NCBI RefSeq assembly: GCF_014280035.1
Contig: NZ_CP047957.1
Span: 2,170,001-2,234,000 of the forward strand
Direction: 5' to 3'
Length of the DNA: 64,000 bases
Origin: Synechococcus sp. A18-25c
GTDB lineage: Bacteria > Cyanobacteriota > Cyanobacteriia > PCC-6307 > Cyanobiaceae
Made by a program: the position numbers and the translations under genes. Each line of letters opens with the position of its first letter. The first letter of the stretch is position 1. The notes below the pieces were generated by a model that did no database searches, had not been told where the DNA came from, and saw only the letters and a list, made by a program, of their open reading frames with translations. Positions 1 to 64,000 of the stretch are shown here, piece after piece.

Positions 1-262
1 CGAGATGCGTCTTCCAGAGGTCTGCGTCCTGAGACTGCATAAACCAACGACGCTCACGCAAGGCGCAGAGAAGTTCGGAAGCAGATTCGCTCTCTAAGTC
101 GAAGCCCCAATCACTGTCAAGGCAAGTACGCAACCCATCGGTGCTGAGGCCCCGACGAAGACCTTTCTTCAGCAGGCGTCGGAGCGGAGCAGGCTCGAGC
201 TCCACCATCAGCGCCATGGTGAGAGGCGTCCGTGGAAGGGCATCGTAATCCAGTTGATCCAC
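1..262 (-). CDS. Partial protein of unknown function downstream of the ParA-like gene
   Basis: An open frame runs off the left edge of the window, so only the first 87 codons are visible. The likely start is GTG at 262, five bases after the ParA stop codon; an in-frame ATG at 217 is an alternative. The visible part is rich in Leu, Arg and Glu (for example LEPAPLRRLLKKGLRRGL near residues 22-39) and looks like a soluble helical protein. I do not recognise a family. Its tight spacing suggests co-transcription with the ParA-like gene, so it may be a partner of that ATPase, which is an inference from position only. Confidence 0.6.
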   Translation of the reverse strand, partial: MDQLDYDALPRTPLTMALMVELEPAPLRRLLKKGLRRGLSTDGLRTCLDSDWGFDLESESASELLCALRERRWFMQSQDADLWKTHL

Positions 263-267
263 AGTGA

Positions 268-1035
268 TCAATCGCCGGGAGACTCGAGTAGAACGGTCGC
301 CAGGTCACGGACAGCATCAGTCCAGGCGTGGTTGGGAAACTCAAGAACAGCCAAACCGCCACTTGCCAACGTCAGAAGATCCTCACTGAGAGGAAGAATT
401 GACCCGATGGAAACCTCATAACTTTCCTGCATCCGCAGACGCACCTCATCACGACTGAATTGACTGGGGAGTTTGTTCATCACAAGTTGAATATTCATCA
501 CATCAAGACGCTGAGCCACCTCAATCGCAACCGCGGTTCCCAAATAATCCTGACTGTCTGGACGCATCACCATGATCAAATGATCAGCAATAGCTGCAGA
601 AAGCAGAGTTTCTTCATTAATCCCTGGGTGAGTATCAACAAGGACAAAATCAAGCTTTAAGTCATCAGCAATAGAGAACATTGCGTCATTCAGCTTTTCA
701 ACCTGATAGCCCTCGCGCAGAAGACGAGCAATTCGATCACTGTCAAGAGAAGCAGGCAAAAGGAAGATGCGACCCCTTGCTGACTTCACAGGGTCAGGTG
801 TCACCTCATGCACACAATCACGGATTTGCACATCTTCCTGCAGATAATCGTTCAGACATCGATCACCCTCAGAGAGAGAAAAATCAAACAGAACATGAAT
901 CCCAGGGGATGCCAGATCAGTATCTAAGATGGCAACGCGCTTGCCTTGAAGGGCCAACGCAGTTGAAAGGTTGGCCGTCAGGTTTGATTTACCAGTACCG
1001 CCTCGGAACGAATGAATTGCAATGATCTGCGTCAT
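268..1035 (-). CDS. ParA/MinD-like ATPase with variant Walker A motif
   Basis: A 255-residue protein of the ParA/MinD family of P-loop ATPases, which position plasmids, chromosomes, division proteins or surface machines. The P-loop at residues 11-17 reads RGGTGKS. The signature lysine that family members carry at the start of the motif (KGGxGKT/S) is Arg11 here, while Lys16 is present. A Walker B-like VDTHPG lies near residue 130. I chose ATG at 1035; TTG at 1041 is also open. It follows the TolC gene by 94 bases and is followed by an unknown gene after 5 bases. There is no parB-like gene or parS site nearby, so chromosome segregation is not indicated. The cargo is unknown. Confidence 0.85.
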   Translation of the reverse strand: MTQIIAIHSFRGGTGKSNLTANLSTALALQGKRVAILDTDLASPGIHVLFDFSLSEGDRCLNDYLQEDVQIRDCVHEVTPDPVKSARGRIFLLPASLDSDRIARLLREGYQVEKLNDAMFSIADDLKLDFVLVDTHPGINEETLLSAAIADHLIMVMRPDSQDYLGTAVAIEVAQRLDVMNIQLVMNKLPSQFSRDEVRLRMQESYEVSIGSILPLSEDLLTLASGGLAVLEFPNHAWTDAVRDLATVLLESPGD

Positions 1036-1135
1036 GATCAATTCGCCCTGAGGACGAAATGGGGTGTGAGTCGGGCTTCAGATTACCTCGATATCAGCCC
1101 AGGAACCGTTTTGAACCTGGGTCTTAAAATTAGAT

Positions 1136-2758
1136 TCAGTCGTCAGAGTCAGACTGGGCCCTCTGCAGCACGGAACTCAAACCAACTGCAGCGAGTGGAT
1201 CACCAACCTGGGCGAGCAAGTCTGGGTCGTTTTGGTAGGACAAGCCACTAGCACGGGCCAGATTGACCAAGGCAAGGTTGTAATCAGCCAATTGCTCGAT
1301 GTAGGAACTCACAGCTTCCGTGAGATCTTGCTGAGATTGAACAACATCTGTAATCGTGCCGTAACCAGCATTGAACCTCTGGGACTGCAACTTGAGAGCC
1401 GACGAAGCGGCTTGCACTCGCCCTGAGGCGACAAGAACGGCCTCGCGACCATCCGTGGACTGCGCAAAGTATTCGCGGACTTCCTCAATCACGGAATTGA
1501 TCGACTGACGAGCCGCTAACTGTGCAGCAGCAGCCCGCTTTCTCGCCGCCGCTGCATCCATCCGAGCACGGCCACCATCAAAGCCAGTCAATGTAATCTG
1601 CAACACAGATTCTGAGTTCCAAAGATCACTACGGCCTGTATCAACGATGTATGGTTCACCGCTATTTGGATAGCCAAGATTCTTCGTCCAATACAAGGAA
1701 TTCACAAGCTCAATCGTTGGCCTGTAAATTGCAAGATCAATCTCCGCTTGCAACTCATTCTGCTTCACACGAGAGAGATTTTTGACAATGACCTGCCGAT
1801 ATTCGAGTGCAGAGTCAATGGTTTCTTGCAATGAGGAAGCCCACGATCCCAAAGGACTCAACGCTTCACTGGGCTGAATCTCCATGGAACGTGGATCATT
1901 CAGAAGTTGAGCCAACTCCGCTTGCGCAACTAACGAATCACGCTTTGCGTTGACAAGGTTGACCTCGTCTGTGCGGAGCACAGTGATCTGTTTGGCGACA
2001 TCAAGCTGTGAAGCAACACCAAGACGCTTTCTCGAATCTGCTAACTGCAGAAGCAGTCGATCATTGTCGACCAACTGACGACCCGTCACGATTGAAGCCA
2101 ATGTGCGCTGGAGCTTCACGTACGCCTGGCGCGTCATCAAGGAATAATCTCGGCGCGAGATGATGTAATCACTACCCGCTTCCTTGACCAAGTATTTACC
2201 CTTCCAAATCTGAGGACCTCGAGCAGGATCGTAAAGCTTCCAATTAACGTCGAGCGTTTGAACACCTTGTAAATAGCTACTCGTGTAATCGCGAGCAAAC
2301 AAATAGGAAGGCAAGTCACTCAATGACGTACTTCCACCTGTGTAGTCGCTGTATATGGATGTATCGATACCACTGTTGGCACCAGCATAATTGTAATAAG
2401 AATTCTGGTTATAGTTGCCGAAGTTGAAATCAAAGCTGATTGTGGGCCACCATGTCGCAAAATCTGAACCAAGTTCATCTTGGCTCGCACGAAACGATTG
2501 ATATTTTTCCTGGATGATTGGGTTACGTTCCTGAGCCAGCTGTACAGCGGTATCCATATCCAAGCGCTGCAGCGTCGCTGGCGGAATGGGTGGCACAAGA
2601 GGAGTATCTCCCACAGGCCATGTCGACGAAACTGCCTCAATCTGCATCGCATCAGGCAGATCTGATTCTTCAGCAACGGCTGAAAGTGGAGCCAAAATTG
2701 CGAACGCTGAAATGAGCGAAAGTGCAAAAGCAGAGCGAGAGCAGTTCACAAAAAACAA
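1136..2758 (-). CDS. TolC-family outer-membrane efflux protein
   Basis: A 540-residue protein with an N-terminal hydrophobic signal peptide (about residues 8-28, ending near AVAEE) and the long alternating coiled-coil layout of outer membrane efflux proteins. Gln/Ala-rich helices such as LADSRKRLGVASQLDVA in the first half and SQRFNAGYGTITDVVQSQQ near the C-terminus are the duplicated TolC-type segments. Such proteins form trimeric outer-membrane channels for type I secretion or efflux pumps. The start is TTG at 2758 or GTG at 2749; neither has a strong ribosome site, and the gene begins 4 bases after the crtB stop. No inner-membrane pump or periplasmic adaptor is visible in the window, so the transporter it serves is unknown. 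Confidence 0.88.
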   Translation of the reverse strand: MFFVNCSRSAFALSLISAFAILAPLSAVAEESDLPDAMQIEAVSSTWPVGDTPLVPPIPPATLQRLDMDTAVQLAQERNPIIQEKYQSFRASQDELGSDFATWWPTISFDFNFGNYNQNSYYNYAGANSGIDTSIYSDYTGGSTSLSDLPSYLFARDYTSSYLQGVQTLDVNWKLYDPARGPQIWKGKYLVKEAGSDYIISRRDYSLMTRQAYVKLQRTLASIVTGRQLVDNDRLLLQLADSRKRLGVASQLDVAKQITVLRTDEVNLVNAKRDSLVAQAELAQLLNDPRSMEIQPSEALSPLGSWASSLQETIDSALEYRQVIVKNLSRVKQNELQAEIDLAIYRPTIELVNSLYWTKNLGYPNSGEPYIVDTGRSDLWNSESVLQITLTGFDGGRARMDAAAARKRAAAAQLAARQSINSVIEEVREYFAQSTDGREAVLVASGRVQAASSALKLQSQRFNAGYGTITDVVQSQQDLTEAVSSYIEQLADYNLALVNLARASGLSYQNDPDLLAQVGDPLAAVGLSSVLQRAQSDSDD

Positions 2759-2762
2759 AGCA

Positions 2763-3704
2763 CTATTGAGATTGAGACAACAGGAAAGAAAATGGCAAGT
2801 CGATCAACTTCCTGTACTTCGGTACATAAGCACGATGGTTGAAGACGTCGTATTGATTTTGCTCAATCCTGGACAAAATACCGCGGTACAAGCGTAGAGA
2901 CGTCCAGACAGGCCAGCGTGCGTCGGGAGCCAAGAAACGCACTCCCTCTTCAGATTGACGGAACCATTGTCGAGCCCGATCAATTTGAAATGCCATCAAT
3001 TTTTTCCAAGAATCATTGACAACACCATTAAACAAGTCGTCTTCCGTATAACCGAATTGTTGAAGATCCTCTAATGGAAGATAAATACGACCGCGATGAC
3101 GATCTTCACCAACATCCCTGAGGATATTGGTGAGCTGATTCGCGATACCCAAGGCAACAGCGGCTCCTGACGTATTGGCTCCTGTGCTCCATGGTGCAGA
3201 GGTATAGCCAGGATCAACACCCATCACACGTTCAGACATCAGACCAACCGTGCCTGCCACGCGATAGCAATACAACTTGAGCTCTTCAAATGTGGAATAA
3301 CGCGTCCACTTGAGGTCCATTCGCATCCCTTCAATCATGTCGAGATAGGGCTGCAAAGGCTGATCAAAACGCTGGATCGTATCGACCATGACTTGATCGA
3401 GCCAATTCACTGCTTGACCATCAAAAACAGACCGCGTGTGACGTTCCCACTGGTCCAGAAGACTGAGCAGTTCATCCCGAGGCTTGCTCATCGCTTCAGG
3501 ACTATCCATGATTTCATCCGTTCGACGACACCAGACGTAAATTGCCCAAATAGCCCGCCGCTTGTCAGGTGGCATGAGCATGGTCCCGAGGTAAAAGGTC
3601 TTCGCCCATTCCTCGGTTTCGCAACGACAACGCTCGTAAGCCTCATCCAACGGGATAAGACCGTTTTCGGCCACCACCATTGAAACGGATGAAGCCGAGA
3701 CCAT
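2763..3704 (-). CDS. crtB: Phytoene synthase
   Basis: This enzyme condenses two geranylgeranyl diphosphates to phytoene, the first committed step of carotenoid synthesis. The about 313-residue protein has the squalene/phytoene synthase signatures: the first aspartate-rich motif DEIMD in YVWCRRTDEIMD, the conserved MRMDL region, and the second aspartate-rich motif in NQLTNILRDVGED. ATG at 3704 is two bases after the upstream stop; TTG 3710 and ATG 3680 are also in frame. It is the downstream member of a tight run with two receiver-protein genes and is followed by the TolC gene. Its GC (27-28/60 in counted lines) is low like its neighbours and unlike crtP. This is odd, because crtP and crtB normally form a pair. 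Confidence 0.95.
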   Translation of the reverse strand: MVSASSVSMVVAENGLIPLDEAYERCRCETEEWAKTFYLGTMLMPPDKRRAIWAIYVWCRRTDEIMDSPEAMSKPRDELLSLLDQWERHTRSVFDGQAVNWLDQVMVDTIQRFDQPLQPYLDMIEGMRMDLKWTRYSTFEELKLYCYRVAGTVGLMSERVMGVDPGYTSAPWSTGANTSGAAVALGIANQLTNILRDVGEDRHRGRIYLPLEDLQQFGYTEDDLFNGVVNDSWKKLMAFQIDRARQWFRQSEEGVRFLAPDARWPVWTSLRLYRGILSRIEQNQYDVFNHRAYVPKYRKLIDLPFSFLLSQSQ

Positions 3705-3706
3705 GG

Positions 3707-4741
3707 TCAAGCTCCCCTCTGATGGCGACGCTGACGCATCAGGCGTGCTCGCTCTGAAAGCGTCTTAAAAGCAGGATCGTTAGTGATGGCTTTGACCTGT
3801 GTCGCGACGGATTGGCGGCTGATTTTAACCTCTAACTTCTTGATTGTCTCATGCAATGCAGAATCTTTCTCCAAAAGGAGCGAGGACATGGACGCGAAAT
3901 GCTGACGGAGCCTTTCCAGTGTGACCTCATTATCAACAGAAGTCGACAGCTCTGAAGCAAGCTTCTGTGCTGCAATCAACTGCGCGCGAATAGTCGCTTG
4001 AGTGGCCTTTAAATGTTCATAAAGAGCAAGATCTTCGTCATATCTAAATTTTTTATCAAGCGAAGTTCCAACTCGGGCACGCAAAAGCGTGAGGTTACAA
4101 GGTTTCGGCAGGTAGTCTTCTGCACCATATTCAACACACTCCACAACAACATCAATATCTTCCAAACCAGAAATCATGATAACTGGAATCTGAGCAGTGG
4201 CAGAAGCTCCTTTAAGCAAACGCAGCACTTCACTACCGTCAATACCTGGCATTTGAATATCCAATAGCACCAGATCAAAAGGTTGATCTGTGGCTTTGTC
4301 GAGTGCAACTTCTCCACATTCTGCAGTCGACACGATGTGGCCATCTCTTGAAAGGGTTTGAACAAGCAAGTCGCGATTGTATGGGTCATCATCAACAACA
4401 AGAATTCGACCTTTTCGCAATTGATGGGTAGGCTTCCGTTCATCATGCTGACGACGCGATGATTCAGTTTTCAACTGAATGACTGATGTCGAAGAATCAC
4501 GCTTGGCTTCATGACGCTCACTTTGCAATTCAGATTCCGTTAATCGACTACGAATCATCTCAAGCAAGACACGTGCAGATGTTCCGATCTTGGCCAGATC
4601 ATCAGGATCGATCGATTCTCCTGCCTCGAGCTCCTCAGTCAACAGCTCGCTGTAGCCAACAATTTGATTAATCGGGTTATAGAGATCGTGACGAAGAAGC
4701 TTATATTCGACGTTCTCCTTAGCACTTGGATCAGCAGCCAT
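3707..4741 (-). CDS. HisKA-like domain plus receiver domain protein, no kinase domain
   Basis: A 344-residue two-component protein of unusual layout. Residues 13-70 look like a histidine-kinase dimerisation domain with an H-box (RHDLYNPINQIVGYSELL, His18). After a variable linker, residues 112-225 form a complete receiver: acidic DDD at 117-119, phospho-acceptor Asp161, Ser191 and Lys213. The C-terminal third is helical and charged and probably coiled coil. There is no HATPase domain and no DNA-binding or enzymatic output. It could act as a phosphotransfer intermediate, or as a regulator that binds the neighbouring kinase. It overlaps the upstream receiver gene by one base (TGATG) and abuts crtB. 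Confidence 0.8.
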   Translation of the reverse strand: MAADPSAKENVEYKLLRHDLYNPINQIVGYSELLTEELEAGESIDPDDLAKIGTSARVLLEMIRSRLTESELQSERHEAKRDSSTSVIQLKTESSRRQHDERKPTHQLRKGRILVVDDDPYNRDLLVQTLSRDGHIVSTAECGEVALDKATDQPFDLVLLDIQMPGIDGSEVLRLLKGASATAQIPVIMISGLEDIDVVVECVEYGAEDYLPKPCNLTLLRARVGTSLDKKFRYDEDLALYEHLKATQATIRAQLIAAQKLASELSTSVDNEVTLERLRQHFASMSSLLLEKDSALHETIKKLEVKISRQSVATQVKAITNDPAFKTLSERARLMRQRRHQRGA

Positions 4742-5112
4742 CAGACATTACCTCCGAGAAGCGATTGGATTTTTTCAAGAAGTCGCGACAAATCAATCGG
4801 CTTCGTATCAAAATCATCACAGCCAGCATCAAGACATCGCTTCCGATCTTCTGCCATTGCATGGGCAGTTAAAGCAATCACAGGAATTGACTTGGTCGCA
4901 TCGTCAGACTTGATCGCCCGCGTCGCATCGTATCCATCAATCACGGGCAGGCCAATATCCATCAAAACCAGATCAGGCATAAGCGCTTTGGCTTTGTCAA
5001 CGGCTTCTTGACCATCCAATGCGAATTGCACTTCGAAGCCCTTCCGAGTGAGCCGCCGCGACAACATGTCGCGATTCAGTTCGTTGTCCTCAACAAGAAG
5101 AATGGTCGTCAT
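4741..5112 (-). CDS. Stand-alone receiver domain protein (CheY/DivK-like)
   Basis: A 123-residue single receiver domain with all key residues: Glu8/Asp9 acidic pair, phospho-acceptor Asp52 in LVLMDIGLP, Thr82 and Lys104 in TKPID. Proteins of this kind accept phosphate from a hybrid kinase and act by binding another protein. It lies 5 bases downstream of the hybrid kinase and overlaps the next gene by one base, so the three are surely co-translated. Because the receivers fused to that kinase look degraded, this protein is a good candidate for its true phosphate acceptor; that is an inference. Confidence 0.9.
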   Translation of the reverse strand: MTTILLVEDNELNRDMLSRRLTRKGFEVQFALDGQEAVDKAKALMPDLVLMDIGLPVIDGYDATRAIKSDDATKSIPVIALTAHAMAEDRKRCLDAGCDDFDTKPIDLSRLLEKIQSLLGGNV

Positions 5113-5117
5113 TGCTC

Positions 5118-7763
5118 CTAGTCGTCCTCCAAAGAGAGTGCCATCAATTCTTCAATTGAGGAAAGCATTACATCAACGTTCGATCCACTGACAGTCAGCC
5201 AACGTGATCCAACTGCCTCAAGCCGCTGCAAGGTGTCAGAATCAAGAGGATTATCCGAGATTGCCACAAGAGGAAGGGCCTTGGGGTCAAATTTGACACG
5301 AATCGATTCAATGGCCTGCATCGACTTCGTTGCGTCACCAGAGAGGTCAACAATCAGTAAATGAGGGGTGTCGTCTGAGATTTCAGACAGCAAACGATCC
5401 TCGTGAGAATAAGAGCGAAGATTCCAATGATGCTCCTTCAACAATGCTTCAACCAATACTTTGAGACGGGGCGATCCATCCAGCAGAGCAACATCTGTCT
5501 GCATGTTGTGATCGCAACCTGAACGAATCCTTTCAAGGATGTGGGTTAGGCGGGACCAATCAATGGGATGCTGTAGCGCTCCGGCTGCACCGAGCATCAC
5601 CGAAAGCTCTTTGGCATCATCGCGGCTCACAACAATAACCGGCAATGTCTTCAGTTTTTCATCAGCGCGAATCTTGGCCAGCATGTCCCAACCGCTGAGC
5701 TGAGAAGCATGAATATCAACAATCAAAATATCCGGGTCGCATGACCTTGCTTGTTCAAGACCGGCCTCACTATTAGGAGCGCTCAAAACATCAAATGAAG
5801 CTTTAAGAAGAAAATGCTTGATCATCTCCAAGGATTGATCATCATCATCGACCACTAAGACTCGCCCACGGCGATCCACGACTTGCATATCCACCCCCTC
5901 ATTGTCAGGGTCATCAAGTTCAAGCTGCGCTGGTGATTCGGCCGCTGGGTAACGGGGGATTGTCATCGTGAACGTGCTCCCCTTGCCCAGAGCACTTTCA
6001 ACCGTGATGTCTCCACCCATCAAACGACTCAACCTACGGCTGAGCGACAGACCAAGACCAGTACCCCCGTAACGACGCGTTGTACTGGCATCAGCTTGAC
6101 TAAAGTCTTTAAAAAGCTTTTCAAGTTGTTCTTCGGACATTCCGATCCCGGTATCAGAAACCCGGAAATGGACCCAAGGCACATCGTGCTGGTCACGCTC
6201 AACCTGAGCAGAGAGCCTGACAGTTCCATTCTCCGTAAACTTACAGGCATTGCCGATCAAGTTAATCAAAGCCTGCCTAATTTTTGTCGTATCTGACCGA
6301 ACAAGATCATCTGAATAGGACGGAGCTTCGCAAATAAATTGATTATTATTTTTTTGCGCTAGTGGCGCAGCTGTAGCACTCACCTCCTCGAAAAGGTCTC
6401 TGAGCGAAACATTTTCAATGTAGAGGGTCATTTTCCCAGCCTCAATCTTTGAAAGATCAAGCACACCATTAATCAAACCAAGCAAATGCTTGCCGGAAGA
6501 AAGAATCTTCTCAAGATCAACGACAAAATCTTCCGGCTCTAGATCCTCAGAATCTTCAATCAACATCTCGCTGTATCCAATAATGGCATTCATCGGAGTT
6601 CGGAGTTCATGACTCATATTGGCGAGAAATTCACTTTTCGCCTGGCTGGCAAGGAAAGCAGCCTTTTTGGCTTTGTGAGCGCGTTCACTTTGTTCTTCTG
6701 CTGACATCCGAAGCTTTTCGGCGTCGAGCAATGCGCTTTTCAACAAGCGCTCCAACGAAATCGTTAGAACCATGACCGAGAGCAAAACAAGCACAATCGG
6801 CAGCATTGATTCAGTGACCACGCGAGCGGTTAAGGTATTGATCTCAGAAACGCTGGAGGCGACGTAGATTTTATATTTCCAGGGTTTAAAAAGAAAGGAA
6901 CTAACTCTATAATCATCAACTTTAACGTCTTGAATAATCGACTGTCCTGAGGAAGCAAACGTGTCGATGATCCTTTGGGATTTTTCAATCGATCGCCCCT
7001 CTGTTACATAGAGAATTTTCCCTTTGCTATCAGCAAGCGCAAGAAATCCGAAATTACCAATCTTCGAAGATTGGATGATCCTACCAACTTCACTCAATTG
7101 GCGAACAGGATAACCAACTGAAATTGCACCAACAATTTGCCCATCAAACTTCTTAACCGGAACCGCTTTGGCGATGTAAAGCTCACCAAGAAAATCCCCA
7201 GCACCAAAAAATTGTTCCCCTTCAAGTAGTTTCTTGGAGACTTCACCTTGAGGATCAAGCAATGATCCTTCCATGGAACCACCCGAATCCGTTTGCAATG
7301 TCGTTGCGACACGAACAAAGCCTGATTCATCCAACGCAAAGAGCGTAGCTTCGGCGCCCATATCTTTCTTCAGAATATCCAGAAAGACATCGATTTTTTT
7401 ACGGCTATTGACGTCAAGCTCGCCAAAAAACCGGAGCATCGATTTTTTCTCTTCAACGCTTAATCGGCTCGATGAAGCTGTATCTCCAGAAATAGCCAGA
7501 AAAGCAAGATTCAAATCAGCAGACGTTTGCCTTTGATAGTCACTATCGATCAAATCCAGTTGAGCATCGATGGCACTGACCAACTGCTCAGTACGCTCAT
7601 CGAAATATTCAGCGATACGAGCTCTTAATCGCACAAATGTGAAAGCAACTGATCCTGCAATCAGTGACGACACCACCAACAACCACGCCCGCGAGAGGCG
7701 GCGAACACGATCCGAACGAGATTCAGCCGGGCCAAGCAAACGTTGTTGAAGTTGCCTCAGCAT
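5118..7763 (-). CDS. Membrane-bound hybrid histidine kinase with two C-terminal receiver-like domains
   Basis: An 881-residue sensor kinase. It has TM1 at about 27-45, an extracytoplasmic Cache-like sensor at about 46-317 ([11 protein letters not shown]...GAISVGYP), and TM2 at about 318-337. A HisKA domain follows with His385 in [15 protein letters not shown], then a HATPase domain with N box near 497-507, DTGIG at 537-541 and GGTGLGLSL at 566-574. Receiver 1 (about 634-745) keeps Asp683 but has His732 where the conserved Lys should be. Receiver 2 (about 757-870) has LLDG instead of the acidic pair and lacks the Lys. I chose ATG at 7763, four bases after the crtP stop; an upstream ATG at 7832 would overlap crtP by 65 bases. 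The ligand is unknown. Confidence 0.92.
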
Positions 7764-7767
7764 CAAC

Positions 7768-9216
<1,449 letters not shown>

Positions 9217-9297
9217 TTAAAAGGAGGACTCTCCTCTTCGCTTCCTAAAGTCGCTACCAACCCGCCTGCGCGGTGCCATCACCGCTCCATTTGATCC

Positions 9298-9645
9298 ATG
9301 GCCGAGACCCTGCTGAAAAGCACAACCCGACACGTGCGTTTGTTCACAGCTCGCGTTGAAGCCGGAGATCTGGTGGCCGATCCAAGCCAGTTGACCCTTG
9401 ACCTGGATCCGGACAACGAGTTCCTGTGGCCCGACAGCAGTGTCGAAAGCGTGCAACAGCGCTTTCGGGATCTTGTGAAGAGCTACGACGGTCAGCCACT
9501 CAGTGACTACAACCTCCGACGGATCGGAACAGAACTCGAAGGATTCATCCGCGAACTGCTTCAGGCTGGGCAGCTCAGTTACAACCCTGATAGTCGGGTT
9601 CTCAACTACTCCATGGGTCTACCCCGCACCCCCGAACTGCTGTGA
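9298..9645 (+). CDS. ndhM: NAD(P)H-quinone oxidoreductase subunit M
   Basis: A 115-residue peripheral subunit specific to photosynthetic NDH-1, located at the cytoplasmic arm of the complex on the thylakoid membrane. Recognisable blocks are [14 protein letters not shown] near residues 7-21, [15 protein letters not shown] near 32-46, and the C-terminal [14 protein letters not shown]. The length fits the cyanobacterial family. Its stop codon overlaps the GTG of the next gene (GTGA), so the two are translationally coupled. The divergent partner is crtP. Confidence 0.95.
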
Positions 9646-10271
9646 GCCGATCCCCCTACGACCGACCTCGTCCCGGTTACGACCGACGCATGGATGACCG
9701 TCGTCGCGACCGCGACGAATCGCGTCGTAATGAACGCCGCGATCGAGGTGGTTACGGGGGCCCACCACCGCCGAAAAACGGCGGACTCAGCCTTAACACC
9801 GGCACCATCGCGGTTCTAGCGGGGGTGTTGATCGTTGGGATTGGCATCGGCAGCGCAGTCACTAGCACCACTCAGGGCGATCAGGGCAACATCGCCAGCG
9901 CCCAGCAGCTGGACATGGCCGTGCCGGATCCAGAGTTTTGCCAGCAGTGGGGAGCGAGTGCCTTTGTGATGGACATCGAGATGTACACCACGCTGAATCC
10001 TTCCACCAGCTTCGTCACCCAACCAACTCTGCAACCAGGCTGTGTGATCCGCCGCGAGAACTGGGCGGTGCTTCGTAAGGAAGGGGCCATCACCTCCGCA
10101 CAGGAGCGTGATTGCAAACAACGGATGAACACCTTTGCCTACATCGGTTCCGTGCGCGACAAACCTGTAGTGCGCTGCGTTTATCAGACCGATATCAGTC
10201 AGAACAAGTTCCTCACCCGCGGCGTTGCCGATGACACGGTGGGCATCACACCGGAAGCCGATCAGTTCTGA
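9642..10271 (+). CDS. DUF3172 family membrane-anchored protein
   Basis: A 209-residue protein of the cyanobacterial DUF3172 family; its function is unknown. The first 45 residues are very rich in Arg, Asp, Tyr and Pro ([19 protein letters not shown]), followed by one transmembrane helix at about 52-73 ([20 protein letters not shown]). The C-terminal domain of about 120 residues carries four or five Cys, including FCQQWG and GCVIRRENW. The GTG start at 9642 overlaps the ndhM stop. It ends convergently with rbcR, with a 10-base overlap. The basic and acidic N-terminus would be cytoplasmic by the positive-inside rule. Confidence 0.85.
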
Positions 10272-11263
10272 TTCTGGATCAATTCCTCCTCAGGCTCCTC
10301 CTGAGGCGCGATGGCCGAGCGGCCTTGTCGAATCGGGCTGTCAGCACTGGCAAAAACGGGGAGCACATCCCTTCGGAAGGCTTCGGCAGCACGGGAGCAG
10401 TATCGAGAAGGATTGGTGATCAGCTTGAGCTGACGGCGCACCTGCAGATCCACCACATTGGGACGATGCAGTGTGCCGGCGGTGAGCTCGCGCTCGATGG
10501 ACACCACAGGCAAAAAGGCTGCGCCCAGACCAGCCTGGACAGCATTCTTGATCGCCTCAAAGGAATTGAGCTCCATCTCGACGCGAAGACGCTGGACATC
10601 GAGACCGGATCGCCCGAGCAACTGGTCGACCATCTTTCGGGTTGTGGATTGAGCATCCAGACTCACAAACCCCAGTCGATAGAGGTCGTCCTTGCTGAGC
10701 TCCACCAGACGGGCGAGAGGATGTTTGATGGGGAGCACGAGTGCCAGCTCATCGCTGGCGTAGGGCAAGACCTGGAGCAGTTCGTTGAGCTCAGCCGGCA
10801 ACTCACCGCCGATAATCGCCAAATCAATTTGTCCGTTGGCCACACTCCAGCCGGTGCGACGGGTGCTGTGCACGTGCAGTTGCACCGCCACATCTGGATA
10901 TTTCTGTCGGAAAAGGCCGATCATCCGCGGCATAAGATACGTGCCCGTGGTCTGACTGGCGCCGACCAGGAGGGAACCGCCTTTGAGGTCGTGAAGATCA
11001 TCCAACGCCCGACAGGCTTCATGGCACTGGCTGAGGATGCGATCGCAGTAACTCAGAAGCAGATGACCGGCTTCAGTGAGCTGAGCTTTGCGTCCACCCC
11101 GGTCGAAAAGCGCCACCTCAAGCTGCTTCTCGAGGTTTTGAATCTGCAAACTCACCGCCGGCTGAGTGACGTAAAGGCTGTCAGCAGCTTTCTTGAAACT
11201 GCCCTCACTGACAATGGCCCTGAGGATGCGCAGCTGATCCAGAGTGAAAGGCAGATCGGCCAT
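10262..11263 (-). CDS. rbcR: LysR-type regulator RbcR (CbbR homologue)
   Basis: A 333-residue LysR-family regulator, in cyanobacteria linked to control of RuBisCO and CO2-concentrating genes. The winged HTH covers about residues 5-65 ([20 protein letters not shown] is the recognition region), followed by a periplasmic-binding-protein-like effector domain at about 95-300. I placed the start at ATG 11263 because the sequence [17 protein letters not shown] matches the family N-terminus; the frame is open upstream to 11323. The C-terminal tail is Glu/Gln-rich. It sits between ndhM-DUF3172 (convergent) and the NnrU-like gene (divergent). No clear T-N11-A site could be picked out by eye in the divergent gap. 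Confidence 0.92.
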
Positions 11264-11396
11264 GGAGAGCTGCCTGGCAAAGAGCAGATGATCAAAAACT
11301 GTAAGGGGCACCCCGCCCGTCAAACGCCAGAATCACGGCTCCCGCAGCATCTCGTTGGCTGACGCAACGGCAGGTCTTCACCACAGCAGCCTGGTG

Positions 11397-12098
11397 ATGT
11401 TCACGCTTCTGCTGATCTTTGCTGTGATTCACAGCGGAGGTGCCGCGCTACGCAGTCGCGCGGAGGCGCGCATCGGCGCCAGGGCATGGCGACTGGTGTT
11501 TGCAGCGCTCAGCATTCCCTCCGCGGTTGTGGTGATTGGGTATTTCCTGGCCCACCGCTACGACGGCATCCGCCTCTGGAACCTTCAGGGCCTCCCCGGC
11601 ATGGTGCCGATGGTTTGGATCGTGACAGCCATCAGCTTCCTGTTTCTGTACCCAGCCACTTACAACCTGCTGGAGATTCCGGCGGTGCTCAAGCCTCAGG
11701 TGCGCCTTTATGCCACTGGGATCATCCGAATCAGTCGTCACCCACAGGCCGTCGGGCAGATCCTGTGGTGCCTGAGCCATGCCCTATGGATCGGCAGCAG
11801 TTTCATGCTGGTGACCTGCGCTGGCCTGATCGGTCATCATCTTTTTGCTGTGTGGCATGGCGATCGCAGGCTGAAGCAGCGTTTCGGCGATGCCTTCGAC
11901 AAACTCAGGGACGAAACTTCTGTAGTCCCTTTCGCTGCCGTCATTGAGGGTCGACAGACGATCATCTGGACCGAGCTGGTGCGCCCGGCCCAATTGGGCA
12001 TCGCTATCGCTGTGGGGGTGTTCTGGTGGGCCCACCGCTACATCCCCATCGGTGGAATGGCGTTTCTTCACTCCAGGCTCGGAGAGCTGTTGAGCTGA
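11397..12098 (+). CDS. NnrU family membrane protein, likely 15-cis-zeta-carotene isomerase (Z-ISO type)
   Basis: A 233-residue polytopic membrane protein with about six hydrophobic segments, of the NnrU family. Plant Z-ISO, a haem-dependent isomerase of 9,15,9'-tri-cis-zeta-carotene, belongs to the same family. Visible family features are IHSGGAALR near the N-terminus, RISRHPQAVGQILW in the middle and a His-rich GHHLFAVWHGDRRL. His residues of this kind bind haem in Z-ISO. ATG 11397 (or GTG 11394) is my preferred start; TTG 11355 is also open. Its location close to crtP fits a carotenoid role, but the substrate cannot be read from sequence. Confidence 0.8.
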   Translation: MFTLLLIFAVIHSGGAALRSRAEARIGARAWRLVFAALSIPSAVVVIGYFLAHRYDGIRLWNLQGLPGMVPMVWIVTAISFLFLYPATYNLLEIPAVLKPQVRLYATGIIRISRHPQAVGQILWCLSHALWIGSSFMLVTCAGLIGHHLFAVWHGDRRLKQRFGDAFDKLRDETSVVPFAAVIEGRQTIIWTELVRPAQLGIAIAVGVFWWAHRYIPIGGMAFLHSRLGELLS

Positions 12099-12132
12099 GC
12101 TGCCTACACTCGACACAACCTGATTTGTCTGG

Positions 12133-14145
12133 ATGCCCTCGGCCGCCGACTCCGCCTGGTTGATTCCAGTTCTGCCTTTGTTCGGAGCCTTGATCTCTGG
12201 CCTAGGCCTGATCAGCTTCAACCGAACCATCAACCGATTGCGCAAACCGGTTGCGCTGCTGCTGATCAGCTGCGTGGGGGCCGCTGCCGTGATTAGTTAC
12301 GCCGTTCTGTTGGAACAGCTGGGAGGGGCACCTCCCGTTGAGCACTTATTCGTGTGGGCCAGTGCTGGAGACTTCACACTGCCGATGGGGTATGTGGTCG
12401 ACCCCCTTGCCGCCGTCATGCTGGCTCTGGTCACCACCGTGGCGCTGCTGGTGATGATCTACTCCCACGGCTATATGGCGCACGACAAGAGCTACGTGCG
12501 CTTTTTCACCTATCTGGCCATTTTCAGCAGCTCGATGCTCGGACTCGTGGTGAGTCCGAACCTGCTCGAGATCTATGTGTTCTGGGAGCTGGTCGGCATG
12601 TCGTCGTACCTGCTGGTGGGCTTCTGGTACGACCGGGACGGAGCGGCCCATGCCGCCCAGAAAGCCTTCGTGGTGAACCGTGTGGGCGATTTCGGTTTGC
12701 TTTTGGGAATCCTGGGTCTGTTTTGGGCGACCGGCAGTTTCGGATTCCAGGGCATCGCCGACGGTCTTTCGGCCGCTGTGAGCAGCGGTGTGGTGCCGGG
12801 TTGGGCAGCGCTGGCGCTCTGCCTGTTCGTGTTCATGGGCCCGATGGCCAAGTCCGCGCAGTTCCCGCTGCACGTGTGGCTGCCGGACGCGATGGAAGGT
12901 CCCACACCAATTTCAGCCCTGATCCATGCGGCCACCATGGTGGCCGCCGGTGTCTTCCTCGTCGCTCGCCTGGAACCCCTTTACAGCCAGTTCCCCAGTG
13001 TTGGCGTGTTCATTGCCGTCACCGGAACGATCACCTGCTTTTTAGGGGCCTCCATCGCCCTCACCCAGATGGATCTCAAAAAGGGGCTGGCTTACAGCAC
13101 CGTGTCTCAGCTGGGCTACATGATGTTGGCCATGGGCTGCGGAGCTCCGGTCGCTGGCATGTTCCACCTGGTGACCCATGCCTTCTTCAAGGCCATGCTC
13201 TTCCTTGGATCGGGTTCCGTGATCCATGCCATGGAGGATGTGGTGGGTCATGAACCTGTGCTGGCGCAGGACATGCGCCTGATGGGCGGTTTACGCAAGA
13301 AAATGCCGATCACCGCGATCACATTTCTGATCGGTTGCATTGCCATCAGTGGGATCCCTCCCCTAGCTGGCTTCTGGAGCAAGGATGAAATTCTCGGGCA
13401 AGCCTTCGAAACATTCCCACTGCTCTGGGTTGTTGGCTTCCTGACGGCCGGCATGACGGCCTTCTACATGTTTCGGCTGTATTTCCTCACCTTCGAGGGC
13501 GACTTCCGTGGCAACGATGAGGCCATGCAAGCCAAGCTGATGGCCGCCGCCGGCAAGACTGTTGATCAAGAGCATTCGCACCATGCCGGAAGCCTGCACG
13601 AATCGCCTTGGTCGATGACGCTGCCTCTGGTGGTGCTAGCTGTTCCATCGGTTCTGATCGGCCTTCTGGGAACACCCTGGAACAGCCGTTTTGCCGGGTT
13701 GCTCAACCCCGAGGAAGCCATGGAAATGGCGGAACACTTCAGCTGGGGTGAATTTCTGCCTCTGGCCGGTGCCTCCGTCGCCATTTCGGCAGCTGGGATC
13801 TCCGTGGCCGTGCTGGCCTATGCCGTCCATCGCATCGACTTGGGCGAGTTGGTGGCTGCCCGGTTCCCCAGCGTGAATGCCTTCTTGGCGAACAAGTGGT
13901 ATCTCGATTCCATCAACGAGAAGTTGTTTGTTCGCGGCAGCCGCAAGATTGCTCGCGAAGTGCTGGAAGTGGATGCCAAGGTCGTGGATGGCGTGGTCAA
14001 TCTCACCGGCCTGCTCACCCTTGGTAGTGGTGAAGGACTCAAGTATTTCGAAACCGGTCGCGCGCAGTTCTACGCCCTGATCGTGTTCGGCGGTGTGATC
14101 GGTTTGGTGGTGCTGTTTGGTGTCTTGGGCGGTCCGATCAATTAG
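12133..14145 (+). CDS. ndhF: NAD(P)H-quinone oxidoreductase subunit 5 (NdhF1)
   Basis: A 670-residue antiporter-like membrane subunit of NDH-1, at the distal end of the proton-pumping arm. There are about 15-16 hydrophobic helices. The conserved proton-antiporter core is clear: FWELVGMSSYLLVGFWYDR near 155-173, LHVWLPDAMEGPTPISALIHAATMVAAG near 242-269, and KKGLAYSTVSQLGYMM near 316-331. The NdhF C-terminal extension with a lateral helix is present (LGSGEGLKYFETGRAQFY). It lies 34 bases after the NnrU-like gene and 103 bases before ndhD. The NdhF1 type takes part in respiration and cyclic electron flow; the CO2-uptake paralogues NdhF3/F4 differ in sequence. Confidence 0.95.
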   Translation: MPSAADSAWLIPVLPLFGALISGLGLISFNRTINRLRKPVALLLISCVGAAAVISYAVLLEQLGGAPPVEHLFVWASAGDFTLPMGYVVDPLAAVMLALVTTVALLVMIYSHGYMAHDKSYVRFFTYLAIFSSSMLGLVVSPNLLEIYVFWELVGMSSYLLVGFWYDRDGAAHAAQKAFVVNRVGDFGLLLGILGLFWATGSFGFQGIADGLSAAVSSGVVPGWAALALCLFVFMGPMAKSAQFPLHVWLPDAMEGPTPISALIHAATMVAAGVFLVARLEPLYSQFPSVGVFIAVTGTITCFLGASIALTQMDLKKGLAYSTVSQLGYMMLAMGCGAPVAGMFHLVTHAFFKAMLFLGSGSVIHAMEDVVGHEPVLAQDMRLMGGLRKKMPITAITFLIGCIAISGIPPLAGFWSKDEILGQAFETFPLLWVVGFLTAGMTAFYMFRLYFLTFEGDFRGNDEAMQAKLMAAAGKTVDQEHSHHAGSLHESPWSMTLPLVVLAVPSVLIGLLGTPWNSRFAGLLNPEEAMEMAEHFSWGEFLPLAGASVAISAAGISVAVLAYAVHRIDLGELVAARFPSVNAFLANKWYLDSINEKLFVRGSRKIAREVLEVDAKVVDGVVNLTGLLTLGSGEGLKYFETGRAQFYALIVFGGVIGLVVLFGVLGGPIN

Positions 14146-14248
14146 ATCGGACTGGTTTTGGCTGTCGCTGTGTGTGTCAACGCCTATCGACTGGATGTCA
14201 CCACAGCCAAGATTTCTACACTCAAGCCAGTGGTGAAAGGCCTCATCC

Positions 14249-15922
14249 TTGCTGGAATTCGCTGTCAGCGCACCCTTTGATCCAGCCGTTGATATTGCGG
14301 CTGGCATTATTCCGGCCCAGTTTCCCTGGCTGAGCTTGTCCATTCTCTTCCCCATCGTGGGGGCATTGATGGTGCCTTTCATTCCCGATGAGGGTGAGGG
14401 CCGTCAGGTTCGCTGGTTCGCGCTTGGTATTGCGCTGACCACCTTTCTGATCACAGCCGGTGCGTATCTGACTGGTTACGACCCCAGCTTCAGTGGCCTG
14501 CAACTCTCCGAACGGGTGAGCTGGCTTCCCAATCTCGGCTTGACATGGGCCGTTGGAGCCGACGGCCTGTCCATGCCATTGATCCTGCTGACGAGCTTCA
14601 TCACAGCCCTCGCCGTGCTCGCGGCCTGGCCTGTGACGTTCAAACCCAAGCTGTTTTTCTTTCTGATTCTGGCCATGGATGGTGGCCAGATCGCTGTGTT
14701 CGCCGTCCAGGACATGTTGCTGTTCTTCCTGGCCTGGGAGCTGGAACTGTTACCCGTCTATCTGCTGCTGGCGATCTGGGGTGGAAAGAAACGCCAGTAC
14801 GCCGCAACCAAATTCATCCTCTACACCGCAGGCAGCTCACTGTTCATCCTGCTTGCGGCCCTCGCCATGGGCTTCATGGGAGGCGGCACCCCCAACTTTG
14901 AATACACCGTTCTGGCCCAAAAAGGCTTCAGCACAGGGTTCCAGTTGCTCTGTTACGCCGGACTGCTGATCGCATTCGGCGTCAAACTCCCCATTGTTCC
15001 GCTGCACACGTGGCTGCCGGATGCCCATGGTGAAGCCACCGCCCCGGTGCACATGCTGCTCGCCGGGATCCTTCTCAAGATGGGGGGATATGCCTTGATG
15101 CGTTTCAACGCTGAAATGCTGCCGGAGGCCCACGCACAGTTCGCGCCGCTGCTGGTGGTGCTTGGTGTCGTGAACATCATTTATGCCGCACTCACCTCGT
15201 TTGCTCAGCGCAATCTCAAACGCAAGATCGCGTACAGCTCGATCAGCCACATGGGCTTTGTGTTGATCGGGATTGGCAGTTTCAGCGCCTTGGGCACCAG
15301 TGGAGCGATGCTCCAGATGATTAGCCATGGCTTGATCGGAGCCAGCCTGTTTTTCCTTGTCGGTGCCACCTACGACCGCACCCACACGCTTCAACTCGAT
15401 GAAATGGGCGGCGTCGGTCAAAAGATGCGCGTGATGTTCGCGCTCTGGACCGTGTGTTCGCTCGCGTCTCTTGCCCTGCCGGGGATGAGTGGATTTGTCA
15501 GCGAACTGATGGTCTTCACGGGCTTCGCGACCGATGAGGCCTACACCCTGAGCTTCCGGATCGTGATCGACGGACTGGCCGCAATCGGTGTGATCCTCAC
15601 ACCGATCTATCTCCTCTCCATGCTGCGGGAGATTTTCTTCGGAAAAGAGAACGCCCAGCTCACCACGAACACCAACCTGGTGGACGCCGAACCTCGTGAG
15701 GTTTACATCATCGGCTGCCTGCTCGTTCCCATCATCGGCATCGGCCTTTATCCACGCCTGATGACCGACAGCTATCGATCGGCGATCGAAGCCTTGGTGG
15801 ATCGCAACCTGGCCGCCATGGAAGTGATCAGTCGCCCGACGGCACCTTTAATCCGCAGTGGCAGCCTGGCGCCAGCCATGTTGCGGGCACCCAGTTTGCC
15901 CAACAGCACTAGCGGAGCGTAA
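14249..15922 (+). CDS. ndhD: NAD(P)H-quinone oxidoreductase subunit 4 (NdhD1)
   Basis: A 557-residue antiporter-like subunit of NDH-1 with about 14 transmembrane helices. Diagnostic segments are [35 protein letters not shown] with the conserved Glu, [21 protein letters not shown], and [17 protein letters not shown]. The only plausible start is TTG at 14249, because an in-frame TGA lies at 14234 and no ATG or GTG occurs between. The upstream 103 bases probably carry a leader or promoter. It pairs with NdhF1 in the NDH-1L form of the complex. The C-terminal 40 residues after RNLAAM are Pro/Ser/Ala-rich and poorly conserved-looking. Confidence 0.95.
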
Positions 15923-16008
15923 CGATCTTCGTCCTTTCCCATTTCTGTCCAGACGCTGCTGCAGGAACTCCGTACGTTTGATTCACTGCTCCTGCATCGC
16001 CTGCGGAC

Positions 16009-16383
16009 ATGCGCCAGATCAATTTCAGCCTGATTTTCTTCTTCGGACTGAGCACCGTGTTCTTCACCCTGGAGAACACGGAAGCCACAACGGTGAGGGT
16101 GCTGCCAGGGCTGCAATACACCCTCCCCCTGGCGGCCCTTCTACTGGTGGCGTCTGGCGTGGGTGCAGCCGCTGCTTGGTTATTTGCCACCTGGAGCGGC
16201 ATGCTGAACAACGTGGAACGCTTCAGCAACGCCTCGGAATTTGAGGCTCAGCAAGTGCGCATTCAAGAACTGGAAGTTGATCTCAACCGCTACAGGGCCA
16301 CGGTCCAGACGCAGCTTGGACTGCTGCCATCAGCCGAAACCGCAGACAGCAGCCTCGACAGCCCATCGATCGAGGTGAGCTGA
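16009..16383 (+). CDS. LapA domain (DUF1049) inner-membrane protein
   Basis: A 124-residue protein with two transmembrane segments (about 5-22 and 37-62) followed by a cytoplasmic coiled-coil stretch (NVERFSNASEFEAQQVRIQELEVDLNRY). This two-helix hairpin plus coiled coil is the LapA/DUF1049 layout. In enterobacteria LapA works in lipopolysaccharide assembly; the role in cyanobacteria is not established. It lies 86 bases after ndhD and 56 bases before scpA. The C-terminal 25 residues are Ser/Asp/Glu-rich and likely disordered. Confidence 0.8.
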   Translation: MRQINFSLIFFFGLSTVFFTLENTEATTVRVLPGLQYTLPLAALLLVASGVGAAAAWLFATWSGMLNNVERFSNASEFEAQQVRIQELEVDLNRYRATVQTQLGLLPSAETADSSLDSPSIEVS

Positions 16384-16439
16384 AGGGGCTGGCCGGAAGC
16401 GTTCAGGACCGGTACTTTTGCTGAAGATGGTCGGTTGCG

Positions 16440-17342
16440 GTGCCGGAAGCCGGGCTGAATCAAGGCGCTGATGCGGGTGCCAGGCTTGCGATCCGTTTGC
16501 TCCAAGATGCCGCGCAACGGGGCGATCTGGATCCCTGGGATGTGGACGTCATCGCCGTCGTGGACGGATTTCTCGATCAGCTCAAACAACGCATCGAAGT
16601 GCCGCGGAAGGTGGCAGAAGCGCTTCAACAGCGAGGTGGAAGTTACGAACGTGACTTGGCAGACAGCAGTGAAGCGTTTCTTGCCGCATCGGTGCTTGTG
16701 GGACTGAAGGCGGAAGTGCTCGAAGCCAGCACCTTCCCTCCAGAACCCGAGCTCGAGGAAGCGTTTGATGCCGATTACGGCGATCAAGGCTGGCTGGATC
16801 CCAGTTTTGATCTGCCCCGACATCCAGAACGCCATCTTCAACGTCGCCCGGTGGCTCCTCCTCCCTTGCGACGCCCCGTCACCCTGGGGGAACTGATTGA
16901 GCAACTGGAGTCGATCGCCGAACAGCTGGAGTCCGACGAGCTCGAGATGCGGAGGCGGCAGAGGCAAAAGCGCTACTCCAACAAAGAAGCGATCGCGCAG
17001 GTGGCTGCTCTTGCACACCGAGAAAAGCTACCGGAGACCACCGCAGCCATGGGCGTGTTCCTCAATGGCTGGGAAACCGCACTGCAGTGGGTGGATTTCG
17101 AGAGTTTGGTGCTGCGCTGGAGTGCGGAGGCTGCCAAGGATCTCGACACCGACAGGGTCGGCGTGTTCTGGGCCCTCTTGTTTCTCTCCTCTCAGGGTCA
17201 GGTGGAACTCGAGCAAATGGGGTCACTGCACGGTCCGATCCGACTGCGGCGGCTTCTTGCTCCTGGATCCATGGCGCAGATGCCTCTGGCCAAACTGGAC
17301 GTGCCAGATGCAGCGCCGGCCGTGGGGGCAATGGCTGCCTGA
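16440..17342 (+). CDS. scpA: Segregation and condensation protein A
   Basis: A 300-residue kleisin subunit that with ScpB and SMC forms the bacterial condensin for chromosome compaction. The N-terminal ScpA signature is visible: AIRLLQDAAQRGDLDPWDVDVIAVVDGFLDQL at about 15-47. It is followed by a helical region that in the family binds the SMC head (SSEAFLAASVLVGLKAE). The middle is acidic (PEPELEEAFDADYGD) and the C-terminal winged-helix part is near 205-280. The GTG start at 16440 gives the expected N-terminus. No scpB is in the window; bacterial scpA and scpB are often linked, so here the partner must lie elsewhere. Confidence 0.88.
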   Translation: MPEAGLNQGADAGARLAIRLLQDAAQRGDLDPWDVDVIAVVDGFLDQLKQRIEVPRKVAEALQQRGGSYERDLADSSEAFLAASVLVGLKAEVLEASTFPPEPELEEAFDADYGDQGWLDPSFDLPRHPERHLQRRPVAPPPLRRPVTLGELIEQLESIAEQLESDELEMRRRQRQKRYSNKEAIAQVAALAHREKLPETTAAMGVFLNGWETALQWVDFESLVLRWSAEAAKDLDTDRVGVFWALLFLSSQGQVELEQMGSLHGPIRLRRLLAPGSMAQMPLAKLDVPDAAPAVGAMAA

Positions 17343-17386
17343 ACACCCATTTATGTTGGCTTATTCGAAGTAAGCCTGTAACGCCG

Positions 17387-18565
17387 ATGAAGGCGATGAT
17401 CCTGGCCGCGGGCAAGGGGACAAGAGTTCAACCGATCACGCACGTGATCCCAAAACCCATGATTCCCATCCTGCAAAAACCAGTGATGGAGTTTTTGCTT
17501 GAGCTGCTCAAAGAGCACGGCTTCGCCGAGGTGATGGTGAATGTGTCGCACTTGGCGGAGGAAATCGAGAACTACTTCCGTGATGGCCAGCGATTCGGGG
17601 TTGAGATTGCCTACAGCTTCGAGGGACGCATCGAAGACGGAGAACTGATTGGTGACGCCCTCGGTTCAGCCGGTGGACTGAAAAAAATCCAAGACTTCCA
17701 GAATTTCTTCGACGACACCTTCGTGGTGCTCTGCGGGGATGCCTTGATTGATCTAGACCTCACCGAAGCCGTGAAGCGTCATCGCGAGAAGGGAGCACTC
17801 GCAAGCCTGGTCACCAAACGGGTCCCTAAGGATCAAGTCAGCAGCTACGGAGTTGTCGTCAGTGACGACGAAGGTCGCATCCAAGCGTTCCAAGAGAAGC
17901 CGACCGTCGATGAAGCGCTGAGCGACACCATCAACACAGGCATCTATTTGTTCGAGCCTGAGATCTTCGAGCACATTCCCTCCGGTGAGTCCTTTGACAT
18001 CGGATCGGACCTCTTCCCCAAACTGGTGGAGCTTGGAGCCCCCTTTTATGCCCTTCCCATGGAATTTGAATGGGTGGACATCGGCAAGGTTCCCGATTAC
18101 TGGCAGGCCATCCGCAGCGTGCTGCAGGGCGATGTTCGCCAGGTCGGCATCCCGGGCAAGGAAGTGCGTCCAGGGGTCTATGCCGGGTTGAATGTGGCCG
18201 CCAACTGGGATCGCATCGATGTGCAGGGTCCTGTTTATGTCGGCGGCATGACCAAAATCGAAGATGGCGCCACGCTGGTCGGACCCACCATGATCGGACC
18301 GAGCTGCCACATCTGCGAAGGGGCCACGATCGATAACTCAATCATTTTTGACTACTCCCGCATCGGTGCCGGAGTTCAGCTCGTTGAGAAGCTGGTGTTT
18401 GGCCGCTACTGCGTCGACAAGAACGGAGACCACTTCGACCTCCAAGAAGCAGCCCTCGACTGGCTGATCACGGATGCGCGACGGGCCGACCTGATCGAGC
18501 CTTCCCCACAGCAAAAAGCCATGGCTGAACTGTTAGGAACAGATCTCACAGCGGCTGCGAGCTGA
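17387..18565 (+). CDS. NDP-sugar pyrophosphorylase (mannose-1-phosphate guanylyltransferase-like)
   Basis: A 392-residue nucleotidyltransferase that couples a sugar 1-phosphate to NTP. The nucleotide-binding signature is at the N-terminus (LAAGKGTRVQPIT, about 6-18, with IPKPMIPI following), and the metal-binding GDALIDLD lies near residues 117-124. The last third has hexapeptide-like turns (VGGMTKIEDGATLVGPTMIGPSC...DNSIIFDYSRIGAGV) typical of a left-handed beta-helix. ATG 17387 is the start because the family N-terminus begins exactly there. The sugar and nucleotide cannot be decided; mannose-1-P/GTP and glucose-1-P/UTP are both possible. It ends convergently with metF, overlapping by 20 bases. 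Confidence 0.85.
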   Translation: MKAMILAAGKGTRVQPITHVIPKPMIPILQKPVMEFLLELLKEHGFAEVMVNVSHLAEEIENYFRDGQRFGVEIAYSFEGRIEDGELIGDALGSAGGLKKIQDFQNFFDDTFVVLCGDALIDLDLTEAVKRHREKGALASLVTKRVPKDQVSSYGVVVSDDEGRIQAFQEKPTVDEALSDTINTGIYLFEPEIFEHIPSGESFDIGSDLFPKLVELGAPFYALPMEFEWVDIGKVPDYWQAIRSVLQGDVRQVGIPGKEVRPGVYAGLNVAANWDRIDVQGPVYVGGMTKIEDGATLVGPTMIGPSCHICEGATIDNSIIFDYSRIGAGVQLVEKLVFGRYCVDKNGDHFDLQEAALDWLITDARRADLIEPSPQQKAMAELLGTDLTAAAS

Positions 18566-19448
18566 GGCCGGCCTTTTTTAGAACCTCCGGAATCCGTTCC
18601 TCAGCCCTGACCGCCATCACGTGCACACCCTGAGCAATTCCCAGGTATCGGTGCACCTGCTCGGCAGCAATGGCGATGCCTTCCGAAGCAGGATCATCTG
18701 CTGCCGCTAAGCGGGCAATCAGGTCGTCTGGAATGCAGGCTCCAGGAACCATCCGGTTGATAAACGCTGCATTTTTTGCTGACTTGAGCAGGAACACCCC
18801 TGCCAGAACCGGTAGCTCCATCGGCGTGGCAAGCTCCCGGCAGAAGCGCTCGAGCACTCGCGGATCCATCACCATTTGGGTTTGCAGAAAGCGGGCTCCC
18901 GCCTCACGCTTGCGCTCCAGGCGACGGGTCAGACCTGACCAACTGGGGCAGTGCGGATCCGCCGCTGCACCCGCGAAGAGATCAGTGGGACCATCAGGCA
19001 GGTTGTTCTTAACCGGGTCCTCACCCCGATTAAAAGCGCTGACTTGCTTTAACAGACGGATGGATTCCAACTCGTGCACAGGCCGGGCATGGGGCTGATC
19101 TCCTGCCTGGACAGGATCACCGGTGAGGCAAAGGAGATTGCGAATACCGAGCGCATGGGCACCGAGCAGATCCGCTTGCAGCGCGATGCGATTGCGATCC
19201 CGCCCAGCCATCTGCAGCACCGGCTCGAGTCCTGCATCCAGGAGAAGCCGGCAGACCGCCACACTGTTCATCCGCATCACCGCACGGCTTCCATCGGTGA
19301 CGTTGATGGCCTGCACCCAACCACGCATGCCCTCAGCCATGGCGAGCGCATGGCTGGGATCACCACCCCGTGGCGGCATCACTTCGGCAGTGACCGTGAC
19401 GGAACCAGCCTCAAGACTGCGCTGCAGCGCGGAACCCAAACCCTTCAA
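18546..19448 (-). CDS. metF: 5,10-methylenetetrahydrofolate reductase
   Basis: A 300-residue FAD-dependent TIM-barrel enzyme that reduces methylene-THF to methyl-THF for methionine synthesis. The N-terminal active-site segment TAEVMPPRGGD (about 20-30), the NVTDGSRAVMRM block (about 49-60), LCLTGDP (about 106-112) and RFLQTQMVMD (about 186-195) are those of MetF. No ATG or GTG is available upstream because an in-frame TGA lies at 19482-19484; TTG 19448 is the likely start. It is divergent from the PedR-like gene, so the 83 bases between them hold both promoters. Confidence 0.93.
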   Translation of the reverse strand: MKGLGSALQRSLEAGSVTVTAEVMPPRGGDPSHALAMAEGMRGWVQAINVTDGSRAVMRMNSVAVCRLLLDAGLEPVLQMAGRDRNRIALQADLLGAHALGIRNLLCLTGDPVQAGDQPHARPVHELESIRLLKQVSAFNRGEDPVKNNLPDGPTDLFAGAAADPHCPSWSGLTRRLERKREAGARFLQTQMVMDPRVLERFCRELATPMELPVLAGVFLLKSAKNAAFINRMVPGACIPDDLIARLAAADDPASEGIAIAAEQVHRYLGIAQGVHVMAVRAEERIPEVLKKAGLSSQPL

Positions 19449-19531
19449 ACGCTTCTTCCAGTCACTATGGGAGATCGCCTGTCAGATACGAGTGCTTAGG
19501 ATGATTGAATGAACAGTGGTCGGTAGTCCGC

Positions 19532-19810
19532 ATGGCCAGTGGCGATGGACCTGATTCCTCGAACGTTTCGCTCTCCACGCGGGAGATCGAGATCATCGAG
19601 CTGGTGGCTGAAGGCCTCACCAACCAGGAAATTGCCGAACGACTCACCATCAGTAAACGCACTGTCGACAATCACGTCAGCAATGTCTTCACCAAGACAG
19701 GCTCCAAGAATCGCGTTGCGCTGCTGAATTGGGCCATGGACCACGGCAAGATCTGCCGTGATGGATTCAACTGTTGCTTGCTTCCGGGAGCACCCGACGA
19801 CGCGGCCTGA
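19532..19810 (+). CDS. pedR: Small LuxR-type redox-responsive regulator (PedR-like)
   Basis: A 92-residue protein made of little more than a LuxR/NarL helix-turn-helix: LSTREIEIIELVAEGLTNQEIAERL at 14-38 and TVDNHVSNVF at 44-53, with no receiver domain. The C-terminus carries Cys75, Cys81 and Cys82. In Synechocystis the similar small regulator PedR responds to photosynthetic electron transport through a cysteine and thioredoxin. The assignment here rests on size, HTH and cysteines, so it is likely but not proven. ATG 19532 was chosen; a TTG at 19505 extends the frame. Its 3' end overlaps a possible small gene on the other strand. Confidence 0.8.
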   Translation: MASGDGPDSSNVSLSTREIEIIELVAEGLTNQEIAERLTISKRTVDNHVSNVFTKTGSKNRVALLNWAMDHGKICRDGFNCCLLPGAPDDAA

Positions 19811-19952
19811 CGGACAAGGGGAGCGGCACCGGCAAATCCATCAACGAACAACGCGCCAGGGACAGGTCGAACAGTTCGGCATAGGCAACACAAGCCTCAC
19901 GATCGAGACCAATGAATCTCAGGATGCCGTCATCGTCGTAAAGCCCGTGCAC
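19767..19952 (-). CDS. Small hypothetical protein
   Basis: A 61-codon frame starting with GTG at 19952; a TGA lies just upstream in frame. The first half reads like a real protein (YDDDGILRFIGLDREACVAYAELFDL), with a pattern of short strand and amphipathic helix that I think recurs in small cyanobacterial hypothetical proteins. The second half is Pro/Arg-rich. It overlaps the 3' end of the PedR-like gene by 44 bases on the opposite strand, and it lies 75 bases downstream of the CYTH gene on the same strand. Its function is unknown. Confidence 0.45.
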   Translation of the reverse strand: MHGLYDDDGILRFIGLDREACVAYAELFDLSLARCSLMDLPVPLPLSVRPRRRVLPEASNS

Positions 19953-20027
19953 GCGTCATTTGAATGATCCCAAACAAAATCTAAAGGAAAGTGGAAGACT
20001 CTTGCAAGCGTGAAAATGCGGGTCAGC

Positions 20028-20534
20028 TCATGCCGGATCCCATCCATACCGCGAGCGTGTGGCCGGTGCCCACCGACTGATCGGATTGCAAGCCAAGGCC
20101 GCATTGCTCCAGCGGCCGTCACCGGTGACCTCTTCAGCACACCAGTCAGGCAGAACCAGTGGAGCCGCAGCATCAGGCAACTCCACCTCCGCCAACACCA
20201 GGGGGGCATTCTCACCCTCAAAACAATCCAAAACCCAGTCGCCTCCAGGAAGAGCCAAGGCGTAGCGGGTTTTGGCCAAGCGATGGGGCGCCAGAGCCCA
20301 CAAGGCCTCAGCATCAGCAGACGGAAGGTCGTACTCAAATTCATGGCGAGCGATCCCATCGGCCGGAGCTTTTAGCGTGAGCCATGCCCGGCCGTCAGCG
20401 CGCAGGCGCATGCGCACGGTGAAGCCTTGTTCACTCGATGCCAGATAGCCCTGACGTAGCGGCTGAGGCTCACCGGCGTGCACACGCCAGCCGGAACCAC
20501 TGACCAGAAAACGACGTTCAATCTCAAGAGGCAT
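20028..20534 (-). CDS. CYTH domain protein (triphosphate tunnel metalloenzyme)
   Basis: A 168-residue CYTH-fold protein. The family includes inorganic triphosphatases, thiamine triphosphatases and class IV adenylate cyclases. The N-terminal signature reads LEIERRFLV, so the usual ExExK is ExExR here. Other conserved charged strands are present: GFTVRMRLR (tunnel arginines), LTLKAP, RHEFEYDL, TRYAL, VLDCFEGENAPLVLAEVELP. The EVEL acidic pair near residue 118 should bind metal. It is the last gene of the nadK run (11 bases after nadK). A phosphatase role on tripolyphosphate is most likely, but the substrate is not readable. Confidence 0.85.
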   Translation of the reverse strand: MPLEIERRFLVSGSGWRVHAGEPQPLRQGYLASSEQGFTVRMRLRADGRAWLTLKAPADGIARHEFEYDLPSADAEALWALAPHRLAKTRYALALPGGDWVLDCFEGENAPLVLAEVELPDAAAPLVLPDWCAEEVTGDGRWSNAALACNPISRWAPATRSRYGWDPA

Positions 20535-20544
20535 CGCAGTGTCT

Positions 20545-21486
20545 TCAGTTGGGCGAAGGCATGCTGTCCACGAGGCTGCCGGCCCAGTGCAGTTTGCGCG
20601 CCAGGGTTCGGTAGTACGAGGGGGCTTGCTCCAACTGAACCATCAGCGCGTGATGGGGAGCTCGCTGAATGACACAGCATTCACCAGGCGATAAGACAGG
20701 ACCGCTAGCTCCATCCTTCCAAAGCTTCACCTCGCGATACCCGTCTCCAAGAGGCCAGATCACCAGGCGAGCCCGCGGGGGAAGCACCACAGGCCTGCTG
20801 GACAGGCTCATTGGACAGATCGGACTGACGATGATGGCATCGATGCCTGGGTGGAGAATCGGCCCACCGGCGGCAACGGCGTATCCCGTGGAGCCCGTTG
20901 GCGTGGCCAGGATTAGACCGTCACCGCGGACTTGATCCACCACTTCACCATCAATTTCCAGCTCAAGCGTGCAGGTGGGCGCGAGATCCTCCTGATAAGG
21001 CCTCAGATAGAAGTCATTCAGGGCCCAGTGCCGCTCCGGCCCACCCTCGGCATGGTCAGGCAGTCCAGAAACCGGGCAGTGCAAATCATCACCACGATGC
21101 ACAACCGCCTGAAGCATCATGCGGCGCTCCATGGCGAAGTGGTCATCCAACAGACGTTGCCAGAGCCCTTCGCGACGCAGCTGACCCGGCTCATGGGTCA
21201 GGAAGCCGAGATGCCCGCCAACGTTGAAACAGAGGATGGGCACGTCATGCACGGCCAGATGGCGAGCTGCACCGAGCACGGTGCCGTCACCACCCAAGAC
21301 GACTGCCAGGTCTGGCAACTCAGGCTCTGATGCCAGCAGACCCGGGTAGGGGTCGGCAGTGAGACCACTCATGGCGACGGCGACCGTCACGCCGAGCTGT
21401 TCAAGCGCCGCAGCACAGGAGCGCGCTTCCTTTTGTGCCAAAGGACTTTCAGCCCTGTAGATCAGCCAGACCCGTTGCAGACGCAT
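20545..21486 (-). CDS. nadK: NAD kinase
   Basis: A 313-residue enzyme that phosphorylates NAD to NADP. The family signatures are GGDGT at residues 65-69 (catalytic Asp), [10 protein letters not shown] near 88-97, the NE/D motif as LNDFYL, and the Gly-rich [17 protein letters not shown] block. ATG 21486 is the start because the preceding 32 codons of open frame have no family similarity. It follows ndhE by 16 bases and so sits at the end of the ndhA-I-G-E run, an arrangement that couples NADP supply genes to NDH-1 genes. Cyanobacteria usually have two NAD kinases; which one this is cannot be told here. Confidence 0.94.
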
Positions 21487-21502
21487 GGCAGGGGCGCCGG
21501 CC

Positions 21503-21835
21503 CTACCAGCGCAGAAGGTTGAAGCGTTCCATGTCCACTGTGACGCGGTTGCGGTAGAGCGACAAAAGAATGGCCAAACCAACAGCGGCCTCGGCCGCAG
21601 CCACTGTGATCACAAACACCGAAAACACCTGGCCTCGGATCAGCTGGCCATCCACATAGGAGGAAAACGCCATCAGATTGATGTTGACGGCATTGAGCAT
21701 TAGTTCAATGCTCATCAACACTCTCACGGCATTCCTGCTGTTGATCAAGCCCCAGACACCTGTGCAGAACAGCACGGCTGCCACCAAAAGGTAGGCCTCA
21801 AGAGGAACAGAACCGGACAGCAGCTCAGAGAGCAT
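21503..21835 (-). CDS. ndhE: NAD(P)H-quinone oxidoreductase subunit 4L
   Basis: A 110-residue NuoK-like membrane subunit of NDH-1 with three transmembrane helices. The conserved glutamates that take part in proton translocation are seen in [17 protein letters not shown] (helix 2) and [15 protein letters not shown] (helix 3). The end [13 protein letters not shown] is usual for the cyanobacterial family. It starts 22 bases after ndhG stops and is the fourth gene of the ndhA-I-G-E order found in cyanobacteria and chloroplasts. Confidence 0.95.
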
Positions 21836-21857
21836 GAGAAGGAGCAGGAATAAAGGA

Positions 21858-22457
21858 TCAGGAAGGGGGTTGGTCCACCAGGAGTGGCGTCCGGGCTTTC
21901 TCGATCAGACCCTGATCAACCGTTTCACCGGTGCCGGGATCAACCGATTGCACGTCACGACGGGCCAGAACGATCGCACCGATCATGGCCATGAGCAACA
22001 GCACGGACGCCACCTCGAACGGGAGCAAGTAATCGGTAAACAGGTGCTCACCGATGCGGATGGTGGCGCCTTCTCCAATGGGCTCCGGCCCTTGGGTCCA
22101 AGGCGTCGTAACCACAACGCGGGTTAAGAGAGCGAACAGACCTGCGCACACACCACCAGACAGCAGGCGCCGGGTCGATAAGCCGGGAATCGGTGCCAGG
22201 TCTTCGCGTTTGTTCACCAGCATGATGGCGAACAAAATTAGGACGTTGACAGCGCCCACATAAACCAAGACCTGCGCGGCTGCGACGAAGCTGGCGTTAA
22301 GGAGCAGATAGAGCCCTGCAACAGCCAGGAATACACCCCCCAGCAGGAAAGCTGAGTAAACAATGTTGCTGAGCAGGACCACACCTAAGGCGCCCAGCAC
22401 GACCACAGCACTGAGGACCAAAAAACAGATCAGCTGCGTTGAGGCTGCGATCGTCAT
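21858..22457 (-). CDS. ndhG: NAD(P)H-quinone oxidoreductase subunit 6
   Basis: A 199-residue NuoJ-like subunit with five transmembrane helices. Conserved features include [27 protein letters not shown] and [23 protein letters not shown], with a hydrophilic C-terminal tail. The start ATG overlaps the ndhI stop (ATGA at 22454-22457), so the two are translationally coupled. The subunit lies next to NdhA and NdhE at the quinone-proximal part of the membrane arm. Confidence 0.95.
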
Positions 22458-23107
22458 TCGGCACTCTCCTTGCGAGCGGTGGATGCTGCAGAGGATTCTC
22501 CTCCATCCACGGCAGAGCCGGTGGTGGACTTCAACGAAGCCAGAACCTGATCAGGTCGCTGACCGGCACGAGGACGCTCGGGATCCACACCATGAGGGTC
22601 CATTTCCCCCGCCGGAAGGTAAGCAAGTTCCCGCAATGGTTGCACGGAAGGATCTGTGGTGACGCTCGTAGGAAGACGGCCGAGGGCGACGTTGTCGTAG
22701 TTGAGGCTGTGACGATCAAAAGCCGCCAATTCGTATTCCTCGGTCATCGACAGACAGTTGGTGGGGCAGTACTCCACACAATTCCCACAGAAAATGCAGA
22801 CCCCGAAATCGATGGAGTAGTTGCGAAGCTCCTTCTTCTTGGTGGCCTTGTTCATCACCCAGTCAACAACCGGCAGGTTGATGGGACACACCCGCACGCA
22901 CACCTCACAGGCGATGCACTTGTCAAATTCGTAGTGGATCCGGCCTCGATAGCGCTCGGATGGGATGAGCTTTTCGTAGGGGTATTGCACCGTCACTGGA
23001 CGGCGCTTCATGTGATCGAAGGTGACCGCAAGACCCTGGGTGAGATTGCGCGCCGCATCGACCGCATCTCGGGTGTAGTCACCGACCTGTTTGAGGAAAC
23101 CGAACAT
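22454..23107 (-). CDS. ndhI: NAD(P)H-quinone oxidoreductase subunit I (2x4Fe-4S ferredoxin-like)
   Basis: A 217-residue peripheral iron-sulfur subunit that carries electrons towards quinone. Two complete 4Fe-4S motifs are present: Cys64, 67, 70, 74 ([12 protein letters not shown]) and Cys104, 107, 110, 114 ([12 protein letters not shown]). The C-terminal 45 residues (from about 172) are Ser/Ala/Glu-rich and longer than in the chloroplast protein. The gene lies 56 bases after ndhA and overlaps ndhG by four bases. Confidence 0.96.
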
Positions 23108-23163
23108 GGCCTGAGGGAGAGAAAACGGAGATGCCCTGGGGCACTGAGCCTAAGTACTAAAAC

Positions 23164-24318
23164 CTAACCGCCGAATGCAACGGGGAAGGCCAGCTTGAGA
23201 GCGGCTGTGACGAGCAGATTGACCAGCGCCAGAGGGAGCAGAAATTTCCAACCGAGATCCAAGAGCTGGTCGATGCGGACCCGAGGAGTGCTCCAACGCA
23301 GGAGAATCGCCACGAACACCAGCAGGTAGGCCTTCAGCACGGTCATCACGATCCCGGTGGTGCCGGTAATCACCTGCACCAATGGAGCATCAACAGACTG
23401 CCCCAGCCATCCGGCCAGCCATTCGACCGGAACGGGGAAGCCCCAACCGCCCAGGTACAGCACCGAAACCAAGAGCGCTGAGAGCACCAAATTGATGTAG
23501 CTGCCCAAGTAGAAGAGGGCAAACTTCATGCCGGCATATTCGGTCTGGTAACCAGCCACCAATTCCTCCTCCGCCTCGGGGAGGTCAAAGGGAAGACGTT
23601 CACATTCCGCCAACGCACAGATCCAAAAGATCAGGAAGCCGACTGGCTGACGCCAGATGTTCCAACTGAGGATGCCAGCGCCGGTCTGCTGTCCAACGAT
23701 GTCGACTGTGCTGAGGGAATTGCTCATCATCACCACGGCCAGCACAGCCAAGGCAAGAGGAATTTCATAGCTGATGGATTGCGCTGCAGCTCTGAGTCCA
23801 CCAAGCAAGGAATATTTGTTGTTAGAGGCATAACCGCTCATCAGCAGGCCAATGGGTTGCACGCTGCTGAGCGAGATCCAAAGGAAAATGCCCACCCCAA
23901 CGTTGCTGATCAGCAGGTTTTGGCCAAAAGGAACGATCAGCCACGACAGGATCACCGGGATGACCACGAGCACGGGGCCAAGGGTGAATAACAAGCTGTC
24001 GGCACGGGCCGGGATGATGTCTTCTTTGACCAGAAGCTTGAGGCCATCAGCAAGGGGCTGAAGCACGCCGAGGGCACCGGCATATTCAGGCCCAATGCGC
24101 TGCTGAACGGCCGCAGAGATCTTGCGCTCCAACCAGACCGTGACAAGCACGCCGACGACTGCCGCCACGAGCACAAGCAGCATGGGAAGGGGCAGCCAGA
24201 TCAGGCGAGCCGCCTGTTCAGAGAGCCCAAAGCCTTCGAGGGCCTGGCTAAAGCTCCGTTCAAGATCGAGGCCTGGACTCACCAGTGCCGGTGCGCTGGT
24301 GGCGAAGAAGGTCACCAT
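23164..24318 (-). CDS. ndhA: NAD(P)H-quinone oxidoreductase subunit 1
   Basis: A 384-residue NuoH-like subunit with eight transmembrane helices that forms much of the quinone chamber. Conserved signatures are [21 protein letters not shown] (about 64-84), [29 protein letters not shown] and the acidic quinone loop [22 protein letters not shown]. The start is ATG 24318 by position; a GTG 13 codons later (before [10 protein letters not shown]) is possible. It is the first gene of the ndhA-I-G-E-nadK-CYTH run and follows gltA by 24 bases, so gltA may share the transcript. Confidence 0.95.
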
Positions 24319-24342
24319 GTGCAGAGATTTGATGGATGTAAC

Positions 24343-25533
24343 TTAAGGGCTGGTGGTTGAAACGCGGTCGTCTGGAGGCGTCCATCGACGCAATTGGCTC
24401 CCCGTGTAGATCTGCGAAGGCCTGAAGATTCGATTAGCTCCGAGTTGTTCCCGCCAGTGCGCCAGCCAGCCGGCCACCCTGGCAATGGCGAAGACCGGAG
24501 TAAACAAATCCCTTGGGATTCCCAGCTTCCGGTACACAAGTCCGGAATAGAAATCCACATTGGGATAGATCCCCTTCGGACCAAGACGTGTCTCCGCGGC
24601 TGCCTCCAGCGCCCGGGCGACGTCGTACATCTCATCGTGGCCAAAGCGCTCAAACATCTCCTCAGCCAGAGACTGAAGAATGACGGCCCTGGGATCCTTC
24701 ACGCGGTATTCGCGATGACCGAATCCCATCACCTTGCGCTTGCTCGTCCTGGCCTCATCGAGGTATTCGGCAGCGCGATCGGGAGTGCCGATCTCTTCAA
24801 GCATGACGAGTACATCTTCATTCGCCCCGCCATGGAGGGGACCCGCCAGGGTTCCCACGGCGGAAGCCACCACGGCATAGGGATCCGTGAGCGTGCTGGC
24901 CGTGACGCGGGCACTAAATGTGCTGGCATTGAGACTGTGCTCAGCGTGCAGGATCAAGCATTGATCGAAGATCTTCGACGCCAGAGGATCCGGCTCACGC
25001 TCCATGAGCATGTAGAGGAAATTCGCTGAATAGGCCAGATCATCCCGAGGCTGAATCGGGTCTTGACCTTTGCGGATCAGCTGAAACGCCGCCACCATCG
25101 TTGGGATTTTGGCGATGAGCCGCACCACAGCGTCGTAGATGTACTGGGGGTCGTCGATGGCACGACGGGAATAGAAGAGCCCCAGGGATGCTGCACTGGA
25201 TTGCAACGCATCCATCGGATGCCCATACGACGGAAAGCACTTCATCATGTCGCGCACACGGAAGCTCACCCGTCGGTGCATCTGCACTTCATGCTCGAAA
25301 TCGCGCAGTTGCTGTGGTGTCGGCAGCTGCCCCCAAATCAGGAGATAGGTGGTTTCCAGAAAACTGCAGTGGGCTGCCAAGTCATCGACGGGATAACCGC
25401 GATAAGACAAACACCCTTTCTGGCCATCGATGTCACAGATTGAGGACTGGGTCGCAGGAACCCCCTCCAGTCCAGGACGAAACACAAGACCCGTGCGCTC
25501 ATGGCGGATTTCGGCACTAGCGTTTTGATTCAC
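24343..25533 (-). CDS. gltA: Citrate synthase
   Basis: A 396-residue enzyme condensing oxaloacetate and acetyl-CoA, the entry to the incomplete or bypassed cyanobacterial TCA pathway. The catalytic histidines lie in HAEHSLNAST and PLHGGAN, and the signature GFGHREYRVKDPRA includes the oxaloacetate-binding residues. The length suits the short, non-NADH-regulated Gram-positive-like type. GTG 25533 (or TTG 25536) starts the protein, and the N-terminus NQNASAEIRHERTGLVFRPGLEG is typical. It lies 27 bases downstream of sixA on the same strand. Confidence 0.95.
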   Translation of the reverse strand: MNQNASAEIRHERTGLVFRPGLEGVPATQSSICDIDGQKGCLSYRGYPVDDLAAHCSFLETTYLLIWGQLPTPQQLRDFEHEVQMHRRVSFRVRDMMKCFPSYGHPMDALQSSAASLGLFYSRRAIDDPQYIYDAVVRLIAKIPTMVAAFQLIRKGQDPIQPRDDLAYSANFLYMLMEREPDPLASKIFDQCLILHAEHSLNASTFSARVTASTLTDPYAVVASAVGTLAGPLHGGANEDVLVMLEEIGTPDRAAEYLDEARTSKRKVMGFGHREYRVKDPRAVILQSLAEEMFERFGHDEMYDVARALEAAAETRLGPKGIYPNVDFYSGLVYRKLGIPRDLFTPVFAIARVAGWLAHWREQLGANRIFRPSQIYTGSQLRRWTPPDDRVSTTSP

Positions 25534-25560
25534 CAACCCCCGCTTCTGCTGAAAAGCAAC

Positions 25561-26061
25561 TTAGACGGAGCGGGGAAACAGAAACCGTGGCCTGAGCAAC
25601 ACCTGCAGATCCGCCATCCCACGCGGATCGTTGAGATCAGCGCGCCAACACAGATGACAGAACCCCGCTTTGCGCAAGCGCACCCCCCCTGGCCGAGCGC
25701 CGATCAGCGCTGACGCGAGGTCACCCAGGTCGGGCTCATGACCGACCAGCAGACAGCTGCCTTTCAACCCCCGCAGAACCGGCCACGGATCACCACCTGG
25801 CGCCAAGGGCTCGGCGATCTGAAACGAAGGCGCTAACCCAGCCCGGACAGCCTCCTGGGCCGTTTCCAGAGCTCGCCGGTAGGGACTGCTGAGCAGCACA
25901 TCTGCCTCAATCCCCAGCTGTCGCAACTGACGCACCACGGTGCGTGTGCGCAGGCGACCTCGATCAGTCAACGCACGATCGGGGTGATCAAGTCCGTTGA
26001 CACGCCGTTCTGCGATGCCATGACGCAGAAGTAGAAGATCAACCGAGTTGGAGTCGGGCAC
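25561..26061 (-). CDS. sixA: Histidine phosphatase family protein SixA
   Basis: A 166-residue protein of the phosphoglycerate mutase/histidine phosphatase family. Catalytic LRHGIAERR has Arg13, His14 and Gly15, and the second His108 is in LLVGHEPDL. In E. coli SixA removes phosphate from the His-containing phosphotransfer domain of ArcB; the cyanobacterial substrate is unknown. The GTG start at 26061 lies inside the end of the DUF3352 gene (23-base overlap), indicating translational coupling. Confidence 0.85.
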   Translation of the reverse strand: MPDSNSVDLLLLRHGIAERRVNGLDHPDRALTDRGRLRTRTVVRQLRQLGIEADVLLSSPYRRALETAQEAVRAGLAPSFQIAEPLAPGGDPWPVLRGLKGSCLLVGHEPDLGDLASALIGARPGGVRLRKAGFCHLCWRADLNDPRGMADLQVLLRPRFLFPRSV

Positions 26062-27676
26062 GCAGTCGCAGGCTGCTCACCTTTTCATCCTGGACAGGCT
26101 GATCCTCCTGGTCAGCTCCCCCCGCAATCGCCAACCCCTGGACAGCGGGAAGGAGAGACCGACCGGCCACCCCTTGCACCAACTCCCAGGGCCGCCACTC
26201 ACTCAGATGGTCTCGACTGGGAGCAGCGGCCATTGCCAGCTGCTGCTCCCAGGGAGCCTGAGCGCCGCCTTGAAGTTGCTGCAACTGAAGAATCCGCTGG
26301 TTGAGGGTGCCCCCATCAGCGCGATGACGCAGGCCATCAAGCGTCTCTCCCCACCACGACACACCAGATTGACGTTCCAGCGCCACGGCCAGTTCTGCCT
26401 GGAGGGTCTCTTCACCATGACGACGCTGTCGGGCCAGACGGGTCCAGACCTGCAACGGTTGTCCGTCACTAGCCAGGGTCGACGCTGAAAGTCCAAGCTC
26501 CTGAAGGCGTTCATCCACCCGATTGGGCTCAGGACGATTGGGGCGCGTGCCGAGGATCCAGCCCTCATCCCCCTGTTGCCACAGAAGCGGACCGTCATCC
26601 AGACCGATCACTGCAGCAGCGGCACCGCTGTCAGAGGAGGCCAGCGATTGCTGGATGATCGGAGCGATCCACTGCGCTATCGGATCCTCGCTTCCTGCAG
26701 CGATCACGGCAGCTGGATCCGCCAGCATGGCCAAGGCATCGGCATCGCCGCCGGCAGAACGCAGCAAGGCATCGGCCTCAGATCCTTTGGCTGCACGAGG
26801 AATCACCGATTGGCGGAAACGCACCACGGCATCCAGACCCAGATCAGAGCTTTGAGGAGACAGCACAGCCACCATTCCCTCCAGATCCGGCCGGGAGGTG
26901 ATGGAGCTCGGCACGCCGAGCCATCGATCCATGGCAGCAGGCTTGGCGGTGAGGATCGCTGCCCCTCGCCCGAAGCGTTGCAGATCTGACGCAAGTTCGG
27001 GATCACCAAGCTGGTGCTGACTGTCCAGCTGAGAGACATCCAGCGCCTGTTCAAGCGCACCGCGTCCAGACGCCAATAACAACAGATCGTCGTCGATCAA
27101 AGCCGTGGCGATCGGCTGTGGCTCACGGCCAAGCAGGGCACCACGACCACTGATCAGGCCCATGCCGCGATAGCGGGAAATCTGGAGATCGGTGCCAGCA
27201 AGGCTGCGGGTTTGCCAGAAGCGCTGAAGAAACCGTTTGGCCCCGTCTTCATCACGGCTCGACAGCGCCAACACCCAACCATCGGTGGGGGGAGCACCGG
27301 GTTGAGGAGAGGGTGCCTGCAACACGGACAAGCTGACCTCAGGGCCAATCCAACCGGACAATTCGCTGCTGAAATCAAGCCCCGCCAGAGCAAACGCTCC
27401 ATCGCGCAGCTGACGCGTGCTCTCATTCACCAAACGGCGTTGTTGCACGGGAGCGACGGCCTGGGCGTAGGCCGGGACCTGCCGCGAATCCACAAGCCAG
27501 TGAAGCGTCAGCGCAGCGTCCCGAGGCATGAAGCGTGCGGCCCGCGGCAACGCAAGGGGTTGGTCAACGATGCGAAGCGGGCTTTGACGCGCCATGGCCC
27601 ACCACACCCCAAGCGCAAGGGTGAGCAGCACCATCGCCGTAGCGGCCAGGGCCAGCAGGAACGAGCGTCCCTTCAT
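26039..27676 (-). CDS. DUF3352 family exported or membrane-anchored protein
   Basis: A 545-residue protein with one N-terminal hydrophobic helix (about 5-28, FLLALAATAMVLLTLALGVWW) that is either an uncleaved anchor or a signal peptide, followed by a large soluble region. The family DUF3352 is common in cyanobacteria and has no assigned function. The sequence shows repeats of a similar segment about every 200 residues (for example GWVLALSSRDEDGAKRFLQRF, then ALIDDDLLLLASGRGALEQAL), suggesting repeated alpha/beta modules. It is divergent from the rhodanese gene. Confidence 0.8.
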   Translation of the reverse strand: MKGRSFLLALAATAMVLLTLALGVWWAMARQSPLRIVDQPLALPRAARFMPRDAALTLHWLVDSRQVPAYAQAVAPVQQRRLVNESTRQLRDGAFALAGLDFSSELSGWIGPEVSLSVLQAPSPQPGAPPTDGWVLALSSRDEDGAKRFLQRFWQTRSLAGTDLQISRYRGMGLISGRGALLGREPQPIATALIDDDLLLLASGRGALEQALDVSQLDSQHQLGDPELASDLQRFGRGAAILTAKPAAMDRWLGVPSSITSRPDLEGMVAVLSPQSSDLGLDAVVRFRQSVIPRAAKGSEADALLRSAGGDADALAMLADPAAVIAAGSEDPIAQWIAPIIQQSLASSDSGAAAAVIGLDDGPLLWQQGDEGWILGTRPNRPEPNRVDERLQELGLSASTLASDGQPLQVWTRLARQRRHGEETLQAELAVALERQSGVSWWGETLDGLRHRADGGTLNQRILQLQQLQGGAQAPWEQQLAMAAAPSRDHLSEWRPWELVQGVAGRSLLPAVQGLAIAGGADQEDQPVQDEKVSSLRLRARLQLG

Positions 27677-27751
27677 GAACGGGCGGCGATGCAGATGAGT
27701 TCATCTTCTTCCATCCGCGGGGGACCGCCAGTCCAAGGCCAAACTGATCCC

Positions 27752-28102
27752 ATGCAAGGACCCACCCCCAAGCCTCTGAAAGCGACTGATTTGGACGCCT
27801 GGCTGAACAACAGCCCTGAACTGACGCTGGTCGACGTGCGCGAAGACCAAGAACTGGCCATCGCGCCGTTTCCCCACACCGTGACGCACCTGCCCCTAAG
27901 CCAAGCGGAGGACTGGATGGGCGACGTCAACAGCAAGCTGTCTGGGGATGGGCCCGTTGTGGTGATTTGCCACGCGGGAGTGCGCAGCTGGAATTTCGGC
28001 TGCTGGCTGCTTCAGCAGCAGCCCTCAAGGGAGGTTTGGAATCTGGAGGGCGGAATTGACGCCTGGAGCGTGATGATCGATCCGTCCGTGCCCAGGTATT
28101 GA
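27752..28102 (+). CDS. Rhodanese-like domain protein
   Basis: A 116-residue single rhodanese domain. The catalytic loop is present with Cys73 in ICHAGVRSWN, a CxxGxR-type loop, so sulfurtransferase or a related cysteine chemistry is possible. The N-terminal LVDVREDQELAIAPF is the usual CH2A region. ATG 27752 is chosen; open frame without family similarity extends upstream. The gene is 75 bases from the divergent DUF3352 gene and 86 bases before hrcA. Single-domain proteins of this kind serve many pathways, so no specific role is given. Confidence 0.88.
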   Translation: MQGPTPKPLKATDLDAWLNNSPELTLVDVREDQELAIAPFPHTVTHLPLSQAEDWMGDVNSKLSGDGPVVVICHAGVRSWNFGCWLLQQQPSREVWNLEGGIDAWSVMIDPSVPRY

Positions 28103-28188
28103 GGCCCGTGCGAAGGTTTTGAAGACCACATCTTGGTCATTGAAGGAGCCTTAACCAGGAAATCCTCCGTACGATCACCGCCAACTAA

Positions 28189-29190
28189 GTGACTGCTGTG
28201 GAGCTGCTGCCCCGTCGTCAACAGGAGGTTTTGCAGGCCACGGTGCACCATTACGTTGACACCGGCGAGCCGGTGGGGAGCCGCACGCTCGTGCAGCGCT
28301 TCGGCATCAACGCCAGTTCGGCCACCGTGCGCTCCGCCATGGGCGCTCTGGAACAACGAGGCCTGCTCACCCAGCCCCACACCTCAGCCGGACGCGTTCC
28401 TAGTCCCCAGGGTTATCGGCACTATGTCGACTGCTTGTTACCGGAGCCTGGTGCTGGGGCCCAGCACCTCGAGCGGGAACTCACACAGATCAGCCTGCGC
28501 TGGGCGGCCCTTGACGATCTGCTGCTGCAACTGGCCAGGCGCCTCAGCGACTTCACAGGCCTGATGAGCCTGATCACGCCACCGCAACGCTCCGAAAGCC
28601 AACTCCGAGCCATCCGTCTGGTGCCCAGTGAAGACCGTCTGCTGGTGATGGTGGTGGCGGACTGCAGCCAGGCCCATCACCTCAATCTGCGACTGCCCCA
28701 CGGCAGTGCCCATCAGGTGGAAGCCCTGGAGCGATGGACTGACGCCCAATTGAAGGGAGGTGGCCAGCTCGACTGGAACTGCCTGCCTCAGCAGCTGCAA
28801 TCCTGCGGCCAGGCCCTCCACGATGCGCTTCAGAGCCGGGATCCCTTGCTCAGCACCGGCGATCAAGGGGCCCTGGTGCATGGCGTGTCGCGCTTAGTGG
28901 CCGAACCGGAATTCAGTGAGAGCGACCGGGTCAGACCACTCCTAGAGTTGATGGATAGCAACCCCGCGGCCTTCGCTCCCAGCGATCAAGGCTTGGGCGG
29001 CCGTGTCTGGATTGGGGGAGAGCACCCCCAAACGGCCTTACAGCACTGCTCGGTGGTGCAGGCGAGTTACAGAAGCGGCGACGGCAGCACCGGCCAAGTG
29101 GCTCTGATCGGGCCGATGCGCATGGCTTATGCAACGGCTCGTGCGGCTGTCCAATGTGTCGCGAGAACTCTCAACCACCTACTGAGCTAG
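28189..29190 (+). CDS. hrcA: Heat-inducible transcription repressor HrcA
   Basis: A 333-residue repressor of groESL-type heat-shock operons, which binds CIRCE sites with help from GroEL. The N-terminal winged helix is clear: RRQQEVLQATVHHYVDTGEPVGSRTL (about 9-34) and SSATVRSAMGALEQRGLLTQPHTSAGRVPS (about 42-71). The GAF-like and dimerisation regions follow, ending with QVALIGPMRMAYATARAAVQ. The start is GTG 28189. I see no CIRCE inverted repeat (TTAGCACTC-N9-GAGTGCTAA) in the 86 bases upstream, so autoregulation by CIRCE is not shown. Confidence 0.93.
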   Translation: MTAVELLPRRQQEVLQATVHHYVDTGEPVGSRTLVQRFGINASSATVRSAMGALEQRGLLTQPHTSAGRVPSPQGYRHYVDCLLPEPGAGAQHLERELTQISLRWAALDDLLLQLARRLSDFTGLMSLITPPQRSESQLRAIRLVPSEDRLLVMVVADCSQAHHLNLRLPHGSAHQVEALERWTDAQLKGGGQLDWNCLPQQLQSCGQALHDALQSRDPLLSTGDQGALVHGVSRLVAEPEFSESDRVRPLLELMDSNPAAFAPSDQGLGGRVWIGGEHPQTALQHCSVVQASYRSGDGSTGQVALIGPMRMAYATARAAVQCVARTLNHLLS

Positions 29191-29397
29191 TTGCCGCGTT
29201 TCTCAATGCCGTGCCCTGAGCGATGCAAGATTCTCAGAAAGGCAACACCACGACGATTGATTGATGTCATGACCACTGACCCCAGGCGTGAAACACCTGA
29301 ACAGCTGGGGCCAACGGCACAAGATTCACACCATCAAGGCATTCGATGGATTCTGGTGGAGTGAGTGGCCATCGTGCATCCCTCCAGACTTCAGATT

Positions 29398-30648
29398 TCA
29401 AAGAGCATCGCCGAGACGCTCTGCAACGGCATTGACATCCTTATCGCCGCGTCCGGAGCAATTGATCACAAGTTCTGTGCCCTGGGCCAGGGTGGGACAG
29501 AGAGTGTCCAGCCAAGCAAAAGCGTGAGCAGTCTCTAACGCTGGAATGATCCCCTCCAGACGACTGACCAGCTGCAGGGCCTCCAACGCTTGCGTATCGG
29601 TGACGGCGCCATATTCAGCCCGACCAATCTCGCGCAAGTAACTGTGTTCGGGGCCGACCCCCGGATAGTCCAGTCCGGCACTGATCGAATGGGCTTCCTG
29701 AACCTGACCATCCTCATCCTGGAGCAGCAGACTCATGGCGCCGTGGAGAACGCCGACGCGGCCTTCAGTCATGGTGGCGGCATGACGCCCTGTGGCCACG
29801 CCATCTCCAGCCGCTTCGACGCCGATCAGACGCACATCACGACATTCAACGAATGGGTGAAAAAGACCCATGGCGTTCGAACCACCACCGACACAGGCCA
29901 TCAGCACATCAGGCAGGCGGCCGAAAGCTTCACGGCATTGCGTCCGGGTTTCTTCGCCGATCACGGCGTGAAAATCGCGAACCAACATCGGATAGGGATG
30001 TGGCCCAGCCACAGAACCCAGGATGTAATGGGTGGTTTCCACATTGGTCACCCAATCGCGGATGGCCTCGCTGGTGGCATCCTTCAAGGTTGCGGTCCCT
30101 GCCGTCACCGGCTGAACCGTGGCACCGAGAAGACGCATGCGGAACACGTTGAGCGCCTGACGGCGCATGTCTTCAGCACCCATGTAGACGACGCATTCCA
30201 GCCCGAAACGAGCACAAACCGTGGCGGTGGCCACACCATGCTGCCCAGCACCGGTTTCGGCGATGATCCGCTTCTTGCCCATCCGCAACGCCAGTAACGC
30301 TTGACCCAATGCGTTGTTGATCTTGTGCGCACCGGTGTGATTCAGGTCCTCACGCTTCAGCCAGATGCGTGGGCCGCCATCCGCTCTGCGGTAATGGGCC
30401 GTCAGACGCTCCGCTTCGTAGAGCGGGGTGGCACGACCCACGTAGGTCTTGAGCAGCCTGTTCAGTTCCGTGGTGAATGCCGGATCCTTCCAGGCCTCTG
30501 CCGCGGCCATTTCCAGCTCGGCAAGCGCTGGCATCAGCGTTTCGGGCACATACTGTCCACCGAAGCGACCGAAGCGACCGGAGGGCGCTGGCCGGGAAGT
30601 CACGGCCAAATCCTGGGCAGTGGGCTGAGGAGGCAGAGTGCTGGTCAC
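29398..30648 (-). CDS. trpB: Tryptophan synthase beta chain
   Basis: A 416-residue PLP enzyme that makes tryptophan from indole and serine. The PLP lysine is Lys109 in [14 protein letters not shown], and the glycine-rich phosphate loop is VGGGSNAMG. The N-terminal [19 protein letters not shown] is the usual beta-chain start, preceded by about 22 extra residues. The start is GTG 30648. No trpA is adjacent, as is normal in cyanobacteria where trp genes are scattered; trpG lies 25 kb away in this window. Confidence 0.96.
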
Positions 30649-30688
30649 GGGTGCAGCTGACCGCGTTAACGGCCGATGAAGCGTGCGG

Positions 30689-31648
30689 TCAGCGTAAGCA
30701 GGCGATCACGCGATGCCGCGGATCACAGGCGCTGATCTGCAGATCGTGAAAGCCAGCCGCCTTCAGTGCCGCTTCCATATCCAGGTTGAAGTACTGCTCG
30801 ATGTAAGGCTCAGTGCTCTTCAAAAGCGTGGCCACGGCGGCGGGTAGACGCTGCAGCACGGACGACGCAGGGTCCTGATCAACCATCACCAACGCACCAC
30901 CCGGACGCAACAGACGTGCGGCCTCAGCCAAGACCGCATGGGTGGCCTCCTGCGGCAGTTCATGGCAGACGAACTGCAGGCTGATCAGATCCAAACAGTC
31001 CGTAGGCAGACCTGTGTCCTCCGCTGCCGCATGCAACCAGCCATCGACGACACCCTGCGGATCCCGCACGCGGGCGACGGCCAGCATGTCTGGTGACAGG
31101 TCCAGTCCCTGAACGCGCGGACGGGGCTCCTGGCGCTCGTCCGCTCTTTGGTGCAGCCAGCTCGCCAGGTGCTGCGTGCTTACTCCAACGGAACAGCCCA
31201 AATCCAGCACCTGCGCAATGGATCCACCAAGCAGGGGAGCTACGGCCCTATGAATCGCATCCCGCAAGCGCGTTTGCGCCAAATCAGGCGAGAGCGCCTC
31301 GTCGGGCCAGATGCGCAACGCCATTGCGTCCGTGGCCTGCTCGGCTTCGGCAGCAGCCTGCCAACAGAGGTTCCCCTGCTCATAGGCATGGAAGCGAGCC
31401 AGGTAGTAAGGAGGCGGTAAGAGCCCCGGTGTCACGATGCGGGAGCGCCATGACGCAGCCGCCTCATGCAGCTCACGGCGACGGGCGCGCCAGGGAATGC
31501 CATTGCGTTCCGCCGTCCGGATGATCAGCTGACGGGCCTGAAAGAAGAGCGGACGCCTTAACAAGGCAATGCTGATCAGGCGTTCGATCCAGCGACCGAG
31601 ACCCCGACTGGAATCAGCCCATTGGGGAGAAGGTGCGGAGTCGGTCAT
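30689..31648 (-). CDS. SAM-dependent methyltransferase
   Basis: A 319-residue class I methyltransferase. Motif I reads [16 protein letters not shown] (near residue 145), motif II is the acidic end of strand 2 in [11 protein letters not shown], and [13 protein letters not shown] is motif IV. The N-terminal 140 residues are a family-specific helical region rich in Arg and Ala. ATG 31648 gives a start clear of the divergent SUI1 gene (39 bases away). The substrate is unknown; small lipid- or quinone-type substrates are common for this fold, but nothing here decides it. Confidence 0.83.
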
Positions 31649-31687
31649 CACAGGGACGGCAGGATGGAGGACGGATGGATCAAAGCG

Positions 31688-32014
31688 ATGCCTAAAGGAG
31701 GCTGGCAGGAATTCAGCAGCGCCGACAGTCTGAAGCGACCGACCAACCCAGCGGCCAACTCCATATCGAAGGCGCAGCAGACGGTGCGCGTTCAGCCCAC
31801 GCGAGGCGGCAAGGGCGGTAAAACCGTCACCGTGATCCGGGGACTGGAATTGGATGCAGCCGGCTTCAAGAGCCTGCTCAAAAAGCTGAAAACACGAATC
31901 GGCAGCGGTGGTACGGCCAAGGATGGCGTGATCGAACTGCAGGGCGATCAGGTGGACCTCGCACTGGAGCTGCTCACCAAGGAGGGCTATCGACCCAAGC
32001 GCGCCGGTGGTTGA
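31688..32014 (+). CDS. SUI1/eIF1-like translation factor (YciH family)
   Basis: A 108-residue SUI1-domain protein. Residues 33-105 match the family: VRVQPTRGGKGGKTVTVIRGLEL and KTRIGSGGTAKDGVIELQGDQ. In E. coli YciH resembles eIF1 and affects initiation fidelity; the cyanobacterial role is not known. ATG 31688 sits downstream of a good purine-rich stretch, and the 22 codons of open frame before it have no similarity. It ends 6 bases before cysC, so the two are probably one transcript. Confidence 0.88.
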   Translation: MPKGGWQEFSSADSLKRPTNPAANSISKAQQTVRVQPTRGGKGGKTVTVIRGLELDAAGFKSLLKKLKTRIGSGGTAKDGVIELQGDQVDLALELLTKEGYRPKRAGG

Positions 32015-32020
32015 TGGACA

Positions 32021-32707
32021 ATGGCGGACCGAGATGGCGGACCGAAACCGCCGCAACCCATGACCGCTTCCTCCAGTTACGGCAAGCTCACCAACCAGGG
32101 CGCGTCAACCAACATCGCATGGCACCAAGCCTCCGTTGACCGGCTGGCCCGTGCTGGCCAGCGGGGACACCGCAGCGCGATTCTCTGGTTCACCGGTCTG
32201 AGCGGTGCCGGCAAAAGCACTCTGGCCAATGCGGTCAACCAGGCGCTGTTCGAGCGAGGGCTGGCGACCTACGTGCTCGATGGCGACAACATCCGCCACG
32301 GACTGTGCAAAGACCTGGGCTTTTCCGATGCGGATCGAGAAGAGAACATCCGACGCATCGGTGAGGTCTCGAAACTGTTCCTGGATGCCGGAACGATTGT
32401 TCTGACCGCCTTTGTGTCGCCATTCCGGGCTGACCGCGACAAGGCCAGGGCCCTGGTAGCTGATGGAGATTTCATTGAAATCTTTTGTTCAGCCGACCTG
32501 AGCGTCTGCGAAGAACGCGACACCAAGGGGCTCTACGCCAAAGCCCGCGCCGGTGAAATCAAGGAATTCACCGGGATCTCCAGCCCTTATGAGGCGCCCG
32601 AAACACCGGAACTCTCAGTCGACACCGGTGCCGCGGATCTGAAGGACTGTGTAGAGCAGGTGGTGAACGCTCTGATCTCCAGGGGCATCATTCCGACCCA
32701 GAGCTGA
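32021..32707 (+). CDS. cysC: Adenylylsulfate (APS) kinase
   Basis: A 228-residue kinase that converts APS to PAPS for sulfate assimilation or sulfation. The P-loop GLSGAGKS is at 59-66, [26 protein letters not shown] gives the APS-binding segment, and [13 protein letters not shown] is the conserved mobile region. ATG 32021 follows the SUI1 stop by 6 bases; ATG 32060 would remove the first 13 residues. It overlaps the convergent permease gene by 20 bases. Confidence 0.95.
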
Positions 32708-33770
32708 ACTCCCCTGACGCCAGGGGAATCCCCTGGCGCGCGGCCCAGGCATCCACAAGCGTCTTGAAGCTGCTGGCGACAGGCACCGCCAGCAGCAAGC
32801 CAAGCAAATCGCCGAATCCATAGAGATCTCCAGCCTTGGCGCCCAAAGGCAGCGCAATCAGCAGCCAAGCCGGCTGCAACCCCACGATGCTTCCCATCAA
32901 TCGGGGCTGGATCACCTGATCGACAACCTGACCCACCAGGATGGCGGCCACCAGAATTTCAAGTCCTGTGCCCAGGTCTTGGAAGGCCAGCAGACCGCTG
33001 ACCGCAACGATGGTGAAGGCGCTGGCATAGGGGATCAGCGTCGTGAAGCCGATCAGCACCGCAAACAGAACGCCGTAGGGAATCTGCAGAGCGGTGAAGA
33101 CGACGATCTGACCCAGGGCCAGGATCACGGCCAACAACACCTGACCGGCGAAATAACCACGGAACGTGCGCACCATGGTGCGCACCACCAACTCACGCCA
33201 TTCCTGCGGCAACCAGCGGGCAAGACCTGCCGTGATTGCCTCACCACCGAGTAGAAAAAACACCGCCAGCACCAGAACGATCACGGTGTTGATCGTGGTT
33301 CCGAGGGTGGCCCCGAGAATGCCCAGCAACCTCTGGCTCAACTGACTGGCCAGACTGCTCAGGCGGGTGAGCAGGTCACTGCTGAGATCACCGAATTCAC
33401 TGGGCAAACCACGCTCGGCGGCCCAATCCTGCAAACGATTGACAAGAGCCTCCGACGACGCCAAAAACCCGGGTAAGGCATTGATCAGCTGGCCGAGCTG
33501 ATCGATCAGCAGCGGCACGAGCGTGACACCGGCGAGGGCCAACGCACCGATGGTGAACAAGGTCACCATCACGATCGCGAGCCAGCGGGGCAGCCCTCGC
33601 CCCGTGAGCCAGCGGCAGGGGATGTCGAGCAGGAAGGCGATCAGTGCCGCAGTGAGGAACAAACCCGGGAACGGCGCCAGCGGCACCAGCAGCTGACGAA
33701 GCACATAGAGGTTGAGGGTGAGCAACGGCAGAGCCAGCCCCCAGCGCATCCAGGCCGGCCAGGTGGTCAT
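32688..33770 (-). CDS. AI-2E/PerM family membrane transporter
   Basis: A 360-residue polytopic protein of the AI-2 exporter family (UPF0118), with about seven or eight hydrophobic segments and a soluble helical region at about 85-150. The C-terminal half contains the family pattern [29 protein letters not shown] and [24 protein letters not shown]. Proteins in this family export autoinducer-2 or act as cation antiporters; no substrate can be assigned for this one. The C-terminal segment reads [14 protein letters not shown], as in the family. It overlaps cysC convergently. Confidence 0.88.
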
Positions 33771-33789
33771 TGCTGCAATGCGGCGACGT

Positions 33790-34410
33790 TCAAGAGGGGC
33801 TGAGCTTTGAGGAGGCGTTCACGTCATGGCACCAGAAAGCGAGCCAGGCTGCAATGCCCAGAAATTTCGCCCCCTCCTCGAACAGCTGAACCGTTTCGTA
33901 GGACGCCGGAAACACCCCCTGGAACGCATCAATCAGCACTGAGGAACCCAGCAGGATCACTGCGAGAACAAATGAATCGCCTCCAAACCGTCGCAAGGCT
34001 CCGCGAAAGCGAACCAGCAACAAAACGCTGAACACCGCATAGGTGACATAGAGGAATGACTCGCCCAGATAACGGTCATGGACCAGGAACATGTCATCGA
34101 GGCAGAGCCAGAGCGAGAAGCCACCGCCACAGAACGCGACCTGTCGATTCACCACAGGCCCTTTGATCTGACCGGTGAATGCAGCGAACAGGGCGATCGC
34201 CGCTGCAGCCATCCAAAGCAGGTAGCCGACGCTTGAGAGAAATCCCTGGCCAAGAGGCGCACCGCAATCCTGAGCCAGATCACGCAGCACCTTGGTGGAA
34301 CTGATGCCTTCCGCCGCGCTCCAGCTGAGTGCCACCACGTAGATCACAGCCGCTGGCAGGAGTGCCTTCAGCAGCGAGGGTCGCAAAGTGGATGCTTGGC
34401 GACGTCGCAT
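33790..34410 (-). CDS. Polytopic membrane protein of unknown function
   Basis: A 206-residue protein with about six transmembrane segments. Polar residues lie in or near the membrane helices: CLDDMFLVHDRYLGE (about 103-117), SVLIDAFQGVF, and QLFEEGAKFLGIAAWLAFWCHD near the C-terminus. Such Asp/His/Glu placement recalls metal-dependent intramembrane hydrolases of the ceramidase-like (CREST) type, but I cannot confirm this and do not assign a function. Its ATG overlaps the purE stop by one base (TGATG), so it is translationally coupled to purE. A gap of 19 bases separates it from the permease gene. Confidence 0.75.
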   Translation of the reverse strand: MRRRQASTLRPSLLKALLPAAVIYVVALSWSAAEGISSTKVLRDLAQDCGAPLGQGFLSSVGYLLWMAAAAIALFAAFTGQIKGPVVNRQVAFCGGGFSLWLCLDDMFLVHDRYLGESFLYVTYAVFSVLLLVRFRGALRRFGGDSFVLAVILLGSSVLIDAFQGVFPASYETVQLFEEGAKFLGIAAWLAFWCHDVNASSKLSPS

Positions 34411-34997
34411 CAGCTCATCTGGTCGAGATAGTCCTGACTGCCCAACTGCATCAGGCGTGAGTCCTTGGTCACCACCATGTCGTGAAGCGACTGGCGATAG
34501 GTCTCCAGCCGATCAGCCAACGCCCCACCCTCCACCGCAAGAATCTGGGCAGCCAGCAATCCTGCATTCAACCCGCCGCCGATCGCCACCGTCGCTACGG
34601 GGATGCCCCCCGGCATCTGCACGATGGAGTGAAGGGAATCAACGCCAGAGAGCGCACGGCTTTGCACTGGCACGCCGATCACCGGCAAGGTGGTCAGAGA
34701 GGCAACCATCCCAGGCAGATGGGCGGCGCCTCCAGCACCGGCCACGATCACCTTGAAACCACGCTCTCGGGCCTGCTGCGCGAAGGCCACCATTTCCAAG
34801 GGTGTGCGGTGGGCCGAGAGAACCCGCACCTCGACGGTAATCCCGAGCTGCTGCAGGATCTCAACCGCTGGATGCAGGCTAGGCAGATCGGAATCACTGC
34901 CCATGATCACGGCGACCTGTGGCGTGACTTCTGAATCGGAGGAAACGGAGGACGACACGGGAACGAGCAAGAACCGGGTGGACAGCAAGACTGCCAT
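34410..34997 (-). CDS. purE: N5-carboxyaminoimidazole ribonucleotide mutase
   Basis: A 195-residue PurE that rearranges N5-CAIR to CAIR in purine synthesis. The active-site signatures are IMGSDSDLPSL (about 31-41), VLSAHRTPLEM (about 58-68) and AGAGGAAHLPGMVA (about 85-98). The first about 25 residues (MAVLLSTRFLLVPVSS...) go beyond the usual N-terminus, so a start nearer to the VTPQVAVIMG segment (GTG) is possible. It is divergent from nagA with only 32 bases between the two start codons. Confidence 0.93.
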   Translation of the reverse strand: MAVLLSTRFLLVPVSSSVSSDSEVTPQVAVIMGSDSDLPSLHPAVEILQQLGITVEVRVLSAHRTPLEMVAFAQQARERGFKVIVAGAGGAAHLPGMVASLTTLPVIGVPVQSRALSGVDSLHSIVQMPGGIPVATVAIGGGLNAGLLAAQILAVEGGALADRLETYRQSLHDMVVTKDSRLMQLGSQDYLDQMS

Positions 34998-35029
34998 CGT
35001 CCCGCACCGGCATCAGCCGGCCCACCTGC

Positions 35030-36184
35030 ATGCGTCGGATCACTGATGTGCGGCTGCCGCAACGTCCGGGACATCGTGACGACACTGGCCTGCACTGGCT
35101 CAGCGTCGATGACCAAGGACACATCGCAGCCACGGGTCCCATGCCGTCCGGTCGCGCGATGGCAGGCGAAAGCTGGGCAGGAGATCGCCTCAGTCCCCGG
35201 GGCATCGACCTGCAGATCAACGGGGGACTCGGACTGGCATTCCCCGAACTAAACGAACGCGATGTGCCAAAGCTGGAACAGCTCTTGGAGCTGCTGTGGC
35301 GCGATGGCGTGGAGGCGATTGCGCCCACGCTGGTGACCTGTGCTGTGGAGCCTCTGCGCCATGCATTGATGGTGCTGCGTCAAGTACGCGACAGGCACCA
35401 ACCCGGACGATGCCGCCTACTGGGGGCACATCTGGAAGGCCCTTTTCTGGCGCATGCACGGCGTGGAGCTCACCCCGCCGAACACATCGCGGCCCCAAGC
35501 CTGCAGGCCTTGGAGGAACGCATTGGTGGTTTCGAAACAGACATCGCCCTGATCACCTTGGCGCCGGAACAAACCGGCAGTCAGCAGCTGGTGCAACGCC
35601 TCGGCGCCCTGGGAATTATCACGGCACTGGGGCACAGCACGGCCGATGCCGACCAGGCTGCGCAGGCCTTTGATCAAGGCGTGCGCATGCTCACCCACAG
35701 TCTCAACGCCATGCCTGGGCTGCACCACAGAGCTCCAGGGCCGGTGGGAGAAGCCTGCAGGCGAGGCGATGTTGCCCTGGGCCTGATCGCTGATGGCGTG
35801 CATGTTCACCCCACCATGGCGGTGCTGCTGCAACGACTTGCAGCGGATCAACTGGTGCTGGTGAGCGATGCGCTGGCGCCCTATGGACTCAATGATGGCG
35901 TCCACCGCTGGGATGAACGGGTGCTGCTGGTGCGCAACGGCACCTGCCGGCTCGAGGACGGCACGCTTGCGGGCGTGACGCTTCCGCTGTTGGAAGGGAG
36001 CTGCCGTTTAGCCCAATGGAGCGGTGATGCGGATGGGGCGATCTGGGCCGCCACCATGGCGCCACGATTCGTTCTTGATCCAACAGCCGCTGAACCAAAG
36101 CTCATCGGCACAGCCTTGAACAACCTGCTCCGCTGGCATTGGAACGAGCAGGACCAACAACTGAGCTGGCAGGAGGCTGCTTAG
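35030..36184 (+). CDS. nagA: N-acetylglucosamine-6-phosphate deacetylase
   Basis: A 384-residue amidohydrolase-fold enzyme that removes acetate from GlcNAc-6-P. Metal and substrate motifs are visible: GIDLQINGG (about 59-67), LGAHLEGPFL (about 130-139, with the metal-binding Glu), TALGHSTAD (about 198-206), LTHSLNAMPG and VLVSDALAPYG with the catalytic Asp. No nagB or sugar transporter gene is beside it, so recycling of cell-wall amino sugar is more likely than use of external chitin; that is an inference. It is followed after 79 bases by chlM on the same strand. Confidence 0.9.
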   Translation: MRRITDVRLPQRPGHRDDTGLHWLSVDDQGHIAATGPMPSGRAMAGESWAGDRLSPRGIDLQINGGLGLAFPELNERDVPKLEQLLELLWRDGVEAIAPTLVTCAVEPLRHALMVLRQVRDRHQPGRCRLLGAHLEGPFLAHARRGAHPAEHIAAPSLQALEERIGGFETDIALITLAPEQTGSQQLVQRLGALGIITALGHSTADADQAAQAFDQGVRMLTHSLNAMPGLHHRAPGPVGEACRRGDVALGLIADGVHVHPTMAVLLQRLAADQLVLVSDALAPYGLNDGVHRWDERVLLVRNGTCRLEDGTLAGVTLPLLEGSCRLAQWSGDADGAIWAATMAPRFVLDPTAAEPKLIGTALNNLLRWHWNEQDQQLSWQEAA

Positions 36185-36263
36185 GGCAGGAGGCTGTTCA
36201 AAGCAGAACGCGGCTGAGAAACGACAAGCTGCGTAGGATCCCGCCGACGCAAACCCTTCCGCT

Positions 36264-36977
36264 ATGGCCCCCGATCAACTGCTGGAGCAGAAACAGGCCG
36301 AGAAGCGAGAGGTGAAGGGCTACTTCGAAACCACGGGTTTCGATCGCTGGAACCGCATTTACAGCGACAGCGATGACGTGAACAAGGTGCAGCGCAACAT
36401 CCGCATCGGTCACCAAAAAACCGTGGATGAAGTGCTGGCCTGGATTAAGGAAAGCGGTGAACTCAACGACGTGAGTTTCTGTGATGCTGGCTGCGGCGTT
36501 GGCAGCCTCAGCCTGCCGCTGGCATCCATGGGTGCCGGCTCGATTAACGCCAGTGACATTTCCGAAGCCATGGCCCAGGAAGCGGAGCGCCGAGCCCGCG
36601 AAGCTGGCCTGGACATGGCCAAGCTCAACTTCTTCGCTAGCGACCTCGAAAGCCTGAGTGGCTCCTTTCACACGGTCTGCTGCCTGGATGTGTTCATTCA
36701 TTACCCCCAAGAGCCCGCGGAGGAGATGGTGAAGCATCTCTGCGGCCTCACGGAGCAGCGGCTGATCGTGAGCTTTGCGCCTTACACGCCCCTGCTGGCA
36801 CTGCTGAAGGGGATCGGCCAGCTGTTCCCAGGCCCCAGCAAAACCACCCGCGCCTACACCCTCAAGGAAGACGGCATCGTCAAAGCCGCGGAAGCCTGTG
36901 GCTTCAAGTTGGTGCGCCGAAGCCTGAACAAAGCCCCCTTTTACTTCTCCCGCCTGATCGAGTTCCGCAAGGCTTGA
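36264..36977 (+). CDS. chlM: Magnesium protoporphyrin IX methyltransferase
   Basis: A 237-residue SAM-dependent methyltransferase that forms the Mg-protoporphyrin IX monomethyl ester in chlorophyll synthesis. The start EVKGYFETTGFDRWNRIYSDSDDVNKVQRNIR is diagnostic for ChlM. SAM motif I is at 74-80 (DAGCGVG), followed by NASDISEAM (motif II) and CLDVFIHYP (motif IV). The C-terminal SFAPYTPLLALLKGIGQLFPGPSKTTRAY region is also usual. It ends 21 bases before the convergent pseudouridine synthase gene. Confidence 0.96.
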   Translation: MAPDQLLEQKQAEKREVKGYFETTGFDRWNRIYSDSDDVNKVQRNIRIGHQKTVDEVLAWIKESGELNDVSFCDAGCGVGSLSLPLASMGAGSINASDISEAMAQEAERRAREAGLDMAKLNFFASDLESLSGSFHTVCCLDVFIHYPQEPAEEMVKHLCGLTEQRLIVSFAPYTPLLALLKGIGQLFPGPSKTTRAYTLKEDGIVKAAEACGFKLVRRSLNKAPFYFSRLIEFRKA

Positions 36978-36998
36978 GGTCTCGCTCGAGGGCGCAGT

Positions 36999-37958
36999 TC
37001 ATCCAAAGGACTCTCCCGGTTCGCAGCACAAAGCCAAACCACCCAGAGACAAGCGCCAGGCATGGAGCCGGTAACCACCGTCTCCCGGCGTGGCCTGCCC
37101 GTTGACTTGTTGGTTTTTGAGATAAAGCGGATCGCCGAGAAGAGGTGATCCCAGTTGCGCAAGGTGGATCCGAATCTGATGCGGACGTCCTGTGGTGATG
37201 GCCACTTGGAGGCGATCACCGTCGGAACTCCGCTCCAGAAGGCTGACTTCGCTATGAGCTGGAAGACGACGGCGAACGGTCACGTCGGCTGGAGGCTCCG
37301 GCCCCCACACCCAGCCGAGGAGCGGGTGAGGCCTTTCAATCACATCGGTATCCACACGCAACGCCGCCCCAGGTTCCAAGTCCTTCACCCGGTGCGCCCA
37401 GGCCTGATACAGCTTGCAGCTACCACCATCCGGCCGCAACGCACGCGACAGCTTGGCGCGGGTCTCGCCACGACGGGCGCACACCTGAAGACCAGAGGTG
37501 AAGCGTCCCAGCCGATGCACAGGTTTGGGCACCTGCTCCTCACCAGCATCACGGCAGCGCTGAGCTAGCAACCGCTCCAAGGTGTGGTTCAGAAAGCCAC
37601 CCCCTGGTATCACCGGCAAACCAGAGGGCTTGTGGATCACCAGCACATCACCGTCATCGTGAATCACAGTCCAGGCGTCGGGGATGGCCGGCTCCACCCA
37701 TGGGGGTCGTGACCAGAGCAACTCAGCCGCAGCGGGCAGTGGCTGGTCACAGACCAGAAGTGCGCCATTGAGGCGAAGTTCACCGCGTTGAATCCTCAGT
37801 TTCCAGTCTTCAGCCGACGAATGACGATGACGGTGCGCTAGCAGGGCAGAGACCATGCGTCCCTGGTCGCGCTGACCGGTGCGGTCGCTGTAGGTCCAGC
37901 CCTGATTGAGCGCCGCTGGACGCCATCCCGCAGCGGACGCGACCTGCGAGGAGATCAC
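36999..37958 (-). CDS. RluA-family RNA pseudouridine synthase
   Basis: A 319-residue pseudouridine synthase. The catalytic block is PVHRLGRFTSGLQVCAR: the RLD motif of RluA enzymes reads RLG here, so the usual catalytic Asp is replaced by Gly, with Thr-Ser-Gly following. The motif HKPSGLPVIPGGGFLNHTLERLL and the C-terminal TTGRPHQIRIHLAQLGSPLLGDPLY support the family. An S4-like segment lies near the start. The GTG start overlaps the upstream regulator stop (GTGA). The RNA target is unknown, and activity is uncertain if the Asp is truly missing. Confidence 0.85.
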   Translation of the reverse strand: MISSQVASAAGWRPAALNQGWTYSDRTGQRDQGRMVSALLAHRHRHSSAEDWKLRIQRGELRLNGALLVCDQPLPAAAELLWSRPPWVEPAIPDAWTVIHDDGDVLVIHKPSGLPVIPGGGFLNHTLERLLAQRCRDAGEEQVPKPVHRLGRFTSGLQVCARRGETRAKLSRALRPDGGSCKLYQAWAHRVKDLEPGAALRVDTDVIERPHPLLGWVWGPEPPADVTVRRRLPAHSEVSLLERSSDGDRLQVAITTGRPHQIRIHLAQLGSPLLGDPLYLKNQQVNGQATPGDGGYRLHAWRLSLGGLALCCEPGESFG

Positions 37959-38668
37959 TCCACGAGCCGATGCTGCAACGCGTAGCGCACCAGCTCAGTA
38001 CGACTGGAGGTGCCGGTCTTGATGAAGAGCCGACTCACGTATTTCTCCACGTTGCGAATCGATGTTTCCAACTGACGCGCAATCTCTTTGTTCATGAGGC
38101 CTTCAGCCACAAGTTGGAGAACACTCGCCTCTCTGGGCGTGAAATTGTGCTGCACAGGTTCAGTGGAAGGCAGCGCTTCCGCCTGCGCCAGCAACGATCG
38201 AATCTCGGTGATCTGTTTGGCCATCTGCCCCATATCAGCGTCGGCAAAACGCGCAGCCTCCTGAAGCAAGCGTTGCTGCCGTTGGGCCACGTTGCTGACG
38301 CGAGCCACCAACTCATCCGGGTCGAAGGGCTTGGGGATGTAGTCATCCACGCCGGCGAGATAGCCCTGAGTGCGATCCGCGGTCATGCCCTTGGCGGTCA
38401 GAAAGATCACCGGGGTGCCGCCGAGACGTTCATCAGCCCTCAGCTTGTTGAGCAGTCCGTAGCCATCCAGCCGCGGCATCATCACATCACTGATCACCAC
38501 ATCCGGAAGCATTTGCTGAGCTTTGGAGAACCCGTCTTCTCCATCGACGGCCGTGGTGACATCAAAGCCCTCGTCTTCGAGGTAGGCCTGCACAGCAGAA
38601 CGCAGACCTGGTTCATCATCCACCAGCAACAGACGCACCGAAGGCTGCTCGGACTGGGATGTGGTCAT
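37955..38668 (-). CDS. NarL/LuxR-type response regulator (Ycf29-like)
   Basis: A 237-residue regulator with an intact receiver (acidic DDE at 17-19, Asp61, Thr90, Lys112) and a C-terminal LuxR helix-turn-helix (TPREASVLQLVAEGLMNKEIARQLETSIRNVEKYVSRLF, about 172-210). Between them is a Gln/Ala-rich coiled-coil linker at about 128-165. This architecture with a long linker resembles the cyanobacterial/plastid Ycf29 regulators. No kinase gene is next to it, so it is an orphan. It overlaps the pseudouridine synthase gene by four bases, which makes co-expression likely though the link is not understood. Confidence 0.88.
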   Translation of the reverse strand: MTTSQSEQPSVRLLLVDDEPGLRSAVQAYLEDEGFDVTTAVDGEDGFSKAQQMLPDVVISDVMMPRLDGYGLLNKLRADERLGGTPVIFLTAKGMTADRTQGYLAGVDDYIPKPFDPDELVARVSNVAQRQQRLLQEAARFADADMGQMAKQITEIRSLLAQAEALPSTEPVQHNFTPREASVLQLVAEGLMNKEIARQLETSIRNVEKYVSRLFIKTGTSSRTELVRYALQHRLVE

Positions 38669-38701
38669 GGCCAGACCTCGTCTTGGCGGAATCTAAGGGC
38701 G

Positions 38702-39211
38702 TCAGGGTGCTGGCAACCGCAACACTTCCTCAGATTCAATCAGCTGGGTGGAATAACCCAGTCCTCTGGCCTGCTCTCCCAGGGTTTCTGGTTCCTTGCC
38801 GGCCAAGGTGGGGTGGCAGGCCGCCCACCACACCAGATGATCCTCACGGGTTGAAAGGCGCAGCGGCCCACCGGGATTGAGTTTCCTGATGTAGATCGCG
38901 TCGTTGTCACGGGTCATCCGCAACGGCTCCTCGCGACTGCAGCTCACCGATTCGGAAGGAACCACCAGATCATCGGCGTATTCCTGCCACAACTTGAATC
39001 GCCTGAGCTCCGGATCCGTCGGATCCTTGCTGATGGCAAAGATTCCAAGGGTGTACGCATTGGCACCATCACGTTGATCCAGCACCACGAGGTCCACAGG
39101 ACGCATGGCCTTCATCTGCTCCAGCAACGACTCACGATCAACCGGAACAGCCTGAACGGCAGCAGAACCCATCAGCAGGCTCAGACTGGAGATCCAATAA
39201 ACGGCACGCAT
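38702..39211 (-). CDS. Secreted protein of unknown function
   Basis: A 169-residue protein starting at ATG 39211 with a signal peptide (MRAVYWISSLSLLMGSAAVQA, cleavage near residue 22). The mature part contains two Cys (SCSRE and WWAACHP) that could form a disulfide in the periplasm. I recognise no family. It shares a very short divergent region (11 bases between starts) with the cysteine desulfurase gene, so the promoters must overlap the coding parts. Confidence 0.75.
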   Translation of the reverse strand: MRAVYWISSLSLLMGSAAVQAVPVDRESLLEQMKAMRPVDLVVLDQRDGANAYTLGIFAISKDPTDPELRRFKLWQEYADDLVVPSESVSCSREEPLRMTRDNDAIYIRKLNPGGPLRLSTREDHLVWWAACHPTLAGKEPETLGEQARGLGYSTQLIESEEVLRLPAP

Positions 39212-39222
39212 CACGACAGTCA

Positions 39223-40413
39223 GTGAGTCATCCCATGCTGCCAACCCCTGCCGAAGGATCGCTCAACACCGGTGTGATCAACCTCGACCACCAAGCCACC
39301 ACCCCCTGCCATCCTGCCGTGATCGAGGCGATGGAGCCCTGGTGGCGAGAGCAATGGGGCAATGCCTCAAGCCGCCAGCATCGCCTTGGGCTGACGGCAG
39401 CCGCAGCCGTCAGCTCCGCCAGGAAAGTCCTGGCCGACAGCCTCGGAGTCGAAAGCGACGAGGTGATCTTCACCAGTGGCGCCACCGAAGCCAACAACCT
39501 GGCACTGCTCGGCCATGCCCGGTTTCGCGCCCGTGCCGAAGGAGGCCCTGGGCACTTGATCAGCGTGGCCAGCGAGCATCATGCGGTGCTCGATCCTCTG
39601 CAGCAACTCAGGCAGGAAGGCTTCGAACTGACGCTGCTCACGCCCAGGCCCAATGGCCTGATTGAGCCGACGCAGCTGGAACAGGCGATCCAAGCGAATA
39701 CGCAGCTGGTGAGCGTGATGGTGGCCAACAACGAAATCGGTGTGATCCAACCCGTGCAGGAGCTGAGCACGATCTGCCACAACCATGGGATCACCATGCA
39801 CACGGATGCGGCGCAGGCCTACGGACACCTGGCGCTGAACATGCAACGCCTGGGTTGCTCGCTGCTCAGTGTCAGCGCCCACAAATTCAACGGTCCCAAG
39901 GGGATCGGGGCTCTAGTGGCGCGGAAAGGGACCGGTCTTGACCCCCTGCTCTGGGGCGGTGGTCAAGAGCAGGGGCTACGGCCAGGGACCCTGCCGGTGC
40001 CGTTGATCATGGGACTGGCTGCCGCCGCAACCCTGGCCACGGCTGATCGGGCGGCGCGGCAGACGCGGCTCGGCGTGCTGCGTGATCAGTTGTGGCATGA
40101 CCTGAAACAGCGCAACCCTGATCTCCTGCTGAACGGGGCGCTGCACCCACGCCTAGCCCACAACCTCAACATCACTGTGCCCGGGATCTCAGGGAGCCGC
40201 CTGCAGCGCGCGCTGAAATCCAAATTGGCCTGCAGCAGTGGCTCAGCCTGCAGCCGCGGGGCGCCCTCCCATGTCCTGCGTGCGATCGGGCGCAATCGCA
40301 GCGAAGCGGAAGCCTCGCTGCGCCTGAGCCTTGGCCGCGACACCACAGCCACTGACATCGAAAGCGCTGTGACCATGGTCACAGAGGCGATTCAGGCGGG
40401 TGCGATGGGCTGA
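39223..40413 (+). CDS. Cysteine desulfurase (NifS/IscS family)
   Basis: A 396-residue PLP enzyme that releases sulfur from cysteine for Fe-S clusters or thio-modification. PLP Lys221 is in VSAHKFNGPKG, and the catalytic loop has Cys343 in SSGSACSRGAPSHVL. The loop length fits class I (IscS/NifS) enzymes rather than SufS. The N-terminus INLDHQATTPCHPAVIEAM is typical. GTG 39223 or ATG 39235 could be the start. Its end overlaps the open frame of the interrupted membrane-protein gene that follows. Confidence 0.93.
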   Translation: MSHPMLPTPAEGSLNTGVINLDHQATTPCHPAVIEAMEPWWREQWGNASSRQHRLGLTAAAAVSSARKVLADSLGVESDEVIFTSGATEANNLALLGHARFRARAEGGPGHLISVASEHHAVLDPLQQLRQEGFELTLLTPRPNGLIEPTQLEQAIQANTQLVSVMVANNEIGVIQPVQELSTICHNHGITMHTDAAQAYGHLALNMQRLGCSLLSVSAHKFNGPKGIGALVARKGTGLDPLLWGGGQEQGLRPGTLPVPLIMGLAAAATLATADRAARQTRLGVLRDQLWHDLKQRNPDLLLNGALHPRLAHNLNITVPGISGSRLQRALKSKLACSSGSACSRGAPSHVLRAIGRNRSEAEASLRLSLGRDTTATDIESAVTMVTEAIQAGAMG

Positions 40414-41044
40414 CCTTGAAGCCACCTTCGATCCAAAGTCGGAAAAGCTGCCAAAGCGGCGACGTTCCGCTCAGGATGGAGCGTTCCCCAGGACCGAGAC
40501 CCTGGCTGGCAAACGACTTGATGTGCTGAAAGCTGTGGAGGATGGCTGGACCGCCTTCTGACAGTCAGCTTGGCCTTTCGTGCTGTTCGCGCTGCTGTAC
40601 GGAGTGTTGGCAACGCTGTCCCAGCAACTGCCCGAGTTTCTGCTCAAACGCACGAGCAATCCCTCACCCAGCGCTGCGGTGGTCAGCCTGATTGTCTCCA
40701 TGGTGGGCAGCATCCTGATCAGCCTTTGGGGGGCCATGGGTTTGATCCGAGACGCCTGGAAAGCACTGGACGGCCAAAAGCCTGCCTTTTCAGACATGAC
40801 GCGTTGGGACGGCGATGCCGCAGGACGCCTCTTCATCAATCAGATCGTTCCGATCATCCTGGGCCTGATCATCGGCGGGATCTGCACCGCCTTGATGGTG
40901 GGCTTATCGCAGGAGAATGGGGTTCTCGGCTTGATCCCTTTCATCACGGCAGCCGTGGTGTCCATCTACCTCATGGTGAACCAAACCTTCCTGCCGTTCC
41001 TCGTCCTGCTCCCGGATGAATCACCCATGAACAACCTCGGATGA
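40400..41044 (+). pseudogene. Polytopic membrane protein interrupted by an in-frame TGA
   Basis: The frame that encodes the membrane protein after GTG 40580 (154 residues, four hydrophobic segments, PFVLFALLYGVLATLS at its start) is also open upstream from 40400 to 40558. It is broken only by TGA at 40559-40561. Across the stop it reads LKAVEDGWTAF-stop-QSAWPFVLFALLYG, which matches the GWxxFxxxxWPFxLF pattern that opens many membrane proteins of this type. A CGA (Arg) to TGA change would explain it. Candidate original starts are GTG 40400 and GTG 40523. Either the gene is inactivated, the shortened product from GTG 40580 works alone, or the base is an error. Confidence 0.6.
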
Positions 41045-41053
41045 GGCAGGGAG

Positions 41054-41236
41054 TTGGTGAATCCGTCCAAGGGGTTGGTGCTGCTGTTGCTGATCGTAGA
41101 GATGGCGATTCTGTTGCTCGGCGCGGTGTTGTGCGGTGTGGGCCCGCTCGCTGCGTTCCCGGTGACGCTGTGCGTGTCCACGACGGCTTACAGGCAACTC
41201 TTTGGCGACACCGACAACACCGCCTTCCTGGGCTAG
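41054..41236 (+). CDS. Small membrane protein
   Basis: A 60-residue protein (TTG 41054 or GTG 41057) with two hydrophobic helices at about 7-29 and 31-46 (GLVLLLLIVEMAILLLGAVLCG and GPLAAFPVTLCVSTTAY) and a short polar tail. It starts 9 bases after the end of the interrupted membrane-protein gene, so both may be one transcript. No family is recognised. It ends 12 bases from the convergent rsmH gene. Confidence 0.6.
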   Translation: MVNPSKGLVLLLLIVEMAILLLGAVLCGVGPLAAFPVTLCVSTTAYRQLFGDTDNTAFLG

Positions 41237-41248
41237 CAACCGCCTGCT

Positions 41249-42166
41249 TCAGTCTGGGTGTCGACGCCTGGCCAGTCGCAGCTTGGCGCTGCGACTGCGG
41301 GCATTCCGCTCTTGTTCAGCGTCGTTGGCGATCAGGGGCTTGCGTGTGATGCGCTGCAGGCGTTCATCGGAAAGAAAGGCCGTCTTGACGCGCCTGTCTT
41401 CCAAGGAATGAAAGCTGATGATCGCCATCAGCCCTCCCGGCTGAAGCCAGCCAGGAGCCTTCTCAAGCAGCTGATCGAGGACCCCGAGCTCATCGTTAAC
41501 GGCGATGCGCAGGGCTTGGAAGGTCCGAGTCGCCGGATGAATGCGCCCGCGGCGCGCCTTGGGTGGGTAGCAACCCGCGACGGCGTAGGCCAAAGCGGCT
41601 GTGCCGGAATAGGCGCCACGATCGTTCAGATCCGCCTTGATGCGACGGGCAATCCGCCTGGACAGTCGCTCTTCGCCGTAGCGATAGATCAGATCAGCCA
41701 GGTCCGATTCCTCCAATCGTGAGATCAGATCAGCCGCCGTTTCGCCACCACCTCCAGGGTTCATGCGCATGTCAAGGGGGCCATCCAGGCGGAAACTGAA
41801 TCCCCGTTCCGCTACATCCAGCTGCGGACTGCTGACCCCAAGATCCGCCAGCAACAGTGCGACCGGTTCGGAAGGGGCGTAATCCGCGAAATTGGTGGCC
41901 ACGATTGTGACCCGATCGGCAAAGGACTCCAGACGTTGGGCTGCTGCGGCCCTGGCCGTGGCGTCCTGGTCGAGCCCCACCAAATGCAGCGCTGGATAAC
42001 GATCCAGCAGCAATTGGCTGTGCCCCCCACCGCCGAGCGTGGCATCCACAAACAAACCGCTCTGCCAGTGATCACTAGGGTCTTGAGCCAGCGCTTGGAG
42101 AAGCGGTTCCGCCAGAACTGGCACATGGGTGAAGGTCTGATCGGACCTGGAAGGCAGATCGGGCAT
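41249..42166 (-). CDS. rsmH: 16S rRNA (cytosine(1402)-N(4))-methyltransferase
   Basis: A 305-residue SAM-dependent methyltransferase (also called MraW) that modifies C1402 of 16S rRNA at the P site. The N-terminal [18 protein letters not shown] loop [31 protein letters not shown] and [14 protein letters not shown] are all RsmH signatures, as is the C-terminal [11 protein letters not shown]. It is divergent from ndhH, with 44 bases between starts. It is not in a division/cell-wall cluster, in contrast to many bacteria. Confidence 0.96.
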
Positions 42167-42210
42167 GGGTCCTTCCTAAGATCTCATCACCAACGTTGTT
42201 CCTCGGCCCC

Positions 42211-43395
42211 ATGACGCAGCTGGAAACGCGCACGGAGCCGATGGTGGTCAACTTCGGCCCGCACCATCCGTCCATGCATGGGGTGCTGAGGCTGGTGGTG
42301 ACGCTCGACGGCGAAGACGTGGTGGATTGCGAGCCGGTGATCGGCTACCTACACCGCGGCATGGAGAAGATTGCCGAGAACCGCACCAACGTGATGTTCG
42401 TGCCCTACGTGAGCCGCATGGACTACGCGGCGGGCATGTTCTACGAAGCGGTCGTGGTGAACGCGCCCGAGAAATTGGCCGACATTCCCGTTCCCAAGCG
42501 CGCCAGCTACATCCGCGTGTTGATGCTGGAACTGAACCGCATTGCCAATCACTTGCTTTGGCTTGGCCCCTTCCTCGCCGACGTCGGTGCTCAGACACCT
42601 TTCTTCTACATCTTCCGGGAGCGGGAGATGATCTACGACCTCTGGGAAGCCGCTACCGGTCAACGCCTGATCAACAACAACTACTTCCGGATTGGTGGTG
42701 TGGCCGCCGATCTCCCCTGGGGGTGGCTTGAGAAATGCCGCGATTTCTGTGATTGGTTTGGCCCGAAGATTGACGAATACGAAAAACTGATCACCAACAA
42801 TCCGATCTTCCGACGGCGAATTGAAGGCCTGGGCGTCATCGGCAAAGAGGATGCAATCAACTGGAGCCTGTCGGGGCCAATGCTGCGGGCCTCCGGGGTG
42901 CCGTGGGACCTGCGCAAGGTGGATCATTACGAGTGCTACGACGATTTCGACTGGGACGTGGCCTGGGAGAAGGAGGGTGACTGTTTCGCGCGCTATCGGG
43001 TGCGGATCGAAGAGATGCGCCAATCCCTCAAGATCCTGCGCCAGGCCTGCGAGATGATTCCGGGCGGCCCGACCGAAAACCTGGAAGCCAAGCGCATGGC
43101 GGAAGGCAAGGACAGCGAATTCGCTGGCTTCGACTATCAGTACGTAGCCAAAAAAGTGGCTCCCACCTTCAAGATCCCCAACGGCGAGCTCTACACCCGT
43201 CTGGAATCAGGCAAAGGCGAGATCGGCATATTCCTGCAGGGGAATAACGACGTCACACCCTGGCGCTTCAAGATCCGTGCCGCTGACTCCAACAACCTGC
43301 AGATCCTTCCTCACATCCTCAAGGGACACAAGGTTGCAGACATCATGGCGATTCTGGGGTCGATCGATGTGATCATGGGATCGGTGGACCGCTGA
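42211..43395 (+). CDS. ndhH: NAD(P)H-quinone oxidoreductase subunit H (49 kDa homologue)
   Basis: A 394-residue NuoD-like subunit of the NDH-1 peripheral arm that forms the quinone site with NdhK. Conserved blocks are [16 protein letters not shown] near the N-terminus (quinone-binding His), [31 protein letters not shown] and the C-terminal [18 protein letters not shown] 42211 is the start that matches the family. It stands apart from the other ndh genes in the window. A gene-free stretch of about 490 bases follows. Confidence 0.96.
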
Positions 43396-43889
43396 TTTGC
43401 TGACCCAGTCATTCGTTGCCGCTCTCGACCAGTCCCTGCCGTGAGCCAACGAACCCTGGCCAAATCGTCTCGCCCAGAACATCAGGGTTCAGCCGAGAGA
43501 CAGAGAAAAAAGAAGCAATAAATAAGGCGGAATTGGCCAATACTGCTTCGACAAGAATGCCGGCATTCGCCTGATCCAAACCATTCACTCTGAAGTGCTC
43601 AATGTGCCCTTCGGTGTGGCAACTACAACGGACGGGGTTGGCCTGGCCGACCCCGTTGTGACGCCACTCATTGGTCCAGTGGACCCTCTGTTTTGAGCGT
43701 TCCTGATCAGGTCAGGCGAGATCAGATCAGCCGCCGGTGCTCATGCCGGCTGAGCCACAACAGCACCACCACCAGCACGGGCGTCTACACCCCTGCGTCT
43801 TGCAGCAAAAAGCGCACCAGCCCTGCCATTCGCTTTGTGATGCACTAATGCCAAGGTGACAGTGCGCTGCCGTAAGAACAACAGCCGTG
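43396..43889. other. Gene-poor interval with inverted repeats
   Basis: No gene with a usable start codon is visible here. The interval holds a perfect 8-base inverted repeat (GAACCCTG at 43451-43458 and CAGGGTTC at 43483-43490) and a strong hairpin (CGGGGTTGG at 43633-43641, loop CCTGG, CCGACCCCG at 43647-43655, one G-U pair). It also has a palindrome CCTGATCAGG at 43702-43711. A plus-strand frame of 56 codons (43526-43693, stop 43694) has a protein-like composition (QTIHSEVLNVPFGVATTTDG), but no ATG, GTG or TTG start near its 5' end. This could be an eroded gene, a non-coding RNA, or the ndhH 3' end plus the promoter of the thioesterase gene. Confidence 0.5.
43633..43655 (+). terminator. Stable hairpin, possible transcription end of ndhH
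   Basis: The arms CGGGGTTGG and CCGACCCCG pair over 9 base pairs with one G-U and a five-base loop, and the flanks ACAA and TTGT can extend the stem past a small bulge. There is no T-run after the stem, so a classical intrinsic terminator is not supported. It lies 238 bases after ndhH, inside the start-less 56-codon frame. Confidence 0.3.
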
Positions 43890-44345
43890 ATGACGTCACC
43901 CGCCTGGTTACGACTGCGCCGTGTGGTGCGCTTCGGAGACACCGACGCGGCCGGCGTGATGCATTTCCATCAACTGCTGCGCTGGTGCCATGAAGCCTGG
44001 GAAGAAAGCCTTGAGGCCCAGGGCATTGCCACCGAATCGGTGTTCCCCGGCTGCCGCGGCCAGGAACGCTGGCCTGACGTGGCGTTGCCGGTGGTGCACT
44101 GCCAAGCGGACTTTCTTGGACCCGTGCATGGCGGTGATCAACTCAGCGTGCACCTAAGCCCACAACGGCTGGATCCCAGCAGCTTTGAGGTGCAGTATCG
44201 ATTTCTGCTGAGGGATCAGGATGTGGCCCGGGGATGCATCCGCCACGTGGCCATCAGCACCGAGACCCGACGGCGTTGCGCTCTGCCCGACACGGTTGAA
44301 CGCTGGCTAGAAGCGGCCCAGATCGGACGGATCAGCGAACTTTGA
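43890..44345 (+). CDS. 1,4-dihydroxy-2-naphthoyl-CoA thioesterase
   Basis: A 151-residue hotdog-fold thioesterase that hydrolyses DHNA-CoA before prenylation in phylloquinone synthesis. The signature VVRFGDTDAAGVMHFHQLLRWCHEAWEESL (about 12-41) contains the catalytic Asp of 4-hydroxybenzoyl-CoA thioesterase-like enzymes. Being next to menE, menC, menA and menF supports the DHNA-CoA assignment over other thioesterases. ATG 43890 or GTG 43887 starts it. It is convergent with the small membrane-protein gene (14-base overlap). Confidence 0.88.
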   Translation: MTSPAWLRLRRVVRFGDTDAAGVMHFHQLLRWCHEAWEESLEAQGIATESVFPGCRGQERWPDVALPVVHCQADFLGPVHGGDQLSVHLSPQRLDPSSFEVQYRFLLRDQDVARGCIRHVAISTETRRRCALPDTVERWLEAAQIGRISEL

Positions 44346-44547
44346 GGCGTTGATCGCCAGCCCCTCGACGAGACGAGCGGCCCAAAGCCCACACCAGAGC
44401 GGTGATCTGCACGGGCAACATGGCCAGCGCCAGCATCAGAGGATGGAAGCCGGTGTGACCCAGCTGCGACCACAGCGCGCCACTGACGCCCGCCGCCACA
44501 ACGAGCCACTGGGTTGGAAGTGCAGGGGACAAGCGCTTCGTTGGCAT
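44332..44547 (-). CDS. Small membrane protein
   Basis: A 71-residue protein starting at ATG 44547. Two hydrophobic helices (about 12-24 and 33-49; TQWLVVAAGVSGALW and LMLALAMLPVQITALVWAL) are followed by a basic tail (GRSSRRGAGDQRLKVR). I do not recognise a family. It lies 7 bases after the TM2-domain gene on the same strand and so belongs to the menA-menC-menE run, where it may just be a passenger. Confidence 0.6.
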   Translation of the reverse strand: MPTKRLSPALPTQWLVVAAGVSGALWSQLGHTGFHPLMLALAMLPVQITALVWALGRSSRRGAGDQRLKVR

Positions 44548-44554
44548 GGTCGGC

Positions 44555-44833
44555 TCAGAACCATTCCTGCTGGTGATCGAGGTAGGTCTCCTGAAATTCG
44601 TCGGGAGTTTTGGTGAGGTAGATGACCCCCTCAATCAATCCGATCAGCGACATCAGACCGGCGGCAATTCCGCAGGTGATGGCACCACCGGCCACCCCAA
44701 CGATCAACATGATGATGCCGGCGTTGTTGTAACCCAGCACAAACTTGTGCACGCCCAGTGCACCGAAAAAGATGGCCAAAAGTCCTGCAGCAAGCTTCTT
44801 GTTGCTGACTTCAGTGTCAGACAACATCGTCAT
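44555..44833 (-). CDS. TM2 domain protein
   Basis: A 92-residue (ATG 44833) or 90-residue (ATG 44827) protein with the TM2 domain: LLAIFFGALGVHKFVLGYNNAGIIMLI followed by a second helix GLMSLIGLIEGVIYL. The acidic C-terminus is KTPDEFQETYLDHQQEWF. The TM2 family has no general assigned function in bacteria. Its start overlaps the menE stop codon region by 11-17 bases, so translation is probably coupled to menE. Confidence 0.8.
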   Translation of the reverse strand: MTMLSDTEVSNKKLAAGLLAIFFGALGVHKFVLGYNNAGIIMLIVGVAGGAITCGIAAGLMSLIGLIEGVIYLTKTPDEFQETYLDHQQEWF

Positions 44834-46091
44834 CCTGTCCCTGCTGCTGATCTGATTGTTGCGAGACCAACCAGGTCTGCCAACGCTGACGATCCCACTT
44901 CCCTGCCCGCGAAGGCTCCAGGTCCGGACATGACACCCAGCGCCGCGGTCGTTCCGCTGCAGGCCAGTCAGACACCAATGCCCTGAGCGCATCCATCCGG
45001 GCTGGATCTCGATCCGACGTCGACCAGCGCACCAGGGCCACCAATCGCGCCCCCCACTCCGGATCGGGCAGCCCAAGGATCAGCACGGCTGAGAGGGGCA
45101 GTTCAACCTGATCCACCAGGCCCAGCAGGCGATCCTCCAACTGCTCAGGAAAGACCGTGACTCCACCGGACTGCAAGGCACCATCGCGGCGACCCACAAT
45201 CTGCAAGTCAGGAACGACCTGAGCGTCGCCCAGTGTCGCCAGATCACCGCTACGCCACCACCCCTCCTTATCCACGAGAGGCTGGAGTCCACCCGATGGA
45301 TCAAGCCTGGCCGCAGCTAGACGGTCACAGTGCACGGCCAGTGCTCCATCAGGATCCAGCCGCAGACGCACACCCTCGAGAGGTTGGCCGCAGCTGCGAT
45401 GGCCGGCCAGGAAAGCCTGGGGCGTCTGAACCGTCACCATCGCCGCGGTTTCCGTGGCGCCATAACAAGGGGCCAAGCGCAAGCCTGCCTGGCGAGAGAG
45501 CGCCGCGAGGTCCAACGGCAAAGCGGCTCCTCCCACCCAAATGACGTCCATGGCCTGAAGCCAGTTGCAGCCATCGGGGTGGGCCAGCAAGCGCCGCAAT
45601 TGCGTGGGCACCAGCGACAGCAGCATCGGGCGCTGCCGCCAGCCGGGGTGCTGACGGCACTGCGCCAGCAAAACCGAGGGCTGCTTCATCAATTCAGACG
45701 CCAACCATCCATGGCGCGACCCCCACTGACGCGCGCGCCACCAGGGCATCAGTCCGCTCACATGCTGAAAGGGCAGAGGATTCCAGACCAGACACGCCTC
45801 GGGATCCAGCCCGAGCCGTTGCAGCCATCGGCCACACACTTCAGCCGAGCGTTCGAAGTTGGCGAGCGGGTGCAGACAAAGCGACCGGCCACCGCTGCTG
45901 CCACCAGTCGACAGCACCAGACCGGGTCCTTCAGGCCAAAGCGCCGACGGCTGCTGAAGCCCGAGCACATCCGCCCCCTCTTGAGGCCCCACCAACCGCA
46001 CCCAGCTCCGGCTCTGCAACAGCTTCAGCAACGCGGTGGCCGTGCTCTCCGGTGCCGCAGGATCGCAGGGCAAGGCCACCAAGTCGTGCAT
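44817..46091 (-). CDS. menE: o-Succinylbenzoate-CoA ligase
   Basis: A 424-residue adenylate-forming enzyme that activates o-succinylbenzoate as the CoA ester. The phosphate loop LVLSTGGSSGG (about 82-92) and the motif APCYGATETAAM near residue 210 are typical, as is GWWRSGDLATLGD. It is shorter than usual acyl-CoA synthetases, as MenE enzymes in picocyanobacteria are. ATG 46091 overlaps the menC stop by one base (TGATG); GTG 46097 is an alternative. The C-terminal lysine usual in this superfamily may be in the SRAGKWDRQRW segment. Confidence 0.92.
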   Translation of the reverse strand: MHDLVALPCDPAAPESTATALLKLLQSRSWVRLVGPQEGADVLGLQQPSALWPEGPGLVLSTGGSSGGRSLCLHPLANFERSAEVCGRWLQRLGLDPEACLVWNPLPFQHVSGLMPWWRARQWGSRHGWLASELMKQPSVLLAQCRQHPGWRQRPMLLSLVPTQLRRLLAHPDGCNWLQAMDVIWVGGAALPLDLAALSRQAGLRLAPCYGATETAAMVTVQTPQAFLAGHRSCGQPLEGVRLRLDPDGALAVHCDRLAAARLDPSGGLQPLVDKEGWWRSGDLATLGDAQVVPDLQIVGRRDGALQSGGVTVFPEQLEDRLLGLVDQVELPLSAVLILGLPDPEWGARLVALVRWSTSDRDPARMDALRALVSDWPAAERPRRWVSCPDLEPSRAGKWDRQRWQTWLVSQQSDQQQGQDDDVV

Positions 46092-47068
46092 CAACACGCT
46101 CCTCCAGCGGCCGCCCAGACCTGAACAGGATCAGCACTGAAGAGGGGACCTTCAGGACACCAGCCTGGTGCCAGTCCAGGCGCTGCGGGTGTTGGCCCCT
46201 GCCATTGAAGGCGCGACAGCAGGGCCAGCCAACGAAAACCGATGCCCGTCTCAAAGGCAGTGCTCACCATCAGCCGAGGCCGACCCTGCTGCAACTGCCG
46301 CAACAGGGGTCGGGGATCCCCTTCCAGCAGGGGGCGTCGCACTTGCCATCCCTGCCACTGCTCACGCCATACAGGGTGGGCCTGCAAAGACTCATCCAGT
46401 GCCACGGGAAGGCGTTCAGCCAGCCTGGTTAGACCATCCAGATCATCCACTGCGAGGGGCTGCTCCAACCATTCCAAGCGCGGATCAGCGGCCAGCACCT
46501 CCACCCAGCGGTTCGCCTCCGACCGGTCCCAGCCGGCATTGGCATCCAGGCGAAGACGCGCCGTTGCAGGAAGACGTTCCAGCAGCTGGTGGAGCAGCAA
46601 CCATTCGAGCTCTGGATCCGCCGCAGCCACTTTCCATTTGACAGTGATCCCCGGTGACGTCACCGCTGAGGCCAGGACGCGTTCGAGCTCCGGCAGCATC
46701 AACGATCCAGCGGGCAACAGATGCGCCGCAGGAGGGGCCGGATGCCATGGGCCCAGATCAGCTTCTAGTTCGGCCAAGGCAGCACCGACCGCAAACGCTA
46801 CGGCTGGCGGCAGCTGCGGCAGCACTACCTCCAACTGATCGCGGCTGACGACAACCTCGGCTGTCGTCAGCCAATCAGCCAGGGCTTGCTCACAAGCCTG
46901 GCGCTCCTGTGGCTGCAAAGGAGCCACCTCTCCCCAGCCCTCACGGCCTGTGTTTGGACAGACGATGCGCAGCAGCCAGCCGTCTCGCTGTTGCCAAGAG
47001 CCACTGGCGGTCGTCAGCGGACGAGACAGAGCAAAGCCATAAGGACGCAGCGCCAAAGAGAGCCTCAT
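46091..47068 (-). CDS. menC: o-Succinylbenzoate synthase
   Basis: A 325-residue enolase-superfamily dehydratase acting on SHCHC. The catalytic KxK pair is in ITVKWKVAA, the metal ligands are in RLRLDANAGW, LEWLEQPL and VALDES, and the C-terminal TAFETGIGFRW replaces the usual general-base lysine loop. ATG 47068 is four bases after the menA stop. The menA-menC-menE order on one strand gives the middle and late steps of phylloquinone synthesis. Confidence 0.93.
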   Translation of the reverse strand: MRLSLALRPYGFALSRPLTTASGSWQQRDGWLLRIVCPNTGREGWGEVAPLQPQERQACEQALADWLTTAEVVVSRDQLEVVLPQLPPAVAFAVGAALAELEADLGPWHPAPPAAHLLPAGSLMLPELERVLASAVTSPGITVKWKVAAADPELEWLLLHQLLERLPATARLRLDANAGWDRSEANRWVEVLAADPRLEWLEQPLAVDDLDGLTRLAERLPVALDESLQAHPVWREQWQGWQVRRPLLEGDPRPLLRQLQQGRPRLMVSTAFETGIGFRWLALLSRLQWQGPTPAAPGLAPGWCPEGPLFSADPVQVWAAAGGAC

Positions 47069-47072
47069 GCGC

Positions 47073-48053
47073 TCAGACGCTCCCGGCCATGGAGGCACCA
47101 AACCAGGGCCCCATCGCCAAACCGATACTCAAGCCAAGTCCATTGAGGCCCTGAAAACGCAAGGCGAGAAACTTGCTGCCCTGAATGCGTTCTGGCTCAG
47201 CGTGATGGCTGCGCAGCAAACGAATCAGCGCTGCCGCCGCAGGCAAGCCCAAGGCTCCGAGCAACGCAGTCGGAGGCCAATCGCCATGGAAAACGGGTGT
47301 CCACTCCAGCGCCAGGGTTCCTGCGACAAACCAGGGCACTAGGGCCGACGCCCGTGCGGTGCCCAGACGCACCACAGGGGACTGCTTGCCGTGGGCCGCA
47401 TCCTCATCGACCTGATGGAAGTGCGAACAGAACAGCACCAGGGACGTGGCCAGAGCGGGACCTGACCCCAGCAGAAAAGCCACATCCCATGGCACCACTG
47501 CCCAAGCACCGGCCTTTGCTGCAGGAGCCACCACCAACAGCGCAGCTGCTGTGGCGAAGGGACCAAAGGCCAGCCAGCAAAGCGGTTCGCCCAAACCGAG
47601 ATAGCCAAGGCGGAACGGCGGGCCTTGGTAGAGATAGCCAATGCCGCAGCTCACCAGCACCAGCGCCAGCACCGAAACACTGCTCTGAAGAGCCATCAGC
47701 GACATCAGCAGCAATCCAGCCAGGAGCACCAGGGTTGACAGACGACGGACCGGACGGCGACGACCAATCAGGGCCACCACGGAATGAGGCTTCGCTGTGC
47801 TGTCGATCCCGGTGTCGGCATCAAACAGGTCGTTGCTGAGGTTCTCCCAGAGCAGCAACAGAACTGCTGCCAGCAGAAATCCAAGCGCCTGGCCCCACCG
47901 CACCGGAAGCCCCGCCCCGACGCGCCAGCCAATCGCAAGAAGCAATGGCATCACCGCGACGGAGTACATCGGCCACTTGATTGCGGCTTTCCAAAGACGC
48001 CGCCGCTCAGTGCGCGGTGAGTGAAGGGTTGCAACAGCCTGGCGATCTTGCAT
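47073..48053 (-). CDS. menA: 1,4-dihydroxy-2-naphthoate phytyltransferase
   Basis: A 326-residue UbiA-family prenyltransferase that attaches the phytyl chain to DHNA. It has eight or nine transmembrane helices, a first aspartate-rich motif NLSNDLFDADTGID near residue 73 and a second in HQVDEDAAHGKQS near 205. In the family these bind Mg-diphosphate. ATG 48053 fits, and the frame is open to TTG 48080. It is divergent from menF, with 70 bases between. Confidence 0.94.
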   Translation of the reverse strand: MQDRQAVATLHSPRTERRRLWKAAIKWPMYSVAVMPLLLAIGWRVGAGLPVRWGQALGFLLAAVLLLLWENLSNDLFDADTGIDSTAKPHSVVALIGRRRPVRRLSTLVLLAGLLLMSLMALQSSVSVLALVLVSCGIGYLYQGPPFRLGYLGLGEPLCWLAFGPFATAAALLVVAPAAKAGAWAVVPWDVAFLLGSGPALATSLVLFCSHFHQVDEDAAHGKQSPVVRLGTARASALVPWFVAGTLALEWTPVFHGDWPPTALLGALGLPAAAALIRLLRSHHAEPERIQGSKFLALRFQGLNGLGLSIGLAMGPWFGASMAGSV

Positions 48054-48123
48054 GGACTGGGCGCACTCAGCCCGCTTCAAGACCCATACATTTGAGCAGT
48101 CCCCCGCCTGATCTGCTGTCCGG

Positions 48124-49557
48124 ATGTCGGTCGCACCCCACGACAGCTGCTCTGCGGTGTCCTTCAGCGACTTGCTGGAGCGAGCGCAACACGCCTGGGC
48201 TCAGCGATCCCTCGAGGATGGAGTGCTGAGCCTGGCGCTGCCAGTGCAAGGCCTCGACCCCCTGCACCAGCTCGTGGATCTGGAAGCTCACGACCCCTTC
48301 CGTTTTCTTTGGGACAGCGCACCGGGCCTTTGCTTAGCGGCAGCAGGACGCTGCCATCACCTGGAACTGTCCAGTGCCAAACGCTTCGAACTGGCGCAGC
48401 GATTCAGTGACGTGACCCTGGGACGGATCCTGGATGGCACGCCGGACGCACCAGCTCAGGCACGCTCTCGCATTCTTCTCGCATTTTCCTTCTTTGAACA
48501 GACCAGCGAGCAGCAACCCCAAGGAGGCATGCCCTCGGTGCAAGCGGTTCTTCCTCGCTGGCAGCTCAGTCGGCATGGGCGCCAGGGGTGGCTGCGCGTG
48601 CATGGAGTGGTGCAACAGGCCAGCGATGTCCGCACGCTCACGGAATCGCTGTGGGTGATGGCAGAACAGTTGCGCTCCCGGCAGCACGCCTGGAGTCCAT
48701 CCATGGACACCGTGAGCGGCAGCATCACCCCTGGAGCCTGGGAGCAGAACTACACACCTGCCCTGGAACGCGGCCTGGAATTGGTCAACAGCGGTGAACT
48801 GCACAAACTGGTCCTGGCGGTGCGCCAGACGGTGAGCCTCACGGAACCCCTCGATCCGCAACCGCTGTTGCAACGGCTCCGTCATCAGCAAGCCGGCAGC
48901 TGCCGCTTCCTGTGGCAAAAAGACGCTCAAGACAGTTTCTTCGGCGCCTCGCCAGAGCGACTGCTAAGCCTTCGCAACGGACAACTGCGCTGCGATGCGC
49001 TCGCTGGCACCGCAGGCCAGAACGACCAGGCGGCCTCGTTGCTTAGTTCAGACAAAGATCGTCGGGAGCACGAACTGGTGGTGCAAGCGATCACCGACCA
49101 CCTCATCGATCGCGGGCTGCAGCCACGACGCCCACGGCGCCCGCAACTGGCTCGCCATGGGCAACTGGTGCATTTGCATACGCCCATCACCACCTCAGCC
49201 CCGGGACAATCCCCGCTCCCCCTGGCCGGCGTGCTGCACCCGACGCCGGCGGTTGCAGGTCTGCCACGGCGTGACGCCATGCGTTGGTTGCGCAGCCTCG
49301 AACCATTCGACCGGCAGGGCTACGCCGCACCGATCGGCTGGATCGATAGTGCGGGGGATGCGGAATTACGCGTTGCGATCCGCTGCGGACATGCCCATGG
49401 CACACAACTCGATCTCACCGCAGGTGCCGGGCTGGTGCGCGGCTCCGTGGCTGACCGTGAACTTCAAGAGGTGGGACTGAAACTCACGGTGCTGGCAGGT
49501 CAACTGGATCTGATGTCAGGGAATCGGCAGGGAGCGCAATCGCCATTGCATCGATGA
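48124..49557 (+). CDS. menF: Isochorismate synthase
   Basis: A 477-residue chorismate-utilising enzyme that makes isochorismate for phylloquinone. Signatures include FGASPERLLSL, LAGTAGQN, the catalytic Glu and His in DRREHELVV, LHPTPAVAG, GYAAPIGWID and GAGLVRGS at the C-terminus. The N-terminal half is poorly conserved, as is normal in the family. The other early enzymes (menD, menB) are not in the window. It ends with a 42-base overlap with the convergent peptidase gene. Confidence 0.93.
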   Translation: MSVAPHDSCSAVSFSDLLERAQHAWAQRSLEDGVLSLALPVQGLDPLHQLVDLEAHDPFRFLWDSAPGLCLAAAGRCHHLELSSAKRFELAQRFSDVTLGRILDGTPDAPAQARSRILLAFSFFEQTSEQQPQGGMPSVQAVLPRWQLSRHGRQGWLRVHGVVQQASDVRTLTESLWVMAEQLRSRQHAWSPSMDTVSGSITPGAWEQNYTPALERGLELVNSGELHKLVLAVRQTVSLTEPLDPQPLLQRLRHQQAGSCRFLWQKDAQDSFFGASPERLLSLRNGQLRCDALAGTAGQNDQAASLLSSDKDRREHELVVQAITDHLIDRGLQPRRPRRPQLARHGQLVHLHTPITTSAPGQSPLPLAGVLHPTPAVAGLPRRDAMRWLRSLEPFDRQGYAAPIGWIDSAGDAELRVAIRCGHAHGTQLDLTAGAGLVRGSVADRELQEVGLKLTVLAGQLDLMSGNRQGAQSPLHR

Positions 49558-51534
49558 CTGGTTCAGGGTCGTTCCAAACGGTTCAGCCCTGCCACCGAGA
49601 TGTTCACTGAGGAAGGCCTCTTGGAGCGCTGTCATCGCCAGCGCATTGCGCGGGTTAGCGAATCCGTGACCTTCATCGGGAAACACCACGAAATCAATCG
49701 GCAGATTCCGTTTCGCCATTGCGGCCGCGATTGCCTCACTCTCACTGAGCTTGACCCTGGGGTCATTGGCGCCATGCCCCAGCAGCAGCGGTCGCTGAAT
49801 CCGTTCCACATGCTGAAGCGGCGAAATGGCATCCAGATCCACTGTCCCCACCCCGATCATCCGCTCGAAATTGATCCGGAGAGATTCCCAGTAAGGAGGG
49901 ATCGAATCAATCAGGGTGCGCAGATTGGACGGACCCACCTCAGCGATGGCGGCGGCGAACAGCTCAGGATCGCGGGTGAGACCAGCCAGCGCGGCATAGC
50001 CCCCGTAGGACGCGCCCATGATCGCGATGCGATCAGGGTCGGCGATCCCCTCATCGATCGCCCAGCGGACGGCATCCACCAGATCGTCCTGCATCGCGGC
50101 GTACCACTCGCCTTCGCCTGCCAGGAGATGCTCCTTCCCGAAGCCGGTGGAGCCGCGGTAATTCACGCTAAGGGCGTGATATCCACGATTCGCCAGCAAC
50201 TGATGGGTGGAGCTGAAACCCCAGAAATCCCGGGCCTGAGGCCCCCCATGCACGAGCAATACCAAGGGCTGGGGCTCCGTTCCTGAAGCCAGCGGTGTGC
50301 GGGTCAGATAAGCCGGCAGCCGCCGACCATCTCTGGCCAGCAGGTCCAGGCTTTCCATTGGGGCCAGCACGTAGGCATCGAGCTTGGGCTGAACGGAGAA
50401 CAACTTGCGGATCTCATCCTGCTCTCGTTCCCAGAGCCAGTACTGAGGCCCCTGACGATCGGAGCCAATGGCCACCAACCAACGACGGCCCTCCAGGTCT
50501 TGATCGACCACCGCAAAGTCGTTGGCCCCTGCCAACTGCCTCAGCCGGGCCAGGTCCGTTTCAACGGAGGGATCCAACACCACCAGGCGAGAGCGAAGAT
50601 CCACTTCCTTCAGGGCGGTGGGAACTCCCGTATCGAGATCACTGAGCGCCACGCCCAGGGCACCGGCTGATGAACGATGCACCACTTCGGGGGTGCAATC
50701 GCTGCCGCAGGTCTCCAGCTGCTCGCGGCTCCAGCGCACCAGGCGCGGCAGATCATCACCGGTGCTGAGAACGCCGTAAAGCCATTGGCCATCACGGCTG
50801 AACCCTCCAGGGCCCGAGCCGGTGATCGTGTCCTCGAAGTTGAACTGCAGAAAAGAGCGCCACTCCGACTCACCGGGCAAGCGCAACTCATGGGCACTAC
50901 CACCATCGGGCAGCAGCTGCGAGCGAATGACGGGGTTCCAGGCGCCATCGATCCACAGGATCGAAACGTCGCGACCATCGTCGGTGGATTGGTAGAGGAG
51001 GCGACGCTCGCCAGTCTCCACATCAATCACATAGGTGTCGTGATAGCGGGGATCACGATCGTTCAAGGCCACGAGCAGCTCTTTGGGGGCTTCCCGATCG
51101 GCCCCAATCCAAACGGCCTTCACCCCCTGGGGTGGCGTGAGGTCCTTGCTCTCACCGGTGCGAGGGTCGATCCGCACCAGAACGGTGTTCTCATCTCCAT
51201 CGCCATCCCGCGATGAAATCAGGAAGCGGCCGTCGGCCGTCCAGTACCCCGGCATCTGAGGACGATCACGCTGCTGGGTGAGCACGCGAGCTGGGGCTTG
51301 GCCATCCAGATCGCGGACCCAGAGATTCAGCACGCCCTGATCCGGGGCCAGATACGCGATCCAGCTCCCATCAGGACTGAGATTGACGCTCATGATTTCC
51401 GGGTTGCCAAACAGCACCTCCCGGGGAATGAGCGGTGGCAACGCACGGGAGCGGACTGCAGAGCCAGCGCTCCAAGCGTTTCCAGCGAAGCCGACCAGAA
51501 ACGCCGCACCCCAGCACAGTCCTCGTTTCAGCAC
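49516..51534 (-). CDS. S9 family serine peptidase (prolyl oligopeptidase type), secreted
   Basis: A 672-residue peptidase with an N-terminal signal peptide (about 1-23, GLCWGAAFLVGFAGNAWSA), an N-terminal beta-propeller (about 40-400) and a C-terminal alpha/beta-hydrolase domain. The catalytic triad is Ser509 in GASYGG, Asp591 in GHGANDPRV and His623 in PDEGHGF. The propeller limits the substrate to short peptides. The GTG start at 51534 is likely. The presence of a signal peptide points to the periplasm, where it could recycle peptides. Confidence 0.92.
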   Translation of the reverse strand: MLKRGLCWGAAFLVGFAGNAWSAGSAVRSRALPPLIPREVLFGNPEIMSVNLSPDGSWIAYLAPDQGVLNLWVRDLDGQAPARVLTQQRDRPQMPGYWTADGRFLISSRDGDGDENTVLVRIDPRTGESKDLTPPQGVKAVWIGADREAPKELLVALNDRDPRYHDTYVIDVETGERRLLYQSTDDGRDVSILWIDGAWNPVIRSQLLPDGGSAHELRLPGESEWRSFLQFNFEDTITGSGPGGFSRDGQWLYGVLSTGDDLPRLVRWSREQLETCGSDCTPEVVHRSSAGALGVALSDLDTGVPTALKEVDLRSRLVVLDPSVETDLARLRQLAGANDFAVVDQDLEGRRWLVAIGSDRQGPQYWLWEREQDEIRKLFSVQPKLDAYVLAPMESLDLLARDGRRLPAYLTRTPLASGTEPQPLVLLVHGGPQARDFWGFSSTHQLLANRGYHALSVNYRGSTGFGKEHLLAGEGEWYAAMQDDLVDAVRWAIDEGIADPDRIAIMGASYGGYAALAGLTRDPELFAAAIAEVGPSNLRTLIDSIPPYWESLRINFERMIGVGTVDLDAISPLQHVERIQRPLLLGHGANDPRVKLSESEAIAAAMAKRNLPIDFVVFPDEGHGFANPRNALAMTALQEAFLSEHLGGRAEPFGTTLNQSSMQWRLRSLPIP

Positions 51535-51570
51535 AGCGTCTTTGTCCGGTCAGCCCTTCATTGTGATCAC

Positions 51571-52494
51571 TCAGATCAGATCACGCAGACGCTCGAGCAC
51601 CTGATCTGCCAAGGGCTGATTCATCAACCGCTCCACCTCGCGAATACCCGTCGGACTGGTGACATTGATCTCGCTCAGCATCCCGCCGATCACATCAATT
51701 CCAACGAAGAACAGGCCTTCGGCACGAAGCGCAGGAGCCAGTGCAGCACAGATCTGATGCTCTCGTGCCGTCAGTTCCGTGGCTTCGGCCTGTCCACCCA
51801 CGGCCAGGTTGCTGCGGAATTCACCGGCGGCCGGCCGGCGGTTGATCGCACCCAGCGGCTCTCCATCCACCAGCAGGATGCGCTTGTCTCCCTCGCTGAC
51901 GGACGGGAGGAAGCACTGCGCCATCACCGGAAGGCGCTCCTGCTCGGTGACCAATTCCAGGAGAGCTTTTAGCCCCGGGGCCTGCGCCGACACGCGGATC
52001 ACACCCAGTCCGGCACGACCGCCCAGGGGCTTCAGCACGATTTCGTTGTGCGTTTCAGCAAAGGCACTGAGCTCTTGGACGCGACCCGAAACCAACGTGG
52101 GAGCCATCCAGCGGCTGAAGCGAAGGGCGCCGAGCTTTTCGTTCCAACTGCGCAAGGAATCGGGGCGATTGAGAACACGCACCCCGGCACGCTCAGCCAC
52201 ATCCAGCAGATGGGTGGCGTAGAGATATGCCTCATCCACGGGCGGGTCTTTGCGCATCCAGATCACCTGGAAGGTGGCCAGGGGAAGACGCTCGCGCTCA
52301 CCAATGCTGATCCATGGGTCCGGTTGAACCGGTGACGCCATGGCCAGCGGTTCATCACCCAGAGCAATCAAATCCGCTGGCGTGCAGGCCCAAACCTCCA
52401 GAGCGGCACGACTCGCGGCCTGCATCAGGGCAGCCGTGGAGTCCTTGAGCGGATTGATGCGATCCAAGGGATCCAGCACGAACAGGTGACGCAT
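51571..52494 (-). CDS. gshB: Glutathione synthetase
   Basis: A 307-residue ATP-grasp ligase that adds glycine to gamma-glutamylcysteine. The N-terminal [16 protein letters not shown] is diagnostic, and the ATP-grasp motifs [33 protein letters not shown] and [13 protein letters not shown] follow. ATG 52494 is preferred over an upstream start at 52500. It lies 35 bases after the glutaredoxin gene, so the two thiol-related genes likely form an operon. Confidence 0.95.
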
Positions 52495-52529
52495 GAGCAA
52501 CGGTCGTTCAGTGGGATCGAAGAGGGAAC

Positions 52530-52784
52530 TCAGGAGAGAAGCGGATCGAGCTCACCGGCTCGCTCCAGGGCATGCAGATCATCACAACCACCGATGTGGC
52601 GGTCATCGATGAAGATCTGCGGAACACTGCGACGGCCATCGCCCCGGGCAGCCATGGCATCACGACCTGGCTCATCACCATCCACGGAATGCTCGGTGTA
52701 GGCAACACCTTTGCGATCCAGCAGCTGTTTGGCGCGCACGCAGAAGGGGCAGGTGCGCCATGTGTAGATCTCGACGCTCGGCAT
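52530..52784 (-). CDS. grxC: Glutaredoxin
   Basis: An 84-residue dithiol glutaredoxin with the active site CPFC at residues 12-15 and the GSH-binding [18 protein letters not shown] segment (TVP is SVP here). The size and motif fit Grx3/GrxC. ATG 52784 was chosen because the earlier open frame carries no family features. It forms a short operon with gshB and is divergent from prfB, with 103 bases between them. Confidence 0.93.
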
Positions 52785-52887
52785 AGGGCCTTCAACGGGG
52801 GACCTGAATCCTATGCAGCACCGGTGGTCAACTCGGAACGCTGCTTTCCGCACTGATAACGTCGCGAGATCCGTCCAACGCACTCCG

Positions 52888-54016
52888 TTGCTCGACCTCA
52901 CCGACTTCAAGCGCGACCTCTCCGAGCTCACTGACCGCCTGGGCAACGCCCAGGACTGTCTTTGACGTTCCTGCACTGAACGCACGCCAACAGGACCTCG
53001 AACAGCTCGCCGCACAACCGGATTTCTGGGACGACCAGCAGAACGCCCAGAAGCAAATGCGTCGCCTCGATGAGGTGAAGGCGCAACTTCAACAGCTCAC
53101 GTCCTGGCAGGGCGCTGTCGGCGATGCCCAGGCCACGCTCGAGCTTTACGACCTGGAGCCTGACGACGACATGCTCGCCGAAGCCCAGGGCGGTTTAGAT
53201 CAGCTGCGCAGGGAGCTGGATCGCTGGGAGCTGGAACGACTGCTCAGCGGCGACTATGACAAAGAGGGAGCCGTGCTCTCGATTAACGCCGGAGCCGGTG
53301 GCACAGATGCTCAGGACTGGGCTCAGATGCTGCTGCGCATGTACACACGCTGGGCTGAGGACCAGGGCATGAAAGTGTCCGTGGACGAACTCAGCGAGGG
53401 GGAGGAAGCGGGAATCAAGAGCGCCACGATTGAAATCGAGGGTCGCTACGCCTATGGCTATCTGCGCAATGAGAAAGGCACCCATCGTCTGGTGCGCATC
53501 TCTCCGTTCAACGCCAACGACAAGCGTCAAACCAGCTTCGCTGGCGTTGAAGTGATGCCCAAGTTGGAAGAGGAAGTCGACATCGACATCCCCGAGAAGG
53601 ATCTGGAAGTCACCACCAGCCGCTCCGGTGGTGCTGGAGGTCAGAACGTAAACAAGGTGGAAACCGCCGTTCGCATCCTGCACATCCCCACAGGACTTGC
53701 GGTGCGCTGCACCCAAGAACGCTCTCAACTGCAGAACAAAGAGAAGGCGATGGCCTTGCTGAAAGCCAAGCTGTTGGTGATCGCCCAGGAACAGCGGGCG
53801 GCTGAAATCGCCGACATCCGCGGCGACATTGTGGAAGCGGCCTGGGGCAACCAGATCCGCAATTACGTGTTCCACCCGTATCAGATGGTCAAGGATCTGC
53901 GCACCCAGGAAGAGACCAACGATGTGCAGGCCGTGATGAATGGCGAGCTGGATCCCTTCATCCAGGCGCTGCTGCGCCAGGGTGTGGACAGTCCAGGACA
54001 CGACGACGAGAGCTGA
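52888..54016 (+). CDS. prfB: Peptide chain release factor 2, expressed by +1 programmed frameshift
   Basis: RF2 recognises UGA and UAA stop codons. The first 25 codons (52888-52962, TTG start, [14 protein letters not shown]...) end at CTT TGA C. Shifting +1 there and skipping T52963 joins them to the 350-codon main frame (52964-54016) to give 375 residues. In this joined numbering the anticodon-like SPF is at 205-207 and GGQ at 250-252, the same numbers as in E. coli RF2, which supports the TTG start and the shift site. An ATG at 52813 would lengthen the N-terminus. The gene is followed by DUF3285, ybeY, dgkA and trpG in a tight run. Confidence 0.92.
52951..52966 (+). promoter_or_regulatory. 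prfB programmed +1 frameshift site
   Basis: The sequence CAGGACTGTCTTTGAC carries the slippery CTT codon (52960-52962), the in-frame TGA (52963-52965) and the C after it that makes the stop weak. The AGGA upstream of CTT can pair with the 16S rRNA tail, as in E. coli, where an SD-like stretch stimulates the shift. In E. coli low RF2 slows termination at this TGA and raises frameshifting, which gives autoregulation. The main frame continues from GAC at 52964. Confidence 0.9.
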
Positions 54017-54018
54017 CC

Positions 54019-54222
54019 ATGAGCGACAAGCCTGAAGCGATCGCCACCCCGCCCGATGCCCCAGCGGCCACCACGCCCCCGCCCAGCTTCGTCAAGCAGG
54101 CGATGCGCAACATGGTGCGCAAGGGCAGCAAGAGCCTGTTTCACTTCGGACTAACCGCAGCCGGGTTCATCGGCTTCATCCTGGTGGTGGCCTGGCTTGG
54201 CAGGCCCACCCTGCCCCAGTGA
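54019..54222 (+). CDS. DUF3285 small membrane protein
   Basis: A 67-residue protein with a Pro/Ala/Thr-rich N-terminus, a short basic stretch (VKQAMRNMVRKGSKS) and one transmembrane helix (about 45-61, FGLTAAGFIGFILVVAW) close to the C-terminus. This matches the cyanobacterial DUF3285 family, whose function is unknown. It starts 2 bases after prfB and overlaps ybeY by four bases, so it lies inside a conserved translation-related operon. Confidence 0.8.
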   Translation: MSDKPEAIATPPDAPAATTPPPSFVKQAMRNMVRKGSKSLFHFGLTAAGFIGFILVVAWLGRPTLPQ

Positions 54223-54848
54223 CATCAGCCTTGACATCAGCACCGCTGCCATCAGCCGATGCCCCCAGATTTGCTCTGGATCTGGCCTTCACACCAGCCG
54301 ACGCAAGCCTGGTGAAGACGACCGCTGGCAGCGCCGCCCATCAACGACTCTGCTGTCGCGAGGTTTGGGACTCCACCCTGCAATTGTGGCTGGGCCACCT
54401 TGCCGAGACCGGTGGCCACTCCGTTCCCAAGCCACTGCTGGACTGCGAAGAGGTGTGCCTTGGCCTGCAGTTCGTCAATGACGAACAGATCGCCGAACTG
54501 AATCAACGCTGGCGCAACAAAGCCAGTGCCACCGATGTTCTCTCTTTTTCGGCGCTGGAAGCCGAGATGCCCCTGGAGGCCGATCTCAGCGTGGAACTCG
54601 GGGACATCATCGTGTCGGTGCCCACTGCGGAACGTCAGGCACTCGAGCAGAACCACAGCCTGGAGCGAGAGCTCTGCTGGCTGGTGAGCCATGGGCTGCT
54701 GCATCTGCTGGGATGGGACCACCCCGACGACGCCTCATTGATGACCATGCTGCAGTGCCAGGAGCAGCTGCTTGCCATGGCCGGTATGGTTCTTTCCCAT
54801 GGTGAGATCGACTGTGAATCAGCAGATGAAATCACTGCTGGACCCTGA
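54219..54848 (+). CDS. ybeY: Endoribonuclease YbeY (rRNA maturation factor)
   Basis: A 209-residue zinc-dependent single-strand endoribonuclease needed for 16S rRNA maturation and ribosome quality control. The signature H3XH5XH is present as His158, His162 and His168 in SHGLLHLLGWDHPDD. ATDVLSF and LGDIIVS are the family strands. It starts with GTG at 54219 and has about 40 extra N-terminal residues. The stop overlaps the start region of dgkA by 20-35 bases. Confidence 0.95.
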   Translation: MTSALTSAPLPSADAPRFALDLAFTPADASLVKTTAGSAAHQRLCCREVWDSTLQLWLGHLAETGGHSVPKPLLDCEEVCLGLQFVNDEQIAELNQRWRNKASATDVLSFSALEAEMPLEADLSVELGDIIVSVPTAERQALEQNHSLERELCWLVSHGLLHLLGWDHPDDASLMTMLQCQEQLLAMAGMVLSHGEIDCESADEITAGP

Positions 54849-55299
54849 AGACGAAACATCGGTGACTGAGGAGATCACCCAACGCGGCACCCGTCGTGCC
54901 CATCACGCCGCCCATCGCGGAGCCTGGAAGATCGCCGGTGACCTGCCCTCCAGCTTCCGCTACGCCGCCCAGGGCCTGGTCTATGGCTTCGTCAGCCAAC
55001 GCAACTTCCGTATCCATGTCTGCATCGGCAGCGTGGTGTTTGGACTGGCGCTTTGGCTAGGGCTGCCCTCCATTCAACTGGCGGTGCTGGTGCTCACGGT
55101 GGCCGCCGTGCTGGTGCTCGAACTGCTGAACACCGCCATCGAGTCAGTGGTGGATCTGGCCATCGGCCGACGGTTCCACCCCCTGGCGAGAATCGCCAAA
55201 GATTGTGCCGCCGGCGCGGTTCTGGTGGCCGCGATCAGCTCCCTGGTGATCGCGCTGCTGCTGCTGCTCCCTCCCCTGCTCACCCGTCTCGGCCTCTAA
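54814..55299 (+). CDS. dgkA: Diacylglycerol kinase
   Basis: A 161-residue integral membrane kinase (undecaprenol/diacylglycerol kinase family). The catalytic region VLELLNTAIESVVDLAIG with the conserved Glu residues and the following KDCAAGAVLVAAI are typical. There are three transmembrane helices after a soluble N-terminal extension of about 50 residues rich in Arg and His (RAHHAAHRGAW). GTG 54814 or ATG 54826 is the start; both overlap ybeY. Confidence 0.9.
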   Translation: MNQQMKSLLDPEDETSVTEEITQRGTRRAHHAAHRGAWKIAGDLPSSFRYAAQGLVYGFVSQRNFRIHVCIGSVVFGLALWLGLPSIQLAVLVLTVAAVLVLELLNTAIESVVDLAIGRRFHPLARIAKDCAAGAVLVAAISSLVIALLLLLPPLLTRLGL

Positions 55300-55302
55300 G
55301 CG

Positions 55303-55911
55303 ATGCTCCTGGTCATCGACAACTACGACAGCTTCACCTTCAACTTGGTGCAGTACTTCGGTGAGCTGGCGGCGCAGCATCCCCTGGCTGCAGAACTGCG
55401 GGTGGAGCGCAACGATGCCCTCTCGGTGGCTGAGATTCGAGACCTGAAGCCAGACGCCATCCTGCTTTCACCAGGCCCCGGCGATCCCGATCAAGCCGGC
55501 ATCTGCCTGCAGGTGCTGAAAGAACTCTCTCCGGAGATCCCCACCCTGGGCGTTTGCCTGGGCCATCAGGCCCTCGCCCAGGCCTACGGCGGTCGGGTGG
55601 TGCGCGCAACCGAGTTGATGCATGGCAAAACCTCACCGGTGATGCACGGAGGCGAAGGGGTGTTCGCCGGATTGCCGCAACCACTCACGGCCACCCGATA
55701 CCACAGTCTGATCGCCGAACGGGAGACCCTCCCGGCCTGCCTGGAAGTCACCGCATGGCTTGAGGACAACACGGTGATGGGACTGCGCCACCGGCAGTAC
55801 CCCCATCTGCAGGGGGTGCAATTCCATCCCGAAAGCGTGCTCACTGAAGCCGGGCACAAGCTGCTGGCCAACTTCTTGCGTCAGGCCGAAGCCCGAGTTC
55901 AACACTGCTAA
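55303..55911 (+). CDS. trpG: Anthranilate/aminodeoxychorismate synthase glutamine amidotransferase
   Basis: A 202-residue class I glutamine amidotransferase that passes ammonia to the TrpE or PabB subunit. The nucleophile is Cys85 in [15 protein letters not shown] and the His-Glu pair is in [27 protein letters not shown] at the start and [13 protein letters not shown] are TrpG/PabA signatures. It follows dgkA by 3 bases. As in most bacteria, one protein may serve both pathways. Confidence 0.94.
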
Positions 55912-55937
55912 CTTCCTGGGCCAACGGCCTCTCCTCC

Positions 55938-56681
55938 ATGACTCTCCTTCCGCAGCGCCAGGGGCATGGACGCACCGCAAGCGCTCTCGCCGCCGGATTG
56001 GCACTGGGCGCACTGGTGGGAGTCCCCAGTCACGCCGCTGGGGTGTCCATCACCAGCTACGGCCACAGCGCCCTGTTGATTCGTGGAGGCGGCCAGTCGG
56101 TGCTGGTCAATCCCTTCCGGGCCGTGGGTTGCGCCAAAGGCCTGGCCGAGCCGCGCGTCAGTGCCTCGGTCACGCTGGTCAGTTCAGAACTACCCGATGA
56201 GGGAGCCCGCCTCGGAGGTGGCATTTACTTGTCACAGCCAGGCTCCTATCGCGTGGGCGGCCTGGATCTGGAAGGTTTCGCCGCTCCCCATGATCGCGTG
56301 GGCGGACGCCGCTTCGGAGATGCCACCATCTGGCGCTGGCAACAAGGCGGCCTGAACTTCGCCCACCTAGGCGGAACAGCAGCTCCCTTGAGTGGAGAAG
56401 ACAAGGTGCTGATCGGCCGGCCGGATGTGTTGATCCTCGGCGTGGGAGGCGGCGGCAAGGTTTACAACGGCGAAGAGGCCGCTGAGGTGGTGCGTCAACT
56501 CAACCCCCGGCGAGTGATTCCTGTTCAGTACGTCAGCGGCGACGCCCCAGCGGGATGCGACCAGGGTGGCGTTCAGCCGTTTCTGGATGCAGTGCGTGGC
56601 GCCGAAGTCCGCCGCGTAGGACCGAGCCTGACCCTTCCTGGCACTCTGGGAGACGGCACGATCATTGACGTAATGCGCTGA
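55938..56681 (+). CDS. Secreted MBL-fold (UlaG-like) protein with lost metal motif
   Basis: A 247-residue protein with a signal-like N-terminus (basic QRQGHGR then SALAAGLALGALVGVPSHA, cleavage near residue 33). The body resembles COG2220 metallo-beta-lactamase-fold proteins (ITSYGHSALLIRGGGQSVLVNPF, LNFAHLGGTAAPLS). The usual HxHxDH metal motif is replaced by VSSELPDEGA, so hydrolase activity is doubtful. The gene follows trpG by 26 bases and is convergent with hisC, 7 bases apart. Confidence 0.75.
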   Translation: MTLLPQRQGHGRTASALAAGLALGALVGVPSHAAGVSITSYGHSALLIRGGGQSVLVNPFRAVGCAKGLAEPRVSASVTLVSSELPDEGARLGGGIYLSQPGSYRVGGLDLEGFAAPHDRVGGRRFGDATIWRWQQGGLNFAHLGGTAAPLSGEDKVLIGRPDVLILGVGGGGKVYNGEEAAEVVRQLNPRRVIPVQYVSGDAPAGCDQGGVQPFLDAVRGAEVRRVGPSLTLPGTLGDGTIIDVMR

Positions 56682-56688
56682 GCGTCAC

Positions 56689-57798
56689 TCAACCCTCGAG
56701 CTGCGCGTAGATCGCCCAGAAACGCTGCATCTGCTCGAGGGTGCCGATGCTCACTCGCAACGCACCATCAATCTGCGGCTTGCCGGCCATGGAACGCACC
56801 AGGATGCCAGCACTGCGCAGCTGCTGCTCCACCTCTTCGGCCGATCGCCGCGGCCAGACCAGCAAGTAGTTACCACCATCGCAATGGAAGACGGCACCAG
56901 ATTGCGTTAGTTGCGTTACGAGATAATCACGTGCTCGTACCACTTCGGCCACATAGTGGTCGGTGTAGACCTGATCGCCCAGAGCCGCGAACGCCGCCGT
57001 CACCGCCAGGCTGTTCACGTCATAGGGACCGGTGACACGGCTGATCCGATCGATCACCTCCGCGGAACCGATAGCAAATCCCATGCGCAGGCCTGCCAGC
57101 CCGGCGGTCTTAGCCAAGGAGCGCAGCACCAGCAGATTGGCGTGGACGGTGAAGTCCACATGGGGCAGCACACTGTCACCCGTGAACGCCTCATAGAGCT
57201 CATCCACCACCACCAAGGTTCCTGGCGCCGCCGTGGCCAACTCCAGCACCTGTTCCGCTGGAATACGCGTGCCCGTGGGGTTGTTGGGGTTGCAGAGCAT
57301 CAAGATCTTTGGCCTGCGCTGTAAAGCTGATCGCATTGCCTCCAGCGGAAAACGGAACCCCGGAAGTTCATGGGGCAGGGCCTCGATGGCCATCCCCTGC
57401 ATGCCCGCACACGGGGCGTAGTACCCAAACGTGGGACTGGTGGTAAGCAGGGTGTCACCCGCCGCTCCATAGGCATGGATCACTGCATGAATCGCGGCAT
57501 CCACACCGTTGAAGAGCCCCACCTGGTCGATGACCAGAGGATGAGCGAGGCCGGCCGGAGAGGCCTGCAGGTTGGCAATCAAGGCCTCACGCAATCCGTC
57601 GTATTCCGGATAGACCGCAACCTGATCAGCTGGGTAAGAGCGAATCGCCTCGGTGACCGCCGGACTGGGACCAATGGTGTTCTCGTTGAAGTCGAGCCGC
57701 AGCAGACCCCGCCGCCCCTCCAGAGGGGCGCTGTAACCCCGAAGCCGTTCCACATCGGGACGGGCCTCGGGCGCGGGGATCGGGTCAGGCATGGCCAT
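56689..57798 (-). CDS. hisC: Histidinol-phosphate aminotransferase
   Basis: A 369-residue PLP-dependent aminotransferase. Substrate and cofactor residues are in NPNNPTGT (about 169-176), VVDELYEAF and LRSLAKTAGLAGLRMG with the PLP lysine. The N-terminal LRLDFNENTIGPSPAV contains the family ENxxG motif. ATG 57798 is used; ATG 57792 is next. HisC-like enzymes may also act on other 2-oxo acids, so histidine synthesis is the default reading. It is divergent from selO by 141 bases. Confidence 0.88.
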   Translation of the reverse strand: MAMPDPIPAPEARPDVERLRGYSAPLEGRRGLLRLDFNENTIGPSPAVTEAIRSYPADQVAVYPEYDGLREALIANLQASPAGLAHPLVIDQVGLFNGVDAAIHAVIHAYGAAGDTLLTTSPTFGYYAPCAGMQGMAIEALPHELPGFRFPLEAMRSALQRRPKILMLCNPNNPTGTRIPAEQVLELATAAPGTLVVVDELYEAFTGDSVLPHVDFTVHANLLVLRSLAKTAGLAGLRMGFAIGSAEVIDRISRVTGPYDVNSLAVTAAFAALGDQVYTDHYVAEVVRARDYLVTQLTQSGAVFHCDGGNYLLVWPRRSAEEVEQQLRSAGILVRSMAGKPQIDGALRVSIGTLEQMQRFWAIYAQLEG

Positions 57799-57939
57799 CA
57801 GCGATGAATCGGATCTCCTGGAGGGTGGGACTGAGGCAAGGAGGTGGGATGATCCATCCCAAGCTATTCACAGCCGCCCAACTGGGCGCCGCATCGGCCT
57901 CTACCCACCGATGATGCAAACACTGCAGCCAATGGCCGG

Positions 57940-59643
57940 ATGACCGCCAGCTCCAGCGCATCGACGCCAGCCACCACCTCCAGCTTCGCTGGCTTCGCCC
58001 AGCAGGTCGATTACTCGCTGATGCAGCACCTTCGGCCCGATCCGGAATCCACACCCGATGGACAGGATCACCGCGCAAGGCAAGTGCGTTCTGGCCACTA
58101 CGTGCCAGTGACGCCGACGCCGCTTCCCAATCCCGAGTACGTCGCCCACAGCCCGGAACTGTTCGCTGCGCTGGGCCTGGACGAAGCACTGGTTCACGAT
58201 GGTGACTTCCGCAGCGTCTTCTCTGGCGACCTCAGCAACGTGAGCGAGCCAATGCGTCCCCATGGCTGGGCCACCGGCTACGCCTTGTCGATCTACGGCA
58301 CGGAATACAACCAGCAATGTCCGTTCGGCAATGGCAACGGCTACGGCGATGGGCGAGCCATCTCCGTGGTTGAAGGGGTGTTTGAAGGTCAGCGCTGGGA
58401 GATGCAGCTGAAGGGTGGTGGACCGACGCCCTATTGCCGTGGTGCTGATGGTCGAGCCGTGCTGCGGTCCAGCGTGCGCGAATTCCTGGCCCAGGAGTTC
58501 ATGCATGCCCTGGGCATTCCCACATCCCGCTCCCTAACGCTGTACGTCTCCCACGACGAGACCGTGCGTCGCCCCTGGTATTCGGGCGCCTCGCCCTCCA
58601 TGGATCCCGACATCCTGGTCGACAACTCAGCGGCGATCACCACACGTGTGGCGCCATCCTTTCTTCGGGTAGGCCAACTGGAGCTGTTCGCACGACGCGC
58701 CCGTCGCGAAGCGCATCCTGAGGCCCAGCAGGAGTTGCAAATGATCGTGCAGCATCTGATCGAGCGGAACTACCGGGAAGACATTGATCACTCCCTGCCG
58801 TTCCCGGCGCAGGTGGTGCAGCTGGCGCGGTTGTTCCGGGAACGCCTCATCAGCCTGGTGTGCCACTGGATGCGCGTGGGCTATTGCCAGGGCAACTTCA
58901 ATAGCGACAACTGCGCCGCCGGCGGTTTCACCCTTGATTACGGACCCTTCGGCTTCTGCGAACTGTTCGACCCCCGCTTTCAGCCCTGGACCGGCGGCGG
59001 CATTCATTTCTCCTTTTTCAACCAACCGAAAGCGGCTGAAACCAACTATCGGATGTTCTGGTCAGCGCTCAAAACGCTGTTAAGGGATCACCCCGCCGAA
59101 ACAGCCGAACTCGACGCGCTGCATGCAACCTTCAGCGAAGCCATGAAGGCCGGACTGGATGCCATGTGGGCTCGCAAGGTGGGACTGGCCAACGTAGCTC
59201 CGGAGCTGATCGGCGATCTGCTGCAGCTGATGGTGGCTTCGAAGGCGGACTACACGATTGTTTTCCGTGACTTGGCATCACTGCCAACCGAGGTCACGCC
59301 GCTGAAACGGGGCTTCTATGTGCCCAGCGATGCAGAGCTCGAGGCGCAATGGAATGCCTGGCTGGCGCGCTGGCACCAGCAGCTCAGCGGCTGTGGAGAG
59401 CCTGAAGAGATCACCGCTTCGATGCAACGCACCAATCCCGCCATCACCTGGCGCGAATGGCTGATCGCCCCGGCCTATGAGCAGGCGGCTCGCGGTGACT
59501 ACAGCCTGGTGCACGAACTGCAAACGGTGTTCCGCAACCCCTACGCACCGCTCTCAGCCAAACTCGCTGGTCGCTACGACCAACTGCGACCACGGGAGTT
59601 CTTCGGCGCCGGAGGCATCTCCCACTACAGCTGCTCGTCGTAA
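57940..59643 (+). CDS. selO: SelO-like protein adenylyltransferase (UPF0061)
   Basis: A 567-residue pseudokinase-fold protein of the SelO family, which AMPylates other proteins. Mg/ATP residues are visible as Asn321-Ser-Asp-Asn324 and DYGPFGF at 333-339, and the Gly-rich QLKGGGPTPYCRGADGRAVLRSSVREF region (about 156-182) is well kept. The usual His before the NTDN motif is Gln317, and the motif is NSDN. The C-terminus is YSCSS; Cys565 sits where animal SelO carries selenocysteine (three residues from the end). The divergent clade and Cys form suggest redox-controlled AMPylation, which is an inference. Confidence 0.9.
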   Translation: MTASSSASTPATTSSFAGFAQQVDYSLMQHLRPDPESTPDGQDHRARQVRSGHYVPVTPTPLPNPEYVAHSPELFAALGLDEALVHDGDFRSVFSGDLSNVSEPMRPHGWATGYALSIYGTEYNQQCPFGNGNGYGDGRAISVVEGVFEGQRWEMQLKGGGPTPYCRGADGRAVLRSSVREFLAQEFMHALGIPTSRSLTLYVSHDETVRRPWYSGASPSMDPDILVDNSAAITTRVAPSFLRVGQLELFARRARREAHPEAQQELQMIVQHLIERNYREDIDHSLPFPAQVVQLARLFRERLISLVCHWMRVGYCQGNFNSDNCAAGGFTLDYGPFGFCELFDPRFQPWTGGGIHFSFFNQPKAAETNYRMFWSALKTLLRDHPAETAELDALHATFSEAMKAGLDAMWARKVGLANVAPELIGDLLQLMVASKADYTIVFRDLASLPTEVTPLKRGFYVPSDAELEAQWNAWLARWHQQLSGCGEPEEITASMQRTNPAITWREWLIAPAYEQAARGDYSLVHELQTVFRNPYAPLSAKLAGRYDQLRPREFFGAGGISHYSCSS

Positions 59644-59875
59644 GCCAAGACGACGCAGATGGACATCAAAAGCCGAAAGCTAATGCCGTGGCAGCTGCCA
59701 TGAACCTCCACGCAATGATCTAAACCAAGATGCAGACCTTGCTTGCAGCATCCCCTGGAGATCAACCACAAGCAGTCTTAAAGAGCAATTCCCGAAAACA
59801 CAATTCCAATAAAGTTAAGCAAGGTTGCTATTGCAAAGCAATTCGACGACAATTCAACAAACAGACCGAACCTCA

Positions 59876-60364
59876 ATGCCTTTATCAACCAACCCAAAAG
59901 TATCCAAAACGTTAATGCAGCTCACATGGATTGTTGGCGGCATTGGATTCTGGAATGCTTTCAACTCCATTGGCTCCGGAGATGTTGAGTCTGCCACGCA
60001 ATGGATATCCGCTTGGGCTGTGGGCGGCGTAGGGCTGTTGTCTTTTGTTCGCCATGCAGTTTTTCACCGAAGCGATGCGAAGCGCATGGGTTGGGACTAT
60101 GGAGCACGAAACGACTTTCAGCTCGAAGTTGGCTTCGCCAATCTTGCATGGGGCGCTGTAGCCATAGCTGGCATTTACCAAGGATGGGATACGCAAACAC
60201 TTGGGGGGTTAATATTAGTTGTCGGTATCTATATGTTGCAAGCGGCAGTTTTACACCTTCTAGAACTCAAGGAGGCCAAAAACCCTCGATATGGTAGCAA
60301 AATTGCAAGTACAGCCTATGCAGTTTGCCTCTTTTGGTTTGGCATCAAAGCCTTCTCCGGATGA
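59876..60364 (+). CDS. Four-helix membrane protein, DUF6790-like, in low-GC patch
   Basis: A 162-residue protein starting at ATG 59876 with four or five hydrophobic helices. The middle reads RNDFQLEVGFANLAWGAVAIAGIYQGW, which resembles the DUF6790 family as I remember it; the function is unknown. The region is AT-rich compared with the neighbours: counted lines give 22/60 GC at 59761-59820 and 25/60 at 60181-60240. A 232-base gap lies before it, with a palindrome TGGCAGCTGCCA at 59689-59700. The base composition suggests recent acquisition. Confidence 0.6.
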   Translation: MPLSTNPKVSKTLMQLTWIVGGIGFWNAFNSIGSGDVESATQWISAWAVGGVGLLSFVRHAVFHRSDAKRMGWDYGARNDFQLEVGFANLAWGAVAIAGIYQGWDTQTLGGLILVVGIYMLQAAVLHLLELKEAKNPRYGSKIASTAYAVCLFWFGIKAFSG

Positions 60365-60514
60365 ATCCCATCAATTCGCTGACAATTTCAATCTGACCAA
60401 TTCAAAGCAAGAGTCTGCTGGCAACAAGAAGCCGCGTGGGCGCTTGTGAAAGCAAAACCCGACTCGTGCACAACGTGTACACCGTCGGCAGACTGCCTGA
60501 AATTCTGATGTGGC

Positions 60515-60955
60515 ATGCAGCGCTCCATCAACTTGTCGCTTTCGCTTGGTGGTGCCGCTGCGCTGGTCCTCTCCAACGCCCCTCTCTTGCCTGCTGCTGC
60601 TCAAGACGCAGACACCGCTGAGAATCTCGGTGGTGTGATGAGCATCAGCCTTAAAGATGTGGTCAAACCCACCATTGGCTTTCAAGGTGCTCTGCAAGGG
60701 GCTGGCACTCCCAACCAGGCCGGTATCGGCGGCTTCCTGCCACTCTCGGTTGGCGAGAACAGCGTCTGGTTCCTTGATGCCCTGGTCAACGTCAATTTCG
60801 CTGATCGCGATGGTGAGAGCAGCATCATCAACACCGATGTGGATGGTGGCTTCTCCACCTCCACCAGCGGCTCGCTGCCAGCGAGGGGAATTGAATCAGC
60901 TGGCATCAACTCCGGCAATGCCAACGATGACGACAGCAGCATGCCGAAAGCCTGA
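60515..60955 (+). CDS. Secreted protein, probably the truncated N-terminus of a surface protein
   Basis: A 146-residue protein with a signal peptide (about 1-29, LSLGGAAALVLSNAPLLPAAAQ). The segment GFLPLSVGENSVWFLDALVNVNFADRDGESSIINTDVDGG looks like the start of the beta-barrel domain of cyanobacterial proteins with an inverse-autotransporter-like barrel. Here the frame passes after a few residues into a Ser/Gly/Asn/Asp-rich tail (LPARGIESAGINSGNANDDDSS) and stops. The rest of the barrel is missing, so it is either a decayed gene or a short secreted product. It lies in the same region as the low-GC membrane protein. Confidence 0.55.
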   Translation: MQRSINLSLSLGGAAALVLSNAPLLPAAAQDADTAENLGGVMSISLKDVVKPTIGFQGALQGAGTPNQAGIGGFLPLSVGENSVWFLDALVNVNFADRDGESSIINTDVDGGFSTSTSGSLPARGIESAGINSGNANDDDSSMPKA

Positions 60956-60980
60956 TAAGTGCCAGGAGACACTGCAGACA

Positions 60981-61988
60981 TCAGCTCACGTGGTCGCGTT
61001 GAGAGATCCATGCTCCCAGCTCTGCGCGATCGAATCCTGCAATCGACGCCAACAACAACAACACCCGCGCTTTCTGGGGATTGAGACTGCCTGCCGGCAA
61101 CAGCCCAAGCCGTTCATCCTCGGGATGGTGGTGCACCGGTCCAGACCCGCAGCGGTTGGCCCGCAGCATCAAGGGTCGTGGGCCAGCCCACGCCTCCAAC
61201 ACACGGCATTCGCCAGCCGACAGTTGTCCAGCGCCTGTTCCCGTGAACACCAATCCGACAACACCGGCGTTCAGACAGGCGCTGAGCAGGAGCGGCTCGG
61301 GCTCCACACAGCCATAGAGGATCGGCACCTGGGGCCATTGTTCCGGTAGCGCGAGTCCAGCGAAGCGCACCTGCCCAGATCCGCTCGCCGTCGGCAGATG
61401 AACGCCAACGTCGTCCACCCATCCCAAGGATCCGCTACCAGGACTGGCAAAGGCCCCCACCCCCTGGGTGGCCACCTTGGTGACAGCGCGGGCGCCATGG
61501 ATCTGGCCATCCATCACCACCAGCACGCCGTGGCCGCGTGCCTCCGGGCTGACTGCGACCTGCACAGCCTGGAACAGATTCAATGGCCCATCGGCACTGA
61601 GGGCCGTGGCCGGCCGCATCGCTCCCACCAGGACCACCGGCCGGGGATCGTCGATCAACAACTGCAGCAACCAGGCCGTTTCCTCGAGGGTGTTGGTGCC
61701 ATGGGTGATCACCACCCCGGCTAGCTCCGGGTCCGTCGCGAAGGCAGCGCGAATGCGCCCCACCAAGGCATGCCAGTGCGCAAACAGCAGGTCGGCGCTG
61801 TCGACATTGGCGACTTGCTTGACCGAAATCGTCGCCAGGTCCTGCAGCTGAGGCACACTCTGCAACAGCGCATCAGCGCCCAGCACCCCGGCGGTGTAGT
61901 CGTTCAGCGTGGCGCTGTCGGCCGCACAGCCGGCAATGGTGCCGCCGGTGGCGAGCAGCAGCAGCCGGGGCAAGCCGAATCTGCTCAC
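60981..61988 (-). CDS. ansA: L-asparaginase
   Basis: A 335-residue type I/II asparaginase that hydrolyses asparagine to aspartate and ammonia. The catalytic threonines are in [13 protein letters not shown] and [14 protein letters not shown] (Thr-Asn-Thr-Leu-Glu). The start is GTG 61988, which overlaps the argS stop (GTGA), so the gene is coupled to argS. The open frame continues far upstream inside argS but carries no family similarity there. No signal peptide is evident, so a cytoplasmic enzyme is likely. Confidence 0.92.
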
Positions 61989-63772
61989 ATCCGCTCCAGG
62001 GTGGCGATGCCGAGCAGACCAAGACCGGCCTTGAGTGTGTCGGCGGTCAGACGGCACAAGGCCAGGCGTGAAGGCAGCGCATCCGCGTCGGCCTTGAGCA
62101 CCGGCACCTGGTCGTAGAAGCGGTTGAACACCTGGCTGAGCTCGAACAGATAGCTGCAGAGCCGGTTGGGCAACAACTCCTCCTCCACCTCCGCGATCAC
62201 GGCATCGAACTTGAGTAGCTCCCGCACCAGGGCCCACTCCTGGGGTTCGCTGAATTGCAGCTGGTCGGCCGCCACATCCAGATCACCACCCTTGCGAGCG
62301 ATCCCGGCGATGCGCACCACCGCATACAGCAGATAAGGGGCTGTGTTGCCCTGCAGGGCCAGCATGCGATCGAAGGAGAACTGGTAATTCGTGATCCGGT
62401 TCTGGCTGAGGTCGGCGTATTTCACCGCCGCCAGACCCACGGTGCCGGCCACGTGGTTGATGAACGCCTCTGGCTCACTGCGTTCCTCCTCCTTGAGGCG
62501 CGAGCGCAGATCCGCCTCCGCACGTTCCACGGCCTCATCGAGCAGATCCCGCAGACGCACCGTGTCGCCGGCCCGGGTCTTGAGCTTTTTGCCGTCTTCT
62601 CCTTGCACCAACCCAAAGGGCACGTGCTCCAGGCGAGCACCGTCAGGAATCCAGCCGGCCCGTGCGGCAACCTGGAACACCCCCGCAAAATGATTGGCCT
62701 GACCGGAATCGGTCACGTAAATCACCCGACGGGCCGCATCGCCATCAGGGGCCTCGGCGAACCGGTAGCGAATCGCAGCCAGATCGGTGGTGGCGTAATT
62801 GAAGCCGCCATCGCTCTTCTGCACGATCACCGGCAGGGGTTTGCCGTCCTTGCCGCTGACCCCCTCCAGGAAAACGCACTCTGCTCCGTCGTCGGTGACC
62901 AGCAGACCCGTCTGCTTCAGCCCATCGACCACCGCCGGCAGGAAGGGGTTGTAGAACGACTCGCCGCGTTCACTGAGGCGGATATCAAGCCGATCGTAGA
63001 TCTTCTGGAACTCACGCCGCGATTGGTCGCAGAGCAGACCCCAGGCCTTCAACGACAGCGGATCACCGCCCTGCAGCTTCACCACCTCTTCGCGGGATGT
63101 GGTCTGGAACGACTCGTCATCATCGAAGCGCTTCTTCGCTTCGCGATAGAAAGCCACCAGATCACCAAGGTCGATGGCATCCGCGGTGTCGAGCGCTTCG
63201 GGAGCGACCTGCTTGAGATGGGTGATCAGCATCCCGAACTGGGTGCCCCAGTCGCCCACATGGTTCAGCCGCAGGACCGGATGACCGCGGAACTCCAGCA
63301 CCCGCGCCAGGGAGTCGCCAATGATCGTGGAGCGCAAATGCCCCACATGCATCTCCTTGGCGATGTTGGGACTGGAGAAGTCCACCACCACCGGCGCCGC
63401 GTTGCTGACCGCCGGCACGCCGAGCCGCTCGTCCCCCAGCCGTGCCAACACCTCCGCCGCCAGCCGCTCCGGACGGATCGTGAGGTTGATGAAACCAGGC
63501 CCGGCGATCTGGGGCTCCAAGCACAGATCGGTGAAGGCCGCATCCGCTTGCAGTTGCTCCACGATGGCCGTGGCGATCTGACGCGGCGCCTGCTTCAACG
63601 GCTTGGCCAGGGGCAGTGCACCATTGGCCTGGAAATCGCCGAATTCCGGCTTGCTCGCTGGCGCCAACTGGGGATCCAAACCAGCCTCCACCGCCTCAGC
63701 CCAAGCCTCGGGAAACGCCCGTTGCAAGGCATCGCGCAACTGGGTTTCGAGGGCGTCGGCGATGCGCAGCAT
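61985..63772 (-). CDS. argS: Arginyl-tRNA synthetase
   Basis: A 595-residue class I aminoacyl-tRNA synthetase. The HIGH-like motif is HVGH in [14 protein letters not shown], the KMSK region is [15 protein letters not shown], and the N-terminal domain and C-terminal anticodon-binding DALRP-type domain ([13 protein letters not shown]...[18 protein letters not shown]) are complete. ATG 63772 starts the family N-terminus ([16 protein letters not shown]). The stop overlaps the ansA start. Confidence 0.96.
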
Positions 63773-63870
63773 GGACAGCAGCGAGAAATGCAATCCGCCT
63801 GATCATCCCCCGGCACGGGACCATCACTCAGCACTCAGCACTGACGAAAAGCCTTCAACCCAGCCGGAAG

Positions 63871-63996
63871 GCGATGCAACAGTCGCTGAGCGACGTGGAA
63901 CCGGCTGCAAGAGAAAGACTGACCTTGCTCAGTGAATCGTTGCTCACCACCTTTGCGATCGAAAGCAACACAGAGAGGAAGGAATCAACCAGATGA
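63871..63996 (+). CDS. Small ORF before the next gene
   Basis: A 41-codon frame (ATG 63871, with GGAAGG close before it) rich in Glu, Ser and Leu: MQQSLSDVEPAARER...ESNTERKESTR. Its TGA stop overlaps an ATG at 63993 (ATGA), which begins a frame that leaves the window. A strong ribosome site (GAGAGGAAGGA) for that next ATG lies inside this small ORF. It may be a leader ORF coupled to the next gene, a small protein, or chance. I do not recognise it. Confidence 0.35.
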   Translation, partial: AMQQSLSDVEPAARERLTLLSESLLTTFAIESNTERKESTR

Positions 63997-64000
63997 TTCA

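Follow-up and report, generated by a model that had tools for sequence, protein, structure and literature searches.

Results

The window analysed here, a stretch of 64,000 nucleotides from Synechococcus sp. A18-25c, to judge from relatives such as UW140 and WH7803 a marine cyanobacterium of the Synechococcus type, carries the disrupted reading frame of a polytopic membrane protein between two intact genes (Table 1). The same cysteine desulfurase and rsmH neighbours were found at each of the loci checked, namely our own, that of the sister orthologue L002 and those of two further genomes of the genus (G043 and G010), and the membrane-protein family is kept beside the cysteine desulfurase gene across the genus.

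Table 1. Features of the disrupted membrane-protein locus; positions are those of the window.
Feature	Position	Strand	Evidence or remark
Upstream neighbour: intact cysteine desulfurase-like (NifS/IscS-type) gene, stop TGA	39223..40413	+	Name from sequence resemblance
Pseudogene, almost certainly, of a ~249-aa polytopic membrane protein	40490..41236	+	tblastn and profile matches along the entire stretch
Lost start codon, AGG	40490..40492	+	ATG/Met in 21/21 syntenic-type relatives; protein and DNA alignments
First in-frame TGA	40559..40561	+	Position varies among relatives (Ile/Thr/Ala/Cys); the closest has ATA
Residual 154-aa ORF from GTG 40580	40580..41044	+	No orthologue begins there; no sign of a separate gene
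Second in-frame TGA	41042..41044	+	Arg in the majority of relatives; the closest has CGC
C-terminal part of the same pseudogene, to TAG 41234-41236	41045..41236	+	Reading frame, tblastn, alignment
Downstream neighbour: intact rsmH/mraW-like methyltransferase gene	41249..42166	-	Name from sequence resemblance

With the middle piece of the gene as query, matches were obtained in 24 of 40 relative genomes (one genome per species), all but one of these within the genus, and the family is represented in each of the 24 near-complete genomes of the genus. The closest intact orthologue, L002 (in genome G021), is fully open and shares about 80% amino acid identity with our copy. A genome search for a second copy or a compensating paralogue in the organism's own genome found none.

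The initial annotation described a single TGA in a frame that was otherwise open from 40400 and ended at 41044. That TGA is indeed the only internal stop between 40400 and 41041, but the codon at 41042-41044 ends no gene, since the frame goes on with 63 further codons of homologous, clearly membrane-like protein (GRELVNPSKGLVLLLLIVEMAILLLGAVLCGVGPLAAFPVTLCVSTTAYRQLFGDTDNTAFLG) before it reaches the true end at the TAG; the TGA at 41042-41044 is therefore a second internal stop. The homology of our frame to the orthologues starts at residue 31 (40490), runs through to the TAG and flanks each of the two TGA codons on either side. With these two codons inside, the stretch to 41233 matches positions 2-249 of the 251 in the orthologue profile (E 5e-96), which is well beyond chance. 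The view that the sequence upstream of the first stop belongs to the gene accordingly holds from 40490 onwards, and orthologues beginning at GTG 40580, which would have spoken against that view, are absent from the orthologue alignment. It does not extend to 40400-40489, which is not protein in the relatives; several of these have a stop codon immediately upstream of their start methionine, and this stretch must consequently be regarded as non-coding. An N-terminal extension from GTG 40400 was ruled out, as the start codon of the relatives aligns with 40490.

Three lesions were found in this frame. At the start, the codon is AGG (Arg), in a column that holds Met in 21 relatives in the protein alignment and ATG in all four relatives tested in the DNA alignment. 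Where a relative has a stop immediately before its methionine, the amino acid columns were read at both stop positions. The column of the first TGA is occupied by ATA (Ile) in the closest relative and mostly by Thr, Ala or Cys in the others, so that the change from CGA to TGA proposed in the initial annotation is unsupported. The column of the second TGA holds CGC in the closest relative and Arg, Lys or Ser in most of the others, so that a C-to-T mutation of an Arg codon is plausible there. Homology to an intact gene across the disabling mutations, and more than one independent disabling lesion (the lost ATG and two TGA codons), were thus both found.

Relaxed selection was also evident, both relative to the sister and relative to the neighbouring genes. 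Among 53 positions that are invariant in other relatives our copy departs at 10, compared with 3 for the sister, and the remaining relatives mostly depart at 0 or 1 and at most at 4. When lineage-specific amino acid changes were polarised with up to 11 outgroups, 15 were found only in our copy and 3 only in the sister (binomial p 0.0075), whereas the corresponding ratios in the flanking genes, 4:2 and 5:3, are symmetric in both. Among the changes at conserved sites in our copy are Gly-to-Asp, Leu-to-Pro, Phe-to-Ser and Trp-to-Lys replacements. Pairwise dN/dS (NG86) was 0.28 for the gene, compared with 0.135 and 0.138 for its neighbours; the constraint that remains in this value is partly that of the sister branch and of the time before inactivation. 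Since no insertion or deletion separates the body of the gene from that of the sister, and the dN/dS of the pair lies well below 1, the inactivation cannot be old.

Pfam and NCBIfam returned no match above cut-off for the intact relatives. AlphaFold predicts an intact relative with confidence (mean pLDDT 87) as an all-helical protein of membrane type, and when this model was compared with the PDB nothing matched at E below 0.001. The strongest resemblance was to choline transporter-like proteins and CysZ, with a TM of about 0.46, too weak to name a function from. A literature search at the level of titles and abstracts found no paper on this gene.

Discussion

Taken alone, the first TGA would be explained by one base change, and it had been suggested that a sequencing error could be responsible. 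An error of sequencing or assembly in an intact gene would, however, have to account for three separate lesions and for 15 lineage-specific changes at conserved sites in the gene that have no counterpart in its neighbours. Given these lesions and this substitution pattern, we reject a lone sequencing error, and consider any error of this kind exceedingly improbable.

Translational readthrough had likewise been put forward; this, or a recoding of TGA (as selenocysteine, tryptophan or another residue), would let a full protein be made. Both internal stops are TGA, the reading frame is preserved for about 248 codons, and the pairwise dN/dS of the gene is below 1, all of which would fit such a reading. 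Against it, neither Trp nor Cys is conserved at either TGA site in the orthologue alignment, the start codon is lost as well, and the conserved residues of our copy are eroding. Selenocysteine insertion would call for both selA and tRNA-Sec: selA was not found in the genome, and no tRNA-Sec scored above cut-off there, the best match below the gathering score being a tRNA-Ser. Nor is this a Trp code, in which TGA would not be a stop, RF2 would be absent and TGA would stand at conserved Trp positions; the genome encodes RF2, and TGA is the stop of 40 of the 54 long non-overlapping ORFs within the window. TGA as Trp or Sec is ruled out on these grounds, and with three lesions and eroded conserved residues we give readthrough in any form next to no credence.

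The prfB gene for RF2 itself lies in the window (52957-54016) and contains an in-frame CTT TGA C site resembling a programmed frameshift site at 52960-52966, after which the second part of the gene continues in the +1 frame. The autoregulation of prfB at such a classic site depends on TGA acting as a stop, a further argument against recoding.

The possibility of a shorter protein from GTG 40580 deserves somewhat more attention, insofar that the 154-aa ORF to the TGA at 41044 is open, as claimed, and includes several of the transmembrane helices. However, the N-terminal part of the protein and its last quarter are both missing from this ORF, no orthologue uses its GTG as a start site, and it carries several of our substitutions at sites that are otherwise invariant; the dN/dS of the segment, 0.34, is no lower than that of the remainder. 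Because the last quarter is missing and invariant sites are substituted, a functional product from this start is unsupported, and we regard a functional shortened protein as very unlikely. That this middle fragment is still translated and has assumed a reduced role in the membrane appears slightly less probable again.

We are therefore left with an ordinary, fairly recent unitary pseudogene of a membrane-protein gene, formed in place, and hold this explanation to be almost certain. The recent inactivation already considered in the initial annotation is borne out by the three lesions and the eroded conserved residues. Direct evidence comes from the three lesions, the homology that flanks each of them, the excess of conserved-site changes, the single copy and the intact relatives. 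In such a course of events, the ancestral gene of about 249 codons would have lost its start by a change from ATG to AGG and gained two TGA stops through point substitutions, with the remaining codons drifting under relaxed selection. Ribosomes setting out from any upstream start that is left would halt at the first TGA; initiation at GTG 40580 would give a fragment with neither end of the protein. Judged from its sequence, the pseudogene probably yields no functional product, and the gene would appear to be dispensable in this lineage.

Loss of this gene is not confined to our genome: G043 and G010 hold differently broken copies, and since the lesions differ, these breakages are events separate from our own. 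The gene is hence broken in 3 of the 24 near-complete genomes of the genus, our own included, and such repeated and independent loss suggests that the membrane protein is dispensable. The membrane protein also has a second, divergent subfamily, which occurs at another locus in G010 (L059, G010:C1:1030352-1031125) and in G015 (L025, G015:C53:4699-5472), so G010 keeps a divergent homologue elsewhere while its copy at the syntenic locus is broken. For annotation, 40490 to 41236 should be marked as a pseudogene, not as a 154-aa gene; beyond this the finding is of little significance, although the repeated loss offers a small lead for the comparison of strains.

With regard to known families, the intact relatives show weak profile similarity to the BPSS1780 family membrane protein (NF041043; E 2e-4 to 0.4), but at about 20 bits they lie far below its curated cut-off of 90 bits and are not assigned to it. 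The pseudogene belongs to the same full-length family as the intact Synechococcus orthologues, for example L003 (UW140), L022 (WH7803) and L002, the last of which sits between the same two neighbours; unlike the pseudogene, these orthologues have an ATG start, no internal stops and their conserved residues. The copies in G043 and G010 resemble ours in being inactivated genes between the cysteine desulfurase gene and rsmH, and differ from it in how they are broken. In G043 (L045, G043:C1:447647-448399) the gene is otherwise normal and intact bar one TAG that replaces a conserved Trp (VRGS*IALDG), which reflects either inactivation in the very recent past or an error of sequencing. The G010 copy (L058, G010:C1:2457681-2458093) has lost a large internal segment and contains a TAA, which by coincidence shares the column of our second TGA.
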